A DNA stretch of 64,000 bases from Exiguobacterium sp. 9-2. GTDB lineage: Bacteria > Bacillota > Bacilli > Exiguobacteriales > Exiguobacteriaceae. Every line of letters starts with the position of its first letter. Position 1 is the first letter of the stretch. The DNA lies in assembly GCF_036287235.1 (NCBI RefSeq), contig NZ_CP142850.1, positions 2,757,336-2,821,335 on the forward strand, in the 5' to 3' direction. The notes under the pieces were generated by a model. That model had not been told where the DNA came from. It saw only the letters and a list, made by a program, of their open reading frames with translations, and did not search any database. The translations under genes and the position numbers were made by a program. This document shows, piece after piece, positions 1 to 64,000 of this stretch.

Positions 1-282
1 TCCGCCGAGGACGACGGCGGTTGCGACACCAACGATATTCCCCGTACCGACGGTCGCAGCCAGTGCCGTCATCAATGCTTGAAAGTGACTGATGTCGCCT
101 TCCGACTTATCGTCCTGATGCTTTGAAAACGCGAGCTTCAGCGCATACGGTAGTTTGGTAATTTGAATGAATCCTAAGCGAATCGTCAAGTAAATCCCCG
201 TACCGACCAACAGAATAAGTAACGGTGGTCCCCAAACAAGATTGGACACCGTACTGATCCAGTCACTAAATGAATTTCCCAT
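1..282 (-). CDS. Sodium:alanine/glycine symporter, AgcS family (partial)
   Basis: The N-terminal 94 residues of a secondary transporter that couples amino-acid uptake to sodium at the membrane; the rest lies beyond the left edge of the window. Read on the minus strand, it starts ATG-GGA-AAT at 282 with a GGAGG ribosome binding site at 291-295. The segment has a hydrophobic helix ([19 protein letters not shown]) and the family signature [16 protein letters not shown], typical of AlsT/AgcS proteins that take up alanine or glycine with Na+. Family assignment is firm; the exact substrate cannot be told from this fragment. Confidence 0.85.
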
Positions 283-394
283 TCGTGTTACCTCCCTTTA
301 TGAAATATGTAGTTCTTTACCATTTTTTCAGAATTTACTGATAATTGTCAAACTATTTTTTTATGAAACTATTTTGATACCTATTCATTTCAAT

Positions 395-860
395 AATATG
401 AAGGAGATAGTCGTGATTCATACTTCACCGTCTCGGAACAACTGACGAAATCGTGAAATTTAATAATCAATAGGCTAAGAATAACGGAGCAACGATCACG
501 GATACCGTTAACACAGCACACATCCTCCTGTTCACTACGATCGTTGTCATTGGAGTGTTCAGTGGAATCTTTATTATCTTGATTTTATAATCGATCTTCG
601 GTCCTCTTCGCCAACTGCAGGCAAAACCTACGAACTTGCCACTCAAGACGATCGAACATTTGAATGCCGCGTCCGGTGGGGTGCTGTCCTTCATCGATAC
701 GAAAGTCGTCAATGACAATGATTTATTCGAAGCTATCTCGATTCAATACTAGGATGACGCTCAAGCATTCCGCGATATGCACGAACAGATTTCCGTCAGT
801 CAAAAACAGACGGAAGCACTAAAAGAAGTTCTTCGTCAGTTCCAAGTTTCAAAAAAGTCC
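395..860 (+). pseudogene. Decayed HAMP-domain membrane protein, probably a chemoreceptor fragment
   Basis: One plus-strand frame (codon phase as in ACG at 498-500) reads a short hydrophilic stretch, a transmembrane helix (HILLFTTIVVIGVFSGIFII), then FGPLRQLQ, which resembles the Pro-Leu-x-x-Leu start of a HAMP linker, and then a helical stretch ending EQISVSQKQTEALKEVLRQF. The frame is broken by stops at 471-473, after the helix, and after SIQY, and no start or signalling domain is left. TM2 followed by HAMP fits a methyl-accepting chemotaxis protein remnant. This explains the otherwise gene-free interval 283-894. The open frame on the opposite strand here looks like a shadow. Confidence 0.5.
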
Positions 861-887
861 CCTCATCTTCATGGAAGAGAGGGGACT
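851..887 (-). terminator. Rho-independent terminator of the lipoprotein gene
   Basis: Nine-base arms AGTCCCCTC (856-864) and GAGGGGACT (879-887); on the minus strand the hairpin is followed by six U. Confidence 0.85.
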
Positions 888-894
888 TCGATGT

Positions 895-1716
895 TTATTG
901 TGCTGCACCTGTGAGCGGTTGTGCATCTTTTGCTTCCGCAGGTAATTTGATTTCGCTGATCTCATTGAATTTTGAGAACGTCGACTCGTTCTTCATATTG
1001 AACTCGGTATCTTTTTCAATCGCAAACACCATGTCCATATCGAGTGATTTCGGATAGAATGTTTTCGCATCATACGTCATCGTGTAATTCATTTTCTTGT
1101 AATCGATGCTGTCCATCGCATCTTTCATCTGTGCCATCTGTCCTGTCTGCTCGAGCGAATCCTTCATGAATGCTTTGAGGTCGTCCCCTTTTAGTTTGAC
1201 GTCGATTTGATAAACGTCACCCTCTTTTTTGGCGGTCCAGTTGTCTTTGTACTTTTTCAGTAGCTTGAGATTTTGATCCGTCGATGCCGATGACTCCATC
1301 GCCTCAACCATATCACCTAGCTCCGAGACATCTTGAACGAGCCATTGTCCGTTTTGCGATAGATACATCTTATCGTCGACGATATAGCTCTCGATCGACA
1401 TGTCCTTACCGTCCTGTGGATTTTTCATCGTCATCGTTTGATGCATCGTAAGCGGCTTCTGGATGATATCGGCTGATACCTTCTGATCTACTGCCATCTC
1501 ACCTGCTTTTGAATTGACTGTCCCCTCCATGTGGAACGATTTAATATCTTTTTGAGCGGCTGTCGCTTTATTCAGTAATTCTGTATTCGAGAGTTCCCCC
1601 GACTTCGTCGAACCAGACCCACTGCCACTACCCGAATCTGTCTGCCCATCTTGACATCCAGCTAGTCCAATCGATGCTGCGACGATCCCAGCTGCTACCC
1701 ACCTTGTTTTCTTCAT
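895..1716 (-). CDS. Secreted lipoprotein, DUF6612/LppX-like
   Basis: A 273-residue lipoprotein. The start is placed at the second in-frame ATG (1716) because the AAAGGAGG site then lies 8 bases upstream; the first ATG sits right on it. A short signal peptide ends in the lipobox LAGC, followed by a Gly/Ser-rich tether (SGSGSGSGS), so the mature protein should be anchored to the outer face of the membrane. The body (NKATAAQKDIKSFHMEGTV near its start, KLKGDDLKAFMKDSLEQ later) matches the style of the DUF6612 group, a LolA/LppX-like fold thought to hold a hydrophobic ligand. It has its own terminator and is monocistronic. No specific function can be assigned. Confidence 0.75.
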   Translation of the reverse strand: MKKTRWVAAGIVAASIGLAGCQDGQTDSGSGSGSGSTKSGELSNTELLNKATAAQKDIKSFHMEGTVNSKAGEMAVDQKVSADIIQKPLTMHQTMTMKNPQDGKDMSIESYIVDDKMYLSQNGQWLVQDVSELGDMVEAMESSASTDQNLKLLKKYKDNWTAKKEGDVYQIDVKLKGDDLKAFMKDSLEQTGQMAQMKDAMDSIDYKKMNYTMTYDAKTFYPKSLDMDMVFAIEKDTEFNMKNESTFSKFNEISEIKLPAEAKDAQPLTGAAQ

Positions 1717-1882
1717 ATTCATTTCCTCCTTTATACGCGTTACCCTGATTTACGAAAAACATTGGAAAATGTTTCAAAGTTTCTTTATTACCTCATTACC
1801 GTTCTTCTTCAAAACAAATCCTCATATTTCAAATCTACTATTCTTTTTTTGAAATTTGATTTATCACCTGCAAAATGTCCAC

Positions 1883-1918
1883 AAAAAAAATAGGATGACG
1901 GAAACTTCCGTCACCCTA
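1883..1918 (-). terminator. Terminator of the riboflavin operon
   Basis: Hairpin arms AGGATGACGGA and TCCGTCACCCT just past ribH, followed on the minus strand by a long U tract. Confidence 0.85.
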
Positions 1919-1929
1919 TCCTTATTTCG

Positions 1930-2388
1930 TTAGATCGTGCGTAAAAGATTCGCCATCTCAATCGCGGAAACGGCAGCTTCGTAGCCTTTATTTCCAGCTT
2001 TCGTACCGGCACGTTCGACCGCTTGCTCGATCGAATCCGTCGTCAGGACACCGAAGATGATGGGTACGCCTGTATCACGCGACGCACTCGCGACACCTTT
2101 CGCGACTTCGTTACAGACATAGTCATAGTGTGATGTTGCTCCGCGGATGACGGCACCCAGTGTGATGACCGCATCATACTTACCGCTTTTCGCTAACTTT
2201 TCCGCAACGAGTGGAATTTCAAATGCTCCAGGAACCCATGCTGTATCTACAGCATCCGCCGCAACACCGTGACGACGGAACGCGTCGTTTGCTCCTCCGA
2301 CGAGTTTTGATGTGATCAATTCATTAAAACGTGCTGCGACGATTGCGACGCGTAGTCCTTCTCCCGTTAAGAAACCTTCGTAAATCAT
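1930..2388 (-). CDS. ribH: 6,7-dimethyl-8-ribityllumazine synthase
   Basis: Condenses 5-amino-6-ribitylamino-uracil with dihydroxybutanone phosphate to make lumazine, the direct precursor of riboflavin. The 152-residue length is normal for the family. Diagnostic segments are [17 protein letters not shown] at the N-terminus, PGAFEIP (substrate pocket), [19 protein letters not shown] with the catalytic His, and FGVLTTDS. Last gene of the rib operon: its ATG overlaps the ribBA stop by four bases (ATGA), which suggests translational coupling. RibH usually assembles as a hollow 60-mer capsid that can enclose riboflavin synthase. Confidence 0.97.
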
Positions 2389-3575
2389 GATGTGTGTCCT
2401 CCTTGGATATCGAGCCAGTGCCCGAGTTTCGTTTGTTTTGTTTTCAGATAACGCTGATTTTCCGGTTCAACGGGTACTTGATGGGGAACACGTTCGATGA
2501 CTTCAATCCCCTCTTGCTCGAGCACCCGTTGTTTGTCTGGATTGTTCGTCATCAAGCGAATCTTCGTCACGCCAAGATCACGCAACATGTTGGCCGCGAC
2601 CGTATAATCACGCATGTCTGTCGGATAACCGAGTGCATGGTTCGCTTCGACTGTATCGAGTCCTTGTTCCTGCAACTCGTACGCTTTCAACTTCGCCATC
2701 AGACCGATGCCGCGTCCTTCCTGACGTAGATACAAGACGGCTCCACCTTCTCGTTCGATTCGCTCAAGTGCCGCATCGAGTTGTGGACCACAATCGCAAC
2801 GTTTCGAACCGAAGACATCCCCTGTCAGACATTCCGAGTGCAGACGGACGAGCATCCCGTCGTGCGCTTCACCGGATAAGACAGCGACATGTTCTTTCTT
2901 ATCTTGTGTCGTATAGCCAATCATCCGAAAGGCTCCGAACGTCGTCGGAAGCAACACTTCCGCCTCCCGCTTCAACGGTCGCTCAAGATACGCGACGATT
3001 TCTTCGATCGTAATCAGTTTTAAATCATGTTCTTCCTTATAGAGAAGTAGATCATCGACCCGTGCCATCGTGCCGTCTTCCTTAATGATTTCACAGATGA
3101 CGGCGATCTCATCGCTACCGGCAAGACGGGCAAGATCGACACCCGCTTCCGTATGTCCACGTCGCTCCCGGACACCGCCCTCTTTGGCGATCAATGGGAA
3201 GATGTGACCAGGTCGTTTGAAACGTTCCGGTCCATCCGTCAGCATCCGCTGAATCGTTAGCGACCGTTCCTCAGCACTGATGCCGGTCTTTGCCTCTTCA
3301 TGATCGATGCTGAGCGTAAATGCTGTCCCGTGCGGATCTGTATTATTCGCTGTCATCGGAGCAAGTTCGAGTCGCTGTGCGATCCGCGGACTGACTGGTA
3401 CACAGACGAGTCCTTTTCCGTATGTGATCATGAAATTGATGTTTTCCGGTGTCGCGTGTTCCGCGAGCATGACGAGATCGCCCTCATTCTCACGATCCTC
3501 GTCATCACAGACGATGATCGGTCGTCCGTTCTTCAAATCTTCTATCGCGTCTTCAATCAAGTCGAATCCGTTCAT
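2385..3575 (-). CDS. ribBA: Bifunctional DHBP synthase / GTP cyclohydrolase II
   Basis: A two-domain enzyme supplying both branches of riboflavin synthesis. Residues about 1-200 are 3,4-dihydroxy-2-butanone-4-phosphate synthase ([12 protein letters not shown], and [16 protein letters not shown]). Residues about 205-396 are GTP cyclohydrolase II, with the zinc ligands Cys249, Cys260 and Cys262 ([20 protein letters not shown]) and the RQEGRGIG loop. The fused form is usual in Firmicutes, and 396 residues is a typical length. Its start codon overlaps the ribE stop (TAATG), so the genes are tightly coupled. Confidence 0.97.
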
Positions 3576-4201
3576 TACATGTCGCCTCCTAAGAATGCTG
3601 CCCAGTCCGTCTGCTTCTCATGCTGCGTGAAATGATAGAGATGTTTCGCCATCATGTCACACTCGATATTGACGACTGCGCCGCTTGCCAATCGATCAAA
3701 CGTCGTCACTTGACGTGAGTGCGGAATCAATGAAATCGAGATCGTTTCCGGCGTGACGCGTTGCAACGTCAGGCTCGTGCCGTTGATTGCAATCGAGCCT
3801 TTCGGAATACAATACTTTTGCCACGATCCGACATCAAACGTATACACCATCGCTTCTCCATCCGGTCGCCGACTGATCAGCCGCGCTGTTCCGTCGATAT
3901 GTCCACTGACGAAATGACCGCCGAAACGACCGTCTGCCGGCATCGCCCGTTCGAGTTGCAATGGGCTTCCGACGCGGTACGTGCCGAGGGCTGTAGAACG
4001 GATCGTATCATGGACAGCATCCGCCGTAAAACCGGTTGGGCTCATTGACGTGACCGTCAAACAAATCCCGTCGACGGCGATGCTGTCACCAATCTTCGTT
4101 CCTTCGAGCACCCGGTGCGCTTCAATTTCAAGTGCTAATCCATTCGGTCGCGGAATCTTTCGTTTTAAGGTCCCGACTTCCTCAATCAATCCGGTGAACA
4201 T
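3575..4201 (-). CDS. ribE: Riboflavin synthase, alpha chain
   Basis: Dismutates two lumazine molecules to riboflavin and the ribitylamino-uracil precursor. The protein has 208 residues and begins with the family signature [10 protein letters not shown]; it contains two lumazine-binding beta-barrel repeats ([13 protein letters not shown] near residue 38-50 and [13 protein letters not shown] near residue 133-146). A strong AAAGGAGGAGA site precedes the ATG, and the start lies 16 bases inside the end of ribD. Called ribC or ribE depending on species. Confidence 0.96.
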
Positions 4202-5226
4202 ATCGTCTCCTCCTTTCGGATGTACGTCAGATGGAGATCCGGTCCGACCGTTTCAATCTGATCGATTTGAAAACGTTCTTCGATATCATGTCGTCCGTTC
4301 CAGGCAGTCCCTTCAAAAATCGACGGGGCTTGGTAGACTTCAATCTGGTCGACGAGATCTGCTTCAAAGAATGTGGCTTGAATCGTTGGTCCACCTTCAA
4401 TCAAAACGCTGCGGATGTCTTGTTCGTATAAGCGTTTAAGAATCGCTTCCGGCGTCTCATATTCACCGACGAGCACCGTCACTTGATCATGACTTATCCG
4501 AGGAACACTCGTCAGCCAGTACGTTGGATTTTTTCCATCGCAAAAGACTTGCGCGGTCTCTGGCACCCGACCACGGCGATCGACGATTACTCGAATCGGC
4601 TCGATGCCTGACACTGCGCGTAAAGTCAGTGCTGGATCATCGACGAGCACCGTTTCACTTCCGACGAGGATCGCATCATGGCGACCACGCAGGGCGCGAC
4701 CATTCGCGCGTGCTTCTTCTGACGTGATCCAGCGCTGTTCCCCCGTTGCCGCGATCCCGTTCATCGTCTGAGCGATTTTGACGGTCACGGTCGGACGTTT
4801 CCGTTCGATCGTTTTCCAAAATGTCTCGTAGAGGACTTCCGCTTCATGCCGTAACAAGCCGACTTCGACTTCGATTCCCGCGTCTTGAAGCCGTTTGATC
4901 CCTGAACCAGCGACAATCGCATGTTTGTCTTCCGTTGCGACGAAAACCCGTTTGATCCCGGCTTGTAGAATCGCTTCCGTACATGGTGGTGTCTTACCAT
5001 GATGGTTGCATGGCTCAAGCGTCACGTAGAGATCAGCACCACGGGCGGCCTCTCCTGCCATTCGCAAGGCTTCGACTTCCGCGTGCGGACCACCGGCAAA
5101 CCGGTGCGCACCAAAACCGATGATGCGTCCTTGTTTGACGATGACACAACCGACACTTGGATTCGGACTTGTTTGTCCGTTTAACATATGTGCTAATTGC
5201 ATGGCATAACTCATCATCTGTGACAT
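4186..5226 (-). CDS. ribD: Bifunctional pyrimidine deaminase / reductase
   Basis: Catalyses the deamination and side-chain reduction steps of riboflavin synthesis. The N-terminal deaminase half carries the zinc site His48, Cys73 and Cys82 with Glu50 (PHAEVEAL; EPCNHHGKTPPC). The C-terminal half (about 145-346) is the NADPH reductase (RPTVTVKIAQTMNG, LRGRHDAILVGSETVLVDDP, VLIEGGPT). The start is set at the ATG at 5226 because AAAGGAG lies 8 bases before it, giving 346 residues; the longer frame lacks a site. First gene of the operon, directly after the FMN-riboswitch attenuator. Confidence 0.95.
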   Translation of the reverse strand: MSQMMSYAMQLAHMLNGQTSPNPSVGCVIVKQGRIIGFGAHRFAGGPHAEVEALRMAGEAARGADLYVTLEPCNHHGKTPPCTEAILQAGIKRVFVATEDKHAIVAGSGIKRLQDAGIEVEVGLLRHEAEVLYETFWKTIERKRPTVTVKIAQTMNGIAATGEQRWITSEEARANGRALRGRHDAILVGSETVLVDDPALTLRAVSGIEPIRVIVDRRGRVPETAQVFCDGKNPTYWLTSVPRISHDQVTVLVGEYETPEAILKRLYEQDIRSVLIEGGPTIQATFFEADLVDQIEVYQAPSIFEGTAWNGRHDIEERFQIDQIETVGPDLHLTYIRKEETICSPD

Positions 5227-5245
5227 CGCGTTCGCTCCTTTCAAA

Positions 5246-5278
5246 TAAAAAAGACGCCCCTTGAAAAAGGGGCGTCTG
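5246..5278 (-). terminator. Attenuator terminator of the FMN riboswitch
   Basis: GACGCCCCTT / AAGGGGCGTC hairpin followed by a U tract on the minus strand, lying between the FMN aptamer and ribD. It is placed to stop transcription when FMN is bound. A second hairpin (5343-5365, TTCTGAAAA paired with TTTTTCAGAA) lies upstream and may belong to the expression platform. Confidence 0.85.
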
Positions 5279-5388
5279 TATAGAAGGGTTCACGAAATAC
5301 ACGGTTCGCCTTCTGCTTTTTCGCATGCAGAAAGAGACCATCTTCTGAAAACATTTTTTCAGAAAACAGCTTGAATCGCGTCGTTTCG

Positions 5389-5525
5389 TTCTTCTCCCAT
5401 CCGGACTTTACCGTCGGCCCTGGAATCTCACCAAGTCAGCCATGATGCGTACATCACGGGTCGCGGGCTCGTCGATCGATCGATCGCATCACCGCCGGTT
5501 GGGATTTTCACCCTACCCCGAAGAA
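5389..5525 (-). promoter_or_regulatory. FMN riboswitch (RFN element)
   Basis: On the minus strand the conserved RFN blocks appear in order: CTTCGGGGTAGGGTGAAAAT, CCCAACCGGCGGTGATG, AGCCCGCGACC, TTGGTGAGATTCCAGGGCCG, ACGGTAAAGTCCGGATG and GGGAGAAG, forming the closing stem and five hairpins of the aptamer. It precedes ribD with an intrinsic terminator between, the standard transcription-attenuation layout. The variable hairpin between the GGCGGT and AGCCCG blocks is made of tandem CGAT units (5473-5486). The remaining bases of the 5227-5712 gap are leader, the attenuator and two terminators. Confidence 0.97.
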
Positions 5526-5662
5526 CTGGATTATTGAGTTATACAACTTTAGCCTAGCATATCTTTTTCAAGAAAACAAAGCGCAAATGTTTCGGTATTG
5601 GCTCTTTTATGATTTCGTTCCACTTCTGTTACCCCTCCCCAATTCGTGATCTACTGGATACT

Positions 5663-5705
5663 AAAAATGACTGGAGCACCTGATATCAGTGCGTCCAGTC
5701 ATTGT
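5663..5705 (-). terminator. Terminator of the met operon
   Basis: AATGACTGGA (5666-5675) pairs with TCCAGTCATT (5694-5703), followed on the minus strand by UUUUUAG, just past the M20 gene. Confidence 0.8.
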
Positions 5706-5712
5706 GTTCCGG

Positions 5713-6918
5713 TTACAAATACCCGTTCTTCCGATCGTGGAATTCTTGGGCAATCGCTCCGCGTGTCCGTTCATCAGCGAGGACGCGAAGTGCTGTCCGT
5801 GCGAGGATTTTAGCGCCTGCGATCAACGCTTCATCCCCCGCTTCCGAACGGGCGGCTTCTTTGAATGCTTCTGTATGGGCGACGAGATCGTCCGGACCAA
5901 TCTTGATATACGGATGGATTGTCGGGATGACTTGACTGATGTTACCCGCGTCCGTCGATCCAAGACCCGGTCGTTCGTCGAGGTGCACGATTTGCCCAAG
6001 CGCCTCTGCTTCTTCTTGGAAGAGACGATCAAACGTCCGGTTGAAGACGAGATTGTCGACTTCATTTTGGAAAGCGATGACGTCAAGCGTCGCCCCGGTC
6101 GCAAGTGCCGCACCTTGCGCGACCGCTTTGACTTTCTCCGTGACGGCATTCAGCCGTTCCCGTGTCGTCGCCCGAATGAAGAAACGTGCTTTTGCGTATT
6201 CCGGAATGATATTCGGCGCATCGCCACCATGCGTGATGATCCCGTGGATCCGGACATCATCCGGTAACTGCTGACGTAAGGCGTTGATCCCATTGAAGAG
6301 CTGAATGACAGCGTCGAGAGCGTTGATACCTTCTTCAGGTGTCGCCGCTGCGTGCGCGGGACGACCCGTAAAGGCAAAATCGAGCGGATCGACCGCAAGC
6401 GAGGACCCCGTGATCCGCGTTTGTCCGGACGGGTGGACCATCAAGGCCGCATCGATTCCTTCAAGCAACTGGTGTTTGACGAAACTGCCTTTCGCACTTC
6501 CGTTCGGCCCACCTTCTTCGGCTGGCGTTCCAAGCACGACGACACTCCCACCGACTTCATCAAGCACTTTGCTGACCGCAATCGCCGCTGCGACACTCGT
6601 CGTTCCGATGATATTATGACCGCATGCGTGTCCGATACCCGGCAACGCATCGTACTCAGCGAGAAAGGCAATTGTCGCGCCAGGTCGGTCGCTTGACTTC
6701 TTCGCGAAGAATGCGGTCTCGTGCCCTGCGACGCCGAGTTCTACTGTAAAGCCTTCTGCCGTCAAACGCTCTGCATGTAGTCGCGAAGCAAAGAATTCCT
6801 CGTTACCGATTTCCGGCGTCGCATGAATCCGGTGGCTCGTCTCAAGATACGATTCCCGTTTTTGTTCGATGTCCTGTTCAATCGTCTCTACCCATGTCGT
6901 GCGTACTGGTGTCGTCAT
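5713..6918 (-). CDS. M20-family metal-dependent amidohydrolase
   Basis: A 401-residue zinc hydrolase of the M20D (hippurate hydrolase / AbgB-like) group. The start at 6918 follows GGAGAG by 8 bases. Metal-binding and catalytic segments are LAEYDALPGIGHACGHN (Asp-Ala-Leu-Pro then His), GTPAEEGG (Glu-Glu), the HPSGQTR region and, in the dimerisation domain, GRPAHAAATPEEGINALDA. These enzymes cleave N-acyl amino acids or small peptides in the cytosol. It is the last gene of the metN-metI-metQ operon (22 bases after metQ) under a SAM riboswitch, so a role in releasing methionine or cysteine from acylated or dipeptide forms is a fair inference but not shown. Confidence 0.85.
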   Translation of the reverse strand: MTTPVRTTWVETIEQDIEQKRESYLETSHRIHATPEIGNEEFFASRLHAERLTAEGFTVELGVAGHETAFFAKKSSDRPGATIAFLAEYDALPGIGHACGHNIIGTTSVAAAIAVSKVLDEVGGSVVVLGTPAEEGGPNGSAKGSFVKHQLLEGIDAALMVHPSGQTRITGSSLAVDPLDFAFTGRPAHAAATPEEGINALDAVIQLFNGINALRQQLPDDVRIHGIITHGGDAPNIIPEYAKARFFIRATTRERLNAVTEKVKAVAQGAALATGATLDVIAFQNEVDNLVFNRTFDRLFQEEAEALGQIVHLDERPGLGSTDAGNISQVIPTIHPYIKIGPDDLVAHTEAFKEAARSEAGDEALIAGAKILARTALRVLADERTRGAIAQEFHDRKNGYL

Positions 6919-6940
6919 GCTATCCACTCTCCTTTAGAAT

Positions 6941-7759
6941 TTATTCGCCGATGTCGCTTAGTGGAACGAACGTCGGGATCGAGCTACCTTTATATTCTTT
7001 TTTGATGAAAGCCGCGACATCTTTTTGTTGGTAAAGCGACGCGATCTTTTTCAGTTCTTTTTTGTTCTTGTCTTCCGTCCGTGTCGCGATGATGTTGATG
7101 TATGGTTTTGCTGTCTCGTTCTCATGGACGATCGAGTCCTTGATCGGATTTAGTCCTGCGTCAACAGCAATACCGTTATTGATGATCGATGCAGCGACGT
7201 CCGGTAAGACGCGTGGCGTTTGTCCAGCGACGATCGGAACGATTTTCAGTTTCTTCGGATTTTCAACGATCTTATCGACCGATCCATTGCCGTCGAAGTC
7301 GTCCGGTAATTTGATCAAACCTGCTTCTTGTAGTAACAAGAAGGCACGTCCCATGTTCGTCGCTTCGTTCGGAACAGCGATTTTGCCACCGACTGGAATA
7401 TCTTTGACGTCCTTATATTTATCTGAGTAAATGCCCATCGGTGCAATGACGGTCGTCGCAATCGGCGACAGCTTCAACTTATGTTCCTTCTTGAAGGCGT
7501 TGAAGTAGGAAATCGTCTGGAAGGCATTGGCGTCGATCTCACCCTCAGCCAGTGCCATGTTCGGCTGGACATAATCGGAGAACTTGACGAGCTCGATTTT
7601 GATGCCCTCCTTTTCCGCTTTTTTCGCGACGTAATCCCACACTTGAGTGTCTGAACCACTGACCCCGAGCTTGATCGTCTTTTCTTCTTCTCCTGATGCT
7701 GAGCACCCGGCAAATAAAATCGTCGTTAATGTTGCCCCAATCGCTACTGCTTTTTTCAT
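6941..7759 (-). CDS. metQ: Methionine ABC transporter substrate-binding lipoprotein
   Basis: NlpA/MetQ-family binding protein of 272 residues that captures methionine outside the membrane and delivers it to MetI. The signal peptide ends in lipobox FAGC, with the mature N-terminal Cys followed by SASGEEE. Family segments include IKLGVSGSDTQVWDYVAKKA, YVQPNMALAEGEIDANAFQ and GKIAVPNEATNMGRAFLLL. It follows metI in the SAM-controlled operon. Confidence 0.95.
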   Translation of the reverse strand: MKKAVAIGATLTTILFAGCSASGEEEKTIKLGVSGSDTQVWDYVAKKAEKEGIKIELVKFSDYVQPNMALAEGEIDANAFQTISYFNAFKKEHKLKLSPIATTVIAPMGIYSDKYKDVKDIPVGGKIAVPNEATNMGRAFLLLQEAGLIKLPDDFDGNGSVDKIVENPKKLKIVPIVAGQTPRVLPDVAASIINNGIAVDAGLNPIKDSIVHENETAKPYINIIATRTEDKNKKELKKIASLYQQKDVAAFIKKEYKGSSIPTFVPLSDIGE

Positions 7760-7778
7760 GGCTGAATCGCTCCCTTGA

Positions 7779-8429
7779 TTAATGTCTTCTGATTTTTCGT
7801 GCGACGATGTTGCCTGTCGTCTGTAAGCCTTGGACTAAGATAACGAGAATCCCGACCGTGATGATCATGACTTTCGTGTCGAACCGTTGATAACCGTACG
7901 TAATTGCTAAGTCACCCAAACCGCCACCACCGATGGCGCCTGCCATCGCCGACGCCCCGATCAAGCCGACTGTTGCAATCGTTAAATTAAGGATTAGTGA
8001 ACCGAGTGCTTCCGGCAGAAGGAAGCGGAAAATCGTTTGAAACGGTGTCGCCCCCATCGCTTCTGCTGCCTCAAGGACGCCTTTATCGACTTCAAGTAAC
8101 GAGCTCTCGATCAGACGCGCCATGTACGGTGCGGCGTAAAAGACGAGCGGGACGATTGCGGCTTCGGTTCCGATCGACGTCTGGACGATCAACCGTGTCA
8201 ACGGGATGATCGCAACAAGTAAGATGATGAACGGAATTGAACGGAAGATATTGACGATACTGTTGAAGAATGTGAACAGCGGGACGTTTTCGAGCAATGC
8301 CCCTTTCCGGGTGACGACGAGCAGGATGCCGAGTGGTAAACCGATCAAAGTCGAAAATAATAACGACACTGACACCATCGTCATCGTCTGCAAAAATGCT
8401 GTCCAGATATCACTGTAGTTAACTAGCAT
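7779..8429 (-). CDS. metI: Methionine ABC transporter permease
   Basis: A 216-residue inner-membrane permease with about five transmembrane helices and the coupling-loop motif EAAEAMGATPFQTIFRFLLP, which contacts the ATPase. The start at the ATG at 8429 is chosen because GAGGAGG lies 8-9 bases upstream; it overlaps the end of metN by 11 bases, indicating coupled translation. Also called metP in Bacillus. Methionine specificity rests on the operon and riboswitch context as well as similarity. Confidence 0.94.
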   Translation of the reverse strand: MLVNYSDIWTAFLQTMTMVSVSLLFSTLIGLPLGILLVVTRKGALLENVPLFTFFNSIVNIFRSIPFIILLVAIIPLTRLIVQTSIGTEAAIVPLVFYAAPYMARLIESSLLEVDKGVLEAAEAMGATPFQTIFRFLLPEALGSLILNLTIATVGLIGASAMAGAIGGGGLGDLAITYGYQRFDTKVMIITVGILVILVQGLQTTGNIVARKIRRH

Positions 8430-9447
8430 CAGCAAGCACCTCCTCGACGGTCACCTGTGCCTGATCGATGTACTGTAAGGCCCGTTTTACTTCGATCGTT
8501 TCACCGATCAGTTCAACAAGTAATGTACCGAACGGTGTTTCCTGTAACTCCGTGATGCTACCGTGCAGGATGTTGACATCGACGTCGAAGCGTTTTGCGA
8601 CTTGCGACAAGAGTGGTTGTCCGGTGTGGTGTCCGAGAAAATGAATCTTATAGATCGGATGCGCATTCCGTGACTCGATCAACTGACGAATTGATGCCGG
8701 AATTTCATCATGCATGACGGAGCGGACGAAGTTTTTCGCTGTCTCGGTCTGCGGATTTGAAAAGACATCAAAGACTGTTCCTGACTCGATCAGCTTCCCA
8801 GCTTCGATGACGGCGACCCGGTCACAAATCTCCCGGATGACACCCATCTCATGGGTGATCAAGAGAATGGTGATCCCGTATTCCGCATTGATGCGTTTTA
8901 ATAACTGGAGAATATGATGTGTCGTCTGAGGATCGAGTGCTGACGTCGCTTCGTCACATAAGAGCACGGATGGTTGCGTCGCTAGTGCCCGGGCGATGCC
9001 GACACGTTGCTTTTGTCCGCCGGATAATTGATCCGGGTAATGATCCGCCTTGTCCGCAAGATCGACGAATTCGAGTAATTCCGTCACCCGGCGACGAATC
9101 TCGTCTTTCTTGACACCTGCGAGAACGAGTGGTTTCGCAACGTTCGTAAAGACCGTGTTTGCATTCAATAGATTGAAGTGTTGAAAGATCATCCCGATCC
9201 GCTGTTTCGCTTGGCGTAATTTTTTTGGTGATAGTTGTGTTAAATCTTCTCCGTCGACCGTCACTGTTCCTGACGTCGGTCGTTCTAACAGGTTGACGCA
9301 GCGGAGCAATGAACTTTTCCCGGCACCGCTAAAGCCGATGACACCGAAGATTTCGCCTTTCTCGATCGTCAGGTCGACACCGTCGAGTGCTGCGATCGTC
9401 TGATCCTTCGTGACGTACGTTTTTTTGACTTGATGAAATGCAATCAT
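8419..9447 (-). CDS. metN: Methionine ABC transporter ATP-binding protein
   Basis: A 342-residue ATPase powering methionine import. Walker A is GFSGAGKSS, the signature is LSGGQKQRVGIARAL, Walker B is LLCDEATSALDP, and the switch His is in LITHEMG. After residue about 260 comes a C-terminal NIL regulatory domain (HFLGHHTGQPLLSQVAKRFDVD...), typical of MetN and known in E. coli to bind methionine and inhibit transport. The start at 9447 follows a GGGGG-type site; first gene after the SAM riboswitch. Confidence 0.95.
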   Translation of the reverse strand: MIAFHQVKKTYVTKDQTIAALDGVDLTIEKGEIFGVIGFSGAGKSSLLRCVNLLERPTSGTVTVDGEDLTQLSPKKLRQAKQRIGMIFQHFNLLNANTVFTNVAKPLVLAGVKKDEIRRRVTELLEFVDLADKADHYPDQLSGGQKQRVGIARALATQPSVLLCDEATSALDPQTTHHILQLLKRINAEYGITILLITHEMGVIREICDRVAVIEAGKLIESGTVFDVFSNPQTETAKNFVRSVMHDEIPASIRQLIESRNAHPIYKIHFLGHHTGQPLLSQVAKRFDVDVNILHGSITELQETPFGTLLVELIGETIEVKRALQYIDQAQVTVEEVLADAS

Positions 9448-9470
9448 TCCGTTTTCCCCCTTCATTCAAC

Positions 9471-9506
9471 AAAAAAGGTCCCTTCTTGAGAAACAAGAAG
9501 AGACCT
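9471..9506 (-). terminator. Attenuator terminator of the met SAM riboswitch
   Basis: Long hairpin AGGTCTCTTCTTG / CAAGAAGGGACCT followed by U6 on the minus strand, between the aptamer and metN; expected to form when SAM is bound. Confidence 0.9.
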
Positions 9507-9534
9507 GGATCCGCACAATGGCAGAATCCACTCC

Positions 9535-9636
9535 ACTCATCTCTCAGACATCTGTCTGATGGAATTGGCACAGTGCTCATAATGAGTCTGTTGCCGAGGT
9601 TTCGTAGGGCCAGTCCCTCCACCTCTCTGGATAAGT
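9535..9636 (-). promoter_or_regulatory. SAM-I riboswitch (S-box) of the met operon
   Basis: On the minus strand the S-box core is read in order: ACTTATCCAGAGAGGTGGAG, GGACTGGCCCTACGAAACC, TCGGCAACAG, CTGTGCCAATTCC and GAGATGAGT. The P1 arms ACTTATC and GATGAGT pair over seven bases. It controls metN-metI-metQ-M20 by transcription attenuation, as known for S-box leaders of methionine transport genes. Confidence 0.97.
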
Positions 9637-9699
9637 ATTGCGGTATGAAATTCGTATGTGTGTTGTTGCGTTGTTGCTTATGTCGTAAAACTAATTTTT

Positions 9700-9728
9700 A
9701 CATTACGGGTCGAACCTTTAAAAGTCAA
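9700..9728 (-). promoter_or_regulatory. Sigma-A promoter of the met operon
   Basis: Minus-strand TTGACT (9723-9728), a 17-base spacer and TAATGT (9700-9705), placed about 60 bases upstream of the SAM aptamer. Confidence 0.65.
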
Positions 9729-9822
9729 CCAACTTTGCAAAAATAATCCATTTGGCGCATATCGATTGAGTCATAAGTTATGAGTTAGCTGAAAGAATAA
9801 ATCACGATTCGTCCAGAACGAT

Positions 9823-9852
9823 TTGACAAGGCATTTTCGGTCGTGCTACCAT
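9823..9852 (+). promoter_or_regulatory. Sigma-A promoter of the esterase transcript
   Basis: TTGACA (9823-9828), an 18-base spacer and TACCAT (9847-9852), about 35 bases before the S-box-like aptamer. Confidence 0.55.
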
Positions 9853-9885
9853 CGTTTCAATGATTAATCCGACAATTCCAATATG

Positions 9886-9986
9886 ATATTTATCAAGAGT
9901 GAACGAGAGACCTGGCTCTATGACTTCACGGCAACCTGCAATCTGTAAGGTGCTCCGACCAGCAAAGCGCGGCTTTGGATGATACG
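9886..9986 (+). promoter_or_regulatory. SAM-I-like riboswitch upstream of an esterase gene
   Basis: Plus-strand S-box landmarks: TTTATCAAGAGTGAACGAGA, GACCTGGCTCTATGA, CGGCAACCTGCAATC, AAGGTGCTCCGACCAGC and GGATGATA. P1 closes as TATCA/TGATA. The usual GGAGGGACTGGCCC block reads GAGAGACCTGGCTC, a paired change that keeps the P2 stem. The kink-turn parts (ATGA ... GGCAACC) are intact. It is followed by a terminator hairpin and then the esterase gene. The ligand is inferred to be SAM from these blocks. Confidence 0.8.
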
Positions 9987-9990
9987 GTGA

Positions 9991-10033
9991 AAAACTCGTG
10001 GGCGTCCAAGCAGTGACGTTGACGAGTTTTTTT
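9991..10033 (+). terminator. Attenuator terminator of the esterase riboswitch
   Basis: AAAACTCGT pairs with ACGAGTTTT across an imperfect inner stem, then a seven-U tract ending at 10033, before the ribosome binding site GGAGG at 10041. Confidence 0.8.
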
Positions 10034-10055
10034 CACGAATGGAGGAAAAATAGTA

Positions 10056-10814
10056 ATGATGAACTATCCTGTATTGACTGGTGCTGAAGCATTTTATCTT
10101 CAAGGTGGACCGATCGGCATTTTAATCTGTCATGGTTTTAATGCGACCCCGCAAAGTGTTCGGGACGTCGGTGAGGCATTTGCTGCTAAAGGATTCACTG
10201 TCTATGCTCCACGTTTGCGTGGTCACGGGACGAACGTCCGTGAGTTCGAACAATCGACTGCTCGATGTTGGAAGCAGAGCCTGCAAGACGGCTATGCACG
10301 TTTACAAGAAACATGCGATCAAGTCTTCGTCATCGGTCAATCGATGGGCGCGACGCTCGCACTATCGCTCGCCGCTGACGGGATTCCATTTTCAGGCATC
10401 ATTACGATCAATGCCGCTCTCTCCGTTCCGTCTTATGAAGCACTGTCGTTTGAAGGTGGTCCACAGTACTTACCAGAAGGGGCACCGGATATCAAACGGT
10501 CTGCTTTCGAAATCATCTATGACCTCGTTCCGAGTCGTTGTGCATTCGAACTCGTCCGCTTGATGGACGAGACGAAAGGACGCCTTGGATCGATCCTTCT
10601 ACCGACATTGATTCTTTACTCGGCGACCGATCACGTCGTTCCGCCGTCGAGCTCGGATTACCTGCATCAGCATATCGGGACGAATGATAAACGAAGCTAC
10701 TGTCTCCTCAACTCGTACCACGTCGCGACCCTCGATCATGATCAGGATTTGATCGTGCGTGAGACGATTCGTTTCATCGAACGCTCGAGCCGTTTCTCAC
10801 AGGAAACGGGATAA
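10056..10814 (+). CDS. Alpha/beta hydrolase, Est30-like carboxylesterase
   Basis: A 252-residue cytosolic serine hydrolase. The oxyanion region is LICHGFNATPQSVRDVGEAF, the nucleophile elbow is GQSMG with Ser near residue 95, the acid is in YSATDHVVPP and the catalytic His lies in NSYHVATLDHD near the end, matching the Geobacillus Est30/monoacylglycerol-lipase group. It cleaves short acyl esters; the natural substrate is unknown. Two ATG codons lie in tandem (10056 and 10059) after GGAGG. Unusually, the gene sits behind an S-box-like riboswitch, so its product may serve sulfur or methyl metabolism. It is not MetX, whose motifs are absent. Confidence 0.88.
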   Translation: MMNYPVLTGAEAFYLQGGPIGILICHGFNATPQSVRDVGEAFAAKGFTVYAPRLRGHGTNVREFEQSTARCWKQSLQDGYARLQETCDQVFVIGQSMGATLALSLAADGIPFSGIITINAALSVPSYEALSFEGGPQYLPEGAPDIKRSAFEIIYDLVPSRCAFELVRLMDETKGRLGSILLPTLILYSATDHVVPPSSSDYLHQHIGTNDKRSYCLLNSYHVATLDHDQDLIVRETIRFIERSSRFSQETG

Positions 10815-10859
10815 TAAAAAAAACAGCTATTCGTCTTCACTTAGAAGCGAACAGCTGTT
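10814..10859 (-). terminator. Terminator of tdk
   Basis: AACAGCT (10822-10828) and AGCTGTT (10853-10859) with an inner TTCG/CTTC-GAAG/CGAA stem; a U8 tract follows on the minus strand. Confidence 0.75.
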
Positions 10860-10865
10860 ACATCA

Positions 10866-10896
10866 AAGGACGACCATCATCGGTTCGTCTTTTTTG
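10866..10896 (+). terminator. Terminator of the esterase gene
   Basis: Short GC hairpin GGACGACC ... GGTTCGTC followed by U6 on the plus strand. Confidence 0.6.
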
Positions 10897-10897
10897 T

Positions 10898-11515
10898 TTA
10901 TCCTTTTTGGTGTTGCATCGTTTGGAGCGGCTTCGGCTTTCCTGGCACTTCATGGCAGTGGCGACACCGTGGCTCATACGATTCTGAAGCGCCGACTAAA
11001 ATGATCGGATCATCATAGTTCGCTGGTTTTCCATCAATCAAACGTTGTGTACGGGAAGCCGGATCGCCACATGAGAGACAGATCGCCTGAAGTTTCGTCA
11101 CAAATTCTGCGCGCGCCAGTAATTCCGGCATCTTGCCAAATGGCTCTGCCCGGAAATCCTGATCGAGTCCTGCACAAATGACGCGTTTTCCGTCTTGCGC
11201 AAGTGCTTCGATGACTTGAACGATCTCATCATCAAAGAATTGAACTTCATCAATTCCGACAATTTGTGTTTCTTCCGCTACTGCTGCATAGAGATCACGA
11301 CTCGTCGCCATTGGAATCGCCACGACGGAATTTCCGATGTGAGAGACGACATGCTCTTCATGGTACCGGTCATCGATTGCCGGCTTGAATACTTGAACGG
11401 GCAGTTTGCCGTACTGTGCCCGTCTGACACGACGAATCAACTCTTCCGATTTCCCGGAAAACATACTGCCACAAATTACTTCGATCCAGCCGTACTGATT
11501 TATTACATGCATCAT
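10898..11515 (-). CDS. tdk: Thymidine kinase
   Basis: Phosphorylates thymidine to dTMP with ATP in pyrimidine salvage. The protein has a P-loop [10 protein letters not shown], the DEVQFF acceptor motif, the lasso loop and a C-terminal zinc knuckle ([13 protein letters not shown] ... CRHCH). The start is placed at 11515 ([10 protein letters not shown], 205 residues), not at the longer frame start, because family members begin with this segment and GAGGA lies upstream. It ends the conserved rho-rpmE-tdk neighbourhood of Bacillales, here separated from rpmE2 by a DedA gene on the other strand. Confidence 0.95.
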
Positions 11516-11695
11516 CGTCCGACACCGTCCTCTAAAAATAGTCACTTTAACGAGTATAGCTCGAAACGGTATTGAGAAAAAGGGTTGACTTCCGGAAATC
11601 AAAATTCATTTTTTCTTTACCTAGAATTTTTGTCCTTTCATTCCAACCTTCATCCATTTCCTGTACACTAAAGAAGAAGATTCTCGCGAAAGAAG

Positions 11696-12346
11696 GTGTC
11701 CCCGATTCATCATCTCTTACATGACATTCTGCACCAATATGGCGCCCTTGGTCTTTCCGTCCTTCTCGCAGGTGGTATCGTGGGATTGCCGGTTCCTGAT
11801 GAGACCTTGCTCGTCCTGTCCGGTTTTTGGATGCATCAAGGCAATCTACCGCTGTTCGGTACGATTCTTGCCGCTTACGCTGGCAGTTGCATTGGAATGA
11901 CGATTAGCTACGTGCTGGGCTTAAAACTCGGCATGCCCCTGTTACATCGCGTCGGACCAAAGATGCGCATCTCAGAAAAACACATTCTCTCCGCTGAAGC
12001 CGGATTTCGTCGTTACGGCAAATCGGTCTTGATCATCGGTTACTACATACCTGGTCTTCGCCAACTCTCTGCCTTTTTTGCAGGTGTTTCAAAAATGCCG
12101 TTTCGCATTTTTGCGAGTTACGCGTATACAGGTGCTTTGATTTGGGTCAGTGTGTTCTTGGGCGCCGGCTACTTTGTTGGTCGTCATATCTCGTTCCATA
12201 AAGTCGTCGACTACATCTTGGCACATCCAGATGCTATGCCGTACTTGATCGGGATCGTCGGTGGGATTGCTTTCTCGTTCGTCTTAAAGACGTACCTTAC
12301 GTACCGTTCGCAATTCAGCCTATACAAAAACAGCCTGCTTCCGTAA
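11696..12346 (+). CDS. DedA-family membrane protein
   Basis: A 216-residue DedA/SNARE-associated (VTT) membrane protein with about five hydrophobic segments. It shows the family signature GGIVGLPVPDETLLVLSGF and the later FRRYGKSVLIIGYYIPGLR arginine/proline segment. DedA proteins act in the cytoplasmic membrane in lipid-carrier recycling and membrane-potential homeostasis. The frame opens with GTG at 11696, which overlaps the only AGAAGG site; the next codons are TCC-CCG-ATT, so the true start is uncertain. The stop lies within the stem of the shared terminator with rpmE2. Confidence 0.88.
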   Translation: MSPIHHLLHDILHQYGALGLSVLLAGGIVGLPVPDETLLVLSGFWMHQGNLPLFGTILAAYAGSCIGMTISYVLGLKLGMPLLHRVGPKMRISEKHILSAEAGFRRYGKSVLIIGYYIPGLRQLSAFFAGVSKMPFRIFASYAYTGALIWVSVFLGAGYFVGRHISFHKVVDYILAHPDAMPYLIGIVGGIAFSFVLKTYLTYRSQFSLYKNSLLP

Positions 12347-12366
12347 TGGAGGCAGGCTGTTTTTTA
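12326..12366. terminator. Bidirectional terminator between DedA and rpmE2
   Basis: CAGCCTGCTTCC pairs with GGAGGCAGGCTG, flanked by A and T tracts on both sides, serving the converging genes. Confidence 0.9.
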
Positions 12367-12381
12367 AGAACCGGCAAGTAA

Positions 12382-12627
12382 TTACTTGCGGCCGTATTTT
12401 TTGTTGAAGCGATCGACACGACCATCTGCCGCGTTGAACTTTTGACGACCTGTGTAGAATGGGTGCGAGTCTGAAGACACATCCACACGGATGAGTGGGT
12501 ACTCGTTACCATCTTCCCAAGTGATCGTTTCGTTCGAAGAACGAGTAGAACCGCTTAAGAATTTGTACTCAGTCGTTGAATCCATAAATACTACTTTATT
12601 GTAGTTAGGGTGAATTCCTTGTTTCAT
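12382..12627 (-). CDS. rpmE2: 50S ribosomal protein L31, type B
   Basis: An 81-residue ribosomal protein of the large subunit. [19 protein letters not shown] and [11 protein letters not shown] are the L31 signatures. The CxxC zinc motifs of type A are missing, so this is the zinc-independent type B (YtiA-like). In B. subtilis the type A rpmE stands next to rho; here the B-type paralogue occupies that place. In other bacteria the B form is Zur-regulated, but no Zur box is evident upstream. Confidence 0.96.
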
Positions 12628-12718
12628 GGTTGATTTCTCTCCTTCCGCCCTGGTCCATTTGCTGAGCCAGAGTAAGTTACCTTCCTATACTAAACGATTT
12701 TTTTACGCGTCGCAATAG

Positions 12719-14101
12719 TTATTTTTCCGTCGTTGCTTCCTTCTTGACGGTACGCGGTTTAGCAGGTGCACGTCGGACCGTCTTCTTCTTTTCTTTCTCA
12801 AGTTCAGCAAAAAATTCTTCATTATTTTTCGTGTCGCGAATCTTACGCAGGAACGTATCGACGAACTCGTTCGACTCGTTCATCGTCCGACGAATCGTCC
12901 AGAGCGCATCGAGTTGCTCTTTCGGAAGCAAGAGTTCTTCCTTCCGCGTACCTGATTTGCGAATGTCGATTGCCGGGAAGATTCGGCGTTCCGACAGCTT
13001 ACGATCGAGATGTAGCTCCATGTTTCCTGTTCCTTTGAATTCCTCATAGATGACGTCATCCATGCGGGATCCCGTCTCGACGAGTGCCGTCGCAAGAATC
13101 GTCAAACTGCCACCATGTTCGATGTTTCGCGCCGCACCAAAGAACCGTTTTGGTTTGTGGAACGCTGCTGGGTCAATCCCCCCTGAAAGCGTCCGTCCGC
13201 TTTGCGGCACTGTTAAGTTATACGCACGAGTCAAACGCGTGATCGAATCCATCAAGATGACGACATCTTTTTTATGTTCGACAAGTCGCATCGCCCGTTC
13301 AAGGACAAGTTCAGAAATCCGCACATGGTTGTCCGGTGTTTCGTCGAACGTTGAACTGACGACGTCTGCTCCCGGAACTGAACGCTCGATGTCAGTTACT
13401 TCCTCTGGTCGCTCATCGATCAATAGAATGATCAGCTCGACATCCGAATGATTCTCTTGAATCGAGTTCGCGATTTCTTTGAGGAGTGACGTCTTCCCTG
13501 CTTTTGGTGGTGCGACGATCAAACCGCGTTGTCCAAACCCAACTGGTGCAATCATATCCATGACACGAACCGATAAATGACGTGGCTCTGTCTCAAGACG
13601 CATTAAACGATCCGGATAGATCGGTGTCAGCGCCGGGAAGAACAAACGGTTACGCGCTGTATCCGGTGCTTCGCCGTTGACGGCTTCCACACTAAGTAAC
13701 CCTTGGAAACGTTCGTTTTCCTTCGGTGGGCGTACTTTACCTGTGACGACATCACCATTACGTAGATTGAAGCGTCGGATTTGAGAAGCGGCGATATAGA
13801 TATCTTCAGAGGATTGGGAATAATTGATAGGGCGAAGGAAGCCGAAGCCACCATCGTTTTGCATTTGTGGATTACCAGGGATGACTTCAAGTACCCCTTC
13901 GAGGAAATAAAGACCTGTTGATTCCGCCTGTGCTTTTAGAATCTTGAACATCAACTCACGCTTACGGGCTTCCCGATATTGCGGGACATTCTTCGTCTTT
14001 GCGATTTCATATAATTCTTTTAATGTCAGCTGGCTCAATTGAGCCAAAGTATAGGAACGTTCAGGTTTATCTTTTTTATCAGTTGTTGGCATGTTTTTCA
14101 C
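12719..14101 (-). CDS. rho: Transcription termination factor Rho
   Basis: Homohexameric RNA helicase that ends transcription and limits antisense RNA. The N-terminal Rho domain ([11 protein letters not shown]) is followed by a cold-shock-like RNA-binding fold (DGGFGFLRP) and the ATPase core, with Walker [12 protein letters not shown], Walker B ([14 protein letters not shown]), the Q-loop [12 protein letters not shown] and the R-loop segment near [15 protein letters not shown]. The length of 460 residues is slightly above the roughly 420 common in Firmicutes, with a basic C-terminal tail ([18 protein letters not shown]). It lies between rpmE2 and glpX, the conserved position. Confidence 0.96.
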
Positions 14102-14447
14102 CTATTCTTTATAAATTCAACTGCATTCAGCATACTTCCATACATACATCAGGAGGTATGTAATTTCTTTCGTGAACTAAAGGTATCATATTTTTTTAAA
14201 TTCGTCGTCAACAATCCTTTGCGTTTCTTACTTTGTAATATTCAAGGATATTATTTCAGTTATGTTACAAAAGCATCTATTTTGTCTTCTAACTGAAAAA
14301 ACGTTTTTAAGGGCGCACATGCTAAGATATTCCTGCAGACGAAATTCTTACACAGTTGTAAGGTTCACTGCTTAATCACACACTTAATGATTTCATCATA
14401 TAACTTACGGACGCAACACACTACATTAAAACGGAGGAATTCTTAAC
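14102..14447. other. Intergenic region between divergent rho and NlpC/P60 genes
   Basis: 346 bases, AT-rich, with no credible gene. It contains an imperfect inverted repeat at 14255-14297: TTCAGTTA / TAACTGAA outer arms, a symmetric four-base internal loop, and ACAAAA / TTTTGT inner arms, followed by AAAAAACGTTTTT. On the rho strand this lies in the upstream leader or promoter zone. The plus-strand gene has a clear GGAGG at 14433-14437, but no strong promoter is recognised. Confidence 0.5.
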
Positions 14448-15125
14448 ATGAAACGTTTTCTAGCATCGATCGCGACAGCAGCCTTAGTGGTTTCAGGTTT
14501 TACATCAGTGGGTACAGGTAAAGTTGAAGCAGCAACAGTCACGAAAGTCAAGATCACGGACAACGGTCTTCGTGTTCGGACAGCTCCTTCTACGAAAGCA
14601 AGCATCGTCGGGAAAGTCAACGCTGGTCAAGTCTTTACATACAAAGGCAAATCAGGCAGCTGGACAAAAATCTCATACGGCGGTAAAACACGTTATGTCT
14701 TCTCACAATACACAAAGACATACAAATCATCTTCAAGCGCTAAAAAATCAACAAGCACATCTTCTAAACGGACGAAAATCCTGAACGAAGCAGCAAAACA
14801 TAAAGGTACACCATACGTATGGGGCGGAACAACGACTCGTGGATTCGACTGCTCTGGTTTCACAAGCTACGTTTACAAGAAAGCGGCTGGTAAAACATTG
14901 CCACGTACGTCTTCTTCACAATATTCTTCTTCTAAAAAAGTCAGTGTTTCAAGCGTACAACCAGGAGATCTTGTCTTCTTCTCACACGGTAGCGGCATTC
15001 AACACGTCGGGATCGCAACAAGTAAGTCAAGCATGGTTAACTCAGAAACAGGTGGCGTTAAATACTCAAGCTTCAAATCAGGGTACTGGGGTTCACGCCT
15101 TGTCGGCGCAGGATCTTACCTTTAA
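14448..15125 (+). CDS. Secreted SH3b-NlpC/P60 peptidoglycan endopeptidase
   Basis: A 225-residue secreted cell-wall hydrolase. A signal peptide (residues 1-28, ending VEAA) is followed by one bacterial SH3 domain (about 33-88, LRVRTAPSTKASIVGKV), a Ser/Lys-rich linker (93-110) and an NlpC/P60 domain (111-225) with catalytic Cys135 (FDCSGF), His186 (IQHVGI) and a probable third residue Asn198 where many relatives have His. Such enzymes cut the gamma-D-Glu-diaminopimelate bond of stem peptides. GGAGG is at 14433. It is inserted, on the opposite strand, between glpX and rho, which are adjacent in Bacillus. Confidence 0.92.
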   Translation: MKRFLASIATAALVVSGFTSVGTGKVEAATVTKVKITDNGLRVRTAPSTKASIVGKVNAGQVFTYKGKSGSWTKISYGGKTRYVFSQYTKTYKSSSSAKKSTSTSSKRTKILNEAAKHKGTPYVWGGTTTRGFDCSGFTSYVYKKAAGKTLPRTSSSQYSSSKKVSVSSVQPGDLVFFSHGSGIQHVGIATSKSSMVNSETGGVKYSSFKSGYWGSRLVGAGSYL

Positions 15126-15136
15126 TTCATCATCTC

Positions 15137-15170
15137 AAAGCGGTTGAGCATTGGCTCGATCGCTTTTTTT
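15137..15170 (+). terminator. Terminator of the NlpC/P60 gene
   Basis: AAAGCGGTTGAGC pairs with GCTCGATCGCTTT, then a T8 tract. Confidence 0.85.
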
Positions 15171-15201
15171 CATCTCATTCAATTCATAAGAAGGAAATAG
15201 G

Positions 15202-15404
15202 ATGCATGTCTTCATCACAGGTGCTTCAAGAGGTCTTGGTCGTGAATTCGCTTATCTGCACGATCAGGAGATCACATCTTGCTCGTCAAACGTGAGGCAA
15301 TGCTCTTCAAAACGAAATTTCATGTCGAGCGATTTGGAGGTACTGCAATCTTCCCATACGATTTAACGAAGCGGAAAACGTTAGCACATTTCCTTTTCCT
15401 CTAG
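15202..15404 (+). pseudogene. Frameshifted, truncated SDR-family gene
   Basis: The ATG at 15202, after AAGAAGGAAAT, opens MHVFITGASRGLGREFAYL, the dinucleotide-binding start of a short-chain dehydrogenase (TGxxxGxG). The frame then fails around 15261-15285. In the shifted frame the expected continuation is readable: ILLVKREAMLFKTKF, then FGGTAIFPYDLTKRKT, ending at TAG 15402-15404. Everything past the first Rossmann half is gone. This is a clear dead gene and accounts for the gap between the NlpC/P60 gene and glpX. Confidence 0.8.
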
Positions 15405-15441
15405 GAATTGAGGATGAACGTCTTGATTCCTAGAAACATAG

Positions 15442-15489
15442 CAAAAAGAGTTGGTGTTTCGGAAATTATCCGAAACACCAACTCTTTTT
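15442..15489. terminator. Strong bidirectional terminator after glpX
   Basis: Perfect 18-base arms (15444-15461 and 15469-15486, AAAGAGTTGGTGTTTCGG and its complement) with A/T tracts on both sides; it ends the fba-side operon on the minus strand. Confidence 0.92.
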
Positions 15490-15524
15490 TATCGATCAAG
15501 TCCTCACGTATGAGTCCGTCTCTT

Positions 15525-16490
15525 TTACTTAATGACAAGCTTCGGTTTTTTCTTAAACGAGTGAATGCCTTCAACAAAGCGAACCGTTCCGGATTTCGCA
15601 CGCATGACGACAGAGTGTGTCTGACCGCCTTGTGCCGTGAACTGGACACCTTTCATCAACTCACTGTCCGTGACCCCTGTCGCAGCAAAGATACAGTCGT
15701 CTCCTGCGACGAGATCGTCCATCATGAGAATCTTCGATGGATCTTCGATGCCCATCTTCTTACAACGTTCGATCTCGGCATCGTCTGCTGGTAACAAGCG
15801 CCCTTGGAGCTCTCCACCGAGACACTTCAAGGCAACGGCAGCAAGAACGCCTTCCGGTGCGCCACCTGAACCGAGCAAGATATCAATCCCTGTATGCGGG
15901 AACGCCGTATTGATCGCACCAGCAACGTCACCGTCACCAATCAAGCGAATCCGTGCCCCTGTTGCCCGAATCCGTTGAATGATTTCTTCATGACGTTCGC
16001 GATCAAGGATCGAGACGACGACGTCTTCGATTTCCTTGTTCTTCGCCTTTGCAACGGCTGCGATGTTTTCTTCAATCGTCGCATCCAGACTGATGTGTCC
16101 TGCTGCTTCTGGACCAACTGCAATCTTATCCATGTACATGTCCGGTGCATGGAGTAAATCTCCCGCATCCGCAACAGCGAGGACAGCAAGTGCGCCCCAT
16201 GTTCCTTTTGCGACGATATTCGTTCCTTCGAGCGGATCGACAGCGACGTCAAGTCGTGGTCCATACCCATTTCCTAGCTTTTCTCCAATGTAAAGCATCG
16301 GTGCTTCATCCATCTCGCCTTCCCCGATGACGACGGTTCCTTTCATCGGAATCGTATCGAAGACATCACGCATCGCGCTTGTTGCCGCATCATCCGCTTC
16401 ATTCTTCAATCCTTTTCCCATCCAGCGTGCAGAGGCAAGTGCTGCCGCCTCCGTGACGCGTACAAGTTCCATTGATAGACTTCTCTCCAT
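15525..16490 (-). CDS. glpX: Fructose-1,6-bisphosphatase, class II
   Basis: Dephosphorylates fructose 1,6-bisphosphate in gluconeogenesis. The 321-residue protein starts [17 protein letters not shown], the canonical GlpX N-terminus, after a GAGGGG site. Metal and substrate motifs are [23 protein letters not shown] and [10 protein letters not shown]. It lies 32 bases after murZ in the tal-murZ-glpX run and closes that unit with a strong terminator. Confidence 0.96.
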
Positions 16491-16522
16491 GTGTATGTCC
16501 CCTCTCCCTTGTTACAAATCGG

Positions 16523-17770
16523 TCAAATCGTTTCACGCCATACGAGGGCGCCTAGTTCCTTCAACTTCTGATCAAATCGTTCGTAACTCTGGTCAAGCAC
16601 TTCTGCGTGGTGCAATGTCGTCTCCCCTGAAGCGAGAAGTCCCGCCAAGACAAGTGCTGCGCCACCGCGTGGATCTGGTGCCTCGATTTCCGTACCGAGT
16701 AAGGATTCGCCACCACGAATGATGATCGAAGCGTCTTCATGCGTGATTCGGGCGTTTAAGCGCCGCAACTCCTGTACATGTCGGAAACGTTGCGGGTACA
16801 ACTTATCGACAACGATACTCGCTCCTTTCGCTTGCAACAACGCTGCCGAGATGACAGGTTGTAGATCGCTTGGGAATCCACCGTAGTGGAAGACACGAAT
16901 ATCGACCGGCTTCGCCTCCTGGAATGTCGCCGTGACGGAATCATCTGTCACTTCGATCAACGCACCATACCGCTCGAGTTTTTGGATAACGCTCTCGAGA
17001 TGGAGCGGAATGACGTTATCGACGGTGACGCGCCCAAGTGCCGCGCCCATCGTCAAAAACGTTCCTGCTTCCATCCGGTCTGGAATCAAGGTATGCCGGC
17101 AACCACTCAGGCGTGAGACACCTTTGATTCGAATCTCATCCGTTCCTGCCCCTTTGACACTTGCCCCCATGTTCGTCAGCATCGTACTGACGTCGATGAC
17201 TTCTGGATCATAGGCAGCGTTTTCGATGACAGTCGTTCCTTCAGCGAAGACAGCGACGAGTAAAGCACTGATCGTCGCTCCGAATGACGGAAGATCGAGA
17301 TAGATTCGGTTTCCGACGAGACGGTCAACGCGCATGTAATGGACGCCCTGCTCGTTACGTACGGAAACACCGAGACGCTCCAGTGCTTTGATGTGTAAAT
17401 CAATCGGTCGTGGTCCGATGGCATAACCCCCAGGCAGACCGACGACTCCTTGTTTGAATCTGGCCGCCAGAACGCTCATAAGGTAGATCGATCCGCGTAA
17501 CTTGCGCGTCTCCGCACCAGTTAACGGCATCGATTCAACCCGACTTGGATCAATCGTCACCATATCGCCTTGACGTGTCACGACCGTGCCGAGCGTCTCT
17601 AAAATCTCGATCATTGTCGCGACGTCGCCAATTTCCGGCACGCCTTCTAGAATGACCGTCTGATCCGTCAGTAGAGCTGCAGCAAGACACGGAATGGCGC
17701 TTTGCTTCGAACCACTGATTGATACGGTTCCTTCTAGGCGTTGTTGCCCTACGATATGCAAAATGTCCAC
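16523..17770 (-). CDS. murZ: MurZ-type UDP-GlcNAc 1-carboxyvinyltransferase homologue, catalytic Cys replaced by Tyr
   Basis: A full-length (415-residue) EPSP-synthase-fold protein occupying the murZ (murAB) position between tal and glpX. The MurA family transfers enolpyruvate from PEP to UDP-GlcNAc, the first committed step of peptidoglycan synthesis. The family loop normally reads PGGC; here it is PGGYAIGPRPID, Tyr116 (codon TAT at 17423-17425). The substrate-binding Lys22 is kept but the next residue, usually Asn, is Gln23 (SGSKQSAIP). The Asp of GGFPSDLQ and the Arg of APDPRGGAALVLAGL are present, the latter with Pro where Leu is usual. There are no frameshifts or signs of decay. It may be inactive, altered or regulatory; another MurA is presumably encoded elsewhere. 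Confidence 0.9.
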   Translation of the reverse strand: MDILHIVGQQRLEGTVSISGSKQSAIPCLAAALLTDQTVILEGVPEIGDVATMIEILETLGTVVTRQGDMVTIDPSRVESMPLTGAETRKLRGSIYLMSVLAARFKQGVVGLPGGYAIGPRPIDLHIKALERLGVSVRNEQGVHYMRVDRLVGNRIYLDLPSFGATISALLVAVFAEGTTVIENAAYDPEVIDVSTMLTNMGASVKGAGTDEIRIKGVSRLSGCRHTLIPDRMEAGTFLTMGAALGRVTVDNVIPLHLESVIQKLERYGALIEVTDDSVTATFQEAKPVDIRVFHYGGFPSDLQPVISAALLQAKGASIVVDKLYPQRFRHVQELRRLNARITHEDASIIIRGGESLLGTEIEAPDPRGGAALVLAGLLASGETTLHHAEVLDQSYERFDQKLKELGALVWRETI

Positions 17771-17798
17771 GTTCCATCAACCTTTCTCTTCGCTACGA

Positions 17799-18446
17799 TT
17801 ATTGCTGCGTTTTTTCCCAGTCCGCGAGGAACTTTTCAATTCCTTGCGTCGTGAGTGGGTGGTGTGTGAGTGACTCGATGACCGAGAATGGAATCGTCGC
17901 GATGTCTGCGCCCGCAAGAGCAGCGTTCGTCACGTGAACCGGGTTCCGGACCGATGCCGCAATGATTTGTGTCGGAATATCATGTACGACGAAAATTTGA
18001 GCAATCGTCTCGACGAGGCCCATTCCATCTTGACCGATGTCATCTAGACGACCGAGGAATGGTGATACGTATGTCGCACCAGCACGGGCTGCGAGTAATG
18101 CTTGGTTCGGATTGAAGATCAATGTGACGTTCGTCGTGATCTTCTCTTTTGAAAGTGCTGCGACCGCTTCGAGTCCGGCCGGAGTCATTGGAACCTTAAC
18201 CGTAATGTTCGGTGCGATCTGGGCAAGTTCCTTCCCTTCGCGAATCATTCCTTCTGCATCAAGCGCGATGACTTCAGCGCTGACAGAGACATCTCCGACG
18301 ATTTCACAGATTTCACGAAGTCTTGTATGGAAATCGACGCCCTCCTTAGCGACGAGCGATGGATTCGTCGTGACACCATCTAAAATCCCCATTTTATGTG
18401 CTTTCTTGATGTCCTCTACGTTTGCTGTGTCAATGAAAAATCTCAT
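17799..18446 (-). CDS. tal: Transaldolase, short type (FSA/YwjH-like)
   Basis: A 215-residue class I aldolase-type transaldolase of the pentose phosphate pathway. [16 protein letters not shown] and [13 protein letters not shown] are the N-terminal signatures; the Schiff-base lysine lies in [16 protein letters not shown]. The small form (about 215 residues) is shared with fructose-6-phosphate aldolases; transaldolase activity is the more likely role given the B. subtilis orthologue YwjH. It is followed by murZ after 28 bases. Confidence 0.92.
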
Positions 18447-18489
18447 CTTTCTCGTTCCCCTTTCATCCCTTGAAATCGCTTACGACTCT

Positions 18490-18495
18490 ATTATA
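18490..18495 (-). promoter_or_regulatory. Probable -10 element for tal-murZ-glpX
   Basis: A perfect TATAAT on the minus strand 44 bases before tal and downstream of the fba terminator. The -35 region 17 bases upstream (AGGACT) is poor, so the promoter is only tentative. Confidence 0.4.
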
Positions 18496-18552
18496 GGTTT
18501 TTTTCACGAGAAGTCCTACTGTTTTCCATCGAATACACGTTCATATGATATG

Positions 18553-18588
18553 AAAAAAGCACGGTAGACCGAAGTCTACCGCACTTTA
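18553..18588 (-). terminator. Terminator of fba
   Basis: CGGTAGAC / GTCTACCG with a CGAA-type tetraloop and an extended lower stem, then a U tract on the minus strand. It separates fba from tal. Confidence 0.85.
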
Positions 18589-18600
18589 AAGAGGAGTCGA

Positions 18601-19455
18601 TTAAGCTTTGTTGCTTGAACCGAACTCACGCATCTTACCGATGACAGTTTGTTTGATTGCTTCACGACCTGGTGCGATGAATACGCGTGGGTCATATGCT
18701 TCTGGTTTCTCAGCCAACACTTCACGAACGACTTTCGCGAATGAGATTTGGTTCTCTGTGTTAACGTTGATTTTTGAAGTTCCGAGTGAGATCGCTTTTT
18801 CGATATCGTGTGTCGGAATTCCAGTTCCACCGTGAAGAACGAGTGGGAGGTTTGTAGCGTCACGGATTTCTTCCATCTCTTTGAATCCGAGGTTTGGTTC
18901 ACCTTTGTATGGTCCGTGAACAGAACCGAGTGCAGGAGCAAGCGTGTCGATTCCAGTTTCTTTAACGATGCGTACACACTCGTCAAGTTTCGCGTACATG
19001 ACATCACCGATGACGTCGTCTTCTTGTCCACCAACTGTACCAACTTCCGCTTCAACTGAAACGCCTTTAGCGTGAGCGTATTCAACGACTGCTTTAGTTG
19101 TTTCGATGTTTGTGTCGATCGGGCTGTGCGAATCATCGATCATGACAGATGTAAATCCAGCGTCGATCGCTTCTTTACATTTTTCAACGCTCGAACCGTG
19201 GTCGAGGTGGATTGCGACTGGAACTGTTACTTTCATGTCGTGTACGAGACCTTCAACCATTTTCACGACAGTGTAGAATCCGCCCATGTGGCGTGCTGCA
19301 CCTTCAGATACTCCAAGGATAACTGGTGACTGCTCTTCTTGAGCCGCACCGAGAATCGCTTGTGTCCACTCGAGGTTGTTGATGTTGAATTGACCTACTG
19401 CATACTTACCTTCGAGAGCTTTGTTTAACATGTCTGTCATAGATACTAATGGCAT
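18601..19455 (-). CDS. fba: Fructose-bisphosphate aldolase, class II
   Basis: Zinc-dependent aldolase of glycolysis and gluconeogenesis; interconverts fructose 1,6-bisphosphate with dihydroxyacetone phosphate and glyceraldehyde 3-phosphate. The length of 284 residues is usual. Motifs: [12 protein letters not shown] with a zinc-binding His, [23 protein letters not shown] and [10 protein letters not shown]. It uses a noticeably preferred codon set, as expected for a highly expressed gene. It has its own promoter and terminator. Confidence 0.96.
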
Positions 19456-19513
19456 AATGACATCCTCCTCTGTTTTGATCGCTGCTTACACGAACTCGTG
19501 CAATTTCAGACTG

Positions 19514-19522
19514 ATTATAACA
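19514..19522 (-). promoter_or_regulatory. Extended -10 promoter of fba
   Basis: The minus strand reads TGTTATAAT, an extended -10 with a perfect TATAAT hexamer (19514-19519), about 60 bases before fba; no good -35 hexamer is seen. Confidence 0.55.
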
Positions 19523-19587
19523 TACTGATTCATCGGAACGTACAGCATTTCGCTTGGTTTTTTGGTTTGTGACGGCGACGTGAAGGA

Positions 19588-19962
19588 TTAACCGCTTACA
19601 TCGTGAGAAATTTGCACAGTCACTTCTTTTTTTAATTCGAAGATGTCAAATGGCTTCCCGAAGAAGGCGACGACCCCTAATCGTTTCGCTTCTTCCATCG
19701 CTTCTTTTTCACCGAGTGCCGTCATTAAAATCGTCCGGACACGTCGTCCGATCCGGTCCTGATGACGTAAAACCTCAATCCCGGTCCGCCCCGGCATGTT
19801 GACATCCATCAACAGCAAATCATATGCCGCTTCTTGTAAATAGACGATCGCTTCCTCTCCATCGACGGCGACGTCCGTTTCATACCCTTCTGTCCGGAAC
19901 AATTGTGCAAGTAAGTTCCGGATTCCCGGCTCATCCTCGACGATCAACAATCTGCCTTTCAT
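19588..19962 (-). CDS. Spo0F-like single-domain response regulator
   Basis: A 124-residue receiver domain with no output domain, the same length as B. subtilis Spo0F and in the same chromosomal place. The start at 19962 (MKGRLLIVEDEPG) follows GAGGGGGAG by 8 bases. The acidic pair is Glu-Asp, the phosphoacceptor Asp lies in LLLMDVNMPG, with Thr in ILMTALGE and Lys in GKPFDIFELKKEV, closely matching Spo0F. Spo0F relays phosphate from sensor kinases to Spo0B in sporulation. If the host is a non-sporulating genus, its phosphorelay role must be different or vestigial. Confidence 0.85.
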   Translation of the reverse strand: MKGRLLIVEDEPGIRNLLAQLFRTEGYETDVAVDGEEAIVYLQEAAYDLLLMDVNMPGRTGIEVLRHQDRIGRRVRTILMTALGEKEAMEEAKRLGVVAFFGKPFDIFELKKEVTVQISHDVSG

Positions 19963-20056
19963 CTCTGCCACTCCCCCTCTAGTTATTTCCATTCTACACT
20001 AAAGCAAAACTTGCTTTATACTGTCCTTGAGAGAAATACAGAAAGGATGAAGAAAA

Positions 20057-20566
20057 ATGATGAAAATCTTAGCTACACAATTCAACGGAAAATTGCAAAC
20101 GCTCGCAAAACAGGAAGACGAACTATTCGATGTCGTCCGTCTGCTCGCACAGGCGCTCGTCGGAGAAGGCACGGTCTACGTCGACGCTTACGGTGAATGT
20201 GAAGGACTCTATCCAATGCTCTCAGAAGGTCCGGATCAGATGAAACGGGTTACGAAAATCAAGGATCGAAAGACACTGCACGCTGTCGATCGCGTCTTAA
20301 TCTTTACGCCAGATACGGAACGCTCCGACCTTCTCGCTTCTCTTGCCCGCTATGACGCATGGCATACGCCTTATGCGATCGTCACACTCAGTGACGTGAC
20401 AGAAACGCTCGAGCGTTCGATTGCACCGCTCGCATTGAAGTTTAATAAAGGATTGCTTCCGGCAGAGGACGGTTCACGTCACGGACTGCCGAGTCTTGCC
20501 CTTTGCGCGTTCCTCTTGACACATATCTTGACGCAACTACAAGAGATGACGGAAGAGTGGGATTAA
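20057..20566 (+). CDS. DUF2529 protein (YwjG-like)
   Basis: A 169-residue cytosolic protein of unknown function, divergently transcribed from the spo0F-like gene and convergent with pyrG, exactly the place of ywjG in B. subtilis. It begins MMKILATQFNGKLQTLAKQED and contains a Rossmann-like stretch (LIFTPDTERSDLLASLARYD, PYAIVTLSDVTE) suggestive of a SIS-type sugar-phosphate fold. An AAAGGA site is 9 bases upstream. No catalytic residues can be named. Confidence 0.75.
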   Translation: MMKILATQFNGKLQTLAKQEDELFDVVRLLAQALVGEGTVYVDAYGECEGLYPMLSEGPDQMKRVTKIKDRKTLHAVDRVLIFTPDTERSDLLASLARYDAWHTPYAIVTLSDVTETLERSIAPLALKFNKGLLPAEDGSRHGLPSLALCAFLLTHILTQLQEMTEEWD

Positions 20567-20605
20567 CACTTTTCTTCTATAATATGTAGTTCTGAATATA
20601 ATTAA

Positions 20606-20656
20606 TCAAAAAAGACGCGGTAAACTTCAAGATGCTGAAGGTTACCGCGTCTTTGA
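20606..20656. terminator. Bidirectional terminator between DUF2529 gene and pyrG
   Basis: AAAGACGCGGTAA (20611-20623) pairs with TTACCGCGTCTTT (20642-20654), with A/T tracts on both sides. Confidence 0.9.
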
Positions 20657-20668
20657 TTATCTTTCTTT

Positions 20669-22378
<1,710 letters not shown>

Positions 22379-22387
22379 TTAAAGAAG

Positions 22388-22425
22388 CCCATGACTAACT
22401 TACGTCATTCGGAAAACTTCGTCAA
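22388..22425 (-). promoter_or_regulatory. pyrG promoter with GGGC transcription start
   Basis: Minus-strand TTGACG (22420-22425), a 17-base spacer, TAAGTT (22397-22402), six bases, then GGGCTTC starting at 22390. In B. subtilis, pyrG transcripts begin 5'-GGGC and low CTP causes slippage that adds extra G residues, which pair with a C/U-rich part of the terminator. The same start and layout are seen here. Confidence 0.7.
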
Positions 22426-22475
22426 GCCTAATTTTTCAGAGAAAAATTTTCGCGCTCGTTCGTCAGCCGTCAACG

Positions 22476-22507
22476 AAAAAACTGCCATTTCTATAGGGAA
22501 ATAGCAG
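22476..22507 (-). terminator. Terminator of rpoE
   Basis: CTGCTATTTC and GAAATGGCAG arms on the minus strand followed by U6, separating rpoE from pyrG. Confidence 0.8.
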
Positions 22508-22531
22508 CTGTACAGTTGTAGTTGATCGTGC

Positions 22532-23056
22532 TTAGACTTCCTCTTCTTCTTCGAAGTCTTCTAAGTCTTCTTCGTCGAGATCGTCATCGAGATCATCGAT
22601 GGCTGCGACTTTTTTGAACGTATCCTCGTCTTCGCTGTCGTCAGCTGAATCATAGTCCGCTGTCTTCGCGAATGTATCGAGATCGTCTTCGATCGTCTCG
22701 AACTCATCTTCTTCTGCATCATAGTTGAACTCTTCTTCAAACTCATCAAGTTCTCCACGTTGACGCGCTTCGATGACGAGATCCTCATCCGACTTATCAA
22801 ACGGATACCAAGCGCGGAGTGACCAACGGTTCGCTCCGACGTTAACGAAGTTTCCGTCGATGTTCATGTCTGTATAGAGTTGAGCAAGTTTCTCGAACTT
22901 GTCTTCTTCATCTGTAAACGTATGGTACTTTTCGATTTCTGACGTGATGTCATCGAACGTGATTGGCTGTTCGCCAGCTTCTTGCAACATTTCATTGACG
23001 AATTCGATCAGCGAAAGATCAGTAATCTCTTCTTTACTTAAACGGCTGAGGCTCAT
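22532..23056 (-). CDS. rpoE: RNA polymerase delta subunit
   Basis: Firmicute-specific RNA polymerase subunit that promotes enzyme recycling and start-site selectivity. The 174-residue protein has the folded N-terminal HARE-HTH half (SKEEITDLSLIEFVNEML ... WSLRAWYPFDKSDED) and a long, very acidic unstructured tail (EDDLDTFAKTADYDSADDSEDEDTF and onward). The ATG at 23056 is preferred over the GTG four codons earlier, which sits too close to the AAAGGAAG site. It is upstream of pyrG, as in Bacillus. Confidence 0.94.
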   Translation of the reverse strand: MSLSRLSKEEITDLSLIEFVNEMLQEAGEQPITFDDITSEIEKYHTFTDEEDKFEKLAQLYTDMNIDGNFVNVGANRWSLRAWYPFDKSDEDLVIEARQRGELDEFEEEFNYDAEEDEFETIEDDLDTFAKTADYDSADDSEDEDTFKKVAAIDDLDDDLDEEDLEDFEEEEEV

Positions 23057-23226
23057 TGTGACGGCCACTTCCTTTCATTTGCGTTCAATCCATTACTTCT
23101 CATTATACGCAAAACAGCTTTTAAAAATCCAGTCTCTATTTAAAAAAAGCTCGAATTGATTCTCGATTCGTGTTTTTCCCGCTCCCGAAAAAGGAATATC
23201 CAAGAGAGAAGAAGGAGGAATGACAG

Positions 23227-23670
23227 ATGGAGATGACAATCGAACGGGTCAACGATTTTGATGCCTTCAACTGGTTACCAATTTTATCAAAGAGTACACA
23301 GGAAGGCTATCCCTTCATCGAACGGATGCTACGCGAACGGCGAAATGAAACGTTCCAAGAGGATGGTGAGGCATTGTTCGTCGCTTTATCTCTTTCCGGA
23401 CACGTCATCGCGTGCGGGGGGTATATGAAACAAACCGGCACGAACGACGTCGGTCGGATTCGTCATGTCTATGTCTTACCAGAAATACGACACCACGGTG
23501 TTGGTACGCAACTACTTGAGAAAATCATCCCGGAAGCACTTTTGACGTATTCCGAGCTCTGGCTCTATACGGACGATGCCAGTACCTTTTATGAACGATT
23601 CGGTTTTGAGCCGTATACAGCAACTAAAGTGACACATCGCCTTCTCAAGCATGCATTCGTTCAACCATAA
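23227..23670 (+). CDS. GNAT-family N-acetyltransferase
   Basis: A 147-residue acetyl-CoA-dependent transferase. Motif A is visible as VLPEIRHHGVGTQLLEKII (the R/Q-x-x-G-x-G/A pyrophosphate loop), and the C-terminal strand YTDDASTFYERFGFEPY is typical. A strong GAAGGAGGAATGACAG site precedes the ATG. The substrate is not predictable. It is monocistronic, just ahead of the ArsR regulator. Confidence 0.88.
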   Translation: MEMTIERVNDFDAFNWLPILSKSTQEGYPFIERMLRERRNETFQEDGEALFVALSLSGHVIACGGYMKQTGTNDVGRIRHVYVLPEIRHHGVGTQLLEKIIPEALLTYSELWLYTDDASTFYERFGFEPYTATKVTHRLLKHAFVQP

Positions 23671-23680
23671 GTGTCTTGAA

Positions 23681-23709
23681 TTGACATATCGAGAATCATC
23701 GATTAGTTT
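23681..23709 (+). promoter_or_regulatory. ArsR gene promoter with embedded palindromic operator
   Basis: TTGACA (23681-23686), a 17-base spacer and TAGTTT (23704-23709). Between the hexamers lies ATATCGA-N6-TCGATTA (23686-23705), matching the perfect palindrome upstream of the transporter pair. Only six bases separate the -10 from the ATG, so the mRNA would have essentially no leader. Confidence 0.65.
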
Positions 23710-23715
23710 AAGCGT

Positions 23716-24033
23716 ATGACAAATCAAGTGGATCTATTCAAGGCATTATCGAACGAGGTACGTCTTGATATCTTACGCTGGCTCAAGGATCCCGAGACTC
23801 ATTTCAATAAGCCGACGGCCCATCTCGCGACGAATTTGTCGGACAAGGGAGGCATTTGCGTCGGAGATATCCAAGAGAAGGCGAACTTATCTCAATCGAC
23901 CGTCTCCCAATATCTTACGATGTTGCAAAAAGTCGGATTGCTCGAATCCGAACGTCACGGCAAATGGACGTATTACCGGCGAAATGAAGAAAAAATCCAG
24001 GAGCTTGCAGCGTACCTCAAAGGAGAACTTTGA
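23716..24033 (+). CDS. ArsR-family winged-helix repressor
   Basis: A 105-residue dimeric DNA-binding regulator. Residues about 5-25 (LFKALSNEVRLDILRWL) open the wing-helix fold and 46-90 contain the recognition helix (GDIQEKANLSQSTVSQYLTMLQKVGLLES) and wing (RHGKWTYYRRNEE). The classical metal site ELCVCDL is replaced by GGICVGDI with a single Cys48, so it is unlikely to be a typical As/Cd sensor; redox or small-molecule sensing is possible. No Shine-Dalgarno sequence precedes the ATG. The downstream transporter pair carries the same operator. Confidence 0.88.
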   Translation: MTNQVDLFKALSNEVRLDILRWLKDPETHFNKPTAHLATNLSDKGGICVGDIQEKANLSQSTVSQYLTMLQKVGLLESERHGKWTYYRRNEEKIQELAAYLKGEL

Positions 24034-24052
24034 TCCGTTCTCCTCGCCTTAC

Positions 24053-24072
24053 ATATCGACATTTCTCGATAT
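24053..24072 (+). promoter_or_regulatory. Palindromic operator upstream of the DMT pair
   Basis: Perfect inverted repeat ATATCGA-CATTTC-TCGATAT, the same arm sequence and spacing as the site in the arsR promoter; it probably binds the ArsR protein encoded next to it. Confidence 0.6.
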
Positions 24073-24098
24073 TTAGATTCGTGAAAGGATGAATTCTG

Positions 24099-24527
24099 TT
24101 GAAAATCGTGTATTACGCACTCGCGTTACTTGCGGGTATCGCTTTAAGTGTCGAAGGAGCAATCTATGGTGAGCTCGGGAACTTCGTCGGAAAACTCGAA
24201 AGTAGCTTTTATAATTTCTTCGCCGGTACGATCATCATCGGATTGATCGTCCTCTTCTTCGGAAGGGGTTCACTCGGCTATACATTCCGCGCACCGAAAT
24301 GGACCTTGCTCGGTGGTCTACTCGGTAGCATCTACTTGACGATCCTGATCATCAGCATCCCGCTCGTCGGTGTCGGTCTCGCCATGATCAGTGTCATTCT
24401 CGGTCAAATGGTCGCTAGTATGGTCATCGAACATAACGGTTGGCTTGGTAGTCCGAAACGTCCGATCAATCGCGACAAGCTAATGGCTTCTGCTCTGATG
24501 CTCGTCGCCCTATTTCTTATCTTTTAA
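24099..24527 (+). CDS. Small DMT-family transporter subunit (DUF606/YdcZ)
   Basis: A 142-residue membrane protein with about five helices, half the size of a normal EamA transporter. It starts with TTG (24099) after AAAGGA. It resembles its neighbour at 24540 (LLAGIALSVEGAIYGELGNFVGKLESSFYNFFAGTIIIGLIVLFFG against LLGGVMLSAQSSINGAFSQKAGALESTFLTFFTGMLILSLAILFFG). Two unequal half-size copies in tandem suggest a heterodimer, as known for paired small multidrug exporters. The substrate is unknown. Confidence 0.82.
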   Translation: MKIVYYALALLAGIALSVEGAIYGELGNFVGKLESSFYNFFAGTIIIGLIVLFFGRGSLGYTFRAPKWTLLGGLLGSIYLTILIISIPLVGVGLAMISVILGQMVASMVIEHNGWLGSPKRPINRDKLMASALMLVALFLIF

Positions 24528-24539
24528 GGAGGTTCGCTC

Positions 24540-25019
24540 GTGAATATTCTATTACTCGGTTTTACATTACTCGGTGGCGTCATGCTGAGCGCACAGTCGT
24601 CTATCAATGGTGCCTTCAGTCAAAAGGCAGGGGCTCTCGAAAGTACGTTTCTGACCTTCTTCACGGGGATGCTGATTCTCTCTTTAGCCATCCTCTTCTT
24701 CGGACAAGGAAACGTCCTACTCTTGCTCGAAGCACCTCGTTGGCAACTAAGTGCTGTCCTGTTCGGCGTCAGTTATCTATTCCTGACGATTCTTGCCGTT
24801 CCGCAGATTGGTGTCACGGCAGCTAGTATCGCGACCGTCATCGGTCAACTCGCAGCAGGTATGGTCATTGATCACATCGGTGCGTTCGGTGGCGTCGTCG
24901 TTCCGCTCGACGGAAAACGTCTGCTTGGTCTGCTTGCGATGCTTGCTGCGCTTTACTTCGTCTATCGCGGGAACACACGCAAAGACGTGTCCGCTTCATC
25001 TGATTCGATGGCATCGTGA
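24540..25019 (+). CDS. Small DMT-family transporter subunit (DUF606/YdcZ), second paralogue
   Basis: A 159-residue partner of the preceding gene, starting at GTG 24540 after AAGGAGG and separated by 12 bases, so translated from the same mRNA. It has about five helices, a conserved GVTAASIATVIGQLAAGMVIDHIGAFG stretch near residue 95, and a short cytosolic tail. Regulation by the ArsR protein through the 24053-24072 palindrome is inferred. A terminator follows, after a dispersed repeat. Confidence 0.82.
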   Translation: MNILLLGFTLLGGVMLSAQSSINGAFSQKAGALESTFLTFFTGMLILSLAILFFGQGNVLLLLEAPRWQLSAVLFGVSYLFLTILAVPQIGVTAASIATVIGQLAAGMVIDHIGAFGGVVVPLDGKRLLGLLAMLAALYFVYRGNTRKDVSASSDSMAS

Positions 25020-25040
25020 CCGAAGTTTCAGCGTTGATTC

Positions 25041-25148
25041 CCGTGCAAGACTCCGCTTTCCTCGGGCGGAAGGCGAGCCGCCTCGCCGCTTATGCGTCTG
25101 CGGGGTCTCACCTATTCCGCTGTCCCGTAGGAGTCTTCGTCTTGCACG
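25041..25148. repeat. Dispersed Bacillales-type intergenic repeat
   Basis: A GC-rich element of about 108 bases with end repeats GTGCAAGAC (25043-25051) and GTCTTGCAC (25139-25147), and inside them AAGACTCC and GGAGTCTT. On the minus strand it contains AGGTGAGACCCCGCA, a run like GGCGAGGCGGCTCGCC, and CGAGGAAAGCGGAGTCTTGC, the same layout I recall from repeated elements scattered in Bacillus, Geobacillus and related genomes. Open frames through it are not genes. Its function is unknown; it forms strong secondary structure. Confidence 0.6.
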
Positions 25149-25181
25149 TCCATCAACAGAGATCCATCAATCCTCATATAC

Positions 25182-25224
25182 GAAAAGTCCGAACGAGTTC
25201 TTTCTCACCCGTTCGGACTTTTTT
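25182..25224 (+). terminator. Terminator of the DMT transporter transcript
   Basis: AAGTCCGAACG (25185-25195) pairs with CGTTCGGACTT (25210-25220), then T6. Confidence 0.85.
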
Positions 25225-25273
25225 GGTTCCATTATTTTGTTCTGTGTCCTCACTTCTCCACACGACTTCGACA

Positions 25274-25300
25274 GGAAAAAGCACAATTTATCGTGCTGTC
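25274..25300 (-). terminator. Possible weak terminator after the UPF0303 gene
   Basis: On the minus strand AGCACGATAAATTGTGCT is followed by UUUU; the stem is short (5-6 bp). The rest of 25301-25406 holds a hairpin TCGGCTG/CAGCCGA but no gene. Confidence 0.4.
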
Positions 25301-25406
25301 AGAGACGAACAAGACCAGAGTCGGCTGTCTGTGGCAGCCGAGACCAGTTTGTGTCTCGCCCAAGGAAAGCGAATGGAACATCGCGAGGACATCGAATGAA
25401 TCTATA

Positions 25407-25877
25407 TCACTGTTCCAGCTGTTGTCTCTTAAGTAAACGCAACGCTTCCGTCGCAAGACGATGGTCTGCTTCCTGCGATAGACCGGAAACGGTGATCGTA
25501 CCAACGACACCGACTCCTTCGATCCGGATCGGGAACGACCCACCGGCATCGACATAATCGGCTGGAGAAACAGCATACATCGTATGATACGAGCGATGTT
25601 TACTCTCATTATACCGACGCATGTACAGCGAGCTATAGCCATGCCGCAAGACGACATTCGATTTCCGGCGGATCCACTCTTCTTGATCCGGTGCCGTACC
25701 ATCGAGCGCCGCGTAATATAAACGCTGCCCATTCCGTTTGATTTCAACGGCAATCGACAAGTTTTTCTTCATCGCCCGTCCGATCAACTCATGCCCCATC
25801 CCGATCGCTTCCGTGTTCGTCAGTGACGTCAGGACGAGCTCTTCCTCTTCCGCGAGCAGTACTTTCAAATCTTCCAT
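25407..25877 (-). CDS. UPF0303 / HbpS-like heme-binding-family protein
   Basis: A 156-residue protein of the GlcG/HbpS (PF03928) superfamily, UPF0303 branch. Diagnostic stretches are IGMGHELIGRAMKKNLSIAVEI and VDAGGSFPIRIEGVGVVGTITVSGL. Relatives bind heme or small molecules, but function is not settled. The ATG at 25877 is chosen because AAAGGA lies 9 bases upstream; it overlaps the end of the oxidoreductase gene by 13 bases, making it the third gene of the deoR operon. Confidence 0.82.
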   Translation of the reverse strand: MEDLKVLLAEEEELVLTSLTNTEAIGMGHELIGRAMKKNLSIAVEIKRNGQRLYYAALDGTAPDQEEWIRRKSNVVLRHGYSSLYMRRYNESKHRSYHTMYAVSPADYVDAGGSFPIRIEGVGVVGTITVSGLSQEADHRLATEALRLLKRQQLEQ

Positions 25878-26914
25878 GCATCCCATTCCTTTCGTAAGAG
25901 GCGTCGTCCTTCATCACTGCTGATGCGCACTGCTTCAATCAAGCGCATTGTTTTTTCAGCGTCGCGTAAATCGACAGGTACCCGTCCACCGCGAAGTCCT
26001 TCTGCCAACTGTTCGTAAAACGTCGCATAACTGCCTGGAAGTGTCGCGAGGCGCTCGACTGGCTGATCGGCGATCTGGAGATAGCCATAGGAGTCCACTT
26101 CATCTTCGCCGAGCTGTCCATCGACAGCATGACCTTTCGCAAGCCGTCCTTCTTGTGGATCCATTCCATATTTAATGTAACTGCCGCGTGTCGCATGAAA
26201 CTCAAAACGCGGTGCTGGTCCTTGGATGAAGGATGCCGAGCGAAGAATGACACGCCGCGTACCGTAATGTAGCGTGACATGGAAACCGTCATCGACAACA
26301 GCACCGTCACGTTGCAGGTAAACATCGCCCGTCAGAGCATCCGGTTCTCCAAACAAGGCAAGTGCTTGATCGAGTAAGTGTGAGCCGAGATCAAACAGGA
26401 TGCCGGCACCATCACCCGCTTGTTCCCGCCAGCGCTCCCGAACAACCGGGCGATAGCGATCAAAGCGTGACTCAATGACTTGCCAGTCCCCAATTTCGTT
26501 CATCTCCATCAATTGTTGAAGTGTCAGGAAGTCCCCGTCAAAGCGACGGTTTTGATAGACGGCGATTTGAACCCCGTGTTGTTTTGCTAACGTTTGCAGC
26601 GCCAGTGCTTCTTCGATCGTCACGACGGCCGGCTTTTCGAGTAAGACGTGCTTTTTTGCTTCGATCGCTTGTTTTGCCATTTCGAAATGCAGTGCCGTTG
26701 GTGTCGTGATGACGACAAGTTCCGTATTCTCATCTTGCAAAGCTTCAGCGAGTGTCGCGACGACTGTCGCCTCACTGAAATGTTGTGCCACCTGCTCCGG
26801 TCGACTCGAGACGACTTGCGTCACTTCAAATGCCGGTAATGCCTGTAAGAACGGAACGTGAAACGTCACCGCTGAAAAACCAAATCCGACGAGCGTCGTT
26901 TGAATCGAGTTCAT
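25865..26914 (-). CDS. Gfo/Idh/MocA-family oxidoreductase
   Basis: A 349-residue NAD(P)-dependent dehydrogenase acting on sugars, inositols or related polyols. The N-terminal Rossmann domain begins VGFGFSAVTFHVPFLQALPAFEV (GxGxxA-like) and includes the EKP motif (LEKPAVVTIEEAL); the C-terminal domain has DLGSHLLDQALALFGEPD. The start is at 26914, with GAGGAGG 8 bases upstream; the ATG overlaps the stop of the regulator by four bases. Its pairing with a DeoR-type regulator suggests an inducible sugar-derivative pathway of unknown substrate. Confidence 0.9.
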   Translation of the reverse strand: MNSIQTTLVGFGFSAVTFHVPFLQALPAFEVTQVVSSRPEQVAQHFSEATVVATLAEALQDENTELVVITTPTALHFEMAKQAIEAKKHVLLEKPAVVTIEEALALQTLAKQHGVQIAVYQNRRFDGDFLTLQQLMEMNEIGDWQVIESRFDRYRPVVRERWREQAGDGAGILFDLGSHLLDQALALFGEPDALTGDVYLQRDGAVVDDGFHVTLHYGTRRVILRSASFIQGPAPRFEFHATRGSYIKYGMDPQEGRLAKGHAVDGQLGEDEVDSYGYLQIADQPVERLATLPGSYATFYEQLAEGLRGGRVPVDLRDAEKTMRLIEAVRISSDEGRRLLRKEWDAWKI

Positions 26915-27666
26915 GTTGTTTCCTCCTCTGTCACGTCGAGATCGACATGATAATGATCTAGTCGTTCTTGCCACGTTGCGTCTGGTACTTGATCGGTGAC
27001 GAGCATATCGATTTGTCCCCAATCACAGACCTTATGCAAAAAGCGTTTATTGAATTTCGTATGATCCGCGAGGACGATGACACGGGTCGCACTTCGAATC
27101 ATCGCTTTCTTTACGACCGCTTCTTCGAGTTGTTCCGCAAAAAGTCCTTCTTCCGTCAACCCACATGCTCCAAGAAAAACACAATCGACTTGATAATTCA
27201 GGATGTCGTCTGCCGTCTTGATCCCACTCAAGCTTCGCGCATGCCGGTCGAAACGCCCTCCCGTGACGTACAGCTCAATATCCATGCGAGCTCCGACATA
27301 GTCTGCAATGTCAAGGGAGTTCGTGATGACGTGTAGTGGATAAGGCGGAAGTGCCCGTGCCATCTCAGATACCGTCGTTGCAGCGTCGAGCAATAAGCGA
27401 TCATTCGCTTGGACGTGACGCGCCGCGCGCTGTCCGATCCGCCGTTTTTCCGGTTTCTCTGTCCGCTGTTCATATGCAAGTGTCCCACCAGCACGGACTA
27501 ATCCATTCTTAACACGAATGATCTCCCCTTCTTGTTCGAGGACGATGACGTCACGACGTGCGGTATCTCGTGAAATCTGATACTCCTGCATCAGTTGATC
27601 CAGCGAAATTTCAGGACTCGTCTTGATCCATTCCCGCATCTGTTGCAGCCGTTCGATTTGCCCCAT
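26911..27666 (-). CDS. DeoR/GlpR-family transcriptional regulator
   Basis: A 251-residue repressor with an N-terminal HTH (PEISLDQLMQEYQISRDTARRDVIVLE, residues about 17-45) and a C-terminal sugar-phosphate sensing domain (LLLDAATTVSEMARALP, VFLGACGLTEEGLFAEQLEEA, IVLADHTKFNKRFLHKV). Such proteins normally respond to a phosphorylated sugar and control adjacent metabolic genes. First gene of a three-gene operon with the oxidoreductase and UPF0303 genes, divergent from an SDR; a palindrome lies between. Confidence 0.92.
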   Translation of the reverse strand: MGQIERLQQMREWIKTSPEISLDQLMQEYQISRDTARRDVIVLEQEGEIIRVKNGLVRAGGTLAYEQRTEKPEKRRIGQRAARHVQANDRLLLDAATTVSEMARALPPYPLHVITNSLDIADYVGARMDIELYVTGGRFDRHARSLSGIKTADDILNYQVDCVFLGACGLTEEGLFAEQLEEAVVKKAMIRSATRVIVLADHTKFNKRFLHKVCDWGQIDMLVTDQVPDATWQERLDHYHVDLDVTEEETT

Positions 27667-27714
27667 CGATTCCTACCTCCTTTTTTCTTTATATTAAGTT
27701 TTTTCATTACTATA

Positions 27715-27729
27715 TGCAATTTTATTGCA
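27715..27729. promoter_or_regulatory. Palindrome between deoR-type gene and SDR, candidate operator
   Basis: TGCAAT-TTT-ATTGCA, a perfect six-base inverted repeat in the divergent intergenic region. Its position suits an operator for the DeoR-family protein, but this is inference. Confidence 0.4.
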
Positions 27730-27793
27730 AATAATTCGACGATAATTCGGGTAAATAATAGAAGACAACTACTTTCAGAACGGAGGAATTGAT

Positions 27794-28627
27794 ATGCAAA
27801 CGATATTGATCACGGGTGCTTCTTCCGGTATCGGTCTGGCGACGGCGCAGCGGTTTGCGGAAGCCGGCTGGTCTGTCTACGCTGGTGTTCGGAGTCCGGG
27901 TGAGATGACTGTGTCGTTACCGACGCTCACCTTCTTGTCGCTCGATGTCACAGATGAAACAAGCGTGAAGGCAGCCATCCGGCAAATCGAACAAGAGGTC
28001 GATCACCTGGACGTTGTATTCTGCAACGCCGGTCATGGTTTACTGCGCGCACTCGGTCAAGCGACAAGTTATGAAATCAAGCAACTCTTCGAAACGAATG
28101 TCTTCGGTGTCATCCGAACGATTGAAGCCTGCCTCCCCTTACTCAAACAAGCACCGGAAGGTAGTCACTTACTCGCGACTTCAAGCGTCAGTGGTCTCGT
28201 CGGTCAACCGATGAATGAATTGTATTGTGCCAGTAAGTTTGCAATCGAAGGGCTGTTCGAAAGTCTTGCGACCTACTATAAACCGTACTTCAATATCGAC
28301 GTCACCCTGATTGAACCGGCCGCCGTCGAGACGAACTTTACCGCAAATGTTCTCGATCAACTCGAACGGACGGGTGGCTTACACGAAGACGACTTCAAAC
28401 CGATCATCACGGCTTATTTGCAGACGTACCGAACGCGACATGCCGACCGCCAATCGGCAGAAGCTCTGGCTGAGGTGATCTTCGAGGTCGTCCACCGTGA
28501 CGAACGTCCGTTACGAATCCGGACGACGGAAGCCGATGAACATTTCGTCGCCCATAAGACGCATCATGATCCGTCAGGACTCCAAGGTGTCGCTAAAATA
28601 CGACGGCTGACATTGAATCTCGATTGA
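27794..28627 (+). CDS. Short-chain dehydrogenase/reductase
   Basis: A 277-residue classical SDR. The cofactor motif is TGASSGIGLA, the structural motif CNAGHG, and the catalytic Ser/Tyr/Lys triad appears in SSVSGLVGQP and YCASK (Tyr-x-x-x-Lys). The acidic residue after strand 2 (FLSLDVTD) is ambiguous for NAD against NADP. A CGGAGGAATTGAT site precedes the ATG. It may share control with the divergent DeoR operon. The substrate is unknown. Confidence 0.9.
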   Translation: MQTILITGASSGIGLATAQRFAEAGWSVYAGVRSPGEMTVSLPTLTFLSLDVTDETSVKAAIRQIEQEVDHLDVVFCNAGHGLLRALGQATSYEIKQLFETNVFGVIRTIEACLPLLKQAPEGSHLLATSSVSGLVGQPMNELYCASKFAIEGLFESLATYYKPYFNIDVTLIEPAAVETNFTANVLDQLERTGGLHEDDFKPIITAYLQTYRTRHADRQSAEALAEVIFEVVHRDERPLRIRTTEADEHFVAHKTHHDPSGLQGVAKIRRLTLNLD

Positions 28628-28719
28628 TTCCCCTTTTTTAAAATTTCAATCCGCCTAAGCAATCTGCGCCCACTATACTGAGACTATCTATCTAAAAATC
28701 ATCTCGAAGAGCGGAACGC

Positions 28720-28911
28720 ATGCCATCCTTGTTTCTTTTTACGATCGTCTATCTGATTCCGACCTTCATCATGTTCTATATGTCGATTGATATATTTTTA
28801 CGCACTCCATCACATCCGCAACACTAACTGCTCAGCTTATTCACGTTCGCTTACTTATGGGATGTTCTTCCTCCATTCAAGAAAAATGCCTCTTCACTTG
28901 AACTTACAGGT
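28720..28911 (+). pseudogene. Nonsense-interrupted membrane-protein remnant
   Basis: The ATG at 28720 opens MPSLFLFTIVYLIPTFIMFY, a hydrophobic helix, and after PSHPQH meets TAA (28825-28827). The same frame continues LLSLFTFAYLWDVLPPFKK, a second hydrophobic stretch, and stops again at TGA (28909-28911). Two helices in one frame separated by a single stop point to a former polytopic membrane protein, now cut short. This occupies most of the 28628-29008 gap; nothing else credible is seen there. Confidence 0.5.
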
Positions 28912-29008
28912 TGATCAGGTGATAGATGGTGTCAAACATGCCGGAAAGAATGATTATCTCATTCATGATACGATGGACTCGACGCACCGATCTTAAAGGA
29001 GAGATTCG

Positions 29009-29338
29009 ATGATATCTGTACTGACGATTTTTTCACGCCTATTCAAGGGATTGCGCCGCGCCTTTCACTTGTCTTACTTCCGCGGACTACTGATTCTTTG
29101 TTTGTTGACACTCGTCTCTGGGACGATCTTCTACAGTACGGAAGAAAACCTTTCGGTCATCGATGCGCTTTACTTTTGCATCACGACACTGAGTACGGTC
29201 GGGCATCCGACATTCATCCCGACGACGACGCTCGGTAAGGTCTTCACGATGGCGTATATCACGATCGGCTGCGGGTTGTTCTTGACGTTAATTGCTACCT
29301 TGTCATACGTTTTGATTAAACAACCGGAAGAGGATTAA
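29009..29338 (+). CDS. Small two-helix potassium-channel-like protein
   Basis: A 109-residue protein of the ion-channel (Ion_trans_2) family: TM1 at about 25-43, a pore helix and filter at about 52-68, and TM2 at about 76-102. The filter region reads TTLSTVGHPTFIP, so the usual T-x-G-Y/F-G-D is T63-V-G-H-P67. Four copies would form a pore. There is no RCK or ligand domain. AAAGGAGA precedes the start; the next gene follows 13 bases later. Confidence 0.78.
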   Translation: MISVLTIFSRLFKGLRRAFHLSYFRGLLILCLLTLVSGTIFYSTEENLSVIDALYFCITTLSTVGHPTFIPTTTLGKVFTMAYITIGCGLFLTLIATLSYVLIKQPEED

Positions 29339-29351
29339 GGAGGGATCAAGC

Positions 29352-30002
29352 ATGCGTCAATCTGCCATCCAAAACAATTTCGATTGGTGTCGCCTTGTTT
29401 GTGAACAAGTCGGATGCCAGGTGACAGAAACCGAATCGACCTGGCTCGCTAAAGGAAGCGTTCCAAGTTATTATCCGGAACTGATGGTTCGCCTTCCTCA
29501 TCAGCGAATTAATGCAACCGACGTGTACAGCATCAAGGACTGTACGGCGAGCTATGATTTCTCAAGCGCTGGTCTCAGTCACCTGTTCACAGCGGAATGG
29601 ATGACCCGTCCCGCCATACTCGATCGTCGCGCTCTTCCCGTCGATTGGTCTGTCGTCACGGATGCCACGCAGTTTACTCGCTTCCAAGCAATCCAAGCGA
29701 CACCGGAGTTACCGGAATCGTTATGGCAACATCCGGACGTCCGCTTTTTCTATTGCGAAGCACAACAGGCAAGTTGCATCGCCTACTCGAACCAAACGAC
29801 GACCGGATTGATGTACGTTAGTTCCGACTATCTTGATGAACGCTTATGGGATGATATCGCACGCTTGTGCTCCGCACACTTCCCCGGTCAACCACTCGTC
29901 GGATACGAATACGGTGATCACCTGATCACGGCGCTCGAAGCAGGCTTTGACGACATCGGTCCACTGGCGGTCTGGATTCGCACGACGCATGAGAATGCAT
30001 GA
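29352..30002 (+). CDS. Hypothetical protein, possibly GNAT-fold
   Basis: A 216-residue soluble protein I do not recognise. It starts after AAGGAGGGATC and shares a transcript with the channel gene. The C-terminal third (GQPLVGYEYGDHLITALEAGFDDIGPLAVWIR) has the rhythm of the last helix and strand of GNAT acetyltransferases (...AlaGF..iGpl.vW.r), and the middle (TGLMYVSSDYLDERLWDDIARLC) could be the acetyl-CoA region, but no clear pyrophosphate-binding loop is present. Treat as unknown. Confidence 0.7.
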   Translation: MRQSAIQNNFDWCRLVCEQVGCQVTETESTWLAKGSVPSYYPELMVRLPHQRINATDVYSIKDCTASYDFSSAGLSHLFTAEWMTRPAILDRRALPVDWSVVTDATQFTRFQAIQATPELPESLWQHPDVRFFYCEAQQASCIAYSNQTTTGLMYVSSDYLDERLWDDIARLCSAHFPGQPLVGYEYGDHLITALEAGFDDIGPLAVWIRTTHENA

Positions 30003-30060
30003 AAAAAACCGAACCAATTCCCTTTCTCTTGAAGAGAAGGCGAATCGGTTCGGTTTTTTT
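30002..30060. terminator. Bidirectional terminator between 29352 gene and mgtE
   Basis: AAAACCGAACC (30005-30015) pairs with GGTTCGGTTTT (30047-30057), with A7 and T7 flanks. It overlaps the mgtE stop codon. Confidence 0.9.
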
Positions 30061-31426
30061 ACATCAAGCGACTGATGAACGCGGTCGCGATCCCGAAGTA
30101 GACGAGGAGCGACAAGATATCGTTCAACGTCGTGATCAGCGGTCCGGACGCAATCGCCGGGTCGATCTTTAAGCGATGTAAGATGAGCGGAATGATCGTT
30201 CCAGCCAGTGTTCCAAAAATCAGCGTGATGACGAGTGAGCTGCCGACGACAAGACCTAAGACGGCACTTCCTTGCCAGACGTACGCAATGATAGCAATCA
30301 AGACACCACAAATGACACCAATGATCAAACCAACCCAAAGTTCTCGTAGGATTAATCGCGTCGCGACCCGCTTATCGACTTCACGCGTGATCAATCCACG
30401 GACGACGACCGCGAGCGATTGGGTACCGGTATTTCCGGTCATCCCAGCAATCATTGGCATGAAAAAGGCGAGCGCGACAACTTTTGAAAGCGTCTCTTCG
30501 AACTGACTGATGATCGATCCGGAGACGAGCCCGATGAACAGTAACAAGACGAGCCATGGCAAGCGCCGGGTTGCAGCAATCCACGGCTTCGTCTCGAAAT
30601 CAATTGATTTACCGGATGCTGAGAGTTTCTCGATGTCTTCATTCGCTTCTTCCCGTAAGACATCGAGTGCATCATCGACCGTGATCAATCCGACGAGAAC
30701 ATCGCCTTCGACGACCGGTAGCGAAACGAGATCGTAGCGTTCGAACAATTGCGCGACCTCTTCCTGATCGGTCTCTGCTGCGACCCGAATCACCTTCGTC
30801 TCCATGACATCGCTGATTCGTTCCGTATTTTCAGCTAAGATGACGTCCCGGTATGAGATGACACCGACGAGTTCACTGAGTTGATTGACGACGTACACGT
30901 AATTGATCGTCTCCGAGTATTCGATGTAGTCACGCATCTTCTCGACCGTCTCACCGACCGTGAAATCCTCTCCCACCCAGATGAACCGGTTCGTCATCAA
31001 ACGCCCTGCCGTCTCCGGTGGATACGTCAAGAGATTGCGGACGATCAGTGCCTCGTCTGTCCGCATGCTACCAAGCAAACGGTCAGTTTCTTCTGGTCCC
31101 AGTTCCTCCAGTAAATCCGCGACATCATCGTTTTCCATTAAATCGAGGACATGCCCGGCGCGCTCGACGTCTAAACGACGCAAGACGGCAAGACGTTGCT
31201 CTCCTTCGAGCTCCTCAAGCACATCTGCCAATCGTTCGTGATCGAGATAATCGAGGAGTCGTGTTTGATCGTTTTCTCCTAATTCTTCATACACTTGCGC
31301 GATGTCATACGGATAGACTTCTTCGATGACTTGCTGTGCTTGCTCTCGCTTTTCCTTCGCAAGCGCATCGAGCAATAGCCACTTCCATTGTTGTTCTGCT
31401 GTCTGACGCAATCTCCTCACCCCCAT
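30059..31426 (-). CDS. mgtE: Magnesium transporter MgtE
   Basis: Membrane Mg2+ channel of 455 residues. The order is an N-terminal superhelical domain (LGENDQTRLLDYLDHERLADVLEEL, TGR-type PPETAGRLMT), two CBS domains (about 140-260), a plug helix (VDDALDVLREEANEDIEKLS) and five transmembrane helices with the signature PMIAGMTGNTGTQSLAVVVRG. The cytosolic part closes the pore when Mg2+ is high. The ATG at 31426 is preferred because AAAAGG lies 9 bases upstream; starts further upstream are possible. I see no M-box riboswitch. Confidence 0.9.
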   Translation of the reverse strand: MGVRRLRQTAEQQWKWLLLDALAKEKREQAQQVIEEVYPYDIAQVYEELGENDQTRLLDYLDHERLADVLEELEGEQRLAVLRRLDVERAGHVLDLMENDDVADLLEELGPEETDRLLGSMRTDEALIVRNLLTYPPETAGRLMTNRFIWVGEDFTVGETVEKMRDYIEYSETINYVYVVNQLSELVGVISYRDVILAENTERISDVMETKVIRVAAETDQEEVAQLFERYDLVSLPVVEGDVLVGLITVDDALDVLREEANEDIEKLSASGKSIDFETKPWIAATRRLPWLVLLLFIGLVSGSIISQFEETLSKVVALAFFMPMIAGMTGNTGTQSLAVVVRGLITREVDKRVATRLILRELWVGLIIGVICGVLIAIIAYVWQGSAVLGLVVGSSLVITLIFGTLAGTIIPLILHRLKIDPAIASGPLITTLNDILSLLVYFGIATAFISRLM

Positions 31427-31483
31427 ACGATTCTGCCTTTTCATCTTAGCACGAGTTGATTCGCGATCGATATCGAAAAACAG

Positions 31484-31527
31484 TTGACAACTGTTTCTCA
31501 CGGCTTTAAAGTTTGCCTTAAGGAAAC
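31484..31527 (+). promoter_or_regulatory. mnt operon promoter P1 with MntR box
   Basis: TTGACA (31484-31489), a 17-base spacer and TAAAGT (31507-31512), directly followed by TTTGCCTTAAGGAAAC (31512-31527), the known MntR operator sequence of Bacillus mnt genes. Mn2+-bound MntR would occlude the -10. Confidence 0.85.
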
Positions 31528-31586
31528 ATTATTAGTAGACCGAATCTTTCTCTAGTAATGAATCATCAAAAATTTTTAATCTACTT

Positions 31587-31602
31587 TTTGCCCTAAGGAA
31601 AC
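31587..31602 (+). promoter_or_regulatory. Second MntR box
   Basis: TTTGCCCTAAGGAAAC, one base different from the first box and 75 bases downstream. TTGCCC within it could also be a -35 for a second promoter with TATACC at 31613-31618. Confidence 0.8.
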
Positions 31603-31642
31603 TTTCCTTCTCTATACCATAAAACTAAAGGAGTGAGCATTC

Positions 31643-32380
31643 ATGTACGCCCTTGATGTTAACCGACTCACGGTCTCCTATTTTGATACACATGCACTCG
31701 CCGATGTATCCGTCCGTCTTCCGGTCGCTTCGCTGATTGGTATCATCGGACCGAATGGTGCCGGTAAATCCACTTTCTTAAAAGCCATCCTCGGTCTGAT
31801 TCCCGCTCGGATCGAGCAGTTACGCGTACTCGATCAACCACTCGAAGCTGTCCGGTCACGTGTCGCATACGTCCCGCAACGAAGTGCAATTGATTGGGAC
31901 TTCCCGGTTCGTGTGCAGGATGTCGTGTTGATGGGCTGTTATCCGAAGCTCGGCTTATTCAAACGACCATCGAAAGCACAAAAAGCGTTCGCCATGGAAT
32001 GTCTCGAACGCGTCGGTATGTCCGATCATGCCGAACGGCAAATCGGTGAACTGTCAGGCGGACAACAACAACGGGTCTTTCTGGCGCGTGCCCTTGCCCA
32101 AGAAGCAGAACTACTGTTGCTGGACGAACCGTTCGTCGGTATCGATGTCGCCAGTGAGCAGATGATCATCGAACTCTTACGGACACTCCGAGCCGAAGGG
32201 CGGACGATTGTCGTCGTCCACCATGATCTGCATAAAGCAGAGGACTACTTCGACACGTTGATGCTATTGAACAAACGACTAATCGCTGTCGGTCCTCCAT
32301 CTGATATCTTGACGCCGGAGTGGCTCGAACCAGCGTATGGCTTACCCCTATTCGAACGACGCAAGGAGGGACAAGGATGA
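31643..32380 (+). CDS. mntB: Manganese ABC transporter ATP-binding protein
   Basis: A 245-residue ATPase of the metal-type (ABC-3) importer. Walker A GPNGAGKST, signature LSGGQQQRVFLARAL, Walker B LLLLDEPFVGID, switch His in VVVHHDLHK. Mn2+ as substrate is inferred from the two MntR boxes upstream. AAAGGAGTG precedes the ATG. First gene of the mntB-mntC-mntA operon. Confidence 0.94.
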   Translation: MYALDVNRLTVSYFDTHALADVSVRLPVASLIGIIGPNGAGKSTFLKAILGLIPARIEQLRVLDQPLEAVRSRVAYVPQRSAIDWDFPVRVQDVVLMGCYPKLGLFKRPSKAQKAFAMECLERVGMSDHAERQIGELSGGQQQRVFLARALAQEAELLLLDEPFVGIDVASEQMIIELLRTLRAEGRTIVVVHHDLHKAEDYFDTLMLLNKRLIAVGPPSDILTPEWLEPAYGLPLFERRKEGQG

Positions 32381-33222
32381 CGTTCATCGAGGCATTACTT
32401 CAATATGAGTTCTTACAAAAAGCGATGATCACCGCCGTCATGGTCGGCATCATCTGCGGCGTGATCGGCTGTTTCATCATCTTACGCGGGATGTCGTTAA
32501 TGGGTGATGCGATCTCGCACGCCGTTTTACCTGGTGTTGCGATTTCTTATCTACTCGGGATCAACTTCTTGATCGGTGCCATCGTCACAGGTCTCGTGAC
32601 GGCACTTGGAATCGGCTTCGTCAGCCAAAACAGTCGCATCAAGAACGACACAGCGATCGGCATCCTCTTCACGTCCGCCTTCGCCCTCGGGATCATCTTG
32701 ATTTCGTTCTTGCGCAGCAGTAGCGATCTCTATCACATTTTGTTCGGCAACGTCCTCGCGGTCCGTCCGAGCGATATGTGGATGACCGTCATCATCGGAT
32801 TGATCGTCCTCGGGGGAATCTTCTTGTTCTACAAAGAGTTGCTGATCAGTTCCTTTGACCCGACAATGGCGCAAGCCTATGGACTATCGACACGCTGGAT
32901 TCACTATGGATTGATGACATTGCTGACACTCGTCACCGTCGCTTCCCTTCAGACGGTCGGCATCATCCTCGTCGTTGCGATGCTGATCACACCAGCTGCG
33001 ACAGCGTATTTACTGACGAACCGTCTCTCGCGGATGCTGTTCCTAGCAGCAGGCTTCGGTACGCTGTCCGCCATCGTCGGACTGTATTTCAGCTTCACCT
33101 ACAATTTATCCTCTGGTGCATCGATCGTCCTCGTCGCGACGACGCTGTTCGCACTCGTCTTCATCTTTTCACCACGTCACGGTCTGATGCGTCACCGGAA
33201 ACGAAAGGAGTCTACTGTATGA
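32377..33222 (+). CDS. mntC: Manganese ABC transporter permease
   Basis: A 281-residue ABC-3 family membrane permease with about eight helices (GIICGVIGCFIILRGMSLMGDAISHAVLPG is the family signature near the N-terminus). The ATG at 32377 overlaps the mntB stop by four bases and follows AAGGAGG; an upstream frame start in the mntB gene is not used. Only one permease gene is present, so the channel is probably a homodimer, unlike the MntC/MntD pair of B. subtilis. Confidence 0.92.
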   Translation: MTFIEALLQYEFLQKAMITAVMVGIICGVIGCFIILRGMSLMGDAISHAVLPGVAISYLLGINFLIGAIVTGLVTALGIGFVSQNSRIKNDTAIGILFTSAFALGIILISFLRSSSDLYHILFGNVLAVRPSDMWMTVIIGLIVLGGIFLFYKELLISSFDPTMAQAYGLSTRWIHYGLMTLLTLVTVASLQTVGIILVVAMLITPAATAYLLTNRLSRMLFLAAGFGTLSAIVGLYFSFTYNLSSGASIVLVATTLFALVFIFSPRHGLMRHRKRKESTV

Positions 33223-34136
33223 AATTAAAATTTTTCCTGTTCGTCCTCCTCAGCACAGTCTTGCTTGCTACTTGTTCGACACCAGCAGAAGATAACGGAA
33301 AGCTGAAGGTCGTTGCGACGTATTCAATCCTCGCTGATCTCGCCCGCGAAGTTGGTCGTGAACACGTTGATGTTCACAGCATGGTTAAGATCGGGGCAAA
33401 TCCGCATGAGTATGATCCACTTCCGGCAGACGTACAAGCGATGGCGGATGCGGATGTCGTTTTCTATAACGGTCTAAATCTTGAAGCCGGCGGTGCTTGG
33501 TTCGACAAACTTCGGGCAACGACCAGTAAAGATGCGTCTGACGCGCCAGTCTATCGTTTAAGTCAAGGTGTCGAACCAAAGTACCTGACGACAAAAGGCA
33601 AGGAATCAGAAACCGATCCGCACGCGTGGCTCGATGTGAGTAACGGCATTCAATACGTCGAAAACGTCAAGCAGGCATTGATCAAGGAAGATCCGAAGCA
33701 CAAAGCGGACTACGAGAAAAATGCCGAGGCTTACATCAAACAACTGCAGACGCTTGATCAGGAAGCGAAAAAGCAGTTTGCCGACATTCCGAAAGCAGAA
33801 CGTCACCTCGTCACGAGTGAAGGTGCCTTTAAATACTTCGGAACTGCCTATGACGTCAAAGCGGATTATATTTGGGAGATCAACTCGGATAATCAAGGAA
33901 CGCCGGCACAAGTCCGCCGGATCGTCGATACGATCAAGGAGCAAGACATCCCTGTCCTATTCGTCGAAACAAGCGTCGACCGGCGGAGTATGGAGACTGT
34001 CTCTCGTGAGACCGGCGTTCCGATCGCTGGCACACTTTTCACCGACTCGCTCGGAGCACCCGGTAAAGACGGCGACACGTACTACAGTATGATGCAAGCG
34101 AACATCAAGACGATCACACAAGCACTCACGAAATAA
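33219..34136 (+). CDS. mntA: Manganese-binding lipoprotein of the ABC transporter
   Basis: A 305-residue cluster A-I (ZnuA/MntA-like) solute-binding protein. Metal ligands fit the His in GANPHEYDPLPADV, the His in DPHAWLDV, the Glu in VTSEGAFKYFGTAYD and the Asp in LFTDSLG; the long His-rich loop of zinc-specific relatives is absent, which supports manganese. The signal peptide ends LLATCS; Thr18 at the -1 position of the lipobox is unusual, since Gly, Ala or Ser is expected before Cys19. The start overlaps the mntC stop by four bases. Confidence 0.92.
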   Translation: MKLKFFLFVLLSTVLLATCSTPAEDNGKLKVVATYSILADLAREVGREHVDVHSMVKIGANPHEYDPLPADVQAMADADVVFYNGLNLEAGGAWFDKLRATTSKDASDAPVYRLSQGVEPKYLTTKGKESETDPHAWLDVSNGIQYVENVKQALIKEDPKHKADYEKNAEAYIKQLQTLDQEAKKQFADIPKAERHLVTSEGAFKYFGTAYDVKADYIWEINSDNQGTPAQVRRIVDTIKEQDIPVLFVETSVDRRSMETVSRETGVPIAGTLFTDSLGAPGKDGDTYYSMMQANIKTITQALTK

Positions 34137-34212
34137 GCGTCAATAAATCGTCATGCTTTCATCGTTTTACTTTCCTTATAATGAAGGTAAGACAATGAAA
34201 GAGAGGCCGACT

Positions 34213-34725
34213 ATGCAAAGACGACTGTATCGTTTTGGACTTCCACTTAGTCTCAGCCTGTTGCTCGCTGCATGCGGGACGGCTGAACAGACGGATACTC
34301 CAAAAACAGAACACACGAATCACGAAGATCACGCTGATCATGCCAGTCACGGTGCCGATGATCAACTCGAGAAGACCGCGGGACCGGACACGTTACCTGC
34401 TTTTCTCGATGAGCAGGATCAATCGATTCAAACAATCTATCGCTCCGTCGCTAAACATCCCGATTTATTGAAGAAGATGCCATGTTATTGCGGTTGTGGT
34501 GAATCTGCGGGTCATACGAGCAACTATGACTGCTTCATCGAAGAACAGAATGCTACGTCAACGACCTGGACGACGCACGGCATTACGTGTGGTACGTGTC
34601 TCGATATCGCGGCACAGTCGATCGTCGCTTATCAAAAAGATAGCTCCGTCAAGGAAATTCGGACTGCAATCGATCAAACTTATGCGAAGACCGGTGTCAC
34701 ACCGACGCCAACGCCAGCACTTTAA
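34213..34725 (+). CDS. PCYCGC-motif lipoprotein
   Basis: A 170-residue secreted lipoprotein. The start at 34213 follows GAGAGG by 6 bases. The signal peptide ends in LLAAC, then comes a His/Asp-rich linker (HTNHEDHADHASHGADD), then the domain that names the family, MPCYCGCGE, with more cysteines in YDCFIEEQ and ITCGTCLDIA. The paired Cys/His residues suggest metal or redox binding outside the membrane. Family function is unknown. It lies just downstream of the manganese operon but has its own start region. Confidence 0.85.
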   Translation: MQRRLYRFGLPLSLSLLLAACGTAEQTDTPKTEHTNHEDHADHASHGADDQLEKTAGPDTLPAFLDEQDQSIQTIYRSVAKHPDLLKKMPCYCGCGESAGHTSNYDCFIEEQNATSTTWTTHGITCGTCLDIAAQSIVAYQKDSSVKEIRTAIDQTYAKTGVTPTPTPAL

Positions 34726-34726
34726 T

Positions 34727-34778
34727 AAACAGTCCGCCCTCCTCGCGATGAACGTAAGGAAAGGCGGACTGTTTTTTT
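34727..34778 (+). terminator. Terminator after the PCYCGC gene
   Basis: ACAGTCCGCC (34729-34738) and GGCGGACTGT (34763-34772), then a T tract. Confidence 0.85.
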
Positions 34779-34796
34779 ATCTCATGTGGAGCGTTC

Positions 34797-35222
34797 TTAA
34801 CTTCTAGCTCGCAAGACGAGCGGTCGACCCGACAACAGCTCATCCAGTTGATAGTACGTATGTGCCCGAATCGGTCGATCCGTTCGTGGTAAGTGACGAA
34901 GTTCATATGCTACTTCGAGTAAGTAAAATTTGTATTCCTCCCCTTCATCAAAACCAAAGCTTGCGCGACGTTCTTCGATATACGCAAGGACACGCTCCTG
35001 TTGCGAGAACGAGAGCCGCTGGACTTGTGGGGCGAGTGCCTCGTGCGGAGAGAGCACGATTTCCCGCTCCGTGCGATACAGTCGATGCATGACGCCACCA
35101 CTTTGACGTAAGGCAATCAAACGCGCGGGTCGATACGGACGGGGGTGCGGATGAGCATGGACGAGGTAACGTTCAATCGTGACTTGAGTCGTTCCTGCCG
35201 GTAGAGAGATGACGTCATACAT
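34797..35222 (-). CDS. Hypothetical cytosolic protein
   Basis: A 141-residue protein I do not recognise. It begins MYDVISLPAGTTQVTIERYL after GAGAAGGAGCG and contains a basic, Pro/His-rich stretch (HAHPHPRPYRPARL) and a helical C-terminal half (QQERVLAYIEERRASFGFDEGEEYKFYLLEVAYELRHL). There is no signal peptide or membrane helix. It is divergent from the ADH-like gene. Reality is supported by a good ribosome binding site and full codon use; function is unknown. Confidence 0.65.
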   Translation of the reverse strand: MYDVISLPAGTTQVTIERYLVHAHPHPRPYRPARLIALRQSGGVMHRLYRTEREIVLSPHEALAPQVQRLSFSQQERVLAYIEERRASFGFDEGEEYKFYLLEVAYELRHLPRTDRPIRAHTYYQLDELLSGRPLVLRARS

Positions 35223-35402
35223 ACAAAATCGCTCCTTCTCGAAAATGGATAGCTACTCTCATATGCTACCATATCTATCCAGCATTCTTCCGTTGATGAC
35301 AGAAGGGGAATCCGTTTTCAAAGTTTCGCAACTGGTTTTAAGACCGAGCGGGCGTGGAACAGATGGAGAGAAACGATTCCTATCTGGAAAGGATGATTGT
35401 TG

Positions 35403-36425
35403 ATGTCGAATATGTCCGCTGTCGGTTTCCACCGACACTTACCTTTAACGGAACAAGATAGTCTGATTGATCTGGAACTACTACGACCAGAAGCAACAGG
35501 ACACGATCTCTTAGTTGAGATCAAAGCTGTCTCCGTCAACCCGGTCGATACGAAAGTCCGTGCCCACGGGAAAGACGAAGACGCCCCGAAGGTCATCGGT
35601 TATGATGCAGCGGGAGTCGTCGTTGAAGTCGGCGATGATGCCTCCCTCTTCCAAGTCGGTGATGAAGTGTATTACGCTGGTGCAATTCAGCGCCCTGGAT
35701 CAAACAGCGACTTCCAACTCGTCGATGAACGAATTGTCGCTAAAAAACCGGAACGGTTGACGTTCAGTGAAGCGGCTGCTCTCCCGTTGACGACGCTGAC
35801 AGCCTATGAAGCATTGACCGATCGTCTCGGATTGACGTTTGATGCTAAGTCGAATCTTAAGAAGACAATCCTCATCATCGGAGCCGCTGGCGGTGTCGGT
35901 TCGATTGCGACACAACTTGCGAATCACGCTGGATTGACGGTCATCGGTACCGCGTCACGCGACGAGACGATTGATTGGGCGAAGGAACACGGTGCGCATC
36001 ATACGATCAATCACCACGACGCATTCCGTCCTCAGCTCGAAGCCCTCGGTTACAAATACGTTGACTATATCTTCTGTCTCAATGCGACGGACCAACATTT
36101 CGAGACGATGGTCGATGTGATCGCACCGCAAGGGAAAATCTGTAGCATCGTCGAGACGAATCAAAAACTCGATTTAAGTGCGCTCCAACAAAAGAGTGCG
36201 ACGTTCGTCTGGGAATTCATGTTCACGCGCCCGCTGTTTGCGACAGATGATATGATTCGCCAACATGAGATTCTGACGCAAGTCGCAGCATGGATCGAAG
36301 AGCATACGCTCGAGACGACGGTGACACAGACATTGATCGGCATGAACGCCGACAATCTAAAAGAAGCACACCGTCTCGTCGAAAGTGGAAAAACGATTGG
36401 AAAGATTGTCGTTGAACATCATTAA
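35403..36425 (+). CDS. Zinc-type alcohol dehydrogenase-like quinone oxidoreductase
   Basis: A 340-residue medium-chain dehydrogenase/reductase of the zeta-crystallin-like branch (TIGR02817 style). The substrate domain has VSVNPVDTKVRAHG and VIGYDAAGVVVEVGDD; the NADPH-binding site is ILIIGAAGGVGSIATQLA. The catalytic zinc Cys/His ligands of true ADHs are not evident, pointing to a quinone or enoyl reductase. The ATG at 35403 follows GGAAAGGA by 9 bases; two in-frame TTG codons just upstream are less likely. Confidence 0.88.
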   Translation: MSNMSAVGFHRHLPLTEQDSLIDLELLRPEATGHDLLVEIKAVSVNPVDTKVRAHGKDEDAPKVIGYDAAGVVVEVGDDASLFQVGDEVYYAGAIQRPGSNSDFQLVDERIVAKKPERLTFSEAAALPLTTLTAYEALTDRLGLTFDAKSNLKKTILIIGAAGGVGSIATQLANHAGLTVIGTASRDETIDWAKEHGAHHTINHHDAFRPQLEALGYKYVDYIFCLNATDQHFETMVDVIAPQGKICSIVETNQKLDLSALQQKSATFVWEFMFTRPLFATDDMIRQHEILTQVAAWIEEHTLETTVTQTLIGMNADNLKEAHRLVESGKTIGKIVVEHH

Positions 36426-36436
36426 TAGGTATCGAA

Positions 36437-36470
36437 GTAGGATGAGACTAGGCTCTCGTCCTGCTTTTTT
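36437..36470 (+). terminator. Terminator of the ADH-like gene
   Basis: GTAGGATGAGA pairs with TCTCGTCCTGC, then T6. Confidence 0.8.
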
Positions 36471-36639
36471 GTCGTTCTTTATTTTCTTGTGAACGTGAAT
36501 CTCTTATTTTGAAGATATTTTATACATTATGACTATATTTATCCGTCTAAAAAATGTACGATTACGGTAACAAATATTCCAATGTAATACATCTAATCGA
36601 CCCTCGACTCACATATACAAAGGAGCATCCATAATCCAT

Positions 36640-39072
36640 ATGCGAAAATGGTTCAATCAAAAGATCAGTCGACAGATCATGTCGTCATTTTATCTCATTC
36701 TTATTACCTTATCCGTCTCCTCTTTGGCTGCTTATTTTTATACGAACCACCAAGTCATGGATGCCAAACAAGAGCTCGATGCGATCAGCATGCGCGAAGA
36801 TCGGGCGACGAAACTCTGGGACGATTGGCAGTCCCTTCAATACGAGATGCGGGGCTATATCGTCTTCGGAGATGACGCCGTGCTCGACGTGATTGATGAA
36901 AAGAAGGCATCACTCGAACAACAGACGGCTTGGTTTGAAAAGAATCGCTTATATAAAGCGGATCAAATCTATGCGTCTGATATCCGGTCGCTCTATAATT
37001 CTTATACAAATTTCGTCATGCCCAGCTTGATTAAATACGTCCAAGCAAAGCAATCGGGCACGATTGACGAGCGTTTCCTGCAGATGCCGAGTCTAAAAGC
37101 GATGATGCCACAAGTACCTCGGGACCCGAATCGGAAGTTCAAGATGAATGCCTCGAACAGTGAAACGATGCGTAAAAGTGTCAACACGATGGAGAGTACG
37201 TTCACGAACTACCGGAGTAGTCTCCGCGCGAAAGAACTCGGTGCAAAAGAACAGCTTGTCACGCAGACGAAGTACGCTGAGTGGATTTGGCTCGTCAACC
37301 TGATCGTGTTGTTCCTCGTCATCTTGCTGATCGTCCGCCCGTTCATCGAACGGACGACGCGACAAATCCACCTTCTCAGCAAGGAGAGCAAGCTCCTTGC
37401 AAGTGGTGAGCATACGTTACCGTTGATTCCGCTGAACCGTGCTGACGAGATCGGTGAATTGAGTAAATCGTTCCATCAGATGGCGACAGCCTTGATTGAA
37501 AACAAACACCAATTGATGTCGACGAACGTTAATCTCGAAGATGCGTTGAAACTGACGCAACGGAACGAGTCCCATTTACGGCTACGTAATCAATTGACGG
37601 AGACACTTGCGTCGCGTGATAGCATCAGTGCCTATCCTGCCGTCATTCAAAAGATGGTTGAAATCACGAATGCGACGCAAGGTGCCTTGATTTTCAAAGA
37701 TGGTACGAAAGTGATCGATATCGTCTTTTATCCGCAGACACCGCTCACAGTCGAAGATTGGATGCCAACGATTGAGCCGTTATTACGTGAGTCGCGACAA
37801 GACAAACGACCGCATACGCAGTTCGAAGATGAAGTCGCGCGCGCTGTCACACCGGTTCTTGATCCGAGTCAAAATGAGATCATCGCCTATATCTTCTTGT
37901 CCCGTAATCAGGATCGGTTTGATCGTTACGAGCAGGAAGAACTCGCTGCCTTCGCGCGTCAGCTAGCGTTGTCACTCCTACGGATGCGGACGTTCGACGA
38001 GATTGAACGCGAACGGGAAAAAACAGCGCGACTGTTGAACTCGATCCGTGAATCGATCGTCTATATCGAACCAGAAGGTGACATCCAGTTGATCAACCGA
38101 CCATTGCTCGATCTGTTTGACCATCCGGTTGATGACAGTCTCGATGAGAATGGGCTGATGAACATCACTCCGTCTGTCGTTCAACTCAAGCATCGCGTCG
38201 ACCAACTACCGGAATTCGAACGTTACTTGAAAAAGACGTTCGTGAAACGAGAAATCGGTGAAGGAACCACCTTCTCGATCGATCAAGAGCGACGCTTCAT
38301 CAAGACGTACTCCGAGAGCATTCATTATGGTGGACAGTTCCGCGGGATTCTACTCGTCTTACGTGACGTGACGAATGAAGTCGAGATTGACCGGATCAAA
38401 AACGAACTCGTCTCGACGATCTCACACGAACTGCGGACACCACTCTCGTCGATCTATGGCTTTACTGAGCTGATGATTCAGCGTGACCTACCACCGAAAC
38501 GACAGAAGAAGTATCTCGAAGCGGTCCATTCGGAAACAGAACGTCTCTCGCTGTTGATCAATGACTTCCTCGACTTGCAACGGATGGAAGCAAACCGTCA
38601 GGAATATGAGATGGCACCGTTCGATATCGTCGCGATGATTCGGGATTTGAAACAGTTGCATAGTCTGTCGTCTTCTTCCCACGCGATTGAAATATTCCGA
38701 AACGTCGAACCATTGATCGTCGAAGGGGATGCGAAGAAGATTCGCCAATTATTCAGTAACCTGATCAACAATGCGATCAAATACTCACCAGCTGGTGGAA
38801 CGATCGATATTCAACTGACGCGACACGCGTCACGTGTCACGGTCGCGATTCAAGATGAGGGTATCGGGATCCCAGCTTCTGCGATGAGTAACCTGTTCCA
38901 AAAATTCTATCGTGTTGACAATTCGGACACCCGTCAAATCGGCGGTACTGGTCTTGGGCTCTCGATCTGTCGCGAAATTGCGCGTGGACATGATGGAGAA
39001 ATCCATGTCGAGTCGATCGAAGGACAAGGCTCGACGTTCACAGTCGAACTTCCGTTGACACAAAACACATGA
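36640..39072 (+). CDS. Membrane sensor histidine kinase (orphan)
   Basis: An 810-residue kinase. Order: TM1 (about 12-34), an extracellular helical sensor of CHASE3-like size (35-220), TM2 (IWLVNLIVLFLVILLIV, about 222-240), HAMP (240-295), a coiled linker, a GAF-like domain (320-465), a PAS-like domain (about 470-590), HisKA with the phospho-acceptor His596 (ISHELRTPLSSIYGF), and HATPase_c (N-box NNAIKYSP, G1 DEGIGIP, G2 GTGLGLSI). No response-regulator gene lies beside it, so the partner is elsewhere. The AAAGGAG site is 14 bases from the ATG, rather far. Confidence 0.9.
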   Translation: MRKWFNQKISRQIMSSFYLILITLSVSSLAAYFYTNHQVMDAKQELDAISMREDRATKLWDDWQSLQYEMRGYIVFGDDAVLDVIDEKKASLEQQTAWFEKNRLYKADQIYASDIRSLYNSYTNFVMPSLIKYVQAKQSGTIDERFLQMPSLKAMMPQVPRDPNRKFKMNASNSETMRKSVNTMESTFTNYRSSLRAKELGAKEQLVTQTKYAEWIWLVNLIVLFLVILLIVRPFIERTTRQIHLLSKESKLLASGEHTLPLIPLNRADEIGELSKSFHQMATALIENKHQLMSTNVNLEDALKLTQRNESHLRLRNQLTETLASRDSISAYPAVIQKMVEITNATQGALIFKDGTKVIDIVFYPQTPLTVEDWMPTIEPLLRESRQDKRPHTQFEDEVARAVTPVLDPSQNEIIAYIFLSRNQDRFDRYEQEELAAFARQLALSLLRMRTFDEIEREREKTARLLNSIRESIVYIEPEGDIQLINRPLLDLFDHPVDDSLDENGLMNITPSVVQLKHRVDQLPEFERYLKKTFVKREIGEGTTFSIDQERRFIKTYSESIHYGGQFRGILLVLRDVTNEVEIDRIKNELVSTISHELRTPLSSIYGFTELMIQRDLPPKRQKKYLEAVHSETERLSLLINDFLDLQRMEANRQEYEMAPFDIVAMIRDLKQLHSLSSSSHAIEIFRNVEPLIVEGDAKKIRQLFSNLINNAIKYSPAGGTIDIQLTRHASRVTVAIQDEGIGIPASAMSNLFQKFYRVDNSDTRQIGGTGLGLSICREIARGHDGEIHVESIEGQGSTFTVELPLTQNT

Positions 39073-39080
39073 TGCATACG

Positions 39081-39120
39081 AAAAAGCGCCAGAATGCGAA
39101 TCAGCATTCCGGCGCTTTTT
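39081..39120. terminator. Bidirectional terminator between kinase and wrbA
   Basis: AAGCGCCAGAATGC pairs with GCATTCCGGCGCTT, flanked by A and T tracts. Confidence 0.88.
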
Positions 39121-39133
39121 GAATTAGGTAATG

Positions 39134-39736
39134 TTATGAGTTAAGACGGCTTGCCACTTCAACCGTCCGTTTCGCTTGATGGCGCACGGCTGGTTCGACT
39201 GATTCAACCATGTTACCGTCTTGGTCGACAGTGACCGATGTACCATATGGATTTCCGCCCGCTGCGAACAAGACAGGATCCGAATAACCTGGTGCCGCAA
39301 CGATTGCACCCCAGTGGAACATCGTCGTATAAACTGCGAGAACAGTCGCTTCCTGACCGCCATGCGGATTCTGTGCCGACGACATCGCACTGACGACTTT
39401 ATTGACGAGTTTGCCTTGTGCCCACAGTCCGCCTGTCGTGTCGAGGAACTGTTGGAATTGTCCTGGGACATGACCGTAACGTGTCGGGACGCTAAAGATA
39501 ATCGCATCTGCCCAGTCGAGTAGATCCGGTGTCGCTTCTTCGATATCACGTGTGGCTTCCGCATGCTTTTGCCACAATGGGTTCGAAGCGATCGCTTCTG
39601 CTGGGGCTGTCTCCTTGATTTTCGCAAGACGGACTTCCGCCCCTGCTGCTTCTCCCGCTTCTTTTGCCCATGAGGCAAGTTGATGGTTCGTTCCGGTTGC
39701 GCTGTAATAGATGACCGCTAGTTTCACGTTTGACAT
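39134..39736 (-). CDS. wrbA: NAD(P)H:quinone oxidoreductase, WrbA type
   Basis: A 200-residue flavodoxin-fold FMN enzyme that reduces quinones by two electrons, protecting against oxidative stress. The start at 39736 (MSNVKLAVIYYSATGTNHQL) follows AAAGGAG; the FMN phosphate loop is SATGTNHQ, and TRYGHVPGQFQQFLD and GGQEATVLAVYTTMFHWG are WrbA signatures. A sigma-B-like promoter candidate lies upstream, which would fit a general stress role. Confidence 0.9.
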   Translation of the reverse strand: MSNVKLAVIYYSATGTNHQLASWAKEAGEAAGAEVRLAKIKETAPAEAIASNPLWQKHAEATRDIEEATPDLLDWADAIIFSVPTRYGHVPGQFQQFLDTTGGLWAQGKLVNKVVSAMSSAQNPHGGQEATVLAVYTTMFHWGAIVAAPGYSDPVLFAAGGNPYGTSVTVDQDGNMVESVEPAVRHQAKRTVEVASRLNS

Positions 39737-39791
39737 GACTTCGCTCCTTTGTTTAAAAGACAGTGACGGACGATGGACGTACACGCTTTCT

Positions 39792-39816
39792 ATTCCCGCT
39801 TTCTGCGCAAATTAAC
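39792..39816 (-). promoter_or_regulatory. Candidate sigma-B promoter of wrbA
   Basis: Minus-strand GTTAAT (39811-39816), a 13-base spacer and GGGAAT (39792-39797), compared with the sigma-B consensus GTTTAA-N12-15-GGGTAT. A palindrome TTGAATTCAA lies just upstream (39826-39835). Confidence 0.4.
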
Positions 39817-39887
39817 GTCAATTGTTTGAATTCAAGAGGAAATTCTGTCCAATTCTTCAACCAAACGTTTGAACCAAAGACCATTTT

Positions 39888-39938
39888 AAAACAAAACAGG
39901 AATCCCGTAAGACATTTTCTGCCTTGAAGGATTCCTGT
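39888..39938 (-). terminator. Terminator of the 715-residue secreted protein gene
   Basis: CAGGAATCC / GGATTCCTG arms (39929-39937 and 39897-39905), then a U-rich tract on the minus strand. Confidence 0.75.
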
Positions 39939-39946
39939 CCGCTCAC

Positions 39947-42094
39947 TTATTTAACGGTTAAACTAAAGGTCTTACTCTTACGCAGCTTGATCGACTCCGC
40001 GTGTACCGTGACCCGAGTGCCTCGTTTTTGCTTCGGGAACGTCATCGTTTGTGTCTTACCGGTTGCGAGTTTCGTGTACCGCTTCTTATTGATTGTGACG
40101 ACGATCGTCTTTCCTTTCGTCGCTTTGACTTTCCATGATGTACTCGTCGGACTGAGTGACGTCGTATACGACTTGAGTGTTGGATTGGCTGCTGCCACGA
40201 CTTTCTGCCCGGAGACTTGAAGTTGTGTTCCTTTACGGGCAACGAACGTCACGACTTGTCCAACCTTCAATGGTTTTGTCTTAATCGCAAAACTCTGCGT
40301 TTTCTTACGATCGATATATGCCGTATATTTCCCATCAATATACAGCTTTCCGTAATCGGCATCTCCATCAAGAATTCCTTCGATCGTCGTGTGTTCATCC
40401 GTTAGGGGTGCGGATAGATTACTGTAAATCATCACGCTATCTTTCAAAGAGAGTGATTTCGTAGGATACTCACCACTTCGTGTAATACGATATGACGCTA
40501 AGTCATTCGTATATGGAATTGTGATCTCTGTCTTTTTCGTTGCTGGAACAGATTGAATTTGTCGTTTCCCTGCATAGATTTTATAGATACCGCCTTCTTT
40601 GGCACTTTCTAAGCGGTATGTAATGAATTTAAAATTATCGTTTTTCGACTGGGTAATGCGTGGCACTTCATAACCTGCGACGGTCCGGTTCACGGATGCT
40701 TCTTGATTGAAGTCTCGTGTATTTCCGAACGTCCAACGCGTCACCTGACCGACAAGATTTTTCGTCGACACGTTGATTTGGACACGTCCTGTCTCATCGG
40801 AGGCAGCTCTTCCGATGAGGACGCCATCTTTTCCATAGACCGTCACCGGAACATCGCTTTGATTGATGTTAAAGCTATAGGATGTTGTACCTTCCTTAAT
40901 GGTTGGAATCGCTGAACCCTGAGCTGTTAAATAACGCTGGTATTGATAACGTGTCAGGTCCTCCAAGACCTTACCGGTTTCAGTCGTGTATATCGTCCGA
41001 TACTCACTATACGGTAAACGTTTCGGAATCGTCGTGATCGTGAACAGCTCGTTTTTCAGTTCGACATTCCCAGTGAACGATAATTTACTGGGCTCAACGA
41101 TACCTGTCGTTCCATCTATACGCGTCAGCTCAACGCTAGGAGCTAGAACCGTTCCTTCGAGCAACGTCGTATCATCCTTCGTCAAGTCATTGATTGCGAT
41201 CGGTTGGCGCAAATAAGACGCAAACGATAACATCGTCGCTTGATCCTTGCTCCGGTAGATGGCTTTTCCATCCGCTAACAGTTCATTCGCTAATTGCTTT
41301 GAATGGTCAACGAGTGTCGTCAGTTGCCCACTCGCCGTATCTAAGTAGAATAACGATGACTCGTTTGACGAACTAACATCGACCAGTTGAACGTATAATC
41401 CGTCTTTCGTTTCGTACGCTCCCTCAACGTAATATCCTCGTGAGACTTTCGGTAAGGTGATTTGTTGATTGGTCACGACTTGACGCAATGTGTCCTGTTC
41501 ATCATCTAAGATCCAGTCATTGGTTAAAGGCGAGAACCGCTTCACGTCAACGGAACGGACTTTCGAGAATGTACCGTCCAGATTTACATCATACAAATCG
41601 GCACTGTCTTCTCGTTGGATCGAGAAGCGATTCGGTCCAATCCACTGCAACTGATTTTGAGAAGTCACCTCTAACGTATCCCGCGTAACGAATTGATTCC
41701 CTTCACGGATAAAGATTGATATATCATCAAACGAGGTATACCCTAGCACCATATCGTGATTCAAGACACGCAGGTACCTCTTGTCTTCTGGAAGCGTCAG
41801 CAGTTCCGAAGCTCCCGTCTTCGCATCAACCAAATAATAAGGCTTTTCAGTCTCATCTCCATAATAATCTTGGTACAAGAATAACGTTTTATCGGCTGAT
41901 GTCGCTCGTAGTTCCATGTACGGTGAGACGTCTTTTGGATAAGGCGTCGTCTCTTTTGTCTCTAAATCATAAAATCCAACGATTGCTTGATCTTTCGTTT
42001 TGACGTCGTACGGTGCAGCATCCGCGGTGACAGAGAGCGTCATCCATGTACCGTAGATCAGCACGGCACTTCCCATCCAATGTTTCCAGTTCAT
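39947..42094 (-). CDS. Large secreted protein with propeller-like and Ig-like regions
   Basis: A 715-residue exported protein with a signal peptide (SAVLIYGTWMTLSVTADAAPYD). The N-terminal 300 residues have repeated short strands such as VGFYDLETKE, YYLVDAKTG and FYLDTASGQL, like a six- or seven-bladed propeller. The C-terminal half is beta-rich and very basic, ending in modules with SFAIKTKPLKVGQVVTFVARKGTQL and GKTIVVTINKKRY, resembling bacterial Ig-like folds. There is no LPXTG or membrane anchor; the basic tail could bind teichoic acids. It is divergent from an LTA-synthase-like gene. Unknown function. Confidence 0.75.
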   Translation of the reverse strand: MNWKHWMGSAVLIYGTWMTLSVTADAAPYDVKTKDQAIVGFYDLETKETTPYPKDVSPYMELRATSADKTLFLYQDYYGDETEKPYYLVDAKTGASELLTLPEDKRYLRVLNHDMVLGYTSFDDISIFIREGNQFVTRDTLEVTSQNQLQWIGPNRFSIQREDSADLYDVNLDGTFSKVRSVDVKRFSPLTNDWILDDEQDTLRQVVTNQQITLPKVSRGYYVEGAYETKDGLYVQLVDVSSSNESSLFYLDTASGQLTTLVDHSKQLANELLADGKAIYRSKDQATMLSFASYLRQPIAINDLTKDDTTLLEGTVLAPSVELTRIDGTTGIVEPSKLSFTGNVELKNELFTITTIPKRLPYSEYRTIYTTETGKVLEDLTRYQYQRYLTAQGSAIPTIKEGTTSYSFNINQSDVPVTVYGKDGVLIGRAASDETGRVQINVSTKNLVGQVTRWTFGNTRDFNQEASVNRTVAGYEVPRITQSKNDNFKFITYRLESAKEGGIYKIYAGKRQIQSVPATKKTEITIPYTNDLASYRITRSGEYPTKSLSLKDSVMIYSNLSAPLTDEHTTIEGILDGDADYGKLYIDGKYTAYIDRKKTQSFAIKTKPLKVGQVVTFVARKGTQLQVSGQKVVAAANPTLKSYTTSLSPTSTSWKVKATKGKTIVVTINKKRYTKLATGKTQTMTFPKQKRGTRVTVHAESIKLRKSKTFSLTVK

Positions 42095-42188
42095 CTATGT
42101 AGAACATCCTTTCAAAAATAAGTGATTAATTCTATTTTATTCCATATCCAGTCATTCTTCTAATGTTTTTTGAAGAAAACACTCAAGC

Positions 42189-42214
42189 GTTCGACACGTT
42201 TCGATTCAGGGTAA
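42189..42214 (+). promoter_or_regulatory. Candidate sigma-B promoter of the LTA-synthase-like gene
   Basis: GTTCGA (42189-42194), a 14-base spacer and GGGTAA (42209-42214), near the sigma-B consensus, 35 bases before the ATG. Confidence 0.4.
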
Positions 42215-42249
42215 AGACTGTGTGACGACACACGTAAGGAGTACTGACC

Positions 42250-44040
42250 ATGGCGATTCGATACACCCTTTATTTATTACTCGGCATGCTGAAGTTCATG
42301 CTGTTTAGTTACTTTACAAAGACCGATCTTTCGCTCCATTTAACACTCATGAACCTGGCCGGGATGCTGATCCTGTCGAGCTGGACGTTACTGATTCCGT
42401 GGAATAAACGCCGCTGGGTCTGGCTCGGTCTACTGCTCGCGCACAGTTTTCTGCTGGCTTCCGACATGTGGTACTACCGTTACTTCGAGGACTTCCTCTC
42501 CGTCTCGCTCCTCTCACAGATGACGCAGATGAGTGACGTCAGTAGCGGCTTCACTGCCTTGATCGTACCGCAAGACTTCCTCTTGTTCGCTGATAGTTTG
42601 ATTTTCATGGTACTGCTCTTTGTCTTCCGCAAACGACCGGAAGTAACGACAGCGCAAACACGCCGTCGGACAGCTGGACTCCTTGCAGTCAGTGGCATTA
42701 TTTTGTCTGCTTCACTGCTGACGTACCGGACGCTAACGGAAGATCGTCAACCGACAGCAGCGATCTCCGATATGCGTGACTACTATCTGTTTGGCTTTTG
42801 GGGTTATCACTGGTGGGACGCTTTCAAAGGTGTGACCGGACAACCGAGCGACGGACTAACGGCTCAGGAGCAACAGCGCATCAACCAAAAGGAGCAGACG
42901 AATCCGACCGGTCCGAAGCAGACGCCGAACATCATTTTAGTGCAACTCGAGTCGTTCCAGGCTTCTGTCATCGACCAGACCATTAATGGCGAAGAAGTAA
43001 CGCCGAACCTGAATCAGTTGAAGAAGGAATCGCTCTACTTCTCGTCGTTTTACCACCAGACACATGAAGGACGAACTTCGGACGCCGAGTTCATCACGAA
43101 CACGTCACTTTATCCATTAAAATCAGGCTCTGTCTATACGCAATATCCGACGAATGAATTCGAGCCGCTACCTGCGTTACTTGAGAAGAACGGATACGAT
43201 ACGGCAGCAATGCACGCTTACGAAAAAGGTTTCTGGAATCGTGACGATGTTTACAAGAACATCGGTTTTAAACACTTCTTCAGCCAAAAGGATTATTCAA
43301 AAGAGAAGAAAATCGGCATGGCGCTGAACGATCAGCAGTTCTTCCTCGAATCGATTGATCACATGGAGACGCTACAAGAACCGTTCTTCTCGTTTTTAGT
43401 CGCGTTGACGAGTCATACACCGTATGAGATCGACAAGGAAGATCAGAAGCTTGATTTGTCTGGATATAAGGATCCAATGTTGAAACGGTATTACCAGACT
43501 GTCCATTACGTCGATACTGGTGTTGGAAAGATGATCGATGAGTTGAAACAACGCAATCTTTGGGACCAGTCCCTCGTCATCTTTTATGGCGATCACGATA
43601 GCGGACTCGTCAATGAAGGCAGCGAGATGCGCAAAAAAGCGGATGTTTCGTCTCCGGTTGCAGCTTTCGAACTCGAGCGCCGCATCCCACTCTTCATCAA
43701 AAAACCCGACCAACAAACCGGTCGGGTCATGAAAGAAAACGGCGGACAGATCGATATTGCACCAACGATCATTGATCTATTAAACCTCAAAACGTCCTAT
43801 ATGATGGGGCAATCCCTCATCGACAACAAACCGAATCTGACGGGCTTCCGTGATGGTTCGTTCCGCTACAAGGACTATTACTATGAAGCGGATTTGACGA
43901 AAGCGTCAGGCGAAGGCACCTGTTATGACGTATCGACAGAAAAGAAAGTCGAGATGAAGTTCTGTCGCAATCAAGTGAAGGATGTGAGTAAGCAATTAAA
44001 GCTGTCGGATAAGATTATTGAGGAGAATGAGCTGAACTAA
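42250..44040 (+). CDS. LTA-synthase-family phosphoglycerol transferase
   Basis: A 596-residue enzyme with five N-terminal membrane helices (residues 1-160) and an extracellular sulfatase-fold domain (about 225-560). Catalytic features match LtaS: VQLESF with metal-binding Glu234, the nucleophile Thr276 in EGRTSDAEF, and the YGDHDSG metal site. LtaS polymerises glycerol-phosphate from phosphatidylglycerol onto a glycolipid anchor outside the membrane. Paralogues (YfnI, YqgS, YvgJ in B. subtilis) act as primases or stress-induced synthases, so the exact role is open. Confidence 0.9.
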   Translation: MAIRYTLYLLLGMLKFMLFSYFTKTDLSLHLTLMNLAGMLILSSWTLLIPWNKRRWVWLGLLLAHSFLLASDMWYYRYFEDFLSVSLLSQMTQMSDVSSGFTALIVPQDFLLFADSLIFMVLLFVFRKRPEVTTAQTRRRTAGLLAVSGIILSASLLTYRTLTEDRQPTAAISDMRDYYLFGFWGYHWWDAFKGVTGQPSDGLTAQEQQRINQKEQTNPTGPKQTPNIILVQLESFQASVIDQTINGEEVTPNLNQLKKESLYFSSFYHQTHEGRTSDAEFITNTSLYPLKSGSVYTQYPTNEFEPLPALLEKNGYDTAAMHAYEKGFWNRDDVYKNIGFKHFFSQKDYSKEKKIGMALNDQQFFLESIDHMETLQEPFFSFLVALTSHTPYEIDKEDQKLDLSGYKDPMLKRYYQTVHYVDTGVGKMIDELKQRNLWDQSLVIFYGDHDSGLVNEGSEMRKKADVSSPVAAFELERRIPLFIKKPDQQTGRVMKENGGQIDIAPTIIDLLNLKTSYMMGQSLIDNKPNLTGFRDGSFRYKDYYYEADLTKASGEGTCYDVSTEKKVEMKFCRNQVKDVSKQLKLSDKIIEENELN

Positions 44041-44069
44041 TCACATCGTGTCTCACTTTCATAATGAAT

Positions 44070-44111
44070 AAGTCTGACTGTTCACTTCTAATGAATGGTC
44101 AGGCTTTTTTT
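44070..44111 (+). terminator. Terminator of the LTA-synthase-like gene
   Basis: AGTCTGACTGTTCA pairs (with wobbles) with TGAATGGTCAGGCT, then a T tract. Confidence 0.75.
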
Positions 44112-44128
44112 GTTTATCGTTAGCCACA

Positions 44129-45067
44129 TCAAGAATAAGTAAAATGATCTTCGAGCCATTGCCATTCTTCGTCAAACAAGACCCCTCTTTTTGTTTGAAT
44201 GATCCAATGAAATAATTTAGGAATCGCCTGATGAGAATGCTGGTATCGATGTAAAAATCGAAGAGCGATTAGGACTTCATCTGTTTGTATTTGTCGCGTT
44301 CGCTTCAATAATATTTGTACACGTTTGATCACCGGTTCAATCGCTACTTCATCACCATGTCGCTCGATTGCGACTAACGCATACTCTCTCACATTGCTAG
44401 ATCGATCTTTTAGTCCATGCAAAAATATTGAAAGATCTAATCCATTTCCAAGTTCACTCAGTGCAGCTAAAGCCGAATGCCTAACGTCTCCTCGCGAATG
44501 GTCCAACAAAGGAATCAAATAAGAAATTGCTCGCTCTGTTCCAATCGTGGCTAAAACAAAATTAGCACTCATGATATCAAAAGAGTTATTTGATGTCGTA
44601 ATCAAACGAATTAATGCATCCTCTGCTATCTCATCTCGACAGACTCGCAATGCTTGAATCGCAGCCTCTCGAACAGACGACCGAGAATCGTCTATGTATT
44701 TTACAATTCGTTCTGTATTATCAATGCATCGTTGTTTTGCTATTTCTTCCAAGATACTTTCGAGAAGACTCGGCTTTGTTTTTTGCTCCAGTTTCTCAAG
44801 CAATAGCATCCCTGCACGAACATCTCCCGAATTCTCACCAATCGTTCCAATCATAAAATAAAGATGTTGTTTTTGTTCTGCTTGTTTCACTTTGTCGAGT
44901 AACGTGTTCAATCTCGGAAGCATATTCGCGTCCCTAAAATGACGAACTTTTTCATAAGCCGTGTCTGATGATGAGCTTTCGTTCGTATAGCACTTCGATT
45001 CTTCCTGATAGAAGTACTTTTCCTCAGACATCTGCTCAACTAAATATAAAATCTCATCGTCCTTCAT
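44129..45067 (-). CDS. HEAT-repeat protein
   Basis: A 312-residue soluble alpha-solenoid. HEAT-like repeats are visible as paired helices: VKYIDDSRSSVREAAIQALR, LIPLLDHSRGDVRHSALAAL, FLHGLKDRSSNVREYALVAI, each with the D-x-x-x-x-V-R core. Such repeats serve as protein-binding scaffolds; no enzyme domain is present. It is AT-rich compared with its neighbours, lies 36 bases after the LysE gene on the same strand, and is probably cotranscribed. Function unknown; possibly acquired. Confidence 0.8.
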   Translation of the reverse strand: MKDDEILYLVEQMSEEKYFYQEESKCYTNESSSSDTAYEKVRHFRDANMLPRLNTLLDKVKQAEQKQHLYFMIGTIGENSGDVRAGMLLLEKLEQKTKPSLLESILEEIAKQRCIDNTERIVKYIDDSRSSVREAAIQALRVCRDEIAEDALIRLITTSNNSFDIMSANFVLATIGTERAISYLIPLLDHSRGDVRHSALAALSELGNGLDLSIFLHGLKDRSSNVREYALVAIERHGDEVAIEPVIKRVQILLKRTRQIQTDEVLIALRFLHRYQHSHQAIPKLFHWIIQTKRGVLFDEEWQWLEDHFTYS

Positions 45068-45103
45068 ATTTTGCAGTTGCTCCTTAGTCCTTTAAATATC
45101 TTT

Positions 45104-45724
45104 TTAACTTTTTTCTAAAGCAAACTGAATCAATTGATACGATAGCCAGAACATTAAGCATCCTATTCCAAAATCTAATACTTTCCACGCTTTTGGTTGT
45201 TTAAATACAGGAATGAGCCATCTCGATCCATACCCTAAGCCAAAAAACCAGACAAACGAGGCAACTAAGGCTCCAATTAAGAAATTGACTTTTTGATCAA
45301 ATGTCAAAGTTCCAGCTATACCACCGATGACAACGACCGTATCTAGGTATACATGTGGATTTAAAAGTGTAATTGCTAATGTAACTAAAATTGTTTTATG
45401 AATGGGAATGATTTTAACATCGGTTGAAATATCGATTGCACTTGACGATGAAAACGCACTTCGAAAAGATTTGAATCCGTATAATAGCAGAAATAGTCCT
45501 CCGACAATCGCAAGACCAACATTCGCAAACGTATTATTTTTAATAACAGTACCGACCCCTAATACACCCGTGCACATCAGTATCACATCACATAAAAAAC
45601 ATACCAAGGCTACCCAGAAAATATTATTTTTTAATAAACCCTGTTTTAAAACGAATGCATTTTGTGCTCCAATTGCGATAATGAGCGTCCCAGACGTTAT
45701 TATACCTTTTAAAATTTCATTCAT
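45104..45724 (-). CDS. LysE/ArgO-family amino acid exporter
   Basis: A 206-residue membrane protein with six predicted helices. The N-terminus ITSGTLIIAIGAQNAFVLKQGL is the LysE/ArgO signature (GxxxxxGPQNAF-type), and NPHVYLDTVVVIGG is the conserved mid-loop. These proteins export lysine or arginine. It is visibly AT-rich (runs such as TTTTTAATAAAC), unlike the surrounding genes, suggesting horizontal acquisition with the HEAT gene. Confidence 0.9.
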   Translation of the reverse strand: MNEILKGIITSGTLIIAIGAQNAFVLKQGLLKNNIFWVALVCFLCDVILMCTGVLGVGTVIKNNTFANVGLAIVGGLFLLLYGFKSFRSAFSSSSAIDISTDVKIIPIHKTILVTLAITLLNPHVYLDTVVVIGGIAGTLTFDQKVNFLIGALVASFVWFFGLGYGSRWLIPVFKQPKAWKVLDFGIGCLMFWLSYQLIQFALEKS

Positions 45725-45840
45725 TTGATGACCCCTATCTCTCTTTAATCTCTAACATAAGTCGACGATTAAATGTTAAATCTCCCCTCATTCACTTCTA
45801 GTTAATTCTATATATGTATATCGCTTAAACATTAAGTATA

Positions 45841-45869
45841 ATATTACAAATAAAAGAATAATTATTCAA
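45841..45869 (-). promoter_or_regulatory. Sigma-A promoter of lysE-HEAT
   Basis: Minus-strand TTGAAT (45864-45869), 17 bases, TAATAT (45841-45846). The leader to the lysE start is about 110 bases and AT-rich, with no recognised riboswitch. Confidence 0.55.
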
Positions 45870-45892
45870 CTCATTCTGAAAGTATGAAGTAT

Positions 45893-45931
45893 AAAAAAGT
45901 ACCAAACCCTATTTACTAGGATTCGGTACTT
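45893..45931 (-). terminator. Terminator of groESL
   Basis: AAGTACCGAATCCT / AGGGTTTGGTACTT arms just past groEL, then U6 on the minus strand. Confidence 0.85.
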
Positions 45932-45945
45932 AGAGATGAAATGCC

Positions 45946-47905
<1,960 letters not shown>

Positions 47906-47935
47906 GCGAAACATCCTCCTTGAAAATGATTGTTT

Positions 47936-47962
47936 TTAGCACTCACTTTCGTTGAGTGCTAA
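47936..47962 (-). promoter_or_regulatory. CIRCE operator (HrcA binding site)
   Basis: A perfect TTAGCACTC-N9-GAGTGCTAA inverted repeat between the promoter and groES; HrcA represses heat-shock genes through it. Confidence 0.97.
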
Positions 47963-47971
47963 CATATTTTT

Positions 47972-48000
47972 ATCTTATACGCTTTCTCTCCTGAATTCAA
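47972..48000 (-). promoter_or_regulatory. Sigma-A promoter of groESL
   Basis: Minus-strand TTGAAT (47995-48000), 17 bases, TAAGAT (47972-47977), immediately upstream of CIRCE. Confidence 0.7.
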
Positions 48001-48124
48001 GCCTGAACCTTTATCCGTTTTCCCGAAATCGACACCTTTGAATCATCGTCAATCGTGCGCCAAGACCGTTTGTTTGTTACAATCGGGACAGTACCTTCAT
48101 TACAAAGGAGTTGTGCCCTGTACG

Positions 48125-48817
48125 ATGAAAAATCCAATCAGTCTGCCTTTTCTGATGGCGGAGAAGTGGCAAAAGCGTCACGTCATCCCGATCATCATCT
48201 ATTTGATCGTCCAATTGCTTCCGGGTTCGTTCCAGTATTTCCTTCCGAAGAACGTCATTGCTGACGTCGCCGGTTGGTGGCTCGCGATCGGCTTCACGGT
48301 CGCCGTCATCGTCTCCTACTACTGTCTGCGTCCTGATTGGCAGAAATGGAAGGCAGAAGGACGTCAAACCGATCCGATGGATACACTAAAATGGATCGGG
48401 ATCGGGATTGCGCTTTTGTATGCACTCTTGATCAGCGTCAATTTGATCGATGCCTGGATGGCAGGCGGGATCGAAAATGTCGCGAAATCGCAAAATACGG
48501 ATCAAATCATTCAAGCGATTCAAGTCATCCCACTCCTGCAAGTCATGGTCGTCTTGCTTGGACCGATCATGGAAGAGTTCTTGTTCCGGCACATCATGTT
48601 CGGCAATCTCTCATCGAAGCTCGGTTTCTTCTTTAGCTTCATCCTGACGGGTGGCTTATTCGCCCTGATCCACCAAGACAACAAATTTTTAATCTATGTC
48701 GCGATGAGTTTCGTCTTCTCACTCGTCTTCGTCAAGACGCGCCGGATCCTTGCTCCGATCGCCATCCATGTTTTTAACAACGGAATCGTCGTACTCGCCA
48801 TCTACGCGATGTCTTAA
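48125..48817 (+). CDS. CPBP-family intramembrane metalloprotease (YdiL-like)
   Basis: A 230-residue membrane protein with about seven helices and the Abi/CPBP motifs: EE-x-x-x-R in GPIMEEFLFRHIMFG and H-x-x-x-N in IAIHVFNNGI, with a middle His in LFALIHQDNKF. These are glutamic intramembrane proteases related to Rce1. The start is uncertain: the ATG at 48125 is 14 bases from AAGGAG, and an in-frame GTG lies between. It is divergent from groES and next to the ydiK-like gene, the same neighbourhood as ydiL in B. subtilis. Confidence 0.87.
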   Translation: MKNPISLPFLMAEKWQKRHVIPIIIYLIVQLLPGSFQYFLPKNVIADVAGWWLAIGFTVAVIVSYYCLRPDWQKWKAEGRQTDPMDTLKWIGIGIALLYALLISVNLIDAWMAGGIENVAKSQNTDQIIQAIQVIPLLQVMVVLLGPIMEEFLFRHIMFGNLSSKLGFFFSFILTGGLFALIHQDNKFLIYVAMSFVFSLVFVKTRRILAPIAIHVFNNGIVVLAIYAMS

Positions 48818-48838
48818 TTTACGAAAGGTCGTGTTTTC

Positions 48839-49072
48839 ATGCGTCAAAGCTCGAACTTCATGGCAGTGTTCTATGCCATATTCGGTATTCTCTTCATGTT
48901 CCTTGCCTACAATAACTCAGTCGAGGCGGGAACGGTCTTCAACTTCTGGACGATTCTGCTGACGTTGTTCGCCGCAATCGACTTCTACCGTCTCTACTTG
49001 ATCTTCCGCTTCCGTGCAGCAGCAAAGAAGATGATCAAGAAGGAACAGGATAAAAAGAACGATAAACAATAA
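48839..49072 (+). CDS. Small membrane protein, DUF4305 (YdiK-like)
   Basis: A 77-residue protein with two helices (FMAVFYAIFGILFMFLAYNN and FWTILLTLFAAIDFYRLYLIF) and a lysine-rich cytosolic tail (KKMIKKEQDKKNDKQ). It matches the size and layout of B. subtilis YdiK and lies beside the ydiL-like gene. An ACGAAAGG site precedes the ATG. Function unknown. Confidence 0.82.
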   Translation: MRQSSNFMAVFYAIFGILFMFLAYNNSVEAGTVFNFWTILLTLFAAIDFYRLYLIFRFRAAAKKMIKKEQDKKNDKQ

Positions 49073-49110
49073 AAAAACGAGATTTCCGTCAAGCGGGAAT
49101 CTCGTTTTTT
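49073..49110. terminator. Bidirectional terminator between ydiK-like and DUF2089 genes
   Basis: AACGAGATTTCCG and CGGGAATCTCGTT arms with A/T tracts on both sides. Confidence 0.88.
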
Positions 49111-49113
49111 GGT

Positions 49114-49410
49114 TTATTCTTTCGCTTGACCCTTGCGGTAGGAATCGATGATCGTCTTCGCCACATCGAGACTCAACCGTTCATCTAAGACCAAGTTCTT
49201 GATCATGTTGATGAATTCGACATCTTCCTGCTGCACCGAATCAATCCGCTCGATCAACTGGTTCAACTTCGCCCGGACGGTCGGATAGGATACTTGATAG
49301 GCCGTTGCCATGTCCTTCAATGAACCGGAGCTCAAGACGAACTTTCGGATGAACTCGAGATGCTCCTGTTCGAGTGCCAGTACCCAAGCGGGTACGTCTT
49401 GTCGTTCCAT
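49114..49410 (-). CDS. DUF2089-family HTH protein
   Basis: A 98-residue putative regulator. The central stretch LEFIRKFVLSSGSLKDMATAYQVSYPTVRAKLNQLIERI is a helix-turn-helix of the DUF2089 family; the zinc-ribbon seen in longer relatives is missing. It follows the small membrane protein by 20 bases, suggesting a membrane-sensor/regulator pair. Its targets are unknown. Confidence 0.8.
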   Translation of the reverse strand: MERQDVPAWVLALEQEHLEFIRKFVLSSGSLKDMATAYQVSYPTVRAKLNQLIERIDSVQQEDVEFINMIKNLVLDERLSLDVAKTIIDSYRKGQAKE

Positions 49411-49430
49411 CGTATTCCCTCACTTTTCTC

Positions 49431-49718
49431 TTACAAATCTTGAATCTCCATCCGCTCTTTTTCACGCTGCAATTGCTTACGGCGCGAGTCGACACCCATC
49501 TCAGCCATTGAGATCATCATAGACAATCCAACACATGTACCGATTCGGATCAATGACTCACGATCCGACGTGTGTGGTCCTGTTCCGAAATACCAGTAAA
49601 TTCCGAGACCAATAATGATCGCTGGAATGATGAAACTAAAGACTCTTCTGCGCCGCGCTAAGTAAAATTGTACGATACAGACTGTGACAATACCAATGAC
49701 GATTCCTACCGTTTCCAT
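49431..49718 (-). CDS. Small membrane protein
   Basis: A 95-residue protein with three hydrophobic segments (VGIVIGIVTVCIVQFYLA, FSFIIPAIIIGLGIYWYF, RIGTCVGLSMMISMAEMG) and a charged tail (RRKQLQREKERMEIQ). It starts after GGGGAGAGGCG. It is cotranscribed with the DUF2089 gene. No family function is recognised. Confidence 0.68.
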   Translation of the reverse strand: METVGIVIGIVTVCIVQFYLARRRRVFSFIIPAIIIGLGIYWYFGTGPHTSDRESLIRIGTCVGLSMMISMAEMGVDSRRKQLQREKERMEIQDL

Positions 49719-49851
49719 CCTATCGCCTCTCCCCTGTGATTATATAAATAATATTAACTATAAAATAAATAATATTCAATATAATTTTAACTATAATCAA
49801 AAATAAGAGGTTTTCTTTAAAAACAATCGACTTTAATCTATTTTCAGAGAC

Positions 49852-49884
49852 AAAAAAAAGAAAGGACTGACGATTCAGTCCTTC
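49852..49884 (-). terminator. Terminator of the symporter gene
   Basis: AAGGACTGA / TCAGTCCTT hairpin with a long U tract on the minus strand. Confidence 0.85.
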
Positions 49885-49900
49885 CCCATACTTACGACAA

Positions 49901-51196
49901 TCACGCACTGCGGATGTCGTCTTTTTTATTTTCTGTCGACATGAATGTATCGAGTTGGTCTTCATCAAGAACACCTTCCCACTTCGCAATGACGAGTGAA
50001 GCGAGCGTGTTTCCTGTAACGTTGACGACGGAACGCATCATATCCATGATTCGGTCAATCCCCGCGATGAAGGCAAGTCCTTCCGCCGGGATACCGACCG
50101 TACCGAGTGTTGCGAGCAATACGACGAACGAAACGCCTGGAACGGCAGCCATTCCTTTTGATGTCAGCATCAAGACGAAGACGAGTGTAATCTGCGTCCC
50201 GATCGAGAGGTCGATCCCGTACATCTGTGCGATGAACAAGGCAGCAAGTGCTTGATAGAGTGCTGATCCATCGAGGTTAAACGAATAACCCGTCGGTACG
50301 ACGAAGCTGACGATTGATTTCGGCACGCCCATCTTCTCGAGTTTTTCCATGATCCGTGGAAGAACCGTTTCTGAAGAGGCTGTCGAATACGTCAAGAGCA
50401 ATTCATCCTTGAAGACGCGGACGAAGTCCGAGACCCGAACACCAACCCACTTCATGATGCCGCCGAAGACGATGATCATGAAGAGAAGCGCTGTGACATA
50501 CAATGTCGCGATGAGCTTGAATAACGAACCAAGCGAGTCAATCCCGAACGTCGAGACCGTCACACCAATCAAGGCGAAGACACCGATTGGTGCGAACTTC
50601 ATGACGATGTTGACGAGATTGAACATTGCTGCTGCGACACCTTCGAAGAAACGAATGACCGGTTGACCCTTCTCTCCTGCAAAACCGACACCGAGTCCGA
50701 ATAAGACTGAGAAGAAAATAATAGCGAGCATATCACCGCGAACCATCGCATCGAGAATGTTCGTCGGTACGATATTGACGATTTTTTCGACGAGTCCTTC
50801 GTCTTTTGTCGTCTCTTCCGTTGCGACATATGATGAGATATCCGTTTTATCCAGTGTCGACATATTAATGCCAGCACCTGGTTCAATCAGATTGGCTGCA
50901 AATAGCCCCGTGAAGATGGCGATCATCGTCACGATCGTGAAGTAACCCAGTGTTTTGACGCCGAGACGTCCGAGACTCTTCGGACTACCGACCGATGAGA
51001 CACCGAGGACGATCGTCGTAAAGACGATTGGGACGACGATCATTTTCATCATCCGGATAAAGATATCACCGATTGGCTTGAGCCACTCCGCGACATGGGG
51101 ATTCCCATAAAATACACCACCGACTGTGATCCCGAGAATCAAGCCGATTAAAATCTGCCAGGCAAGGCCAATGGGCTTACGTTTCGTAGTTGTCAT
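49901..51196 (-). CDS. Dicarboxylate/glutamate:cation symporter (DctA/GltT family)
   Basis: A 431-residue DAACS-family membrane carrier. Signatures: the Ser-rich hairpin LLTYSTASSETVLPRIMEKLE, the SFVVPTGYSFNLDGSALYQALAALFIAQ segment with the NxDGS motif, and GIDRIMDMMRSVVNVTGN near the C-terminus, which holds the substrate and Na+/H+ ligands. It takes up glutamate, aspartate or C4-dicarboxylates; the conserved Arg/Asp pattern does not let me choose with confidence. AAGGAGGAAGCG precedes the ATG. Confidence 0.93.
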   Translation of the reverse strand: MTTTKRKPIGLAWQILIGLILGITVGGVFYGNPHVAEWLKPIGDIFIRMMKMIVVPIVFTTIVLGVSSVGSPKSLGRLGVKTLGYFTIVTMIAIFTGLFAANLIEPGAGINMSTLDKTDISSYVATEETTKDEGLVEKIVNIVPTNILDAMVRGDMLAIIFFSVLFGLGVGFAGEKGQPVIRFFEGVAAAMFNLVNIVMKFAPIGVFALIGVTVSTFGIDSLGSLFKLIATLYVTALLFMIIVFGGIMKWVGVRVSDFVRVFKDELLLTYSTASSETVLPRIMEKLEKMGVPKSIVSFVVPTGYSFNLDGSALYQALAALFIAQMYGIDLSIGTQITLVFVLMLTSKGMAAVPGVSFVVLLATLGTVGIPAEGLAFIAGIDRIMDMMRSVVNVTGNTLASLVIAKWEGVLDEDQLDTFMSTENKKDDIRSA

Positions 51197-51321
51197 ACGC
51201 TTCCTCCTTATACATCCGTCTTACTTGTATCCTACATGTAGTGGAACATAAATAGAATTTTGTCCTAAATACAGCACATTGTCAAATCCATCTGTTATAG
51301 TACAAAACCGAATTCTGTACG

Positions 51322-51367
51322 AAAAAACGTCCAAAATCCGCTTGTTTTCAAGCATTTTGGACGTTTT
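51322..51367 (-). terminator. Terminator of the ferredoxin reductase gene
   Basis: A long hairpin: AAAACGTCCAAAAT / ATTTTGGACGTTTT with inner GCTTG/CAAGC, then U6 on the minus strand. Confidence 0.88.
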
Positions 51368-51375
51368 CATAATTT

Positions 51376-52434
51376 TTAAGATTGTTGATTAACGCGTTCC
51401 TCAATCAACGCACGATTGCGTTTTTTGAAGACCTCATTGTGTGACGACACCATCGCCACTTTTGGCGCTTCCGGCTCAATGAAGCGTTTCGCCCGGTTGA
51501 CGGCGTTTGCCGCATCTTGGAACGCACCCGAGATCAAATGGACCTTCCCGTCGTGCGAAAGAATATCTCCTGCTGCATATAGTCCCGGTACACTCGATTC
51601 ACTCGCGGCATTCCCGGCGATGTAGAAGTCATCGACCCGTGCAATATCGAGGTCACACGCGTCAAGTAGCGCCGCATCTTGTTCATACCCATGATTAATG
51701 ATGACTTCATCAATTGGAATCTCGACGACCTCATCTGTTTGACAGTCGATCAATTCAACCGACGCGATCCGTTGGTGATCGGGACTGGCGATTAATTTGT
51801 GAATCGTCGTATTGAGGAGGCAGACCGCCGAACTTTTGACAAGTTGATCAACTTGCGCCTCGTGCCCTGAAAAACAATCTCGCCGATACGTGACGTAGAC
51901 CTTTTTCGCGACCGGTTCGAGTTCGTTTGCCCAATCGATCGCTGAGTTCCCACCACCTGAGACGATGACGGTCTTTCCTTTAAAGCGTTCAATCGATTTA
52001 ACCGTATAGTTCAAGTTTGACACTTCGAAACGTTCCGCGCCTTCGACTTTTAATTTTTGTGGATTGAGGATGCCACCGCCGACCGCGACGATGACCGTCT
52101 TCGAATAATGAATCTGCCCCGATTCCGCTTCTAAGACGAAGTTACCGAAGACGTCTTTTGCGATCGAGATGATCTTTTCATTCAATTGAACAGTCGGTTG
52201 AAATGTCAGTCCTTGTTCGACGAGTTGAGCCATGAGTTTTTCACCAGTGATCGGCGGCTGTCCACCGACGTCCCAGATCATCTTTTCCGGATAGACGTGC
52301 AGTTTTCCTCCGAGTTCTGCTTGATACTCGATCAATTTCGTCTTCATACCTCGAAGACCACTATAGAACGTCGAATATAACCCTGCTGGTCCTCCACCGA
52401 TGATCGTTACGTCGAACAACTCCTGTTCCCTCAT
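51376..52434 (-). CDS. Ferredoxin-NADP+ reductase, thioredoxin-reductase-like (YcgT/YumC type)
   Basis: A 352-residue FAD/NADPH flavoenzyme. The FAD site is TIIGGGPAGLYSTFYSGLRGMK, the NADPH site is VIVSGGGNSAIDWANEL, and LYAAGDILS closes the fold. It lacks the CxxC of thioredoxin reductase, as expected for type 2 FNRs. The ATG at 52434 follows GAGGAG. A near-consensus Fur box lies upstream and the divergent operon imports siderophores, so supplying electrons for ferric-siderophore reduction is a plausible role; YcgT of B. subtilis is likewise iron-linked. Confidence 0.9.
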   Translation of the reverse strand: MREQELFDVTIIGGGPAGLYSTFYSGLRGMKTKLIEYQAELGGKLHVYPEKMIWDVGGQPPITGEKLMAQLVEQGLTFQPTVQLNEKIISIAKDVFGNFVLEAESGQIHYSKTVIVAVGGGILNPQKLKVEGAERFEVSNLNYTVKSIERFKGKTVIVSGGGNSAIDWANELEPVAKKVYVTYRRDCFSGHEAQVDQLVKSSAVCLLNTTIHKLIASPDHQRIASVELIDCQTDEVVEIPIDEVIINHGYEQDAALLDACDLDIARVDDFYIAGNAASESSVPGLYAAGDILSHDGKVHLISGAFQDAANAVNRAKRFIEPEAPKVAMVSSHNEVFKKRNRALIEERVNQQS

Positions 52435-52463
52435 CTCACTCACTCCTCATCCTTGATTGTTAT

Positions 52464-52478
52464 TGATTATCATTCTCA
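52464..52478 (-). promoter_or_regulatory. Fur box of the ferredoxin reductase gene
   Basis: TGATTAT-C-ATTCTCA, 12 of 14 positions of the 7-1-7 Fur consensus, close to the reductase start. Confidence 0.6.
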
Positions 52479-52523
52479 CTCTCTCATGATAACGTGAACA
52501 TCTCTTGAACACAAGAAAAAATG

Positions 52524-52553
52524 TTGACAGCGTTTTTATGAGACTGGTATGGT
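52524..52553 (+). promoter_or_regulatory. Promoter of the siderophore ABC operon
   Basis: TTGACA (52524-52529), an 18-base spacer and TATGGT (52548-52553), directly ahead of the Fur box. Confidence 0.6.
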
Positions 52554-52567
52554 TAATGAGACGATAG

Positions 52568-52582
52568 TGATAATCATTATCA
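52568..52582 (+). promoter_or_regulatory. Perfect Fur box
   Basis: TGATAAT-C-ATTATCA, an exact 7-1-7 Fur operator overlapping the likely start of transcription of the siderophore operon. Confidence 0.9.
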
Positions 52583-52619
52583 TTGAAAAATGGAGAGAAC
52601 AACGAAGGAGTCGTCGCGT

Positions 52620-53411
52620 ATGGTACGTCTAGCAACAGAAGAAATCAATATCGGCTACGGTGATCGTCCCATCGTCAAAGACTTGTCCGTCCAAATTCCC
52701 GATCGTCAAATCACAACGATCATTGGCGCGAACGGATGCGGCAAATCAACTTTGCTGAAAGCGATGACACGGATCATTCCCCATCAATCGGGACGTGCGT
52801 TGCTCGATGGTCTTGATATCGCGAAGGAAAGCACGAAGCTGCTTGCTCGGAAGATGGCTATCCTGCCACAAACTCCGGAAAGTGCAAGCGGTCTAACGGT
52901 CGCAGAGCTCGTCTCATACGGTCGTTTTCCTTATCAAAAAGGATTCGGACGCTTGACGAAACACGATTATGAAATCATCGATTGGGCGCTCGAAGCAACG
53001 GACACGATGGCGTTCAAACATCGTCCAGTCGATGCGCTGTCCGGTGGTCAACGTCAACGGGTCTGGATTGCGATGGCACTCGCTCAAGAGACAGATATCA
53101 TCTTTCTCGATGAACCGACGACTTATCTTGATCTCGCCCACCAACTCGAGGTGCTCGAACTGCTCGAATATCTTAACCGGACCGAAGGACGGACGATCGT
53201 CATGGTCCTGCATGACTTGAATCAAGCGGCGCGCTTCGCCGACTATATTATCGCCATGAAAAACGGCGAAGTCGTCAAAGCCGGAACGTGTGAGGAAGTC
53301 ATCGCAAAAGATGTCTTACAAGAAGTATTCCATATCGATGCTGAAATCGGACGCGATCCGCGGACGAACAAGCCGATGTGTATCACCTACAACTTAATCA
53401 AGGGAGATTAA
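52620..53411 (+). CDS. Ferric-siderophore ABC transporter ATP-binding protein
   Basis: A 263-residue FecE/FhuC-type ATPase. Walker A GANGCGKST, signature LSGGQRQRVWIAMALAQ, Walker B IIFLDEPTTYLDLAHQ, switch His in VLHDLNQAARF. The ATG at 52620 follows AAGGAG by 9 bases; an earlier ATG at 52590 lacks a site. First gene of the Fur-regulated operon. It is most like YusV/FecE, an ATPase shared by several siderophore systems in Bacillus. Confidence 0.93.
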   Translation: MVRLATEEINIGYGDRPIVKDLSVQIPDRQITTIIGANGCGKSTLLKAMTRIIPHQSGRALLDGLDIAKESTKLLARKMAILPQTPESASGLTVAELVSYGRFPYQKGFGRLTKHDYEIIDWALEATDTMAFKHRPVDALSGGQRQRVWIAMALAQETDIIFLDEPTTYLDLAHQLEVLELLEYLNRTEGRTIVMVLHDLNQAARFADYIIAMKNGEVVKAGTCEEVIAKDVLQEVFHIDAEIGRDPRTNKPMCITYNLIKGD

Positions 53412-53414
53412 ATC

Positions 53415-54326
53415 ATGAAGAAACTACTTGTACCGGTTCTACTCATTCTCACGCTCGTCATCGCAGCGTGTGGCAATACAGAGAAAAAAGACGACGCAGC
53501 ATCTGGTTCGAAAAACGAAACGATCACATATAAATCAGAAAATGGAAACATTAAAGTTCCAGCTCATCCAAAACGAGTCGTGGTCCTCGCTGGTTTTGCC
53601 GGCAACGTCATGGCACTCGGCGTTCCTGTCGTTGGTGTTGATTCGTGGTCAAAAGCGAATCCGAAGTTCGATAAACTAAAAGATGTCACGGAAGTTTCGG
53701 AAGAGAACGTTGAAAAAATCATCGAACTCGATCCTGACTTGATCATCGGCTACTCGACAACGAAAAACCTCGACAAAATCAAAAAAATCGCTCCGACGGT
53801 CACGTACACATACGGAAAAGTCGACTACTTGACGCAACATATCGAAATCGGTAAATTGCTCAACAAAGAACAGGAAGCACGCGATTGGGTCAAAGACTTC
53901 AAAACACGTGCCGCTGCTGCCGGTAAAGACATCAAAGCAAAAATCGGTGAAGATGCTACTGTTTCTGTCATCGAAAGTTTCGATAAACAACTCTACGTCT
54001 TCGGCAACAACTGGGGTCGTGGAACAGAGATTCTCTATCAAGAAATGAAATTAAAAATGCCGGATAAAGTCACGAAGATGGCATTAAAAGATGGTTACTA
54101 TGCGTTGTCACCAGAAGTCCTCCCTGAATATGCAGGCGACTACCTCGTCTTCAGCAAGAGCGCAGAAGCGGACAACTCATTCACGAAAACGGATACGTTT
54201 AAAAACATTCCAGCCGTCAAAAACGATCATGTCTTCGAAGTCGATTCGAAGGAGTTCTACTTCAATGATCCTCTCACACTCGAACGTCAACTCGAGTTCT
54301 TCAAGAAAAGTTTCCTTGGTGCATAA
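53415..54326 (+). CDS. Iron-siderophore-binding lipoprotein
   Basis: A 303-residue class III solute-binding protein (FecB/FhuD fold). The signal peptide ends in lipobox VIAAC; the mature N-terminus has a Lys/Asp-rich tether. Fold landmarks are HPKRVVVLAGFAGNVMALGV, IIELDPDLIIGYSTT, the long linking helix, and PAVKNDHVFEVDSKEFYFNDPLTLERQLEFF. It delivers a ferric siderophore to the FecCD permeases. The siderophore type cannot be read from the sequence. Confidence 0.92.
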   Translation: MKKLLVPVLLILTLVIAACGNTEKKDDAASGSKNETITYKSENGNIKVPAHPKRVVVLAGFAGNVMALGVPVVGVDSWSKANPKFDKLKDVTEVSEENVEKIIELDPDLIIGYSTTKNLDKIKKIAPTVTYTYGKVDYLTQHIEIGKLLNKEQEARDWVKDFKTRAAAAGKDIKAKIGEDATVSVIESFDKQLYVFGNNWGRGTEILYQEMKLKMPDKVTKMALKDGYYALSPEVLPEYAGDYLVFSKSAEADNSFTKTDTFKNIPAVKNDHVFEVDSKEFYFNDPLTLERQLEFFKKSFLGA

Positions 54327-54403
54327 TAAATAAGGGAGGGAACCTGCGGGATCCCTTCCTTTTTTGCGGCTCACTCCCTGAATCAGAAATGGAGGCGACA
54401 TTC

Positions 54404-55405
54404 ATGTCAGCTGGTCGAATTCCGTTCGGCATAAAAATCACACTCGGTCTTGTCCTCTTTTTCGGGATGTTCTGGATCGCGATGACGTTCGGCGCTGCCG
54501 ATACGACGATCCGCGAAGTCTGGAACGCCTTGACGTTCGGACCGTTGAATGAAAAAGCAAAAATTGTCCAGGAAATCCGCCTGCCACGGGAATTAGCAGC
54601 AATCCTCGTCGGAGCGGCACTCGGTGTCTCTGGTGCCATCATGCAGGCGATGACACGCAATCCCCTCGCCGATCCTGGTCTGCTCGGTCTGACGGCGGGT
54701 GCGAACGCAGCACTTGCACTCGTCATCGTCCTGTTCCCGAAAATTGAGTACTTCGGTATCATGATTGCTTGTTTCTTCGGAGCAGCACTTGGGGCAGCAC
54801 TTGTCTTTGGAATCGGTGCTTCGAAAAAAGGTGGTTTTTCGCCACTCCGGATCGTCCTTGCCGGTTCTGCAATCTCAGCCTTTCTGTATGCGATTGCGGA
54901 AGGCATCGGCATCTACTTCAAGATCGCTCAAGATGTCTCACAATGGACGTCCGGTGGACTCGTCGGGTCGACATGGGGACAACTGCAAGTCATCACTCCG
55001 GTCATCGCGATCGGGATTGTGATTGCCTTCATCTTCTCCCGACAATTGACGATTCTCAGTCTATCGGAAGAAGTCGCGCTCGGACTCGGGCAGAACATCC
55101 AGCGGATCAAAGCAGTACTTTATGTTGTCGTCATTCTGCTTGCAGGTGCTGCTGTTGCACTCGTCGGTAACATGGCGTTCATCGGGCTGATGATTCCACA
55201 TATCGTCCGCGCGATCGTCGGGACGGACTATCGGTTCATCCTGCCAATGACCGCGATCTTTGGTGCGACGTTCATGTTACTTGCCGATACGATCGGTCGG
55301 ACATTGTATGCTCCCTACGAGACTCCGGTCATCGCGATCGTCTCAATGCTCGGACTACCATTCTTCCTCTTGATCGTTCGGAAAGGAGGGCGTGCTTTCT
55401 CATGA
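54404..55405 (+). CDS. Iron-siderophore ABC permease (FecCD), first subunit
   Basis: A 333-residue inner-membrane protein with about ten helices. The FecCD signatures REIRLPRELAAILVGAALGVSGAIMQAMTRNPLADPGLLG-type (broken here for length: RLPRELAAILVGAALGVSG and MQAMTRNPLADPGLLG) and MAFIGLMIPHIVRAIVGTD are clear. The start is at the ATG at 54404, with GGAGG 7 bases upstream. It forms a heterodimer with the next gene product, whose ATG overlaps its stop by four bases. Confidence 0.93.
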   Translation: MSAGRIPFGIKITLGLVLFFGMFWIAMTFGAADTTIREVWNALTFGPLNEKAKIVQEIRLPRELAAILVGAALGVSGAIMQAMTRNPLADPGLLGLTAGANAALALVIVLFPKIEYFGIMIACFFGAALGAALVFGIGASKKGGFSPLRIVLAGSAISAFLYAIAEGIGIYFKIAQDVSQWTSGGLVGSTWGQLQVITPVIAIGIVIAFIFSRQLTILSLSEEVALGLGQNIQRIKAVLYVVVILLAGAAVALVGNMAFIGLMIPHIVRAIVGTDYRFILPMTAIFGATFMLLADTIGRTLYAPYETPVIAIVSMLGLPFFLLIVRKGGRAFS

Positions 55406-56409
55406 TGGAATCTCGTTTACGTCGTCGCCAGCAACTGACGTTTTGGACGTTACTGGCACTATTGATCGCAACACTCGTCGTCAGCATCGGTCTCGGACCT
55501 GCTTCCCTATCCTATGATCGTTTGTTGCCGACGTTACTTGGAAACGGCTCGTTCAAAGAGGAGTTCGTCCTCTATTCGCTCCGCTTACCACGACTGCTCA
55601 TCACCGTCATGGCAGGAATGGCACTCGCTTTATCCGGTTCGATCCTCCAAGGGATCACGCGCAATGAACTCGCTGATCCTGGTATCATCGGCATCAATAC
55701 CGGAGCTGGTGTCGCCGTCGCCTTGTTTTTCCTGTACTTCCCGGTCGATGTCGGATCATTCATTTATCTGTTACCGATCGCTGCCTTTCTCGGTGCACTC
55801 GTGACCGCGATGGCGATTTATCTATTCTCATATGATCGTGTGCAAGGACTGCAACCGATTCGCTTGATTTTGACTGGTGTTGGCTTCTCGATGGCGCTTT
55901 CCGGAATCATGGTCATTCTGATTTCGTCGACGCGTCGTGAAAAGGTCGACTTCATCGCTAAGTGGCTCGCTGGTAACATCTGGGGGACGGACTGGATCTT
56001 CGTCTACTCACTGTTACCGTGGTTACTCGTCTTGATTCCGCTGACGTTCTATAAGGCGAATAAACTCAATCTCCTTGCCTTGAATGAACCGGTCGCAATC
56101 GGTGTCGGCGTCGCGCTTGAAAAAGAACGGATCCAACTCTTGTTGACAGCCGTCGCACTTGCCGCTGCTGCCGTCTCCGTCACGGGTGGGATTTCCTTCA
56201 TCGGTCTGATGGCGCCACATATCGCCCGCGCGCTCGTTGGACCACGGCATCAGTTCTTCTTGCCGATTGCCCTCTTGCTCGGCGGATGGTTGCTTGCGTT
56301 CGCTGATACGATCGGACGCAACATTGCGGGACCGGACGGCGTGCCAGCTGGAATCGTCGTCGCCTTGATCGGAGCACCTTATTTTATCTATCTCTTGTTG
56401 AAGAAATAA
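55402..56409 (+). CDS. Iron-siderophore ABC permease (FecCD), second subunit
   Basis: A 335-residue paralogue of the preceding permease. Signatures: YSLRLPRLLITVMAGMALAL, GITRNELADPGIIG and ISFIGLMAPHIARALVGPRH. It starts ATGATG at 55402 overlapping the previous stop (ATGA) and ends the four-gene operon with a strong terminator. Confidence 0.93.
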   Translation: MMESRLRRRQQLTFWTLLALLIATLVVSIGLGPASLSYDRLLPTLLGNGSFKEEFVLYSLRLPRLLITVMAGMALALSGSILQGITRNELADPGIIGINTGAGVAVALFFLYFPVDVGSFIYLLPIAAFLGALVTAMAIYLFSYDRVQGLQPIRLILTGVGFSMALSGIMVILISSTRREKVDFIAKWLAGNIWGTDWIFVYSLLPWLLVLIPLTFYKANKLNLLALNEPVAIGVGVALEKERIQLLLTAVALAAAAVSVTGGISFIGLMAPHIARALVGPRHQFFLPIALLLGGWLLAFADTIGRNIAGPDGVPAGIVVALIGAPYFIYLLLKK

Positions 56410-56411
56410 TC

Positions 56412-56459
56412 AAAAATCCGCATCAAACAGCGTCTTTCGCTGATTGATGCGGATTTTTT
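56412..56459. terminator. Bidirectional terminator after the siderophore operon
   Basis: AAATCCGCATCAA and TTGATGCGGATTT arms with an inner CAGCG/CGCTG stem and A/T tracts on both sides. Confidence 0.9.
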
Positions 56460-56462
56460 GCT

Positions 56463-56930
56463 TTACCGTTTCCACCACGCACGTTCGATTTCCCCCATCG
56501 AGACGTAGGCTGGATCGATTTGTTTGGCTAACCGATTCATTCGAGTGACACCAAGACTAAACCCACCAATCCAAAAGAGGAAGACGACAAATAAATAACC
56601 AGGAGCACTTGGAATCGACAGCATGACGACGGCGATCAGCCATGCAACGACATACCCGATGATTGTCAGACGAGCGACCTTTTGAACGGTTTGTTGATAC
56701 ATAGTTGGTGTTAAATATGACTTCATGAGCCGTAGACGGACAATTTCTCGAGAGACTGCTGTCGCGCAAAGACAAAAGAGCATGATCTGAAGAAAGACGG
56801 ATGTAATTGTCGGCATAAACCAAGCAGGTAACGCAAAAATCAATCCAGGGACCAAAAAGAAATAGGCGACGGAACGCACAGGACGTACTAATAGGTTCAG
56901 ACGTGCTTGTCGCTCGAATAGGTGTTCCAT
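56463..56930 (-). CDS. Membrane protein, third of three tandem paralogues
   Basis: A 155-residue protein with four predicted helices in two pairs (about 20-60 and 88-128). The C-terminus reads KQIDPAYVSMGEIERAW, the motif D-P-x-Y-V/I-S/T-x-x-E-I/V shared with the two genes upstream. Its ATG lies 34 bases inside the end of the preceding gene, implying coupled translation. No known family is recognised. Confidence 0.72.
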   Translation of the reverse strand: MEHLFERQARLNLLVRPVRSVAYFFLVPGLIFALPAWFMPTITSVFLQIMLFCLCATAVSREIVRLRLMKSYLTPTMYQQTVQKVARLTIIGYVVAWLIAVVMLSIPSAPGYLFVVFLFWIGGFSLGVTRMNRLAKQIDPAYVSMGEIERAWWKR

Positions 56931-57406
56931 TGCGATGTTCCTTTCTGTCTGACGAAGCGGGCAACTTCAACGTCACTGATATAATCTGGATCACGCTTTC
57001 CGTCACGTCGGATGATCCATTCGCTGATGAAGTAGAGCGGTGTTAAGATCGCAAATATCGCAACAAACATCTGCCAGAATGGTCTATCGATCGTCTGAAT
57101 GATGACGACCGTCAAGACGGCGTACAACAGAACATGACTACCGATACGGAGTAGAAATTGCCGGCGAACTTGTGCGTTTGAGAGATAGTCTTCTAAAATT
57201 TCTCGTTTTTTTAGTTGATAACGAAAATCGGAGGCGAGAAAAATGGCTGGAATCGCCAAAATCAGCATCGGGAGATCCTTCCATTCAATCAAGATACCGA
57301 CTGTTATGAACAGAAACATGTTCCAATACCAGCGTGTGCCGAGCCATTCAACGTCCCGGTACGCGAGGGCAAGTTTTTGTAGACGTTCTTCTCGATCCGT
57401 TTGCAT
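56897..57406 (-). CDS. Membrane protein, second of three tandem paralogues
   Basis: A 169-residue protein with four predicted helices. It starts with an amphipathic charged segment (MQTDREERLQKLALAYRDV), then two helices, a cytosolic loop (LKKREILEDYLSNAQVRRQFL), two more helices containing DRPFWQMFVAIFAILTPLYFI, and the C-terminal motif RDPDYISDVEVARF. AAGGAGACGATGTC precedes the ATG. The layout matches the gene upstream (DRPNMSFLIGLIIVVIPFYWI). Function unknown. Confidence 0.72.
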   Translation of the reverse strand: MQTDREERLQKLALAYRDVEWLGTRWYWNMFLFITVGILIEWKDLPMLILAIPAIFLASDFRYQLKKREILEDYLSNAQVRRQFLLRIGSHVLLYAVLTVVIIQTIDRPFWQMFVAIFAILTPLYFISEWIIRRDGKRDPDYISDVEVARFVRQKGTSQWNTYSSDKHV

Positions 57407-57419
57407 GACATCGTCTCCT

Positions 57420-57872
57420 TTAGCAAGCTTGATGAATTTCTTTTTCCGTCACATACGTTGGATCAATCTTTCGTGAGATGTTCTCTAGCGTTTTTCGGCA
57501 GATCCAGTAAAACGGAATGACGACGATGATCAGACCGATTAAGAAAGACATGTTCGGGCGATCAGCTGCCCAGACAATCAGGGCGGCAAGCGCTCCGTAT
57601 TGTAAGATGCCGATCAAGACATGCACCTGATAGAGACGTCTTGCTGATGCCTCTGATGAATATTTCGCGACAAGCGCGAACCGCTTGCGTTGTACGAGCA
57701 TGTCATAGCCAAAATACAATAATGGGACGATCATCGCATAAACCGGCTTCTCAAGTGTGTTACTGAGTGCTAAAAATGCTGCAAGCATGACCCATATGCC
57801 GGTCTTTGTCTTTTGGTGCATCTCTTCGTATAACGTCGCTAATGCTTCCGTTTGTGTATGTACGTGTTCCAT
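57420..57872 (-). CDS. Membrane protein, first of three tandem paralogues
   Basis: A 150-residue protein: an N-terminal helix (HTQTEALATLYEEMHQKTK), two helices, a basic loop (VQRKRFALVAKYSSEASARRLYQ), two more helices and the C-terminal motif KIDPTYVTEKEIHQAC. It starts after GTGGGAGATC. The three genes are read as one unit with spacings of 13 bases and a 34-base overlap. They resemble each other in layout more than in sequence. I do not recognise the family. Confidence 0.72.
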   Translation of the reverse strand: MEHVHTQTEALATLYEEMHQKTKTGIWVMLAAFLALSNTLEKPVYAMIVPLLYFGYDMLVQRKRFALVAKYSSEASARRLYQVHVLIGILQYGALAALIVWAADRPNMSFLIGLIIVVIPFYWICRKTLENISRKIDPTYVTEKEIHQAC

Positions 57873-57944
57873 GATCTCCCACCTCTCTATACTGTCATAT
57901 ACTTACATTTTACTGTATCGGTTTCACCTGTAGTGCGATTTTTC

Positions 57945-57983
57945 AAAAAAAAGATGTCCTGTCGCTTCGGACAAGACATCTTT
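57945..57983 (-). terminator. Terminator of the 52-residue membrane protein gene
   Basis: AAGATGTCTTGTC / GACAGGACATCTT arms followed by U8 on the minus strand. Confidence 0.85.
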
Positions 57984-57992
57984 CATTAGAGA

Positions 57993-58151
57993 CTATGCAC
58001 TGACCTGAATGATGAGGTAGATGACACTATAGGCAACGATCGCGAGCGGTATTAACGCGACACCGATCAGCCAGCCATTTTTGTCACGGATACCGAGATA
58101 TAAGACGAGACACCCTACGATGAAGGCGATTAATGTCGTAAACGGATTCAT
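57993..58151 (-). CDS. Small 52-residue membrane protein
   Basis: A short gene with two hydrophobic helices: FTTLIAFIVGCLVLYLGI, a turn RDKNGW, then LIGVALIPLAIVAYSVIYLI. It starts ATG at 58151 after GAGGGGGAACAACC and stops at TAG 57993-57995, followed directly by a strong terminator. The ribosome binding site, helix-turn-helix membrane layout and terminator make it a credible gene. Function unknown. Confidence 0.7.
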   Translation of the reverse strand: MNPFTTLIAFIVGCLVLYLGIRDKNGWLIGVALIPLAIVAYSVIYLIIQVSA

Positions 58152-58235
58152 GGTTGTTCCCCCTCTAATTGTTTCTGCTCTTAAATTTCCCGCTCCACTC
58201 GTCTCATAAACCCTTCAAGGCGCTTCGACACACAA

Positions 58236-58266
58236 CGAAAAGCCAGACGGATTTCCGCCTGGCTTG
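58236..58266 (-). terminator. Terminator of the S8 protease gene
   Basis: AAGCCAGGCGG / CCGTCTGGCTT arms then UUUU on the minus strand. Confidence 0.75.
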
Positions 58267-58278
58267 TTCATTGTTAAC

Positions 58279-61200
58279 TTATTTTTTCGTGATGACGACT
58301 GTTTTTGTAACGACGTGTCCACCAAGATCCTTCAGTTTCAAGTTGTACGTGTTTTTTCCTTTTTTGAGCGTCACTTTTTTCGTGATCGTCTTTTTGAAGG
58401 CTTTCATGACGTACGGTTCTTTGAACGTCCGGCGGTATTCCGCGCTACCATTGAAGTCGAAGCGTAATTCGCTGTAGTTATCGCGAAGTACGATCTTCAT
58501 CTCAGCTGTTTTTGTTTTACTTGAGACGGTTTTTGGTGCTGTGACGCGAATCGTTGGTAATTCTGTGTCGATGATGACTTGACGGTTGAACGCCACACGA
58601 TTTCCTTTTCCATCGTATGCTTCGACCTTGAATGACTTGACGCCATCTGTCGTGTACGTCACGTCATGGCTGAACGCATAGTTTTGTTGGGCTGCATCGA
58701 AACGCAGTTTAACAGTTTTTCCGTTGATCTTGAACGATTTGATACCTGACTCATCAGAGACATGACCCGCGATATTGATGACTTTTGATGTTGCAAGACC
58801 AAGAGCGACCGGTGTATCGATTTGAACATTTGGTACGGCTTTATCAACGCCTGTCGTGTTGACGTCTTTTTTCACACTGTTTCCAGCATAGTCTTTGACG
58901 ACGAAGGCAATCTTCGCGCGCTCCGGCAGATCCGTCAACGTGTACGCTTTTTCTGTTGCGGCAAGTGGTTGCTTTAAGACACTCTTGCCATTGACGAGGA
59001 TATCGTATGACGCAACTCCTGTTCCTTGGTCGCCTGCTGTCCATGAAAGTGTTGATTTCGCAGCATCCCATTTCACAGTAGCTGCTGGTTTTTTCGTATC
59101 GACATAGACTGGGAAGAGATTCGTCTGCCATTTTGCGTTCGGATAATCGATCACCGATTTGACTTTGTAGTAGTAAAGACCATCTTTGACCGGTTTCCCG
59201 TTGATCGTTCCGTCCCAAGCAGCGCTTGTGACTGGTGTGTAGCCGTCCTCTGAACCGCTGTCGTAGTAGTTCTTGACGACGTCCGTTTGCATATCAAGCT
59301 TCTGAAGTGTTGTTTTATTCCGGTCAAGAATCGAATACTCGACTTTTTTCGCATTGCGAAGGAATGAGATGATCGGGAAAGCTTCATCTGCGCTACCGTC
59401 GTTGTTCGGTGAGAACGAGACTTTGTTCGCGACAACTTTTCCAGCGGCATTCGTACCAAGGAATTCGAAATCATCCTTCACTTCAGTCGCTAGACCTGTC
59501 AATCCATAGAACGTGTTGTTTTTATCGTACAATGGTGCATCTAAAATCGGAGCTTGATCCCATTTTCCTTTGAACCCAACATAAGGAACTGTCAGTTCTG
59601 GATTTTTGCTCTTCGTATCGATCAGACGGACGAATCCTTCGACGAAGTAGCCGTTTTTAAAGACTTGTTCAAGCGGAAGCTCGTTCGCCCAGTCAGTTGT
59701 GTTCTTCAAATCGACTGACACGCTGACTTTCGTTGAGCTCTTCGGATTAATCGAGACTGAACTCGCTTTCTTCGAGCCGACTGCAAATGAGATCGGGTAT
59801 GTGCCTGTGTTGGCATCTACCGTACCGATCGTTCCTTTTTTGAAGATTCCATTTGCTTCAAGGAAGTTCGATCCTTTTGCACCGAGATCTGATTGAACCG
59901 TTCCCGCTAGCTTATACGTCACTTTTTCATTGCTGTAGTTTTTTAAATCAAGCGTGAATGTGAACTTCTCGCCGACTTCCTTCAAGGATGCCTTGCCTTC
60001 ACCTGACTTTGTCTCTGTGATGACGACTGGTGTCTTCATCGCAGCACGAAGATCCATCAGTCCAGCTCCCTCACGACGTGGGGAGTAGAAGTTGCCTGTT
60101 TTCAATTGTGCGTTGTATTTTCCTTGATCGAGTTGCGGACGCGATGTATTCATCAAGATGTTTTTGGCGAGTTTAACGCGTGTTGCACCAGTGACTTTGA
60201 AGTCCTTCGCAATCCGTTGCATGACGAGTGCTGTTCCTCCAGCGACGTGTGGTGCTGCCATCGATGTACCGCTCATGACGCCATACTCGTTATCATTAAG
60301 CGTCGAATAGATTTTCCCACCTGGTGCCGTGATTTCCGGCTTGAAGTCAAGGCTTGGCGTGACACCCCATGACGTGAAGTCAGACATTTGTCCTGCGACC
60401 GGGTTATCGGTTGAGACCGCTTTTCCGTCAAATGTCACTGCGATTGCCTTGCCTTCTTTTGCTTTTGCTTCGAGATCATTCCCGTCCGCGATGCTAAGCG
60501 TCACGAGTGGAATCGTCGGATTGTTGAGCGCCATGCTGACGTAATCCCCATGATCGATTTTACCACGGACGATGACACCTGCTGCGCCTTGCTTCTCAGC
60601 TTCTGCTTGAATCATGCTGTAGTTAAAATCACCTGTTCGCACGACGAAGACGAGTTTCCCTTTGACGTCTTTACCTTCATAGTTCGAAGCTTGACCGTCA
60701 CCGACATACACGACATCCTTCTTCTCTTTATCGAAGACGGCAATCGGATTCGGCGAATCTTGTTTTTGGTATGCCAAATAACCGGCATCCTGACCGTCGA
60801 TCGTCAGCGCCATGCCTTCAAGCGTCAATTTCGTATTTTCGAGTGACGCGACTTGGAGCGCCTGGCTCGTCAATCCTGGTGCACCAACGACACCGATATC
60901 CGGGTTTGCTGTATATGGATTACCCGCACCATGACCTGCAAACGCCGAGTTACCAGCAGAGATCGCACACAAGATACCGTTGTTCATCGCGTTGACGATC
61001 GCGCGTTGCTCCGGATCATCTGCGTTGACGAACGATGCCGTCGAACCCAGGCTCATGTTGATGACGTCCGCTCCAAGTGCGATGGCATCATCGATTGCTT
61101 TGATGTAGATATCACTAAATGTCGATGGCATCCCTGGATCGTTACCGAAGACCTTCATCGCAAGGAGCTGTGTTTCTGGAGCGACCCCTTTAATGCCGCC

Positions 61201-62025
61201 GTTCGCTTCATCCCCGTTTGCTCCGACCGTACCTGCGACGTGCATCCCGTGCATCGATGCCCCCGCACCTAAGTCACGGATTTCGCTGTCGTGATCGGCA
61301 TAGTTATAGCCGTACGGTACTTTTTCCGTGAAGTACTTTCCTTTTAAGCCTTTTGTTTCTTTCGCACTCTCGACCTTCGAAGAGGTTAAATCCACCTTTG
61401 TCTCTGGACTCAAGACCATGTCCTTGTGCGATGGATCAATCCCCGTATCGATGACCGCGACGACGGTTCCTTCCCCTTTGAAGCCATAGTCCTGCCACGT
61501 TTCCTTCGCATTGACCATGTCCTTGCTGTACAGCATGTCTGGCTTGGCACCTTTATCGACGGTTGGGCGCGCATATTCGTGCGCGATATGTACACTTTTG
61601 ACTCCTTCGAGTTGTTTGATATCTTCGATGTCACCGAACTTCACTTCACCACTGAATCCGTTGATGACGGTTGTGAAGCTTTCTTTATATGTAACAGGAA
61701 TCGCCTTTTTAGCGATAGCTGACTTGACTGATTTTTGGACGCTGACGAGTCGATCCTTGATCGATTCCTTTTCGGCATTACTCAATGTGCTATACCGCTT
61801 GTTTTGAGCTTGGGCGATTTGAATCGCCGGTTTTTGTTCCATCTCGATGACGACTCGGACTTTATCCGATTGTTTGTAGTTCTTTTCTTGCCCCGATTTC
61901 TTCAGTGAGAGCGCCTGCGGTTTTTGACCCGTCGCTTTGTCTTGCGAGGACAGTGCACCTTGCGCACTGACTAGATTGGAAGACGTCATTAAGACGGCTG
62001 CCATAAGTGCAATCTTCTTCTTCAT
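58279..62025 (-). CDS. Large secreted subtilisin-family (S8) serine protease
   Basis: A 1248-residue exported protease of the Vpr/C5a-peptidase/lactocepin type. Signal peptide (about 1-20), I9 inhibitor propeptide (about 55-150, VRVVIEMEQKPAIQIAQ), S8 catalytic domain with Asp193 (AVIDTGIDPSHKD), His259 (HGMHVAGT) and Ser588 (GTSMAAPHVAGG), and a PA insert at about 400-540 (GAAGVIVRG). Next is an Fn3_5-like domain (about 670-800), then Ig-like and FlgD-like repeats (ILDRNKTTLQKLDMQ; DGTINGKPVKDGLYYYKV), and a basic C-terminal Ig-like module. No LPXTG anchor. It degrades external proteins for nutrition or processes surface proteins. The start at 62025 follows AAAGGGGAAACG. Confidence 0.93.
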   Translation of the reverse strand: MKKKIALMAAVLMTSSNLVSAQGALSSQDKATGQKPQALSLKKSGQEKNYKQSDKVRVVIEMEQKPAIQIAQAQNKRYSTLSNAEKESIKDRLVSVQKSVKSAIAKKAIPVTYKESFTTVINGFSGEVKFGDIEDIKQLEGVKSVHIAHEYARPTVDKGAKPDMLYSKDMVNAKETWQDYGFKGEGTVVAVIDTGIDPSHKDMVLSPETKVDLTSSKVESAKETKGLKGKYFTEKVPYGYNYADHDSEIRDLGAGASMHGMHVAGTVGANGDEANGGIKGVAPETQLLAMKVFGNDPGMPSTFSDIYIKAIDDAIALGADVINMSLGSTASFVNADDPEQRAIVNAMNNGILCAISAGNSAFAGHGAGNPYTANPDIGVVGAPGLTSQALQVASLENTKLTLEGMALTIDGQDAGYLAYQKQDSPNPIAVFDKEKKDVVYVGDGQASNYEGKDVKGKLVFVVRTGDFNYSMIQAEAEKQGAAGVIVRGKIDHGDYVSMALNNPTIPLVTLSIADGNDLEAKAKEGKAIAVTFDGKAVSTDNPVAGQMSDFTSWGVTPSLDFKPEITAPGGKIYSTLNDNEYGVMSGTSMAAPHVAGGTALVMQRIAKDFKVTGATRVKLAKNILMNTSRPQLDQGKYNAQLKTGNFYSPRREGAGLMDLRAAMKTPVVITETKSGEGKASLKEVGEKFTFTLDLKNYSNEKVTYKLAGTVQSDLGAKGSNFLEANGIFKKGTIGTVDANTGTYPISFAVGSKKASSVSINPKSSTKVSVSVDLKNTTDWANELPLEQVFKNGYFVEGFVRLIDTKSKNPELTVPYVGFKGKWDQAPILDAPLYDKNNTFYGLTGLATEVKDDFEFLGTNAAGKVVANKVSFSPNNDGSADEAFPIISFLRNAKKVEYSILDRNKTTLQKLDMQTDVVKNYYDSGSEDGYTPVTSAAWDGTINGKPVKDGLYYYKVKSVIDYPNAKWQTNLFPVYVDTKKPAATVKWDAAKSTLSWTAGDQGTGVASYDILVNGKSVLKQPLAATEKAYTLTDLPERAKIAFVVKDYAGNSVKKDVNTTGVDKAVPNVQIDTPVALGLATSKVINIAGHVSDESGIKSFKINGKTVKLRFDAAQQNYAFSHDVTYTTDGVKSFKVEAYDGKGNRVAFNRQVIIDTELPTIRVTAPKTVSSKTKTAEMKIVLRDNYSELRFDFNGSAEYRRTFKEPYVMKAFKKTITKKVTLKKGKNTYNLKLKDLGGHVVTKTVVITKK

Positions 62026-62204
62026 GCGTTCGTTTCCCCTTTTCTGTAAAACCATAGTAGTAATACTAATAAAGCAGTTTAAAGAAAATTCTGTATTTTT
62101 AGTTTAATGAAGTTAATGGAAATAAACAATTTATATTTGTCTATTTTTTTAATTTATTTCTTTTTGGTGACATTTTATATTTGGAAGGAATTTAACTGGG
62201 AACA

Positions 62205-62235
62205 TAAAAAAACTCCTCGAGCACTCGAGGAGTTG
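62205..62235 (-). terminator. Terminator downstream of tRNA-Ala
   Basis: AACTCCTCGAG / CTCGAGGAGTT hairpin then U7 on the minus strand, 13 bases past the tRNA 3' end. Confidence 0.9.
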
Positions 62236-62247
62236 AACGTATGCACT

Positions 62248-62323
62248 TGGTGGAGACTATCGGGATCGAACCGACGACCTTTTGGCTGCCAGCCAAACGC
62301 TCTCCCAGCTGAGCTAAGCCCCC
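62248..62323 (-). tRNA. tRNA-Ala (GGC)
   Basis: A 76-base cloverleaf on the minus strand: acceptor GGGGGCT / AGTCTCC, D arm GCTC-AGCTGGGA-GAGC, anticodon arm TTTGG-CTGGCAG-CCAAA with GGC at positions 34-36 (reads GCC), T arm GTCGG-TTCGATC-CCGAT, discriminator A and encoded CCA. A terminator follows. Confidence 0.96.
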
Positions 62324-62383
62324 ATGAATTATCTTTAGTATACGCATCGCTAACTGCTTTATCAATATAAACATAACGCTTTC

Positions 62384-62422
62384 ATAAAAAAGAATTCCTC
62401 CCGAAATTGCTGGAAGGAATTC
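62384..62422 (-). terminator. Terminator of the rex-tatA-tatC operon
   Basis: GAATTCCT / AGGAATTC arms with a 15-base loop, then U6 on the minus strand. Confidence 0.75.
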
Positions 62423-62427
62423 ACGAT

Positions 62428-63207
62428 TCATTTATTCAATTCACGCATCAAATCCGCCTGTCGTTCAAGCTCTGCCTGTTGCTCGAGGATCAAGACCTTT
62501 TTATACGTCCGCGCAGAAATCAAGATACTGATTTCATAGAGAACGAACAACGGCACTGAGATCATCAAGTGTGACGTCACGTCCGGCGGTGCGATCAATG
62601 CCGCAATGACGAACAGCGCGAAATACGCATATTTCCGATTCTTTCGCATGAAATATGGCGTCACAAGACCAAGACGTGTCAGGAACATCGTCACGACCGG
62701 CAATTGGAAGAGAAGACCAAACGGCATCGTCAACCGGATCAAGAAACTGAAGTAGTTTTCGACCCCGATGACTTGCTCGATCCCCAATTCTTTCCCGAGA
62801 TTCGTTGAGACTTCGAGCAAGAAAGGAAGCAACCAGAAATACGAGAAGGCTACACCAGCCAAAAATAGAAAGAAGATGACTGGAATATATGTCAGTGTTG
62901 CTTTTTGTTCCTTTTCATAAAGCCCTGGTCGGACGAATGCCCACAGTTGATACATCCAGAACGGTGACGCTAAAATCAGCGCGATGATGAACGCAAGATT
63001 CAAATACAACATTAAAGGATCGGCGACGTTGAAGGCATTTAATCCGATACCGAGCTCTTTTAAGTCCGCTTGCAGAAAACGGACGAGCGGTCGGACGAGC
63101 GGAAATGCGACAGCGAACAGGACGACGACGATGAGGAGCGACCAGACAATCCGCTTACGCAGTTCGTCTAGGTGCGACGTCATGCTTTGTTCTTGATCAA
63201 CCGTCAT
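62428..63207 (-). CDS. tatC: Sec-independent protein translocase TatC
   Basis: A 259-residue membrane receptor of the twin-arginine pathway, with six helices. The N-terminal MTSHLDELRKRIVWSLLIV is the signal-peptide docking site; FALFVIAALIAPPDVTSHLMISVPLFVLYEISI is the conserved C-terminal helix region (positions about 195-230). With TatA it exports folded proteins. It lies 7 bases after tatA. Confidence 0.95.
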   Translation of the reverse strand: MTVDQEQSMTSHLDELRKRIVWSLLIVVVLFAVAFPLVRPLVRFLQADLKELGIGLNAFNVADPLMLYLNLAFIIALILASPFWMYQLWAFVRPGLYEKEQKATLTYIPVIFFLFLAGVAFSYFWLLPFLLEVSTNLGKELGIEQVIGVENYFSFLIRLTMPFGLLFQLPVVTMFLTRLGLVTPYFMRKNRKYAYFALFVIAALIAPPDVTSHLMISVPLFVLYEISILISARTYKKVLILEQQAELERQADLMRELNK

Positions 63208-63214
63208 GATTCAA

Positions 63215-63412
63215 TCACTTCTCTTTCGGTTCGTCCTTTTTATCGTCGTCCATGATGCCGTTCGTGGCATTCTTGAACTCTTTCAATGTTTGACCGGCAG
63301 CACGACCGAATTCCGGTAACTTCTTCGGTCCGAAGATGATCAACGCGACGACAGCAATTAATCCGATACTCGCAGGTCCGATACCTAACGTGAGCGGGAT
63401 AAGGTTTTCCAT
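63215..63412 (-). CDS. tatA: Sec-independent protein translocase TatA
   Basis: A 65-residue pore subunit: one N-terminal helix ([19 protein letters not shown]), the [20 protein letters not shown] amphipathic helix and a charged tail. This is the minimal TatA-TatC system of Firmicutes, without TatB. Its ATG overlaps the rex stop by one base (TAATG). Confidence 0.95.
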
Positions 63413-64000
63413 TATGATTTCACTCCTTCAGCTGATTGCGAATAATGCTTCATGAAATAAACTAACGACTGCAACTCGATCGATAAATCGATGTGATGAA
63501 CCCGAACGCTCGCTGGCACGTTCAACCGTGCAGGCGTGAAGTTCAGAATGCCTGTCACACCATACTCGACTAACTCATCCGCTACTGACTGTGCGAACTG
63601 GGATGGAACCGTCAAGATGGCGACATCGACCTGATTCGCTTCGATTTGTTCTTTCATGTCCGAAACATGATAGATTGGAACGTCATGCGTCGTTGTTCCG
63701 ACCTTCTCTTCGTCCGCATCAAACGCAACGACTATCCGAGTACTATTATTCTTTAAAAAGTTATAATTTGCAAACGCTGTTCCGAGATGACCGACCCCGA
63801 TCAAGGCAACATTCGTCACCTCATCTTGATTCAAGGTTTTCCGGAAAAACGTTAAGAGATGTTGAACGTTATATCCATACCCCTTCTTCCCTAGTGCCCC
63901 AAAGTAGGAAAAGTCGCGACGAATCGTTGCTGAATCAACCTTCACCGCCTCGCTTAACTCAGCAGAAGAGACGCGGAGCTTACCTGAATTGTATAAACTT
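63412..64000 (-). CDS. rex: Redox-sensing transcriptional repressor Rex (5' end outside window)
   Basis: NADH/NAD+-responsive repressor of fermentation and respiration genes. The window holds about 196 codons, missing roughly the first dozen. Visible are the end of the winged helix ([26 protein letters not shown]), the Rossmann motif IGVGHLGTA, and the C-terminal domain-swapped helix. The reading frame continues without a break past the in-frame GTG at 63945 to the window edge, so that GTG is not the start. First visible gene of rex-tatA-tatC. Confidence 0.95.

Follow-up and report, generated by a model that had tools for sequence, protein, structure and literature searches.

Family-wide loss of the catalytic cysteine in MurZ of Exiguobacteriaceae and comparable losses in another Bacilli family

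Two MurA-type proteins are present in most Firmicutes (PMC12077105). In Listeria, deletion of murZ raises or stabilises MurA, acts downstream of ReoM, is non-additive with deletion of clpC and overcomes a lethal reoM allele (PMC7286690). Mutations in murZ recur among the suppressors of prkA loss (PMC8528326), and a prkA deletion is likewise suppressed by deletion of murZ (PMC8959180). MurAA of Enterococcus is protected when MurAB is lost, by a mechanism given as unknown; IreB binds both proteins, and a MurAA-2IreB-MurAB complex has been proposed (PMC12077105). Why loss of the second copy protects the first from proteolysis is stated to be unknown in PMC12077105 and PMC8528326. A crosslinking study in B. 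subtilis found MurAA-MurAB among the high-scoring paralogue dimers (PMC10090944). In Pseudomonas, MurA C117S is inactive, yet it keeps the essential activation of LpxC, and a substitution equivalent to C117S is said to trap MurA in a closed, product-bound form (PMC9995270).

MurZ of Exiguobacteriaceae resembles the MurZ/MurAB (MurA2) proteins of Bacillota (NF009470/PRK12830, TIGR01072) in its place between fsa and glpX, its tree clade (SH-aLRT 100), its predicted fold and most of its substrate residues. It differs from them in having Tyr instead of the catalytic Cys, in Gln23 and Asp188, in the absence of the Arg397-Gly398 pair and in a score below the PRK12830 cut-off. A natural Asp-type MurA occurs in Chlamydia and mycobacteria. 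To our knowledge, no replacement of the catalytic Cys of MurA by Tyr has been described.

The murZ gene of the window and its active site

The window is a stretch of 64,000 nucleotides from Exiguobacterium sp. 9-2, whose genome (G000, 3.06 Mb) is a single contig. The murZ gene lies in a conserved fba-fsa-murZ-glpX locus with the following features (E. coli numbering in brackets; the 199 references are defined below):

15525..16490, minus strand: glpX, class II fructose-bisphosphatase (TIGR00330), downstream neighbour, 32 bp from murZ
16523..17770, minus strand: murZ (murAB), coding sequence of 415 aa with GTG start, a paralogue in the MurA family that lacks the catalytic Cys
16586..16591, minus strand: codons 394-395, Gln-Ser in place of Arg-Gly (R397-G398), Arg-Gly in 199/199 references
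17207..17209, minus strand: codon 188, Asp in place of Glu, Glu in 199/199 references
17282..17284, minus strand: codon 163, Phe in place of Val
17423..17425, minus strand: codon 116, TAT (Tyr) in place of the catalytic Cys (C115)
17702..17707, minus strand: codons 22-23, AAG CAA, Lys-Gln in place of Lys-Asn (K22-N23)
17799..18446, minus strand: fsa, fructose-6-phosphate aldolase (TIGR00875), upstream neighbour, 28 bp from murZ
18601..19455, minus strand: fba, class II fructose-bisphosphate aldolase, part of the conserved locus

The sequence-only reading had described a full-length, undamaged MurZ homologue in the conserved murZ position, with Tyr116 in a PGGY loop and Gln in place of the active-site Asn. 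Reading the frame and the codons directly bears this out: the ORF is open over its full length, the loop around Tyr116 reads LPGGYAIGPRPID, and Lys-Gln occupies positions 22-23. The protein contains only two cysteines, Cys28 and Cys224. Both are located outside the loop and neither aligns with the catalytic position, which rules out another cysteine in the same place. Cys28 (codon 28, 17687-17689, minus strand) follows soon after Lys22-Gln23 and is found in 39/39 family rows (the query counted twice) and in 3/199 references. Residue 394 was equated with E. coli R397 through an alignment with the H. influenzae protein and the Cys117/Cys115 numbering in PDB titles. As to features of MurA membership, the catalytic Cys or Asp of the PGGx loop, Asn23 and the Arg397 equivalent are all absent from murZ.

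We found fsa and glpX on either side of murZ in the window and at 37/37 other family loci with wide flanks. Among the outgroup loci (L103-L121) both neighbours were present at 18/19, and L115 showed glpX only. Terminator-like stems lie between fba and fsa and after glpX; the scan returned 6 sites against a shuffle mean of 6.1, i.e. no excess. Between rho and glpX, on the opposite strand to glpX, an ORF of 225 aa (14448-15125, plus strand) carries bacterial SH3 and NlpC/P60 domains and is probably a cell-wall peptidase.

The genome contains three genes of the EPSP-synthase family, namely murZ, MurA and AroA. A second MurA with Cys, which the sequence-only reading had proposed to look for, is located beyond the window at G000:C1:2724675-2725886. 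It carries PGGC and Lys-Asn and is the sole Cys-bearing MurA of the genome.

Fixation, selection and history in Exiguobacteriaceae

The order searched comprises 38 genomes of one family in two genera (19 + 19). A murZ orthologue with an open frame was present in all of them, at 63-100% identity to the query. Residue 116 is Tyr in 38/38 genomes (TAT in 37, TAC in 1) and residue 23 is Gln in 38/38 (CAA in 19, CAG in 19), with Lys22 kept; this agreement rules out a sequencing error or chance. When the proteins were aligned, Tyr116, Gln23, Phe163, Ser168 and Asp188 were fixed in 39/39 rows (38 distinct proteins and the query). A MurA with PGGC and Lys-Asn accompanies murZ in 38/38 genomes (19/19 in each genus); for the sister-genus genome G022, where the MurA match is in two parts, the motifs were read from the part holding both. 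This split match (L325) belongs to an assembly marked as 8% contaminated and is likely an assembly fault. In the genus of the window's genome exactly three EPSP-synthase-family genes were found in 19/19 genomes. A plasmid search gave 139 records, every one below 60% identity.

For comparison, 241 distinct proteins were aligned, 38 from the family and 203 others. The latter were the top matches to the query or its relatives, MurA and MurZ mixed, and are not a random sample; 199 of these 203 keep both Cys and Lys-Asn. The four exceptions, all without Cys, are MurZ proteins of another Bacilli family, f17 (L175/L186, L191, L192 and L193). A scan of GTDB genomes gave a similar picture: among the best 80 loci, 3 were from Exiguobacterium (Tyr, Gln), and Cys and Lys-Asn were present in each of the remaining 77. 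In the open-access literature we recognised no Cys-less, inactive or pseudoenzyme MurA or MurZ among the matches listed.

We then defined 61 conserved columns as those at least 97% conserved in the 199 references, the four f17 exceptions having been set aside beforehand. Family MurZ departs in 16 of the 61. Fixed departures include N23Q, C116Y, V163F, N168S, E188D, T293V and G395S, so that the changes go beyond those in the sequence-only reading, with E188D, V163F and the Arg397-Gly398 pair added. Column 394 (E. coli R397) is Arg in 199/199 references and Q, D, K or N in the family. Tyr116 and Gln23 are fixed and residue 394 is not, which suggests that a new function depends on Tyr and Gln and can do without Arg397. 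Residues kept in family MurZ are Lys22, Arg92 (E. coli R91), Arg121 (R120), Asp124, Asp231, Asp302 (D305), Arg328 (R331), Asp366 (D369) and Arg368 (R371), as well as Ser162 and Gly164, which lie outside the 61 columns.

Between the two genera MurZ is 63-66% identical, compared to 83-87% for MurA. The dN/dS of murZ between the window's gene and five congeners was 0.029-0.076 and that of MurA in the same pairs 0.018-0.038; these values, from our own Nei-Gojobori script, are rough because synonymous sites are almost saturated in several of the comparisons. Within the same pair the value for murZ was at most about twice that for MurA, and in four of the five pairs it was the highest of five genes (murZ, glpX, fsa, fba, murA). 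The gene is under purifying selection, and a pseudogene is ruled out by these ratios and by the open frames in 38/38 genomes. In a tree of 86 rows, obtained by a quick search with SH-aLRT support only, the 9 rows of the family grouped together (100) within the clade of MurZ (100), apart from MurA. The stem branch of the family clade carries 1.64 changes per column. Rapid change followed by constraint suggests a change of role with renewed constraint afterwards.

Eroded murZ genes in a second Bacilli family

Parallel cases were found in family f17. Of its 23 genomes, 9 carry murZ at the fsa-murZ-glpX locus, 4 of them intact and 5 eroded; 14/23 have no murZ there. Absence in these 14 (among them G181, only 68% complete) means that strong hits adjoin no fsa or glpX. 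Flanks of about 1.5 kb were included for these hits as far as the contigs reached, and weak AroA-like hits were left out. In the intact genes (L187-L190) the motifs read PGGC and Lys-Asn. The eroded genes show the following changes:

L186 (G139): Lys22 to Arg, loop rebuilt
L191 (G193): R92G, C116Y, R121Y, R368H, with Tyr at the Cys position as in Exiguobacteriaceae
L192 (G190): K22A, N23K, R92W, C116G, R121H, R368E
L193 (G185): N23D, R92S, C116T, R328S, R368S, R394S
L335 (G184): 31% identity to the query, neither motif, frame of 424 residues

The eroded motifs thus differ from one another. Their frames are open, and the stops reported in three of them sit at or beside the natural end. The joining of L192 and L193 in the tree is flagged as possible long-branch attraction, and L335 is outside the tree. 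E188D is seen in all Exiguobacteriaceae rows and in 3/4 aligned eroded f17 proteins, possibly a convergent change. Of 18 further f17 loci 17 keep the Cys, the exception being L335; among these 17 the match of L334 does not cover positions 22-23. Three others of the 17, L341-L343, with only 26-27% identity, read AGGC. An additional MurA-type gene (L336-L340), outside the murZ locus and with both PGGC and Lys-Asn, is carried by five f17 genomes (G193, G139, G185, G183 and G159).

Scores against NCBIfam models do not reliably follow the state of the active site. MurZ of the window passes TIGR01072 (UDP-GlcNAc 1-carboxyvinyltransferase) with 452.7 bits against a cut-off of 392.7. It does not reach the PRK12830 (NF009470) equivalog cut-off of 552, with 491.8, nor does a sister-genus protein with 470.9. 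L191, L192 and L193 also stay below this cut-off, but the eroded L186 passes it at 571.1, and the cut-off is therefore no test of catalysis. These models are not reliable detectors of active-site erosion.

Taken together, the initial observation is confirmed and is wider than first noted: loss of the Cys in MurZ is family-wide and selectively maintained in Exiguobacteriaceae, and comparable losses occur elsewhere.

Possible roles of a MurZ without the catalytic cysteine

In a saturation editing study of E. coli MurA no substitution of C115 was recovered, which the authors consider possibly due to incomplete saturation and chance (PMC9842644). The least tolerant residues reported there are G114, C115, G118, R120, S162, G164, D231, R331, D369 and G398, although table and text conflict over the residue replacing G398, and a role in product release has been proposed for R397. 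Eight of these ten residues are kept in family MurZ according to this list; C115 and G398 are absent. Family MurZ thus retains most of the substrate-binding frame but lacks the residues linked to proton donation and to release of the product. From this we infer that turnover has probably been lost or crippled, which is our main argument. The sequence-only reading had also stated that a Cys-to-Asp change in the loop keeps activity. This holds in vitro, but Asp was among the C115 substitutions not recovered in the E. coli editing experiment (PMC9842644). The Asp-type MurA (C115D) resembles our case in that the loop Cys is replaced; unlike in the Asp-type, where activity is kept in vitro, the replacement here is Tyr and the Asn23 and Arg397 equivalents are changed as well.

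Structure prediction from the single sequence gave a pLDDT of 35.2. With 38 aligned sequences, the AlphaFold2 model reached a pLDDT of 93.5 and a pTM of 0.92, with low confidence (pLDDT <50) for loop residues 114-120 including Tyr116. MurA chains match this model at a TM of 0.89-0.98 in Foldseek, the best, with 50% identity, being chain A of the integrative MURA2-MURA1 model 9a7b; NikO is also among the structural neighbours. The MurA fold is thus predicted to be intact in family MurZ.

Listeria MurZ and Enterococcus MurAB are the same paralogue as the gene described here, and the window's genome carries ReoM (NF003997, 140 vs 91 bits), ReoY (PF08864), a PASTA kinase (NF033483, 668.9 vs 450) and a ClpC-like ATPase. 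The latter assignment is made from a Clp ATPase of 815 residues in which Clp_N and UVR motifs are present; it is encoded in the ctsR operon together with a McsB-like gene (below NCBIfam cut-offs). ReoM of the congener G006 has Thr at position 7, the residue phosphorylated in Listeria. In G000 reoY lies near aroA (C1:1847805-1848116 and 1849482-1850702). ReoM and ReoY are both present in 38/38 family genomes. As evidence for the pathway this co-occurrence is weak, and we abandoned it as proof, since both genes also occur in f17 genomes that have no murZ at the locus. Among the 22 f17 genomes searched (G181 left out) ReoM was found in 22 and ReoY in 21: both in 13/13 genomes without murZ at the locus, and ReoM in 9/9 and ReoY in 8/9 of those with murZ. 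Presence of murZ did not track with ReoM or ReoY in these 22 genomes, and MurZ is therefore not always needed where both occur. G184, with the most divergent murZ (L335), was the sole genome of the 22 without a ReoY match and had the weakest ReoM score. In the papers cited, tracking of murZ with the pathway is not a defining feature; its lack removes co-occurrence as support. A role of Exiguobacteriaceae MurZ in MurA turnover would accordingly be argued from precedent, not from co-occurrence.

Three readings had been offered on the basis of the sequence, namely altered catalysis, a different chemistry and a regulatory or scaffold paralogue of a second MurA, and our analysis favours the last. 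With moderate confidence we propose that this MurZ orthologue no longer carries out UDP-GlcNAc enolpyruvyl transfer and is kept as a non-catalytic, probably ligand-binding partner of the sole Cys-bearing MurA. MurZ would fold as a normal MurA and still bind a UDP-sugar, since most substrate-binding residues remain, and the PEP reaction would not run or not complete, because the Cys and the Arg397 equivalent are absent. The MurA-shaped protein would join MurA, perhaps along with ReoM, and contribute to the way in which ReoM, ReoY and ClpCP set the level of MurA, as reported for Listeria MurZ and Enterococcus MurAB. Such a partner or regulator may possibly act in the MurA turnover that these proteins control. 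The Enterococcus protein differs in that it is active in vitro (PMC12077105), whereas Exiguobacteriaceae MurZ is without the catalytic Cys. In this respect MurA C117S of P. aeruginosa is closer, being a Cys-less MurA whose essential regulatory function is separable from catalysis (PMC9995270); that protein is, however, a laboratory mutant of the species' MurA with LpxC as target, and here we are dealing with a natural, fixed variant of a paralogue.

A more detailed version of this proposal is tentative and, in all its parts, rather unlikely. According to it the family-fixed pseudoenzyme would be a UDP-sugar-loaded adaptor that presents MurA to ReoM, ReoY and ClpCP. Tyr would hold the ligand-bound, closed shape, the protein would report the supply of UDP-GlcNAc to proteolytic control, and pseudoenzymes would have arisen separately in at least one other Bacilli family.

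A point against the partner reading is that Lys22, Arg92, Arg121, Asp302, Arg328 and Arg368 are kept here and several of them are lost in the f17 cases, which, together with fixed Tyr and Gln, would also fit a changed chemistry. The main rival is that the protein is still active in enolpyruvyl transfer, but by another chemistry or to another acceptor. A Tyr phenol would then stand in for the Cys thiol, and Gln23 and Phe163 would reshape the sugar site to suit, for instance, a different UDP-sugar or a MurA reaction that runs slowly. In its favour are the residues just named, which are kept in the family rows together with Asp366, and the invariance of Tyr116 and Gln23, which a working active site would require. 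Enzymes of the MurA fold can moreover switch acceptor, NikO being a structural neighbour, and a bryophyte MurA has been reported to make EPSP (PMC11588093). However, the Arg397 equivalent varies even inside the family, no C115 replacement was recovered in E. coli (PMC9842644), and no biosynthetic partner gene is adjacent, the neighbours being central-carbon genes like those at the ordinary murZ loci examined. We judge this explanation unlikely.

Less probable still is a plain backup MurA, weakly active and with Tyr tolerated. The TIGR01072 equivalog score above cut-off and a fold that is predicted to be intact overall speak for it. Yet the sole four Cys-less proteins among the 203 from outside the family are visibly eroded, the Arg397-Gly398 equivalents are gone as well, and the E. 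coli editing data (PMC9842644) again show no C115 substitution. That MurA alone suffices and murZ is heading for loss would agree with its lower conservation between the genera, with its dN/dS being the highest in four of five pairs and with the mixture of intact, eroded and missing genes in f17, but appears very improbable given 38/38 intact frames despite near-saturated synonymous divergence, dN/dS values at most about twice those of MurA and five changed residues fixed in 39/39 rows.

A family of this kind is a warning that one can be misled by the automatic annotation as UDP-GlcNAc 1-carboxyvinyltransferase, and by the number of MurA copies counted in a genome. Exiguobacteriaceae offer a natural separation of function, in which the catalytic Cys of the second copy has been removed and the gene kept. 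If the Cys-less MurZ still drives the turnover of MurA, that role needs no catalysis.
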